Shown here in pieces: positions 1-23,246 of a stretch of 23,246 bases of DNA. The notes under the pieces were generated by a model. The model was not told where the DNA came from and searched no databases. It worked only from the letters and a program-made list of their open reading frames with translations. The stretch covers positions 1-23,246 of IMG/VR virus record IMGVR_UViG_3300029908_000152; one strand, written 5' to 3'. The stretch is from a virus. The translations under genes and the position numbers were made by a program. Numbering within the stretch: the stretch's first letter is position 1; each line of letters opens with the position of its first letter.

Positions 1-232
1 AAGTATTACGGGAGCTTATGGTTGGGGTTGCTACAATGGTGAGTATTTGATTCAAGTTGATGGAATAACCGTAGGTGGTGGATGGACTTCAGCAGCAGAT
101 ATAAATTTTCATGTTAATTATGAAGATGCTCCTGTTCCAGCTACAGCAGGACAAGTTGTTACTATCAATGTTACTATGTATAGTAATCATACAGAAGATT
201 TTAAAGCCAATTTACTTGGAACTTTAAATTAA
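1..232 (+). CDS. C-terminal end of a repetitive virion (fibre-like) protein, 5'-truncated
   Basis: The reading frame is open from the window edge (first full codon at base 2) to the TAA at 230-232, giving about 76 residues. An internal TTG at 47 is not a credible start because the frame continues upstream without a stop. The segment carries WTSAADINF followed by alternating hydrophobic beta-strand residues. This matches the C-terminal end of the protein at 1112-3133, which has FTSAADKNF in the same relative place. I infer that this is the terminal domain of a paralogue of that gene, so the window starts inside a family of related structural genes. The exact role in the virion is unknown. A ribosome binding site for the next gene begins 8 bases after the stop. 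Confidence 0.8.
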   Translation, partial: SITGAYGWGCYNGEYLIQVDGITVGGGWTSAADINFHVNYEDAPVPATAGQVVTINVTMYSNHTEDFKANLLGTLN

Positions 233-253
233 AGAAAGAAAAGGAGAATTACC

Positions 254-454
254 ATGTCAGATTTAGGTCCAAATCAAGATTTGAATAAGAAACGTTTAAG
301 TGTTCATGTTACAGAAATGAAACTTCAGTTAGAAAGATTTGATCTTCGCAAAATGGAAGTAGCAGACGAATTGCGAAAAATTGAGGAGAATATTGCAGCT
401 GCTATCTTGGATATAAATAAGACCCAAGAATCTATCGATAAACTTGGAAAATAA
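254..454 (+). CDS. Small coiled-coil protein, function unknown
   Basis: This 66-residue protein starts at an ATG with a strong AAGGAG at 241-246, seven bases upstream. From about residue 12 to the end it is rich in Lys, Glu, Leu and Ile in heptad-like spacing, predicting one long amphipathic helix or coiled coil. There is no signal peptide, membrane segment or cysteine. It sits between two fibre-like genes, separated from the downstream one by an endonuclease. A second small coiled-coil gene lies at 17912-18172 after another fibre block. An accessory or chaperone-like role in fibre assembly is therefore possible, but this rests only on position and predicted shape. I do not recognise a named family. 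Confidence 0.8.
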   Translation: MSDLGPNQDLNKKRLSVHVTEMKLQLERFDLRKMEVADELRKIEENIAAAILDINKTQESIDKLGK

Positions 455-460
455 GAGTTT

Positions 461-1063
461 ATGAAGACATATATAATTTATTTGGCTACAAGTCCCTCAA
501 ATAAAGTATATGTTGGATTGACTTCAAAAAGTCTTACTGAACGTAGTAAAGAACATATTTGGTTATCCAAAGGTAAGAAGAAACGTATTTTTCAATTTGC
601 TTTGAGAAAATATAACTATAGTTTTAAATGGGAAATTCTACAAGAGAATTTAACTTTGAAGGAAGCAGATCAATTAGAACAGGATTATATCTATCTCTTT
701 AATTCCACCGATAGAAATTTTGGCTATAATCTTTCTTCTGGTGGATTTGCTGGAGATATATCATCTGAAGAAGGAAAGAAACGTTGGAAAGAAAAAATGC
801 AAGAGCATTGGCAAGATCCTGAATTCCAAAAGAAATTATCTGAAGGACAGAAAAAGAGATTTGAAAATGAAGATCCATGGAATAAGGGTAAAGAAGCTTC
901 AGAAGAAACTAAAGAGAAATTGAGTATAGTTCATTTGAGTAATACTTCCCGATTAGGACATAAAATTCAATTTTGTCCCAAAGGTCATGATACTTTTATT
1001 TGTGGTAGAGAAAAAAGTGGTGGGGGATGTAAGCAATGCCGTAGAAAAGCTCCCATGATGTAA
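461..1063 (+). CDS. GIY-YIG homing endonuclease (free-standing) with C-terminal zinc-binding motif
   Basis: A 200-residue protein. The N-terminus shows the GIY-YIG nuclease core: YIIY at residues 4-7, YVG at 17-19, Arg28 and Glu73 in the expected positions for the catalytic Tyr, Tyr, Arg and Glu. Around residues 140-160 there is a NUMOD3-like DNA-binding motif (KGKEASEETKEKL). The C-terminus has a Cys/His cluster (Cys172, His176, Cys181, Cys190, Cys193) that probably binds zinc and contacts DNA. Such enzymes cut a specific site in phage genomes lacking the gene and spread by recombination. The gene lies 6 bases after the preceding stop with only a weak ribosome binding site and no promoter of its own that I can see, unlike the endonucleases at 7648 and 18901. 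Its insertion separates two related fibre genes. The long-ORF alternative at 720-923 is a shadow in another frame. Confidence 0.9.
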   Translation: MKTYIIYLATSPSNKVYVGLTSKSLTERSKEHIWLSKGKKKRIFQFALRKYNYSFKWEILQENLTLKEADQLEQDYIYLFNSTDRNFGYNLSSGGFAGDISSEEGKKRWKEKMQEHWQDPEFQKKLSEGQKKRFENEDPWNKGKEASEETKEKLSIVHLSNTSRLGHKIQFCPKGHDTFICGREKSGGGCKQCRRKAPMM

Positions 1064-1111
1064 AAGATTTTCTAAAGAGTAAGAAAAAATATTTTGCAAA
1101 GGAGAAAAATT

Positions 1112-3133
1112 ATGTGCGCGGATTTTGATGCAGAACTTCCTGTACGAGCTTTAGCAGTAAATTTTACAACCGAGGTAGCTAACGCTGCTGGAACAACAAT
1201 TAATCCTGCAGAGGATTATGCACAAGGATCTACTACATCAGGAGAAAATGGTGTTTTAGATCAAGGTGCAGTTACAACTGCTGCCCCAACGTATGTTGCA
1301 GGAACTACAAATCCACTATCATTGGATACAAGTGGAAATCTTCGTGTAACAATGGCTAGTGGTTCTGAGCAAAATGTTAACTTGAACCAAGTTGGTGGTG
1401 CAGCTATTGCACTTGGGCAAACAACAATGTCTGCCTCAATTCCAGTTACCATTGCTTCTAACCAATCCACTCTAAATATAAATGAAGCACAGATAAATGG
1501 TGTTGCATTAGGATCTCCCTCTACATATGGCACTTCACCAGGAGCAGTATCCGTTCAAGGTGTAAATGCATATATTACAAACACAGTACCTGTTACTTTA
1601 GCTTCTACAACCATTACAGGAACAGTAGCTGTTACTCAGTCCACATCTCCTTGGGTTGTTTCATTAGCTTCTACAACCATTACTGGTACAGTAACAGCAG
1701 TAGGCAACCTTACCAATAATAACGCAGCTCCTGCTGCTAATAATATTGGTGTATTACCAGCCGTAGCTGCAGCTGCAGCTCCTACTTGGACAACTGGTGA
1801 TCAGGTTCTGTTATCTGAGGATCTATCAGGTAACTTACGTGTAATCACTGGTTCAGGATCAACCACAGCCGTAACAGGAACAGTAGCCGTTACAGAATCA
1901 GGTACTTGGAATATTACTAATATTACAGGTACAATTAGTTTACCAACTGGTGCAGCAACAAGTGCATTACAAACAACAGGCAATACAAGTCTTGCAACTA
2001 TTGCCACTAATACAACAGGACTAACTGTTGCTCAAGGTTCAACGACAGCGGGTGAAAATGGTCAGTTGACTTTAGGTGCAGTAACTACTGCTGCTCCCAC
2101 TTATGTAACGGGAACTTCGAATGCATTATCATTGACAACTGCAGGAAGTTTGAGAACTCAAGATGCAGCTGATGGTCCAGTTGCTGCTGGAACTGCAGCT
2201 CTATTTTCTCAATTAGTAGGTGCCCAGTATAATACAGTACTTCCTACATTAACAAATGGTCAACAGTCAGCATTACAGATGGATTCTAATGGTAGACTAC
2301 TGGTTGATATTAGTTCATCTCCTGAGCAAAATGTTAACTTGAACCAAGTTGGTGGTGCAGCTATTGCACTTGGGCAAACAACAATGTCTGCCTCAATTCC
2401 AGTTACCATTGCTTCTAACCAGAGCGCAATTCCAGTTACTCTTACAAGCACAACCATTACAGGAACTGTAGCAGTAACACAAAGTACTAGCCCTTGGGTT
2501 GTTAGTGGGACTGTCACTACAACTCCTCCAGCAAATGCTTCGACAAACATTACACAATGGGATAGTGTAGCACTTGGTGCACCCTCAGCTTATGGTACTG
2601 CCCCAGGAGCTGTTACTGTTCCAGGTGTTAACGCATTTATTACCAATACAGTACCTGTCACTGGTACATTCTGGCAAGCTACCCAGCCAGTAAGCGGAAC
2701 TGTCACTAGCAATCAAGGTACTCCTAATACCGTAGCTAACTCTTGGCCTATAGAAATAACAGATGGAACAAATGTACTTGGTACAGTTGCTCATCCTGTT
2801 AATGTCTCTTTTGCCAATGGTGTTCCAGTTGTTACTTATGCTACAACAGCAGCAGTTGCTTCTAATGCTTCTGCTACACAATCAGTTGCAGGGCCAATTA
2901 ACTTAGACCAAGTGCATGTCACAGCATCTGGTGAAGTTAAAGTTGTAATTGCTATCGGAGTAACTGGTAGTGAGGCTACAAAGTGGGTTGGCTTTACAAG
3001 TGCAGCAGACAAGAACTTTGATTGGGTATTACCAGAGACATATGCTATTCCATCAGGTTCAGATGTTAAGATTACTATTACAAACAAAGATACTGCAGCT
3101 ATGGATATCTATAGTTCAGTTGTCAATCACTAA
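1112..3133 (+). CDS. Repetitive tail-fibre/surface virion protein
   Basis: A 673-residue protein starting at the ATG at 1112. A GGAG at 1101-1104 lies seven bases upstream and rules out the in-frame TTG at 1094, which falls before the ribosome binding site. The sequence is low in charge and rich in Thr, Val, Ala, Ser and Gly. It is built from repeated beta units: TTITGTVAVTQSTSPW occurs twice, a GAVTTAAPTY unit twice, and MSASIPVTIASNQS twice. A 100-bp stretch is repeated exactly at DNA level (1365-1464 and 2322-2421). The C-terminal 70 residues match the truncated gene at 1-232. No enzyme motif is visible. Such repeats are typical of phage surface fibres or decoration proteins; I infer a fibre or baseplate-associated role. 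The protein at 3219-4571 is a shorter paralogue. Confidence 0.85.
   Translation: MCADFDAELPVRALAVNFTTEVANAAGTTINPAEDYAQGSTTSGENGVLDQGAVTTAAPTYVAGTTNPLSLDTSGNLRVTMASGSEQNVNLNQVGGAAIALGQTTMSASIPVTIASNQSTLNINEAQINGVALGSPSTYGTSPGAVSVQGVNAYITNTVPVTLASTTITGTVAVTQSTSPWVVSLASTTITGTVTAVGNLTNNNAAPAANNIGVLPAVAAAAAPTWTTGDQVLLSEDLSGNLRVITGSGSTTAVTGTVAVTESGTWNITNITGTISLPTGAATSALQTTGNTSLATIATNTTGLTVAQGSTTAGENGQLTLGAVTTAAPTYVTGTSNALSLTTAGSLRTQDAADGPVAAGTAALFSQLVGAQYNTVLPTLTNGQQSALQMDSNGRLLVDISSSPEQNVNLNQVGGAAIALGQTTMSASIPVTIASNQSAIPVTLTSTTITGTVAVTQSTSPWVVSGTVTTTPPANASTNITQWDSVALGAPSAYGTAPGAVTVPGVNAFITNTVPVTGTFWQATQPVSGTVTSNQGTPNTVANSWPIEITDGTNVLGTVAHPVNVSFANGVPVVTYATTAAVASNASATQSVAGPINLDQVHVTASGEVKVVIAIGVTGSEATKWVGFTSAADKNFDWVLPETYAIPSGSDVKITITNKDTAAMDIYSSVVNH
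1365..1464 (+). repeat. Exact 100-bp direct repeat, copy 1
   Basis: Bases 1365-1464 are identical to 2322-2421, an offset of 957 bp, which is exactly 319 codons. Both copies lie in the same frame of the 1112-3133 gene. Outside these limits the two copies diverge at once (T/C at the left edge, A/G at the right edge). Confidence 0.9.
2322..2421 (+). repeat. Exact 100-bp direct repeat, copy 2
   Basis: Second copy of the repeat at 1365-1464. The sequence just to the right (ACCAGAG) instead resembles the equivalent site in the paralogue at about 3704-3726, suggesting that modules have been mixed between the two genes. Confidence 0.9.
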
Positions 3134-3150
3134 AGTTGAATCTCTAATAA

Positions 3151-3179
3151 GCAGTGGGTATCTAAAAAATATCCACTGC
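3151..3179 (+). terminator. Intergenic hairpin, possible terminator or attenuator
   Basis: Bases 3151-3161 can pair with 3169-3179 as an 11-bp stem with one G-U pair and a 7-base A-rich loop. It lies between the stop of the 1112-3133 gene and the start at 3219. The following sequence (ATGTTTAG) has only a short T run, so termination may be partial. It could equally be an RNA processing or stabilising hairpin. Confidence 0.5.
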
Positions 3180-3218
3180 ATGTTTAGGGATTTATAAGAT
3201 AATTTAAAGGAAAAGAAA

Positions 3219-4571
3219 ATGGCTGATTTACCTATCTCAGAAGATAATGGACAGATGCCTATTACTATTAACGATCCTACAACGGTTCTTAATAGTGCTA
3301 ACGTTAAAGGTGCTTCAACAGCTGCTGTAGCTGCTGATAACTCTTTAGTAGTGGCACTTTCTCCAAATTCACCTATTCCTACTGGTACAAATAATATTGG
3401 AAATGTTGGGGTTGCACAAGGATCTACTACTTCTGGTGAATTGGGTCCATTAGTACAAGGTGCAGTAACTACTTCTGCACCTACATATACTACTGGTCAA
3501 ACTGATCCTTTATCATTAACTGTTGCTGGGGCTTTACGTGTAGATGGTTCTGCTATTACACAACCAATTTCTGTTGCATCTTTGCCTCTTCCAACAGGGG
3601 CCGCTACTGCTGCTAATCAAGCTTCAGAAATTGCTTCTTTAGCTTCTATTGATTTAGGCATTCCAGCAGCTCTTGGTCAAACAACAATGGCAGCTAGTAT
3701 GCCTGTTACCATTGCTTCTAACCAGAGTGCCATTCCTGTTACTCTTACAAGTACAACAATTACTGGTACTGTAGCAGTTACTCAGTCTACATCTCCATGG
3801 GTATCTGATATTACTCAATGGGCTACTATGACTCTTGGTTTTCCTTCAGCTTATGGTACTGCACCAGCACTAGGTAACGTAATCGGTGTCAATGCTTTTA
3901 TTACAAATACACCTACAGTAACAGCTAATATTGGTACAAATGGTGGTTTAGCTTTAGATTCCACACTAACCAGTGGGTCCTCTAAAACACAAATTTCTAG
4001 TTGGCTTGGTTCTGCAGCTCCTACTGTTGGGCAGAAGACAATGGCTGCTTCTATTCCAGTCGTCATTGCTTCTGATCAATCTGCTATTCCTGTATCAGGT
4101 ACAGTAACAGCTAATCAAGGAACAGCTAATACGATAGCAAATGCTTGGCCTGTTAAAATTACCGATGGCACAGATACAGTAGCAATTAATACAGATGGTT
4201 CTTTAAACGTTAAGCAAAATCCTGCAAATCTATCGGTAACAGCTACAGCTGCAACAGGGGTTGCTGTAACAGCCACTCTTCCTGCAGTAGCTGCTGACTT
4301 TCATTATATAACTATGATTGAGATTATAAAATATGCCACTGCTGCAATTACTGGATCTGCTACTCCTATTCTTGTCACAACAACTAATTTTCCAACTGCT
4401 AATGTATTTACCTTTGGAACAGCTCAGGCAGTTGGTGCAACACTTAGCTATGTTTATGCTCCAGCTTTACCAATACGTTCAGCTGTTGTGAATACTGCAA
4501 CAACAATTGTTTGCCCAGCAACACCAAGCGTAATATGGCGTGTAAACGTATATTATTACGCAGGAGTATAA
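3219..4571 (+). CDS. Repetitive tail-fibre/surface virion protein, paralogue of the 1112-3133 product
   Basis: A 450-residue protein with ATG at 3219 and AAAGG at 3206-3210. It repeats the vocabulary of the upstream gene: AQGSTTSGELG, GAVTTSAPTY, MPVTIASNQSAIPVTL, TTITGTVAVTQSTSPW, and an LGFPSAYGTAP unit parallel to LGAPSAYGTAP. The final 110 residues differ from the upstream protein, so the two share a body but carry different C-terminal domains, as expected for fibres or spikes with exchangeable tips. There is no catalytic motif and no endosialidase-type chaperone end. The next gene starts after a single base, so the two are likely cotranslated. Role in the virion is inferred. Confidence 0.85.
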   Translation: MADLPISEDNGQMPITINDPTTVLNSANVKGASTAAVAADNSLVVALSPNSPIPTGTNNIGNVGVAQGSTTSGELGPLVQGAVTTSAPTYTTGQTDPLSLTVAGALRVDGSAITQPISVASLPLPTGAATAANQASEIASLASIDLGIPAALGQTTMAASMPVTIASNQSAIPVTLTSTTITGTVAVTQSTSPWVSDITQWATMTLGFPSAYGTAPALGNVIGVNAFITNTPTVTANIGTNGGLALDSTLTSGSSKTQISSWLGSAAPTVGQKTMAASIPVVIASDQSAIPVSGTVTANQGTANTIANAWPVKITDGTDTVAINTDGSLNVKQNPANLSVTATAATGVAVTATLPAVAADFHYITMIEIIKYATAAITGSATPILVTTTNFPTANVFTFGTAQAVGATLSYVYAPALPIRSAVVNTATTIVCPATPSVIWRVNVYYYAGV

Positions 4572-4572
4572 A

Positions 4573-5220
4573 ATGAAAATAGCTCCATTGGATTACTCCA
4601 CATTTTGGCCATTAATTTCTACTAAGAATCTTCTTCCTCAGTTTCTGGATACTGGTGATACTTATCAAGTATTTGCTTTAGAATCTAATATTTCTTGGGA
4701 GACTTTTATAGCAAAAGATGGTGGACCCAATCAACTAGATTTTGAAATAAATCATAAAGCAAACTGTAATCAGCCTCTTGAATATAGAAGTACAGATGGA
4801 CTTCCTAAGTATGCTTCTGCTATGTTTGTTGATAATTTGTCTTATTGGGTAGATGGAAGCAATGGGATTCTTTCAATTCCAGCAGGTCAAACAGGTTATC
4901 TTAAGACAAATTTTTCTTTTCCTTTTAAACTTCAAGGAATTGACTTTCATTGGGATGGTTCCAATTTTGGTGACTATATCAATTTTGAAGCGGGTGTATA
5001 CAATAATAATGATGTCTCTTCTGAGGCTAATTTTATTCAATTGTCACAGTATGCAAATAAATATCGAGTTATCGGCTCAGATACAAAGTCTTTTACAGTA
5101 GATACTGTTAAGACTCTTCCACCAACATATAATGGGCTAAACATGTATCTTCGTACAACTTATGTTAATGTGGGTAGCACATCGGTTAGCTTATGTGTTA
5201 ATTTGATAGGATACAGGTAA
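4573..5220 (+). CDS. Predicted beta-rich virion protein, unknown family
   Basis: A 215-residue protein whose ATG lies one base after the preceding stop, with GGAG about eight bases upstream inside the previous gene. It is rich in aromatic residues, Asn, Gly and Ser. Several strand-like stretches occur, such as a region with IPAGQTGYLKTNFSFPFKL and a C-terminal run ending in SVSLCVNLIGYR. Overall it looks like a beta sandwich of the kind used as carbohydrate-binding or baseplate appendage domains. I recognise no specific family. Position directly behind two fibre paralogues suggests it is assembled with them, perhaps as a tip or binding protein. This is inference from context only. Confidence 0.75.
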   Translation: MKIAPLDYSTFWPLISTKNLLPQFLDTGDTYQVFALESNISWETFIAKDGGPNQLDFEINHKANCNQPLEYRSTDGLPKYASAMFVDNLSYWVDGSNGILSIPAGQTGYLKTNFSFPFKLQGIDFHWDGSNFGDYINFEAGVYNNNDVSSEANFIQLSQYANKYRVIGSDTKSFTVDTVKTLPPTYNGLNMYLRTTYVNVGSTSVSLCVNLIGYR

Positions 5221-5354
5221 TGATAATTACTGTAATTTCTGTTTCTGATGATGCTAATCCAGTTGAAGTTCAAACTTGGCTAAATAATAATCCTAATGTA
5301 AAAATTATATTCATGACCATTAAAGAGAACAAATTTTATATAGTATATATTTAA
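5220..5354 (+). CDS. Small ORF, 44 residues, translationally coupled
   Basis: An ATG at 5220-5222 overlaps the TAA of the previous gene (TAATG), a classic coupled start. The frame runs 44 residues to the TAA at 5352-5354, filling the whole gap to the next gene at 5360. It is compact, with beta-alpha-beta-like character: a hydrophobic MIITVISVS strand, a VQTWLNNN helix, then KIIFMTI and FYIVYI strands. No family recognised. The exact fit between neighbouring genes and the coupled start are the main reasons to accept it. Function unknown. Confidence 0.6.
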   Translation: MIITVISVSDDANPVEVQTWLNNNPNVKIIFMTIKENKFYIVYI

Positions 5355-5359
5355 ATAAA

Positions 5360-5866
5360 ATGATAAATAAAAAATTGTTAAAGCCTTGCGATATTCTTCT
5401 TTTTAGAGAGACGCATAGGTCAACTTGGATTCAGAGATTGATCGTTTGGGGCCAGTGTACTTTCTACCATGTCCCAAAGCAAGCTAGGTATTGCCATGTT
5501 GCTCTCGTAGCAGGGGATACAAATCTACTAGTAGAAGCGGTATGGCCCAAAACTCACATAACGACAATAGATTTTTCGACTTATAAAAATCGTGAACAAA
5601 TTGAAGTGTGTAGAATTAAAGATCTTACCGATGCTCAGAGAGAAAAGATCTTAACTTGGGCATATAGCCATACAGGTGAATGGTATGATGTTTTATTATT
5701 GTTGACAGGTTGGCTATCAATTAGGCATACTGAAATTTGCAGTGTGTTTGTGTCAAAGGCTTGTAAGGCAGCAGGACTAGAAATACCCCATATGCATAGA
5801 AAAAGTGGAATGGTTTTACCTGATGATTATGTCGAGTTTAATACAATGTTGGAGAGAGTTATGTGA
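5360..5866 (+). CDS. Permuted NlpC/P60-type (YiiX/YebB-like) cysteine hydrolase
   Basis: A 168-residue protein. His46 in CHVALV, followed by Glu59 in VEAVWP, and a later Cys127 in CSVFVSKA give the order His, Glu, Cys. This order marks circularly permuted papain-like NlpC/P60 hydrolases, in which the nucleophile comes after the histidine. The EWYD at 107-110 ahead of a hydrophobic stretch is also typical. Members cut peptide or amide bonds in cell-wall peptides or acyl groups. In a phage structural region this could be a tail-associated wall hydrolase or a lysis enzyme; the substrate cannot be told from sequence. There is no signal peptide. The start lies 5 bases after the previous stop with no clear ribosome binding site, so coupling is likely. 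Confidence 0.75.
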   Translation: MINKKLLKPCDILLFRETHRSTWIQRLIVWGQCTFYHVPKQARYCHVALVAGDTNLLVEAVWPKTHITTIDFSTYKNREQIEVCRIKDLTDAQREKILTWAYSHTGEWYDVLLLLTGWLSIRHTEICSVFVSKACKAAGLEIPHMHRKSGMVLPDDYVEFNTMLERVM

Positions 5867-5879
5867 AAGAAGGTTAAAA

Positions 5880-6053
5880 ATGTGCCCTCAATGCAGCCGA
5901 AAACGCTATAAAGAGCAAATTATAAAAAGAGGCAAAAGAAATTTTCTCATTCGCGTATGTCTCGGATGTGACACACAATATTCTTTAATAGAAGTTCATA
6001 ATTCTAAGGCAATAAATGCCTGGGTAGAAAAAGACGTAAAAGAAGATAAATAA
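5880..6053 (+). CDS. Small zinc-ribbon protein
   Basis: A 57-residue protein beginning MCPQCSRKR at the ATG at 5880, with GAAGG a few bases upstream. An in-frame ATG at 5805 would overlap the hydrolase gene by 62 bases and has no ribosome binding site, so it was not chosen. Two cysteine pairs, CPQC near the start and CLGC near residue 33, form a four-cysteine zinc ribbon. A short Lys-rich tail follows. This resembles the small zinc-ribbon proteins often seen in large phages (Lar-like or nucleic-acid-binding), but no specific function can be assigned. It starts 13 bases after the hydrolase stop. Confidence 0.7.
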   Translation: MCPQCSRKRYKEQIIKRGKRNFLIRVCLGCDTQYSLIEVHNSKAINAWVEKDVKEDK

Positions 6054-6082
6054 ATTTTTAGTTTGAATTAAGGAGAAATAAT

Positions 6083-6742
6083 ATGAGCTACTTACAAGAG
6101 TATGAAATAGATTGGAATACATGGAAGACTCTTAGAGCAAAATTTGTTGCTGGAAGTGATTCAACTATGTATTATCTTCAGAATGATTTACAATACGTTC
6201 CATTCTTAGTTGCAGATGGCACTACAATTATTGAAGGTCAAGCATTATACTATGTTAATGTAAATAGAGATCCTTCTTCGGTGAAGGGACCCTATGCTGC
6301 CCTAACATCTGGTACAAAGGCATCAGCCCATATTCAGAATATTGTTTATACTGCAACTTCTTATGGGGCAAGCAGTGTTACAGTGGCCTATGTGAGTGAT
6401 GCCACTGTAGTTGGACAAGAATATGTTACAGTTTCTGGTAATGCTATTACTGTCCATATCGTTAGTGGACAATCCTCAGCACAGCAAGTTCAGGCTGCAG
6501 TTAATGGTTGGAATGCCTATACAGGACTTTCTTATTATAATTCATCCGCTTCTACTTATTTAGTGTCTGCAGTAATTGATACCGGAGCAGAAGCAATTGC
6601 TCAAGTAACAGTTGGAGCAACTGCACTAGCTGGTGGAGTAGCTGCAGTAACCGTGTTGTCGGATTGGGAAGCAAATTTTAAATCTTCCGCAACACTCGTA
6701 GCAAGTTTTAGCGATGGAGTAGCACTATCGGTTGCAGCATAA
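6083..6742 (+). CDS. Predicted phage structural protein with tail-type repeat domain
   Basis: A 219-residue protein with ATG at 6083 and AAGGAG at 6070-6075. The N-terminal 80 residues look like a distinct domain with aromatic and charged residues. Residues about 85-185 are rich in Val, Thr and Ala, with a pattern of 'TVSGNAITVHI ... SSAQQVQAAVN ... LVSA ... LAGG'. That pattern recalls the surface modules of phage sheath and tail proteins, and a similar one (GNSITLATT, LANLVAYINA, LTQGG) occurs in the protein at 19916-21292. No enzyme motif is present. I infer a virion component, possibly tail or neck, with moderate confidence. The next gene follows after 9 bases. Confidence 0.75.
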   Translation: MSYLQEYEIDWNTWKTLRAKFVAGSDSTMYYLQNDLQYVPFLVADGTTIIEGQALYYVNVNRDPSSVKGPYAALTSGTKASAHIQNIVYTATSYGASSVTVAYVSDATVVGQEYVTVSGNAITVHIVSGQSSAQQVQAAVNGWNAYTGLSYYNSSASTYLVSAVIDTGAEAIAQVTVGATALAGGVAAVTVLSDWEANFKSSATLVASFSDGVALSVAA

Positions 6743-6751
6743 GGATAATTT

Positions 6752-7576
6752 ATGAGTCTTCAAATTCCTCAACCTCCCTTACTGACTAATATTGGTACAA
6801 GTTACCTAACCATTAATGTCATCCCCAATGGCAATCCAGTAGGTACTTGGTATGCTATGCAAGTTATGTTTAATGGGACTGGTGGATTCGTTACTGCACA
6901 GGGAATCGTGCAACCAGTCCAAATGTGGATTCAATCTACATTAATTCAAGTAACTGGACTAACACCAGGGACTAATTATTCAGTACGCTTATCTGCTGCA
7001 GATGATAATATTGGAACAAATGCAACAGCATTTGGTACGGTAACGAGTACCACTACAATAAGTGGACAAGCAAATGGGTCATTGTGTGGTGTACCTTTTA
7101 CAAGTGCAGAACAGCAAGTGATTGCTCAATCTAGAAAACTTATGCCTGAAATTTTTAGTCGAAACACACCTGATTTTAAAATTCTAGCGTATGCTAATCT
7201 AATTTTGGCTGATATTAATGCATTTCCCCCATTTACTAGTTTTACAATTGGGGATATTGCAGGAAATCCTACTTTGGCTAATTTGTTATATTTTGGTATT
7301 TCACTTATGACTGAATTATTCTTGCAAGCAAGGGCAACTTTGGAAGATTTCCAATACAATGACAATGGATTATCTTTGAATGTAGATCAAGTAGGTAAGA
7401 TTGCACAATCCTATGCTAATATGTTGGAATTTTATAGAAATATGATTCTTAATTTCAAAAAGACGCAGATATTTGCTGTGGGAGCAGTCGGTTTGGGAAC
7501 TCCCCGCTACCAAAGTCAGATCGGGCAGTTCCTCAAGATCTCGTTGGGCAGTGCCTTCTCATGGAATACACCCTAA
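6752..7576 (+). CDS. Virion protein with N-terminal fibronectin-III-like domain and helical C-terminal domain
   Basis: A 274-residue protein with ATG at 6752 and AAGGAT upstream. Residues about 5-105 form a fibronectin-III-like beta sandwich, with LTPGTNYSVRLSA as the typical late-strand motif. Residues about 115-250 are mainly helical (EQQVIAQSRKLMPEIF, ILAYANLILADINAFPP, SYANMLEFYRNMILNFKK). The C-terminal 30 residues are encoded by a strikingly GC-rich stretch (about 57% in 7501-7560) beside the endonuclease gene that follows. Fibronectin-III domains are common decorations of phage tail proteins. The helical part is not one I recognise. A related first domain is seen in the 10881-12233 product. 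Confidence 0.8.
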   Translation: MSLQIPQPPLLTNIGTSYLTINVIPNGNPVGTWYAMQVMFNGTGGFVTAQGIVQPVQMWIQSTLIQVTGLTPGTNYSVRLSAADDNIGTNATAFGTVTSTTTISGQANGSLCGVPFTSAEQQVIAQSRKLMPEIFSRNTPDFKILAYANLILADINAFPPFTSFTIGDIAGNPTLANLLYFGISLMTELFLQARATLEDFQYNDNGLSLNVDQVGKIAQSYANMLEFYRNMILNFKKTQIFAVGAVGLGTPRYQSQIGQFLKISLGSAFSWNTP

Positions 7577-7597
7577 TCTTAATTTTTGTTAAGATTA
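7574..7597 (+). terminator. AT-rich hairpin at the end of the structural operon, possible weak terminator
   Basis: A perfect 9-bp inverted repeat (7574-7582 with 7589-7597) surrounds a TTTTTG loop and begins in the stop codon of the preceding gene. No T run follows, and the stem has only one G-C pair, so intrinsic termination would be weak. Its position between a structural gene and a gene with its own promoter supports a boundary role. Confidence 0.4.
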
Positions 7598-7612
7598 TCA
7601 GAAAAATAAAGG

Positions 7613-7641
7613 TTGCAAAATTCTGTAATATCTGATATACT
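7613..7641 (+). promoter_or_regulatory. Extended -10 sigma70-type promoter for the Vsr-like endonuclease
   Basis: TTGCAA (7613-7618), a 17-base spacer, TG one base before the -10, then TATACT (7636-7641). The expected start of transcription, 6-8 bases downstream, coincides with the ATG at 7648, so the message should be leaderless. The same layout recurs at 18866-18894. Confidence 0.8.
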
Positions 7642-7647
7642 TTATAT

Positions 7648-9039
7648 ATGAGAATTAAACTTTCCTTACAATATATTCAAGAGCAACTTATCAAAGTACA
7701 TGGTGACTTAATTACTATTGCTCCCGAAACTTTTATTCCTGGAAATAACTATGCCACATTTATAGATAAAGAGTTTGGTCCTTGGAAGTCTAAAATTTAT
7801 CGTGTGTTGCATGGTGGAGCTTGTCGCAAGCGGTCCAAGAGATCTAAATTAGAGAAAGTGCAAGAGAAATTGAATAATTTATATGGTAAAGATATTGTTG
7901 TCATAGTTCCTGAAAGTTATAAAAAAGTTGGTGCAAAAGCTACTTTTATTGACAAGGAATTTGGGACTTATGACGCTTTGGTAATGAATGTTTTATTAGG
8001 GCATCGTAGTATTCCAAAATGTAAATATTATCATCCTGGGACTAATGAGCCTTTGATAGATTTTTGGCAGCGTTTTGGTGGTAACAAGATTACAATGCAA
8101 AAAGTAGTTTCTAAATACGGTGTTGATTCTGCTATTAGATATTTAGAAGAAAATTTAGATGAAACTGGGAAGTATAAAGCTTACATTAGTTCTTTAGAAT
8201 CTAAATTTCAAGAGTTATTTGTTGGATCGGTATTACAGTTTGAACGATGGAATAAAGAAGTTGAAGAATTAAAAAATACAGATAATGAACGTTCTCGTCC
8301 TGATTTTAAATTAAACTACAATGGAAAAGTTTTATTTATTGATGTACATGGCTTGTTTATTCATAATGAATTATATAAAGATAAGAAGTATCATTTTAAT
8401 AGACGAATAGCCTTTGAGAAGACTAATTTAAGATATATGCAATTCTATGAAGATGAGATTAGATTTCATGGAGATATTGTAAAGTCTATAATTTTAAATT
8501 TCTTTGGGTTGTCTCAGTATAAATTTGCAGCACGAAAGCTTATCATAAAAGAAGTTTCCAATATTGAGGCAAATAAGTTTTTTGTAAGTAATCATTTAAT
8601 GGGTCCTCATCATACAGCAAGATCAGTTGGTCTTTATAATAATGATATTTTAATTTCATGTTTATCTTATAGGTCTTCCTTTAAAAATGGAGCCTTAGAA
8701 ATTTCTCGTTTTGCTACTAGATTAAATACCTCCTGTGTTGGGGGATTTGGTAAACTTGTTAGTTATTTGAAACAGTTTAATAAATCTATTGTGAGTTACT
8801 GTGATTTAAGATATGGAACTGGCAAATCTTATGTTGCTCTTGGTTTTAAAGAACTTGGAACTACTCTTGGATGGGAATGGACAGATGGGATAAATCGCTT
8901 TAATCGTACTAAATGTAAAGCTGGAAATGGGAAGACTGAGAAGGAAAATGCAGCTGAGTTACATTGGCATCGAATTTATGATGCAGGTCAACGTAAATAT
9001 CAAATAGAAGTCCATATCAATGAGCAGAAAAATGTATGA
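7648..9039 (+). CDS. Vsr-like (EDxHD-type) homing endonuclease fused to a GNAT/Mom-like domain
   Basis: A 463-residue protein in three parts. Residues 1-125 hold two tandem copies of a DNA-binding-type repeat, each with ATFIDKEFG (37-44 and 98-106). Residues about 175-285 carry a Vsr-like nuclease fold of the PD-(D/E)XK class: Glu184 in SLESKF, Asp219 in RPDF, Asp232 in FIDVHG, YH at 248-249, and YEDE at 267-270. Residues about 295-455 match a domain often found fused to phage Vsr-like endonucleases, with GNAT/Mom-like features: NHLMGPHHTARSVGLY, EISRFATRLNT, VSYCDLRYGTGKSY and HRIYDAG. Its biochemical role there is not established. Such enzymes spread by cutting target sites. The gene has its own promoter and no ribosome binding site, implying leaderless translation. 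Its end overlaps the next ORF by 20 bases. Confidence 0.85.
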   Translation: MRIKLSLQYIQEQLIKVHGDLITIAPETFIPGNNYATFIDKEFGPWKSKIYRVLHGGACRKRSKRSKLEKVQEKLNNLYGKDIVVIVPESYKKVGAKATFIDKEFGTYDALVMNVLLGHRSIPKCKYYHPGTNEPLIDFWQRFGGNKITMQKVVSKYGVDSAIRYLEENLDETGKYKAYISSLESKFQELFVGSVLQFERWNKEVEELKNTDNERSRPDFKLNYNGKVLFIDVHGLFIHNELYKDKKYHFNRRIAFEKTNLRYMQFYEDEIRFHGDIVKSIILNFFGLSQYKFAARKLIIKEVSNIEANKFFVSNHLMGPHHTARSVGLYNNDILISCLSYRSSFKNGALEISRFATRLNTSCVGGFGKLVSYLKQFNKSIVSYCDLRYGTGKSYVALGFKELGTTLGWEWTDGINRFNRTKCKAGNGKTEKENAAELHWHRIYDAGQRKYQIEVHINEQKNV

Positions 9040-9226
9040 AAGCGTTTGTAGAGTTTGTGGGCATGATAATTGTCACGGATTATCCCAGAAATTAGGTTGC
9101 TATAGAGATATTGAAGGATTTGGCCATATTTTAGAAGTTATTTATAAACCATGGTGTACTGAGCATGTGCCTTTAGACAATCTAGAATATTTGGAGTATT
9201 TAAATGAAAAGAAAAGCAAAGTTTGA
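9020..9226 (+). CDS. Small Cys/His-rich, probably zinc-binding protein
   Basis: A 68-residue protein overlapping the endonuclease end by 20 bases. The start at 9020 is taken because it gives the longest frame; an ATG at 9032 is equally possible, and neither has a strong ribosome binding site. Cysteines at 10, 13, 18, 27 and 46 and histidines at 15, 19 and 49 suggest one zinc site (CRVCGHDNCHG ... GC ... WCTEH). This is a pattern seen in small phage proteins of unknown role. It belongs to the overlapping gene chain that starts at the promoter at 7613. Function unknown. Confidence 0.65.
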   Translation: MSRKMYESVCRVCGHDNCHGLSQKLGCYRDIEGFGHILEVIYKPWCTEHVPLDNLEYLEYLNEKKSKV

Positions 9227-9428
9227 CCAAATTTTATTTGAATGCCAATATGTGGCTGCTTTAAAAGCAGTAGATGGCTTTTTTAATAATGAATCCAAGT
9301 CAATTGATTGGATGTATACCCGAAATCCTTTGCTTGAAGATGTTATTCCAAAAGATATGATAAAAGTAGGCCGATTTGATAAGCTTATGGGATTCATATA
9401 TACCCAGTTAGCTGAGGATAAAGTATAA
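9204..9428 (+). CDS. MbcA/ParS/Xre-type antitoxin C-terminal domain protein (DUF2384-like), orphan
   Basis: A 74-residue protein with ATG at 9204 and GGAG eight bases upstream, overlapping the previous ORF by 23 bases. Residues 22-70 follow the DUF2384 pattern of RES-Xre antitoxins: a helix ending in a GFFNN turn, then SIDWMYTRNPLLEDVIPKDM, then a final helix with FDKLMGFIYTQL. In those systems the domain neutralises a NAD-consuming RES toxin. Here no N-terminal helix-turn-helix and no RES toxin gene is present nearby. The protein could be a phage-carried antitoxin that blocks a host RES toxin, or the fold may be reused for something else. The family match is by eye. Confidence 0.6.
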   Translation: MKRKAKFDQILFECQYVAALKAVDGFFNNESKSIDWMYTRNPLLEDVIPKDMIKVGRFDKLMGFIYTQLAEDKV

Positions 9429-9455
9429 TATTTTGATGTATAATGGAGACTAGAC

Positions 9456-9773
9456 ATGCTAAAGAATTTTATAAATAAAATATATCCAAAGATTTTAGCT
9501 AAAGGTTTAAGTGTGTTTGATATTCCAAGTGGGCCAATTGTTGGTCTTTGGAGTTTGGTATTTTTAGTTGGTTGTGCCTACAGTATTTGGACTACAAAGC
9601 AAGTTACTCAGCCTGTCGCTATCATATTTTCAACTGTTATAGGTGCCTTTGCAGGTCATAAGATTGTGAATGTATGGAAAGGGACGAATGGTGGTAGCAC
9701 AGACGATAAGAATATAGATGTGCAAGGAGATAGCAATGAAGATGATTCTGACAAATCTAGTAAACCGAGCTAA
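9456..9773 (+). CDS. Small membrane protein with two transmembrane helices, holin candidate
   Basis: A 105-residue protein with ATG at 9456 and GGAG at 9444-9447. Two hydrophobic segments, at residues about 27-46 (GPIVGLWSLVFLVGCAYSIW) and 52-70 (PVAIIFSTVIGAFAGHKIV), are separated by a short Lys/Gln turn. The C-terminal 30 residues are strongly hydrophilic and acidic (Asp, Ser, Asn). Small size, two helices and a charged tail fit a phage holin. The next gene, also membrane-anchored, overlaps it by 38 bases, which would suit a lysis pair. The identification is by topology only; other phage membrane proteins share this layout. Confidence 0.6.
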   Translation: MLKNFINKIYPKILAKGLSVFDIPSGPIVGLWSLVFLVGCAYSIWTTKQVTQPVAIIFSTVIGAFAGHKIVNVWKGTNGGSTDDKNIDVQGDSNEDDSDKSSKPS

Positions 9774-10314
9774 AGCAAATTTGAAGAAAACAGCCATTAT
9801 AGTGGGTGCTATTGCTTTGGGCTTAGTTGGATTCAAAGTGGCCCATAAAGTGCAGCAGAAGCAAGATAAACAGGCTACAAGCACCATTCTACAGCCAGGA
9901 CAGGCTGAGAAGATTGTAGTTAATCCTACAAATCATACTATTGAGATTGTGACACCTAAAAAGACAACCACAACGTTTCTCCCGGATCGCCCAACCCAGA
10001 TTATCGAGAATAGGGATGGCTCAATTACTGTAATTGACCATAAAATGGGAGTGGAGACAAAGCCATATCTAGGAGTAGGTGGCTCTTTAGATGGGACACC
10101 AAGAATACATGCAGGAGCTGACTTATTCTATTTCCATAAACTGGATTTAGGTGCAGGACTTGATTTCAATGCAGGAGTATTTAAAGACATTTCTTCATTT
10201 CAAGATACACGACTTGCTCTGAATGCCAGTTACAATGTTTGGTCCAATACAAGTCTTGCCCTTTCAGTTGATAACAGAAGGTTTGTTGGATTGTTTGTTA
10301 AAGTTCGTTTGTAA
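9736..10314 (+). CDS. Membrane-anchored protein with beta-barrel-like C-terminus, spanin-like candidate
   Basis: A 192-residue protein from the ATG at 9736, with AAGGAGA at 9724-9730; an in-frame upstream TTG at 9718 precedes the ribosome binding site and was rejected. Residues about 18-35 form one transmembrane helix or uncleaved signal (KKTAIIVGAIALGLVGFKVA). A Gln/Lys-rich linker and a Thr/Pro-rich middle follow. From residue about 105 the protein alternates hydrophobic and polar residues with Gly and aromatics (YLGVGGSLDG, HAGADLFYF, LNASYNVW), ending in VGLFVKVRL. This looks like outer-membrane beta strands. A protein tethered to both membranes would suit a single-chain spanin in a Gram-negative host, but the family is not established. 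Confidence 0.65.
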   Translation: MKMILTNLVNRAKANLKKTAIIVGAIALGLVGFKVAHKVQQKQDKQATSTILQPGQAEKIVVNPTNHTIEIVTPKKTTTTFLPDRPTQIIENRDGSITVIDHKMGVETKPYLGVGGSLDGTPRIHAGADLFYFHKLDLGAGLDFNAGVFKDISSFQDTRLALNASYNVWSNTSLALSVDNRRFVGLFVKVRL

Positions 10315-10362
10315 AAATTCTGAAGTGTAATCCCTAAAACTCTCGTATAATTGAGGTCTCCT

Positions 10363-10878
10363 ATGACTTACAATAATTATTTGCCAGAAGATGAACGCCA
10401 TGATGATTCCAAATTGAATGGAATCTATCGTGTCTCGTTTGAGGTAAAAGTATCATCTGATGATGAACTTTCATTGTCAGATGTTACCCAAGCTCTAACG
10501 GAGGGATTTGATAGAGGTTTTGGGGCAGGATTCGTGGATAAAGTTGCTGAATTATCTGTAGAGAAAATTATTAAGAAAGCAGTTAAGGTATTAAAAGTTG
10601 GCGATAGAGTTCTAGTTAAGGAAAATCTGCAAATAAAAGCGAATATATATAATGATGATGGATATTTATTTGTTGGCCAAAAGAATGATATTTCTGAAGT
10701 TGCTGGAGAAAATATAGATCTGAAAATTGAAGCTGGCTCCATTGGTTTTATCAACAAGATTGCAAATGGTATTGTTGAAGTTGTTGATTTAGATAGATCT
10801 GTAGAAGATGTTAATATTGATTTAATTTCTGTAAATGCAGAGCAACTTGAGAAAATTGATTTTGAAGAGGTGAAATAA
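10363..10878 (+). CDS. Hypothetical phage protein
   Basis: A 171-residue protein. The ATG at 10363 is chosen over an in-frame TTG at 10351 because GAGG at 10353-10356 lies six bases before it. The sequence is acidic, with a first part containing a helix-forming segment (TEGFDRGFGAGFVDKVAELSVEKIIKKAVKVL). After that comes a beta-rich stretch beginning KVGDRVLVKENL that looks like a small SH3-like barrel (VGDRVLV ... GSIGFINKIANGIVEVV). No catalytic residues are apparent. A TATAAT at 10346-10351 lies just upstream but lacks a good -35. I recognise no family. Confidence 0.75.
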   Translation: MTYNNYLPEDERHDDSKLNGIYRVSFEVKVSSDDELSLSDVTQALTEGFDRGFGAGFVDKVAELSVEKIIKKAVKVLKVGDRVLVKENLQIKANIYNDDGYLFVGQKNDISEVAGENIDLKIEAGSIGFINKIANGIVEVVDLDRSVEDVNIDLISVNAEQLEKIDFEEVK

Positions 10879-10880
10879 TC

Positions 10881-12233
10881 ATGCCATTTACACCAACAAC
10901 TCCATCAGTTTCTTCAGTTACTGCTACTTCAGCCCTTATTACCAAGGGTGTAGATAGTAATCCTTCATCTACCTATTATGCATTTCAATTAAGTTATACA
11001 ATTAATCTTGCTCCTCAGATAATGTATTTACAGTCTGACGGGACTTTCTCTATTATTCCAGTTTGGCTTAATGTTACCTCTCTTACAGCATCAGCCCTAG
11101 TTCCAAATACACTTTTTAGTGTACGACTTGCTGCTGCCACAGATTCTTTTGGGACGGGAAATACTGGATTTGGCCCACCAGCCACTTTTACTTCAGCAGC
11201 AGCAATTCCCATATTTCAACCTTTTAGTGGGATCTATTCGACACAGGTTACTGCCAATTGGCTTCCAAATTTTAATAATGATGGGACTGTTTATCAAGTC
11301 CAACTCTCGACTGATCCCTCATTTGTATTTGTCTCTTTTGATACTGGGTTAACAGTTGTAGATGATTCCTATACTTTTTTTAATCTTCTACCTAATACAA
11401 TTTATTATGGTCGTGTGCAATCTACTAATGGTTTTCTAACATCAGGTTATACAACTTTAGGTTCTGTAACTACTCAAGCTGGTCCTGGAGTTGTGCAAGG
11501 AATTCGTTCAACAAATCTTTTAGCTAATCGTGGATTTTTGATCCAGTGGTCTGCTAACCCAGCTCCAAATATTTCTGTCTATAGAGTTTATAGAAGTAGT
11601 TCACCAACAGATAATAGTAGCTTCCAAGTGATTGGAACGACTCCAGCTAATGTAACTTCTTATATTGACAATGTGCCTTATACATTTGGCATAACTTGGT
11701 ATTATAAAGTTACAGCACTTGATAATGGGAACAATGAGAGTAGTTTAGATCTTACTTCTCCAGTGCAAGATATGTCGTTTTCACAATTTGTTGAACAACC
11801 TTTTCCTACTCAAGTTGAAGTAGGTGATTTGATTAATGATGAAACCCCAAGTGGATTAGTAAATGGAATATTCACTACCATTACTGCAGTAACAGATGGT
11901 ACTCATTTAGTTGTAGGAAGTACGGCAGGATTAGTACCTGGATCAGCTGATGATTCAACTGCAGGTATTCCATTCACAATTACAACTGTAGTAGATGGCG
12001 CACATTTGATTGTTTCTGCCACTACAGGAATGACTACTGGTGATACAATTGTGCAGGGAAACACACTTTTTACTACTGTTTATCCGTTCAAAGGCAGTTC
12101 ATTGTCAGTTTACCTTAATGGTGTTAAACTTATGAATGGTATTGATTTCACTTTGAATATCCCCCAGCAATTTACATTATTAGCCCCACCTGAAACTGGT
12201 GACTACCTTCGTGTGAGTTATCTTAAGTACTAA
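10881..12233 (+). CDS. Fibronectin-III-like repeat virion protein with inserted beta module
   Basis: A 450-residue protein whose ATG follows the previous stop by two bases. Residues about 5-105, 108-198 and 205-295 are three fibronectin-III-like domains, marked by LVPNTLFSVRLAA, LLPNTIYYGRVQS and ITWYYKVTALD. Residues about 330-398 contain two copies of a small beta unit (TDGTHLVVGSTAGLVPG and VDGAHLIVSATTGMTTGDTI) shared with the proteins at 12837 and 19916. The last 45 residues (VYLNGVKLMNGIDFTL ... GDYLRVSYLKY) form a terminal strand module also present at the end of the 12837-15032 protein. A surface-exposed tail or fibre component that binds host or environmental polymers is likely; this is inferred from the domains. 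Confidence 0.8.
   Translation: MPFTPTTPSVSSVTATSALITKGVDSNPSSTYYAFQLSYTINLAPQIMYLQSDGTFSIIPVWLNVTSLTASALVPNTLFSVRLAAATDSFGTGNTGFGPPATFTSAAAIPIFQPFSGIYSTQVTANWLPNFNNDGTVYQVQLSTDPSFVFVSFDTGLTVVDDSYTFFNLLPNTIYYGRVQSTNGFLTSGYTTLGSVTTQAGPGVVQGIRSTNLLANRGFLIQWSANPAPNISVYRVYRSSSPTDNSSFQVIGTTPANVTSYIDNVPYTFGITWYYKVTALDNGNNESSLDLTSPVQDMSFSQFVEQPFPTQVEVGDLINDETPSGLVNGIFTTITAVTDGTHLVVGSTAGLVPGSADDSTAGIPFTITTVVDGAHLIVSATTGMTTGDTIVQGNTLFTTVYPFKGSSLSVYLNGVKLMNGIDFTLNIPQQFTLLAPPETGDYLRVSYLKY
11877..12062 (+). other. DGTHL/GDTIVQG beta module inside the fibronectin-III-type protein
   Basis: Encodes residues 333-394 of the 10881-12233 product: two tandem units with the pattern 'I..V.DGTHL.V.S..G...G.TI.QG'. 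Related units occur at 20879-21067 and at about 13919-14180. Confidence 0.7.
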
Positions 12234-12247
12234 GGTTTAAATAATTT

Positions 12248-12811
12248 ATGAAAGATCCTAAACCATCTATAGAGACCCCTTCTCATAGAGCTAAGCGTAC
12301 TCTTTCTAAGAGAGTTAAAAAGGTGCAACCAATAATTGCACCAAAATTATCTAAAGAAGAAGTAAAATTAACTCTTGATCCTTCAAATCCCCCTCCTGTA
12401 CCTTTTAAACATATTAATGCTCCAGAACAAATACGGGGAAATGTTGGATCGGGGGGAGTGGCCTCTTTACAGATTGATTCAAATCCCTCTATTACAGGTA
12501 ATGTGCAACTTGTTTCAGGCACGAATATTATTTTGAGTCAAGTTGGACAAGTTGTTACAATTAATTCTACTGCTTCCACCGGATTATTTGTTAAAGATAT
12601 TTTTACTGTTACAGTTCCCTCTAATAAAGAATTTAATTTGTCCTATGCCCCAATAGCTAATTCCGAGATCGTATCTTGGAATGGTTTAGTTTTAGCTCCT
12701 GGAGGAAGCAAGGATTATATTATTGTAACAACTCCTGTGAATCAAGTTCAGTTATCAGGAAGTATTGTATTAAATATTGGGGATATTATAACAGTTTCAT
12801 ATGCAAGATAA
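12248..12811 (+). CDS. Fibre-associated protein with terminal beta module
   Basis: A 187-residue protein with AAGG upstream of the ATG at 12248. Residues 1-60 are basic and proline-rich, without obvious fold, and look like a flexible N-terminal arm. Residues about 60-105 are a beta repeat of fibre type (ITGNVQLVSGTNIILSQVG). The last 80 residues (DIFTVTVPSNKEFNLSYAP ... IITVSYAR) resemble the terminal strand module of the neighbouring 10881 and 12837 proteins. No enzyme motif. It is probably a minor tail or fibre component assembled with its neighbours, inferred from position and the shared module. Confidence 0.75.
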   Translation: MKDPKPSIETPSHRAKRTLSKRVKKVQPIIAPKLSKEEVKLTLDPSNPPPVPFKHINAPEQIRGNVGSGGVASLQIDSNPSITGNVQLVSGTNIILSQVGQVVTINSTASTGLFVKDIFTVTVPSNKEFNLSYAPIANSEIVSWNGLVLAPGGSKDYIIVTTPVNQVQLSGSIVLNIGDIITVSYAR

Positions 12812-12836
12812 AATTTTGAAAAAGAGGTAAATAACA

Positions 12837-15032
12837 ATGTCAGAAACTCAGATTCGCTTAGACACCCAGGCACAGGATGGCACATTAATAGATTCTAAAA
12901 TTGCAGAGAATACTATTACACTAGATAAATTAGCCTCCATTGGGGATGGAAAAATTATTGTGGGAGCTGTCTCTACAGGGTATCCCACTGCGGTTACTAC
13001 CACAGGTGATGTTGCTATTAGTGGCACAGGTGCTACTACAATACAATCTGGAGCTATTACTGGGTCAAAAATTGCTTCCGCAACTATCACAAATACAAAT
13101 TTAGCAGCAGGTGACTTTTCAGCCGTGACTGGCATTGGTGCTCAAGATCAAGTGTTGAATATGAATAGTCACAAAATTAATAGCGTGACTGATCCCTCTA
13201 GTGCCCAAGATGCCGCTACAAAGAATTATGTTGATACTACTACAATTTCGGCAACTCTGCCAACTAATGATATTTTGATTGGAAATCTAAGCAATGTTGC
13301 TACAGCTGTTTCCATGTCGGGCGATGTTAGTATTGACCATACAGGGGCAACAACAATTCAAGCTAATACTATCACAGATTCTAAAGTTTCTGCAACTGCC
13401 GCAATTAATATTACTAAACTGAACACAGGTACAAATACTCAGATTATTATTTCCGATGGTAGCACAAATCATTGGGAAAGTTTAAGTGGTGATGTTATAA
13501 TTAGTAACACTGGTGTAACTACAATTGGATCGGGAGTTATTACTGATGCTAAGATAAATTCCTCTGCAAATATTGCCCTCTCAAAATTGGCTGACGGAAA
13601 TAATATTTTATTGGCTGACACAAGTGCTACAATTCAAAATGGAGTTCGCTATACTTATTCAACAGCGCAATCATTTACAAATCCTGGGGATCTTATTGAC
13701 AAAGCGTATGTTGATGCTACTGCCTCTGGTTTAAATGTTAAGCAAGCAGTCCGATTAGCTACCACATCTAGTTTAGTTGCTACCTACAATAATGGTGTTT
13801 CTGGGATAGGGGCTACTTTAACTGCTACTTCAAATGGTGCCCTATTTGTCGATGGTTTTCCTGTTGCAACAAATGATAGAATTCTCGTAAAAAATCAGGT
13901 AGATATTCCTCTTACAATTACTTCTGTGGCCACTGGTGTTTTAAATGTTACCAGTAATACTGGAGTTATTGCAGGAGATCCAATTGGGCAAGCCTTATTA
14001 ATAAATATTACCTCGGTCAGTGGGGACGGTGTAACATTGAATTTAACAAGTTCTACTGGAATAGCAGTAGGAGATACCATTACCCAAGGAGCTGCTTCTT
14101 CCGTTGTGGCTACTATTCCTGGTGGAACTTCCATTACTGTTGTAAGTAACTCTGGTTTTACGGCTGCTACAGCAATTGATGCAACACAGTTTAATTATTA
14201 TAATACTTATGTTACTTCTACCTCTGGAAGTACTATCATTAACGTCTCTAGCAGCGCAGGTTTCTATGCGGGATCTGCTACAGATATTAAAGCCGCCACT
14301 AATGGTATTTATATTGTCACTCAGACTGGAAGTGCCTCTCTTCCCTATATTTTAACTCGTTCCACAGATTTTAATGGAAGTATTGGCTCAGTAATTGTAG
14401 CCGGGGACTTTGTATTCGTTTCAATTGGTACTGTAAATGGGTCAACAGGTTGGGTAGCTAACACACAGCCCCCCTACACTAATGTTGTATGGGGTGTTAC
14501 TGAGATTGATTGGCTTCAGTTTAGCTCAGCAGGTGTTGTTACTGCAGGTTCTGGATTACAACAAGTAGGATCTGTAATTAATGTCGTCTCCGCAAATGGG
14601 GGCATTGTAGTTAATGCCCATAATATTGCATTAACATTAGCTGATAGTACATTGTCTATTAGTGGTAGTGGCTTGTCACTTGCTTCTCTTCCAAGTGGTG
14701 ATATTTTAGTTGGTAATGGATCAAATGTTGCCACTGCTGTTGCAATGAGTGGTGCTGTTACTATTAGCAATACAGGTGTTACAACGATATCTTCTAGTTA
14801 TCCTACATATTCTAGCTTCGTTACTCGTGAGGTACCTACAGGTTCAATCAATAGTTCTAATCGTGTTTTTACACTTGCAAATGTTCCAGTCACTGGCACT
14901 GAGTGCATATTCTTGAATGGCTTACTTCAGACAACTGGAGTTGACTACACTATTTCGGGAGCAACAATTACTTTTGAATCGGGTGATGCCCCTGAGACAG
15001 GAAGCATTCTTGTGGCAAATTATCAGAAATAA
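12837..15032 (+). CDS. Long tail-fibre protein with repeated SGDV/ATTIQ units
   Basis: A 731-residue protein with AGAGG at 12823-12827 before the ATG at 12837. The opening (MSETQIRLDTQAQDGTLIDSK) is typical of phage fibre attachment ends. Units of about 60 residues follow: ILIGNLSNVATAVSMSGDVS, HTGATTIQANTITDSKVSA, NTGVTTIGSGVITDAKINS, and again near residue 630 ILVGNGSNVATAVAMSGAV. A middle part (about 290-560) includes DRILVKNQVD and three units of the 'V.S.TG...GD.I' beta module. The C-terminus (FLNGLLQTTGVDYTISG ... ILVANYQK) is the terminal strand module. The fold is expected to be an elongated trimeric beta fibre. Receptor specificity cannot be read from it. Confidence 0.85.
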   Translation: MSETQIRLDTQAQDGTLIDSKIAENTITLDKLASIGDGKIIVGAVSTGYPTAVTTTGDVAISGTGATTIQSGAITGSKIASATITNTNLAAGDFSAVTGIGAQDQVLNMNSHKINSVTDPSSAQDAATKNYVDTTTISATLPTNDILIGNLSNVATAVSMSGDVSIDHTGATTIQANTITDSKVSATAAINITKLNTGTNTQIIISDGSTNHWESLSGDVIISNTGVTTIGSGVITDAKINSSANIALSKLADGNNILLADTSATIQNGVRYTYSTAQSFTNPGDLIDKAYVDATASGLNVKQAVRLATTSSLVATYNNGVSGIGATLTATSNGALFVDGFPVATNDRILVKNQVDIPLTITSVATGVLNVTSNTGVIAGDPIGQALLINITSVSGDGVTLNLTSSTGIAVGDTITQGAASSVVATIPGGTSITVVSNSGFTAATAIDATQFNYYNTYVTSTSGSTIINVSSSAGFYAGSATDIKAATNGIYIVTQTGSASLPYILTRSTDFNGSIGSVIVAGDFVFVSIGTVNGSTGWVANTQPPYTNVVWGVTEIDWLQFSSAGVVTAGSGLQQVGSVINVVSANGGIVVNAHNIALTLADSTLSISGSGLSLASLPSGDILVGNGSNVATAVAMSGAVTISNTGVTTISSSYPTYSSFVTREVPTGSINSSNRVFTLANVPVTGTECIFLNGLLQTTGVDYTISGATITFESGDAPETGSILVANYQK

Positions 15033-15083
15033 AAAAATATCCAACTTGGCAAAAATTTAAAGCTTCAAAAAAGGTAACTATTT

Positions 15084-16595
15084 ATGTCAGGACGAACTCA
15101 AATTTATGGTGATCAAATTGTGGCTGGGGGTATTTCTGATTTAGAAATATCTGCAACTGCAGCTATTCAGATTAGCAAGATATCTCTTAATTCTGATCTT
15201 CTTCCTCTTACAAATAATTCTCAATCTTTGGGCAATGCTGCTGATACGTTTGAGAATTTATATCTGAAGACAGGACTTATATTACAACAGACTGGTATTG
15301 GCACAAATGGTATAACCCTCAAATCCCCGGCATCGGTTACTTCGTATAGTTTGGTATTCCCAAGTGCTCAAGCTACAGGTATTGAGGTATTACAAAATGA
15401 TGGATCTGGAAATCTTTCCTGGGTAGTTGGTGGCGGTGTTGGTTTTAGAGAAGATTATGTAGTAGGAACTCCCCTAAATAATTACACAGGGTCAACTACA
15501 GTTTTTAATCTAGTTAATTCCTATAATGTTGGAGGTCATACTTTACTTGTTATCTATGATGGTGTGACAATGACCCCAAGTGCAACTGTTGACTATGTGG
15601 AGACAAATAGTACTACAGTTACTTTTGATTATGCCTTGGTAGTCGGGTTGAAAGTTAGTTTTATATTCTCGCAACCCCCCTCTTCTACATCTGGCATTGT
15701 AAATAGTGGTACTACAGGGCAGATAGCTTATTATGCTTCTGGAGGCACAACTTTAAGTGGTGCGAATCTTTCGTCCATTAGTGTAACATCCATTACAGGT
15801 ACAGCCAATGAAGTTATTACTTCTGCTTCAACTGGAGCAGTTACTTTAAGTCTTCCCCAAGCCATTGCTACAACGTCTTCTCCAACATTTTCTTCATTAA
15901 CCCTATCCAATCCTCTAGCAATATCTAGTGGAGGTACAGGAAAAACTACTCTTTCTGCATTTGTTCCAACCATTCAAAAATTTACAAGTAGTAGTGGTAC
16001 ATATACTACTCCAGCAGGTGTTACATGGATTAGAGTAAGAATGGTTGGTGGAGGAGGGGGTGGGGGTGGTAGTGGAAGTGGATTTGGTGGTACGGGTGGA
16101 ACAGGTGGAAATTCAACATTTGGCACCTCATTGCTCGTTGCCAATGGGGGGGTTGGTGGTACTGATCAAAACCCTGGGCTTGGAGGCACTGGTGGAACTG
16201 CTTCTCTCGGTAGTGGACCCATAGGACTTAATTTGTCAGGGGGTCAGGGAGGAGATGGTAGTGCTGGAACTACTGCTGGTATAAATTATGTTGGCGGTAA
16301 TGGGGCAGCTTCAGCTTTTGGTGGTTCAGGTGGTGCCGGGTCTGAACAAGCTGGACACGCAGCTTCGACTAATACAGGTGGTGGCGGCGGTGGTGCAGGT
16401 GCAACGTCATCATCCGTATTTGGTGCTGGTGGAGGTGGATCGGGTGGATTTATTGATGCTCTGATTGTGAGTCCAACAACCACCTATTCTTACGTGGTAG
16501 GAGCAGCTGGAGCAGCTGGAACTGCTGGAACGAGTGGGTTTGCTGGTGGGGCAGGTGGAAGTGGCATTATTATTGTTGAAGAGTATTATATTTAA
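15084..16595 (+). CDS. Tail-fibre protein with polyglycine-rich tip
   Basis: A 503-residue protein with AAAGG before the ATG at 15084. The N-terminus (TQIYGDQIVAGGISDLEI) is a fibre-type start. Residues about 60-115 hold LQNDGSGNLSW and about 235-280 hold SLPQAIATTSSPTF, both shared with the 16822-17796 protein. Around residues 125-195 a hairpin module (LLVIYDGVTMTPSATVDY) recurs. From residue about 295 to the end lies a glycine-rich domain (WIRVRMVGGGGGGGGSG, then many Gly-Gly-X turns) closing with IIIVEEYYI. Glycine-rich tips of this type occur in phage adhesins, where packed polyglycine helices display variable loops that recognise the host. I infer it is a receptor-binding fibre. Confidence 0.85.
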   Translation: MSGRTQIYGDQIVAGGISDLEISATAAIQISKISLNSDLLPLTNNSQSLGNAADTFENLYLKTGLILQQTGIGTNGITLKSPASVTSYSLVFPSAQATGIEVLQNDGSGNLSWVVGGGVGFREDYVVGTPLNNYTGSTTVFNLVNSYNVGGHTLLVIYDGVTMTPSATVDYVETNSTTVTFDYALVVGLKVSFIFSQPPSSTSGIVNSGTTGQIAYYASGGTTLSGANLSSISVTSITGTANEVITSASTGAVTLSLPQAIATTSSPTFSSLTLSNPLAISSGGTGKTTLSAFVPTIQKFTSSSGTYTTPAGVTWIRVRMVGGGGGGGGSGSGFGGTGGTGGNSTFGTSLLVANGGVGGTDQNPGLGGTGGTASLGSGPIGLNLSGGQGGDGSAGTTAGINYVGGNGAASAFGGSGGAGSEQAGHAASTNTGGGGGGAGATSSSVFGAGGGGSGGFIDALIVSPTTTYSYVVGAAGAAGTAGTSGFAGGAGGSGIIIVEEYYI

Positions 16596-16643
16596 AGACT
16601 ACAATTACACAAATTTGTTTACAACTTACATTGATTTATTCGG

Positions 16644-16841
16644 ATGGCTCGAATGCAAATGACATGGTTTGCTGGTTCTTTTTCATCTCAGGAAGCACTT
16701 GATGCATGGCTTAATGATGAGAAAACTAGACCCTATTGGAATTCGCAGACACAAACGCAGATCGATGATAAAAGTACCACAATAGTTGAAAATTTTAGCA
16801 TCGAGATAAAGGTAAATAATTATGTCAAAAACACTTATTGA
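16644..16841 (+). CDS. Small hypothetical protein between two fibre genes
   Basis: A 65-residue ORF with three possible in-frame starts (16644, 16653, 16659) and no good ribosome binding site. It fills most of the 226-base gap between two fibre genes and overlaps the start of the next by 20 bases. The sequence is not low-complexity (MTWFAGSFSSQEALDAWLND, then a Gln/Thr-rich part, then a strand FSIEIKV). The overlap and composition make it plausible as a coding gene, though it could be a chance frame. No family recognised. Confidence 0.5.
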   Translation: MARMQMTWFAGSFSSQEALDAWLNDEKTRPYWNSQTQTQIDDKSTTIVENFSIEIKVNNYVKNTY

Positions 16842-17796
16842 TCCATCACTTTTAGCAACTACAATTCCAACAAGCATAGGTGGAACAGGTCAAACTACCT
16901 ATACTGATGGTCAATTACTCATCGGGGATAGTTCTACTAACGGATTGGATAAAGCTACAATTACAGGAACATCCAATCAAGTAATTATTACTAATGGCCA
17001 TGGGAGTATTACTCTTTCTTTACCACAGGCAATTGCAACAACATCTTCACCAACTTTTGCATGTGTTTATGCTACTGTTTTAATACAAGCAGCTACTTTA
17101 CAAGGAAAAAGTGAAATAATTGCTGGAGTTGGTGGTAGTAGTACTGGGCAACTCTTACTTGAAAATGCATCAAATTCTAATTTTGTGACTATTAGTGCTC
17201 CTACTGTTACTACTAGTTATTCATTAGCCTTACCTGTAGCTCAAGGTGGGGCAAGTACTTTACTTCAAAATGATGGATCTGGGAATCTTTCTTGGGCAAA
17301 TACACTATCCATAACCCGTATGACCCTGAATGGGAATTTAAGTTTTACTAATACAGCCACAGAGGGAATTTTAGGTACTGTAACGAATGATAGTGCTGCA
17401 GCAGGTAATGTGGGAGAGTACGTCAAATCTACTACAGCCACTGGTACAGCCGTTAGCTTTCCCGCGACTGGTGCCTATGGTGACATATGCAGCATAGCTT
17501 TGTCAGCGGGTGACTGGGACGTGACGGGTGTCGCGGTTTTCCATCTTAACGGTGCCACCATGACCGGAATTGGGATGGGTATCTCGGTCAACGCTGGGAA
17601 CATACCGGCGGGACTCGTGGAGGGTGATTCAAGCCTCAATCTGCCCCCTGCTCCAACGTCGGATGAGTCAGGAACCCTGCCAGCCGTTCGCATATCGTTG
17701 GCATCCCCCGGTAACGCATACTTGAAATTTATCGGATTGTACTCCGGTGGACCCCCACAAGCATATGGGCGAATATCTGCAAGAAGGGTGAGATAA
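16822..17796 (+). CDS. Tail-fibre protein with GC-rich receptor-binding-type C-terminal domain
   Basis: A 324-residue protein with AAAGG before the ATG at 16822. Residues 1-190 share modules with the upstream fibre: GGTGQTTYTDGQLLIGDSST, ITLSLPQAIATTSSPTF, and LLQNDGSGNLSW. Residues about 193-324 (from GNVGEYVKSTTATGTAVSF through SAGDWDVTGVAVFHLNG to the end) match a C-terminal domain common on phage and prophage tail fibres from many bacteria. Its DNA is far richer in GC (about 57% over 17461-17760 by hand count, against about 30% in 17161-17220) and uses C- or G-ending codons. I infer a recently acquired receptor-binding domain joined to a resident fibre shaft. Confidence 0.85.
   Translation: MSKTLIDPSLLATTIPTSIGGTGQTTYTDGQLLIGDSSTNGLDKATITGTSNQVIITNGHGSITLSLPQAIATTSSPTFACVYATVLIQAATLQGKSEIIAGVGGSSTGQLLLENASNSNFVTISAPTVTTSYSLALPVAQGGASTLLQNDGSGNLSWANTLSITRMTLNGNLSFTNTATEGILGTVTNDSAAAGNVGEYVKSTTATGTAVSFPATGAYGDICSIALSAGDWDVTGVAVFHLNGATMTGIGMGISVNAGNIPAGLVEGDSSLNLPPAPTSDESGTLPAVRISLASPGNAYLKFIGLYSGGPPQAYGRISARRVR
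17401..17793 (+). other. GC-rich, compositionally foreign segment encoding the fibre tip
   Basis: Hand counts give 171 G+C in the 300 bases 17461-17760. The change starts around 17400-17460 inside the reading frame and ends with the stop codon, where AT-rich sequence returns at once. The coding frame is unbroken across the junction. Confidence 0.85.
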
Positions 17797-17841
17797 TTTA
17801 AACCTTCCAACAGCTCAAGGTAGAATAAATCAAAGTAGTAG

Positions 17842-17870
17842 TTGCAAATATCACAAAGATATGATAAACT
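17842..17870 (+). promoter_or_regulatory. Extended -10 sigma70-type promoter for the small coiled-coil gene
   Basis: TTGCAA (17842-17847), a 17-base spacer, TG one base before the -10, and TAAACT (17865-17870). It lies in the gap between two genes. Unlike the two endonuclease promoters, about 35 bases of leader with a good AGGAG precede the ATG at 17912. Confidence 0.75.
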
Positions 17871-17911
17871 AAAACAGTAGGAGTATATACATAATAAATA
17901 GGAGAAAAGAA

Positions 17912-18172
17912 ATGAATCCAAGTGATGAAATTAAAGCAGTTGAGGCAGAGGTTGTTGGAGAAGTTAAGAAAGTTGAGGAAGTAGTAGTTAGCGAAGCAGA
18001 AAAGATTAAAGCTGCGGCCATTGCTCAGAAAGAAAATTTTGCAAAGCAACTTGCTCAAGTAAAAACAGATATGACAAAACTTCAGCAAGATTTTGAGGCT
18101 AAAAAGATCCTTGGTGTACGTTTAGAAGGGGCAATCGAGTCGGTAGAAATTCTGCTAAAGTCTCTTAGCTAA
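17912..18172 (+). CDS. Small coiled-coil protein, monocistronic
   Basis: An 86-residue protein with AGGAG upstream of the ATG at 17912. Nearly the whole length is rich in Glu, Lys, Ala, Val and Gln with no prolines after residue 3, predicting one long helix or coiled coil. The final part (LEGAIESVEILLKSLS) is amphipathic. There is no signal or membrane segment. It has its own promoter (17842-17870) and is followed by a perfect 32-bp palindrome, so it forms an independent transcription unit between the fibre block and the neck/tail block. That suggests a need for different amounts or timing from the structural proteins. It resembles in general character the 254-454 product. Function unknown. 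Confidence 0.85.
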   Translation: MNPSDEIKAVEAEVVGEVKKVEEVVVSEAEKIKAAAIAQKENFAKQLAQVKTDMTKLQQDFEAKKILGVRLEGAIESVEILLKSLS

Positions 18173-18200
18173 AGATAATAAAAATTTCATTTAAATAGTT

Positions 18201-18232
18201 ATAATAGAGCCTTTTTAAAAAGGCTCTATTAT
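18201..18232. terminator. Perfect 32-bp palindrome, probable bidirectional terminator
   Basis: The 32 bases are their own exact reverse complement, forming a stem with a GAGCC/GGCTC core and A/T-rich flanks. It lies 28 bases after the stop of the coiled-coil gene. Only a modest T-rich tail (TATTATCATGTTT) follows. An intrinsic terminator is the simplest reading; a protein-binding palindrome is an alternative. Confidence 0.65.
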
Positions 18233-18294
18233 CATGTTTAAAAAATTCGAGGTAATGTTGTATTGTAAATAAAGGATATAAGAGGTAGATAACA

Positions 18295-18858
18295 ATGGGC
18301 GATTCTTTTCAAATCCTTCCAGATCAAAGTCAATTTGGGCCTAACAGTCTAGAATGGTATTTTCTTTCTATTAGAGAGAAGGACAAATGGCTTTTAAATC
18401 AATCAGGAGAACGAATTTTATTATATAAAAGACGCTATGAAGGGCAACGATGCCCCCTATGGGATTCTGTGCGCGGAACCAGTGCACAGCATTCTGACAA
18501 GGTTTGTTATGGGACAGGATGGATAGCTCCTGATGCTAATCTTACAGGACCAGATATCGGTGGTCCTTACTATGGATTCTTCCAACCTATCGAAATTGTT
18601 GTAAGTTTATTATCAAGTGGACCTGAAGATTTGGCACTTACAGATTATGGGCAGCAAAGAATTTTTAAACCTCATTCGTGGACGGCTCATGAGCCATTGA
18701 TCACGCCTGGGGATGTTTTTCAGAGGAGAAATGGGACAAAATTTATTGTAACAGAAGTATTTCTAAGAAGGTGGAAGCATTACGTTTTACATCAAGACTT
18801 AAATTTATCCGAGATTGAAAGAGGATCTATTTTGTATCAGATGCCCAATGGTTTATAA
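18295..18858 (+). CDS. Probable neck / head-tail connector type virion protein
   Basis: A 187-residue protein with GAGG nine bases before the ATG at 18295. Its centre carries RRYEGQRCPLWDSVRG followed by CYGTGW and a GGPYYGFFQPIEI segment (Cys53, Cys71). This 'CP.WD ... CYGTG ... GGYY.P' pattern is one I associate with phage virion proteins near the neck, where the cysteines may hold a metal. The C-terminal half has mixed strands, including RRNGTKFIVTEV. The product sits just ahead of the tail-terminator-like and sheath genes, which fits the usual order of neck then tail genes. The assignment is by pattern recall and context, with no search. Confidence 0.6.
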   Translation: MGDSFQILPDQSQFGPNSLEWYFLSIREKDKWLLNQSGERILLYKRRYEGQRCPLWDSVRGTSAQHSDKVCYGTGWIAPDANLTGPDIGGPYYGFFQPIEIVVSLLSSGPEDLALTDYGQQRIFKPHSWTAHEPLITPGDVFQRRNGTKFIVTEVFLRRWKHYVLHQDLNLSEIERGSILYQMPNGL

Positions 18859-18865
18859 ATAGTAG

Positions 18866-18894
18866 TTGCAAAATCAATATAAATATGATATACT
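18866..18894 (+). promoter_or_regulatory. Extended -10 sigma70-type promoter for the zinc-finger GIY-YIG endonuclease
   Basis: TTGCAA (18866-18871), a 17-base spacer, TG one base before the -10, and TATACT (18889-18894). The ATG at 18901 lies seven bases after the -10 element, at the expected transcription start, with exactly the same spacing as at 7613-7648. Confidence 0.8.
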
Positions 18895-18900
18895 AGTAGT

Positions 18901-19929
18901 ATGAGAGTTAAAATTCGTGGAATTTATAGAATTAGAAATAAACTAAATGGAAAAGTTTATATTGGATCTGCAGAAGATATAGTAAATAGATTTTATGGAC
19001 ATAAATCGATTTTGCATAAAAATAAGCATCACTCTATTCTCCTTCAAAGAGCTTGGAATAAGTACGGTGAAGACCAGTTTGTATTTAAAGTAATTGAGAA
19101 AGTTGAGAAGCCCCTAAGTCTTAGAAAAAGAGAACAATATTGGATTAATTTTTATGATGCAGCTAATCCTAAGAAAGGGTATAATAGAAGTCCCACCGCT
19201 GGAAGCAATAAACATTTAGTTGGAAAAACTAAACCAAAAAAGAAAGTTGAATGTAAGTATTGCAAGGAAGTATTTTATTTAACGCCTTTCAAGGTTAAAC
19301 GTATAAAATATTGTAGTGTTTCATGTCGAAATAAGGGAAGAGTTTTGGTTTATTTTAAACGGACAAGGGCTAGAATAAAATGTACAAATTGTAAAAGAGT
19401 CTTTATTGTAATGAAATTTCGTGCAAAAAGCCAAAAATTTTGCAGTAAAAAATGTTTTGGTAAGTTTCGAATAGGAACTAAATTATCTTTAAAGGTTCGT
19501 CGTAAAATTTCTAAAGCTTGTATGGGAAAAGGTGGTAAGATAACTAATCCCCCCGTGAAACATTTTTGTAAGATTTGCAATAAAGTTTTTTATAAAAGAC
19601 CTTCTTTAAAGGCAAAATGTTGCTCTGCAAAATGCCGATGTATTTTCATTAGAAAGACTACTCTGATAGAATGTAAGGGATGTAAGAAAATAACTAAATT
19701 ATTGCCCTACTTAGTTAAATCTGCCAATCAAAAGTTTTGCACAAATCGATGCTATCAAAAGTATCGTAGGAATTTTTTTAAATTAGTTACTTTAAAATGT
19801 AAAAAATGTAATAAGAAATTTATAAGACATATATCTAGAAAAGCTTTATTTTGTAGTAATAGTTGTTCAGTATCTTATAGACATGCAAGAAATAGACTAT
19901 TAAAAGGTATAAAAAATGGCAAATGCTAA
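18901..19929 (+). CDS. GIY-YIG homing endonuclease with an array of five CxxC...CxxxC zinc fingers
   Basis: A 342-residue protein. The nuclease core is at residues 1-95: GIY 7-9, YIG 20-22, Arg30 and Glu78 as catalytic candidates. The rest is a DNA-binding region of five cysteine units of form C-x2-C-x(14-18)-C-x3-C: 118/121/138/142, 161/164/181/185, 223/226/241/245, 258/261/280/284 and 300/303/318/322. A NUMOD3-like helix (KLSLKVRRKISKACMGKG) sits between units two and three. The protein is very basic. It should recognise a long DNA site. The start cannot be later because the GIY motif begins at residue 7. No ribosome binding site precedes it, so leaderless translation is likely. The last 14 bases overlap the start of the next gene. 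Confidence 0.9.
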   Translation: MRVKIRGIYRIRNKLNGKVYIGSAEDIVNRFYGHKSILHKNKHHSILLQRAWNKYGEDQFVFKVIEKVEKPLSLRKREQYWINFYDAANPKKGYNRSPTAGSNKHLVGKTKPKKKVECKYCKEVFYLTPFKVKRIKYCSVSCRNKGRVLVYFKRTRARIKCTNCKRVFIVMKFRAKSQKFCSKKCFGKFRIGTKLSLKVRRKISKACMGKGGKITNPPVKHFCKICNKVFYKRPSLKAKCCSAKCRCIFIRKTTLIECKGCKKITKLLPYLVKSANQKFCTNRCYQKYRRNFFKLVTLKCKKCNKKFIRHISRKALFCSNSCSVSYRHARNRLLKGIKNGKC

Positions 19930-21292
19930 TCCTTACCTTATTTTAAAACGTGTGCGTGATAGTGTAATTCTGGAACTTAGGGAATTATTCTCTCCTCAGA
20001 ATAATACTGCTGTAGTACCTCCATTTGAATTTAATTACATTGAATCAGCTGCTACAGGTTCAATTATGTTCTATGGTAATCCATCCATTGGGAATATGCT
20101 TACTATTGGACTAAATAATATTACATTTGGTACAGATGTTGCTATTGGTGCCACTCAGCAGATTACTCTTGCAAATTTGGTTGCCTATATTAATGCTCAC
20201 TCTTCAACTTTGCTAGTAGTAGCTACTACAAATAGTATCCCAAATAAAATTGCTCTTGTAGCTGTTACAACGGGTGTTGCGGGTAATTCAATTACTTTAG
20301 CAACTACTTCCACTGTGTTAAAAGTTTCTGCTCCTACTTTAACCCAAGGTGGACTATTCGATTTTGATAATTCAGAAATTTTTATATCAGATGCCATACC
20401 GCAGAACTATCAAGATTGGCCCTGTTTGATTGTTGATACTGCTAGTGCGTCTGAGACTCGTTATCTTGGCCCAGAGGATGCCTTTGAGTTAAAGAACTCC
20501 TCTAATGTAGTCACAACATCTGAAATATTTTCTAGCCTTGTTGTTAATGTGAATATTAAACTCTATGTAATTGATGATACATTGGCTAGGGATAAAATTC
20601 TAGATTTGATTTATAATAATATTTCAGAAATTAGAACTGTCCTAGCACAAAATGGCATTGAGATGATTGATCGTTCAATGCCTACTGAAACAAGAACGTT
20701 TCAAGATCAACGTCAATATATTACAAATAGTTTTATTTTAAGAGTTTATTGTGAATGGAGTGATAATCAGGAAATTACAAATATAACAAGTATTGGGATC
20801 TCTGTTCCAGTTCAAACAGCCCTTGCTCCAATTATAAATAGTCCTTTAAGTGCTTCCTATAGTCATGGTGTTCAATTTGTTGTAGATTCTGTGGTAGATG
20901 GCACTCATTTGAATGTTGAAAGTGCTACAGGAATGGCTAATGGAAACACAATTGTACAAGGTACGCATAGCACTACAATTATAAATATAATAGATAATAA
21001 TCATTTAGAAGTGGGAGATACAACTGGATGGGTTATAGGCATGGCTACAGATGCCTCAGTTAATTTGCCATTTAGCTATCAAATTACTGCTTTAAATAAT
21101 CCTACTTTACCATATGGATGGGTTGCTGTTCCACCTCCAGCAAGTCCAGTACTTCCTCCAGGATTGAGCCTGGACTCCTCCAATGGCCTTATAAGTGGTA
21201 TTCCTAGTGTTAATGGAACTTACTATATCACTTTATCTGCTTCTAATGCTACCGGAACAGGCACAGGTTCTCTTACTTTAACCGTTTCATAA
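19916..21292 (+). CDS. Tail-terminator-like protein with inserted domain and Ig-like (He_PIG-type) C-terminus
   Basis: A 458-residue protein whose ATG and AAAGG lie inside the end of the preceding endonuclease gene. Residues 1-40 and about 146-285 look like one domain (YLILKRVRDSVILELRELF; VNVNIKLYVIDDTLARDKIL; ITNSFILRVYCEW) of the type seen in tail completion or terminator proteins. Residues about 42-146 are a separate beta domain (IGATQQITLANLVAYINA, GVAGNSITLATT, LTQGG) interrupting it. The C-terminus (305-320 plus 386-458) is a putative-Ig domain with LPPGLSLDSSNGLISGIPSV and GTYYITLSASNATGTG. This domain is itself split at residues 322-384 by the DGTHL/GDTIVQG module. The gene directly precedes the sheath, which supports a tail role. 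Confidence 0.75.
   Translation: MANANPYLILKRVRDSVILELRELFSPQNNTAVVPPFEFNYIESAATGSIMFYGNPSIGNMLTIGLNNITFGTDVAIGATQQITLANLVAYINAHSSTLLVVATTNSIPNKIALVAVTTGVAGNSITLATTSTVLKVSAPTLTQGGLFDFDNSEIFISDAIPQNYQDWPCLIVDTASASETRYLGPEDAFELKNSSNVVTTSEIFSSLVVNVNIKLYVIDDTLARDKILDLIYNNISEIRTVLAQNGIEMIDRSMPTETRTFQDQRQYITNSFILRVYCEWSDNQEITNITSIGISVPVQTALAPIINSPLSASYSHGVQFVVDSVVDGTHLNVESATGMANGNTIVQGTHSTTIINIIDNNHLEVGDTTGWVIGMATDASVNLPFSYQITALNNPTLPYGWVAVPPPASPVLPPGLSLDSSNGLISGIPSVNGTYYITLSASNATGTGTGSLTLTVS
20879..21067 (+). other. DGTHL/NTIVQG beta module nested in an Ig-like domain
   Basis: Encodes residues 322-384 of the 19916-21292 product, between GVQF and SYQITALNNP. In ordinary putative-Ig domains those two motifs are adjacent, so the module looks inserted into a loop. 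Confidence 0.65.
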
Positions 21293-21443
21293 GTTAAGTA
21301 GATAACAATACTTATTAACAACAAAAGTATAATAAAATCTAATAGTATTAGGAGTACTGCGTCACACATAAAAACAGAATTTCTATTGCCTAATTTTTTG
21401 TAGAAAAATCGATTTAAAACTTAGTAGTTATAAGGAGATTCCT
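21293..21443. other. Intergenic leader before the tail sheath gene
   Basis: This 151-base gap is the longest non-coding leader before a virion gene here. It contains TATAAT at 21328-21333 without a recognisable -35, and TTGCCT at 21386-21391 without a well-spaced -10. AAGGAG at 21432-21437 is the sheath ribosome binding site. A phage-specific promoter may be present, but I cannot define it. Confidence 0.4.
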
Positions 21444-23246
21444 ATGCCTCAAGTACAAGGCCAATTTACGACACCTGGTGTTTACTCTACTGTCCAAGCT
21501 AATGCTGAGCCTACAAGTGGCCAAGGTGTAAGAATCCCTGCCCTTATTGGTACTGGTAAGCAAACCAATACTGCATCGAACATTGCCATTACTCGTGGCA
21601 GTGGATCTACAGATACATTATCTCCTGCTGCAGTTTCTATTGATGGGAATATTCAAGATCAGAATTTTATTGTCTACTACAATGGTGTTGACTTCACATT
21701 GAATAGTGGAAATGTTGAATGGCTTACACTTGCTGCTCAACTTACTGGAACCACAAGTGATCCTTATGCAAGTTTGATGGGATTGAATTTCCAACTAGCC
21801 ATTGCTAATGGTGCAGTACAAACAATTCCTCTTACAACGGAAACAACTGCTACTGCAGTAGCTGCAACATTGAATGCATATTTTATTGCACATTCTATTG
21901 CTGCACATGCTTCTTCAACAGCAACTCCTCTACCTTCCCCACTTCTTACTGCAGCTACATATGCTGTTATTGCAAGTAGCACAATTACAAATACAGGAAC
22001 TACTACTCTTACAGGAGATGCTGCTCTTTCTCCTGCTGGTGGATCTATCACAGGTTCTCCTACAGTTACAGGGACAACTAATAATGGTAATTCAGCAGCG
22101 GCAACAGCTTTAGCTGATGCTAATACTGCTTATACAGCATTTGCAGCCCTAGCTGGTGCCACAGTTCTAACGGGCGATTTGGGTGGAAAAACTCTTACCG
22201 CTGGTGTCTATAAGTATAGTTCTTCAGCAGCCTTAACAGGTACTTTGACACTAGATGCAGCAGGTGATCCTCATGCACAATGGATATTCCAGATTGGAAG
22301 TACTTTAACTACAGCTGCAGCTTCTTCTGTTGTTATCATCAATGGTGGAAGTGCAGGAAATGTTTATTGGCAAGTTGGTAGTTCTGCTACATTGGGAACT
22401 ACAACAGCATTCCAGGGAACTATTCTTGCTCAAGCAAGTGTAACAGCTACAACTGGTGCAACTGTTCAAGGACGACTATTTGCTCTTACAGCTGCTGTAA
22501 CACTAGATACCAACACAGTAACTGTTGTTCCTGGTGGATCTTATTCTTCAGGGGCTCTCGTAGTTTCTTCTTCGACTGCCACTTCAGATTCTTCACTTTA
22601 TATTGGAACTGGCACAGCCAATGCAATTCTTGGTTTTACTGCAGGTTCCTTTGTTGAAACTCCTCAAGCTCCTCTCGCTGGTGTTGAGTATTATGTAACC
22701 TATGAGTATGCTAAAGTTGCTGCTGATTATACTCCTAAGTTCTATTATACACTAGCAGCTGTTGTGACTGATTATGGTCCAGTTAGCAGTTCCACATCCA
22801 TTTCACTTGGTGCAAGTTTAGCATTCCAAAATGGTGCTCCTGAAGTTTGTGTTTGCCAAGAAAGTCCATTTGATGGTGGTTCGCCTATTGCTAAAGTTCA
22901 AGCTGCCTTGAATAAACTTCTTTCTACACAGAATATCAGCATTGTAGTTTCACTTGAAGGGGCATCAAATGCACAGCTTCTTCCAGCAATTAAACAACAT
23001 GTTGACACCGCAAGTTCTACTATTAATCGATTAGAGAGAACAGCTATTGTAGGTTTCGATGAGACCGTTGCAATTTATTCAGATCAAAATATGATTGACT
23101 ATGCAGCTTCAGTTAATGATAATCGTATTGTTCTTTTGAATTCTTCAACTGTTAAGAATACAATGTACATCGGACAGGCAACCACTGCAACAGCAGTAGG
23201 TAGCCAATTTGTTGCTGCAGCATTAGCTGGTGTTCGCTGCAATTCA
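21444..23246 (+). CDS. Tail sheath protein with nested DUF3494 (ice-binding-like) domain, 3'-truncated
   Basis: 601 residues are encoded before the window ends. AAGGAG lies seven bases before the ATG. The start (QFTTPGVYSTVQANAEPTSGQGVRIP, broken here only by the limits of quotation) is typical of contractile tail sheath proteins, as is the region from about 465 on: CQESPFDGG, VVSLEGASNAQLLPAIKQHV, RTAIVGFDET, DNRIVLLNSS and the VAAALAGV run at the edge. Residues about 65-95 hold the hairpin module (FIVYYNGVDFTLNSGNVEWL). Residues about 105-158 and 366-415 (ALVVSSSTATSDSSLYIGTG) look like two halves of one surface domain, split by a DUF3494 domain at 173-361. The sheath surrounds the tail tube and contracts to drive it into the host. 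The insertion should project outward. Confidence 0.85.
   Translation, partial: MPQVQGQFTTPGVYSTVQANAEPTSGQGVRIPALIGTGKQTNTASNIAITRGSGSTDTLSPAAVSIDGNIQDQNFIVYYNGVDFTLNSGNVEWLTLAAQLTGTTSDPYASLMGLNFQLAIANGAVQTIPLTTETTATAVAATLNAYFIAHSIAAHASSTATPLPSPLLTAATYAVIASSTITNTGTTTLTGDAALSPAGGSITGSPTVTGTTNNGNSAAATALADANTAYTAFAALAGATVLTGDLGGKTLTAGVYKYSSSAALTGTLTLDAAGDPHAQWIFQIGSTLTTAAASSVVIINGGSAGNVYWQVGSSATLGTTTAFQGTILAQASVTATTGATVQGRLFALTAAVTLDTNTVTVVPGGSYSSGALVVSSSTATSDSSLYIGTGTANAILGFTAGSFVETPQAPLAGVEYYVTYEYAKVAADYTPKFYYTLAAVVTDYGPVSSSTSISLGASLAFQNGAPEVCVCQESPFDGGSPIAKVQAALNKLLSTQNISIVVSLEGASNAQLLPAIKQHVDTASSTINRLERTAIVGFDETVAIYSDQNMIDYAASVNDNRIVLLNSSTVKNTMYIGQATTATAVGSQFVAAALAGVRCNS
21960..22526 (+). 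other. DUF3494 / ice-binding-protein-like beta-solenoid domain inside the sheath
   Basis: Encodes residues 173-361 of the sheath. The characteristic order of the family is complete: TYAVIASSTITNTGTTTLTG, then SPAGGSITG, an Ala-rich helix (ATALADANTAYTAFAALAG), TGDLGGKTLTAGVYKYSSSA, LTGTLTLDAAGDPHAQWIFQ, IGSTLTTAAASSVVIINGG, VYWQVGSSATLGTTTAFQGT, ILAQASVTATTGATVQGRLF and AVTLDTNTVTV. Base composition and codon choice resemble the flanking sheath sequence. Confidence 0.85.

Follow-up and report, generated by a model that had tools for sequence, protein, structure and literature searches.

A tail-fibre gene of an AT-rich phage with a tip domain probably imported from a phage of middling base composition

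A gene that changes its base composition within its own reading frame raises the question whether its parts share one history. We investigated this question in silico for a tail-fibre gene (16822-17796, plus strand, 324 amino acids) located in a viral contig of 23,246 bases with 37.4% G+C, which is called the window in the following and denotes the whole stretch of DNA analysed. It is a fragment of a contractile-tailed phage from the region of the structural genes, with a tail sheath gene at 21444 (match to phrog_2839, E=8.5e-22), fibre genes between 12837 and 17796, and fibronectin-type proteins. As the records sharing its backbone are as long as 108-180 kb (L085, L083, L072 and L187) and the hits of gene 18295 are weak and confined to Bacillus phage G and Tunturiibacter phage Tunturi_5, the window is probably a fragment of a large phage. 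The fibre gene itself is matched by two tail fiber protein families: phrog_31660 covers the shaft (E=1e-11), and the tip is matched by phrog_11393.

The shaft (16822-17373) has the codon usage of the resident phage and a G+C content at third codon positions (GC3) of.147; it ends past the segment LQNDGSGNLSW and a short spacer. If counted up to 17397, its G+C content is 37.2% with a GC3 of.146. The shaft is followed by the linker that is conserved in the tip family (GTVTNDSAAAGNVGEYVKSTT, 17374-17436) with an intermediate GC3 of about.27, by the tip core (17461-17760), and by a conserved C-terminal end (GRISARRVR and the stop codon, 17761-17796), where GC3 goes down to.25 over the last 12 codons. 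The tip as a whole has a G+C content of 55%. For the core we measured exactly 57.0%, which is the figure given in the earlier note on this DNA, with GC1 of.58, GC2 of.56 and GC3 of.57. A Bayesian change-point model places the change in GC3 at nucleotide 17410 (95% CI 17278-17464, log10 Bayes factor 9.0), that is within the linker, and GC3 before and after this point differs with p=7e-11 in a Fisher test. From the stop codon on (17797-18297) the G+C content is 32%, and GC3 reaches.5 nowhere in the window except in the tip. The earlier note had described a shaft of about 30% G+C, a change of composition at the start of the domain and a return of AT-rich DNA at the stop codon. The return is confirmed and so is the contrast with the shaft, which GC3 expresses, but the percentage given for the shaft was too low. 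The change does fall at the start of the domain; the homology itself begins slightly upstream of the boundary drawn at the time, at residue 185 (GTVTND, nucleotide 17374).

Two explanations that do without a foreign origin bear directly on this break. The high G+C content could result from the amino-acid content of the domain, with its many Gly, Ala, Thr and Ser residues. The neighbouring fibre gene (15084-16595, plus strand), which has the shaft motif LQNDGSGNLSW in common with the fibre under study, provides an example of such an effect: its glycine-rich tip exceeds 50% G+C (15965-16600) yet has a GC3 of only about.20, and amino-acid content is therefore the cause of this peak. In the tip under study GC3 itself rises from.15 to.57, and in other AT-rich phages the same domain has a GC3 of.13-.27. 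As the change of composition is carried by the third codon positions and hardly accounted for by the first and second, the amino-acid make-up is not its explanation; this candidate is refuted by GC3 and retains next to no probability. A chimeric joining of two phages at the tip during assembly would agree with the sharpness of the break and with the window being a metagenomic fragment. A contig from an independent metagenome (L002), however, is identical to window positions 15847-20840 (5 kb) at 99.98% with the junction included, which is an argument against a chimeric assembly and for a join that is real DNA. Furthermore, the reading frame is unbroken over the join, the resident composition is back at the stop codon, and the same kind of join is present in the related phages L005 and L087. 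The assembly chimera is rejected on account of L002, and we give it hardly any chance.

The codons of the core point to the kind of phage from which it probably came. Their score is -1.67 nats per codon under the usage of the window compared to about -1.31 under that of phages with 46-56% G+C, a gain of about 36 nats over 100 codons, and the usage of phages with 60-70% G+C fits less well again (-1.41 nats per codon). For the shaft codons the window's own table was the best of all tables tried. Judged by how GC3 varies with genome G+C, a GC3 of.57 corresponds to a genome of about 53.5% G+C. The donor would be a phage of roughly 50% G+C, with a codon fit at about 46-56%. The earlier note had proposed capture from a GC-rich phage or prophage; import is backed by GC3, codon usage, relatives and trees, while the donor turns out to be of middling composition. 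The donor search by tip protein that it had proposed gave no close candidate in the viral-contig scans, the genome scan and the phage collection: among the matches listed, the best relative of the tip (L184) shares 52% of the amino acids. Eight named phages possess the tip at 30-37% identity, with Enterobacter, Pectobacterium, Xanthomonas and Burkholderia as hosts. The genome scan also found it in contigs of Cupriavidus and Paraburkholderia, with a tip GC3 of.52-.85 and without close similarity.

The tip, comprising the last ~130-140 residues, matches the C-terminal part of the PHROG 11393 tail fiber protein (E=1.8e-8), its residues 1-132 being aligned to profile positions 414-538 of 538. A scan of viral contigs with the tip alignment yielded at least 534 confirmed relatives among the 600 matched stretches listed, so the description as a common tail-fibre C-terminal domain was correct. 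The domain is widespread among phages without the backbone of the window. Its homology extends from GTxTNDxAAAGxVGEYV to ARR[VI]R and the stop codon, and the conserved motifs of the family are GTxTND..GxVGE, LTAGDWDVTG and ARR[VI]R. No Pfam model covers the tip, and a sequence search of the PDB returned insignificant matches only. The structure was predicted with AlphaFold2 from 74 sequences as a single chain, giving an all-beta model of eight strands with a mean pLDDT of 93.9. In a Foldseek comparison with the PDB the top matches of this model are jelly rolls, at TM scores of only about.4-.6. The jelly rolls retrieved, with TM scores of about.3-.6, include a tail protein of cyanophage A4 (TM.60), the N-terminal lectin of BC2L-C, a TNF-like lectin, human 4-1BBL, and viral jelly-roll capsids. 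In the BFVD, the same part of fibre-like proteins from uncultured phages reaches TM scores of.8-.9. The tip is modelled as a putative TNF/C1q-like jelly roll, and its position and predicted fold suggest a trimeric head that would bind a ligand on the host surface. We also observed two or three tips of the family in a row, each with its own core, in L187 (4025-5041), L185 (2700-4426) and L010 (798-1651).

Relatives of the backbone were gathered using gene 18295 as a handle. The tip domain occurs in the same fibre locus in the window, L005, L087/L088, L090, L072 and, twice, in L187; it is absent from the searched stretches of L083, L084, L085, L089 and L091, and from the records of L083, L085 and L089 as well. 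Comparing related phages for alternative tips, as had been suggested, reveals copies of high GC3, copies of low GC3 or no copy at one and the same locus. Core GC3 is high in the window (.56-.57), L005 (.57) and L087 (.60), and it is low in the AT-rich versions of L187 (.27 and.19), L090 (.27) and L072 (.22). We ranked 2167 stretches of one hundred codons from 12 loci of the resident group (mean GC3.20, SD.07): the tips of L087 (.61), the window (.56) and L005 (.56) are the three top genes, and the next gene reaches.49. These three tips share only 42-48% of their amino acids (window and L005 47.6%), compared to 77% identity of gene 18295 between the window and both L005 (77.5%) and L087. At 42-48% identity the synonymous sites would be long saturated, so that separate imports explain the pattern well, and a single high-GC3 tip of ancient origin explains it poorly. 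This suggests that high-GC3 tips were captured three times or more in this phage group, in the window, L005 and L087.

An exchange between unlike phages can be seen in L072 (37% G+C) and L016, a phage of 54% G+C without a sheath and without a homologue of gene 18295. Their tips (residues 469-611 and 518-660) are 74.8% identical in amino acids, and the nucleotide similarity between the two phages starts exactly at GTNTND and stops beside the stop codon. Here a tip transfer is directly visible. The tip of L016 has a GC3 of about.43 compared to.72-.74 in its own shaft, and the flow of tips may therefore go either way.

The phylogeny of the tips was used to weigh a single acquisition against repeated ones. 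One ancient acquisition in the phage group, after which selection acting on codons or on mRNA structure maintained the high GC3, would agree with the similar GC3 of the tips in the window, L005 and L087 (.56-.61). A clade made up of these three and L090 alone, without L072 and L187, is also not rejected (AU p=.24). When all tips of the resident group are held as one clade, however, the AU test rejects this with p=9e-5 in one tree (5 rows) and with p=1.9e-5 in another (7 rows), and one of the two L187 tips (L187b) groups with L201 (support 97/88). By these two AU tests the phylogeny of the tips is incongruent with the backbone. As the four-tip clade has p=.24, the independence of the three high-GC3 captures is based on another argument: an ancestral GC3 could not have survived in tips that have diverged to about 45% identity. 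The low GC3 of the domain in other members of the group (.19-.27 in L072, L090 and L187) and the 47.6% identity of the window and L005 tips next to 77.5% in the neighbouring gene 18295 likewise speak against the ancient acquisition, which we consider unlikely. The earlier note had held that AT-rich homologues with a smooth phylogeny would contradict an import; such homologues exist in L072, L090 and L187, and the phylogeny is not smooth. Its recent capture is in agreement with GC3 and codon usage but should not be seen as a single event, since L005 and L087 have their own high-GC3 versions. The tip could also be the target of a diversity-generating retroelement instead of an import. Such elements commonly target C-terminal fibre domains. 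Against this reading, no template-like repeat of the tip is present within 16600-18400 and the differences between tips are spread over the whole domain; we regard it as very improbable.

We therefore favor a chimeric origin of the fibre and hold it to be very probable: a putatively receptor-binding tip, modelled as TNF/C1q-like, was recombined from a phage of ~50% G+C onto a resident AT-rich shaft. The tip would still have its foreign GC3 because the import was too recent for synonymous sites to drift to the resident composition. As each tip of the family brings its own conserved linker and end, the tips could be interchangeable on the resident shaft as jelly-roll heads. The resident and the incoming tip may recombine with a 5' crossover in or near the GTxTNDxAAAGxVGEYV linker and a 3' crossover near the ...SARRVR-stop end, with the core being replaced and resident DNA staying at both edges. 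In the window and in L005 the GC3 break is found 12-14 codons inside the homologous domain, past its first residue, and the last 12 tip codons are low in GC3 again (.25 and.08, respectively). Nucleotide similarity between these two tips is confined to the linker (17367-17432, 76% over 66 bases). A swap of this kind may plausibly have shifted the host range, as the earlier note suggested, and the altered tip would then have changed adsorption specificity.

Whether the linker serves as a general handle for the crossover was a question for larger sets. Over 40 loci the slope of GC3 on the shaft is about.8-.9 for the linker and about.3-.5 for the core (difference.41, CI.18-.61); without the window, L005 and L087 the slopes are.94 and.68. 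In a separate set of 22 loci the difference is.21 (CI -.20 to.53) and not significant, and the absolute GC3 distances of linker and core from the shaft do not differ. That linker GC3, unlike core GC3, tracks the shaft was consequently not accepted as a general rule, being significant in the first set but not in the independent one. In L087 the foreign stretch begins 118 codons upstream of the linker, which is thus not the sole join used. Given the shrinking contrast, the null result in the 22 loci and L087, a role of the conserved linker as a crossover handle is no more than suggestive, a lead and not a result. It is a tentative and rather doubtful extension that the tip represents a general-purpose exchange cassette, in which the linker and the SARRVR end would be short homology handles staying with the resident phage, and the receptor-binding core would be traded both ways among phages from ~36% to >60% G+C, including AT-rich phages with large genomes.

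We further report several observations on the surroundings of the fibre gene. The module REDYVVGTPLNNYTGSTTVFNLVNSY of the neighbouring fibre (window 15444-15770) recurs at 58-69% identity in L003, which has 57% G+C, and in L016, L187, L005 and L087; it is another travelling fibre piece, with resident GC3 in the window. A GIY-YIG endonuclease gene (18901-19929, plus strand; PF01541, E=3.8e-10) adjoins the fibre locus, and its product could drive recombination around it. A second gene of this type (PF01541) is present at 461-1063, and in L083, L086, L089 and L090 a GIY-YIG gene lies inside the fibre locus or directly upstream of the gene 18295 homologue. The tail-sheath protein (gene 21444-23246) contains an ice-binding-like domain (PF11999, E=1.3e-55) at residues 175-360. 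This domain seems to be a variable insertion, since the sheath matches cover it in L005, L083, L084 and L090 and jump over it in L072, L087 and L091; segments of the domain also have matches in other genes of these relatives. Compared to L090, the sheath gene is 97-98% identical (9174-10970 in L090), gene 18295 73% and the tip about 38%, and identities this unequal indicate that the backbone itself is mosaic. A small gene (17912-18172) follows the fibre genes in the window, whereas its homologue is located between the 12837 homologue and the fibre genes in L084, L085, L089, L090 and L187; the fibre block has therefore shifted its position with respect to this gene. Directly 3' of the small gene, an inverted repeat (18190-18243, arms of 27 nt, 81% complementary) looks like a transcription terminator. 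At 7648-9039 the window encodes a protein of 463 amino acids that contains two repeats (ATFIDKEFG) and is matched by no Pfam model.

The locus represents a clean natural record of a tip swap between phages that differ in base composition, with backbone relatives that retain other versions of the tip. Third codon positions give the direction of the import, and the crossover can be placed to within tens of codons. Should a larger sample bear out the linker-handle rule, the sequence by itself would suffice to recognise a tip exchange and its likely partners.

That phages shuffle receptor-binding domains is already well documented (PMC10684548, PMC10579305, PMC13195805), and the window fibre is a new instance of it. 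Smug et al. (2023, PMC10684548) reported that domains of tail fibres and tail spikes have been shuffled recently, the N-terminal part being conserved and the C-terminal part variable. The window fibre resembles these mosaics in its exchanged C-terminal domain and differs from them in that the event is legible by GC3 and codon usage within one gene, with a single tip family that turns up repeatedly at the same locus within one group of phages. Homologous host-recognition parts were found in unrelated Alteromonas phages of distant families (Gonzalez-Serrano et al. 2023, PMC10579305). There, the fibre and a chaperone move as a module, in contrast to essentially the terminal domain alone in the window, where we recognised no chaperone gene next to the tip. 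The fibre protein gp24 of the myocyanophage Pam3 forms a trimeric fibre with a TNF-like jelly roll in its distal part, to which receptor recognition is ascribed (PMC9608196). The jelly-roll domain, in the window fibre a predicted one, is distal in both fibres; gp24 did not appear as a sequence match to the tip in the PDB search, possesses an extra glycine-rich domain and needs a chaperone, whereas the predicted jelly roll is the last domain of the window fibre. The PHROG 11393 tail fiber protein matches the whole tip with its C-terminal part and has a different shaft. In Pectobacterium, carotovoricin tail-fibre loci are exchanged by homologous recombination, which leads to variable C-terminal fibre domains (PMC13195805); this exchange takes place within one bacterial genus via flanking homology, and that proposed for the window between phages of 37% and about 50% G+C. 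Seen against these systems, the window is a case of ordinary fibre mosaicism, made unusually legible by the agreement of composition, codon usage, tree and relatives with other tips.
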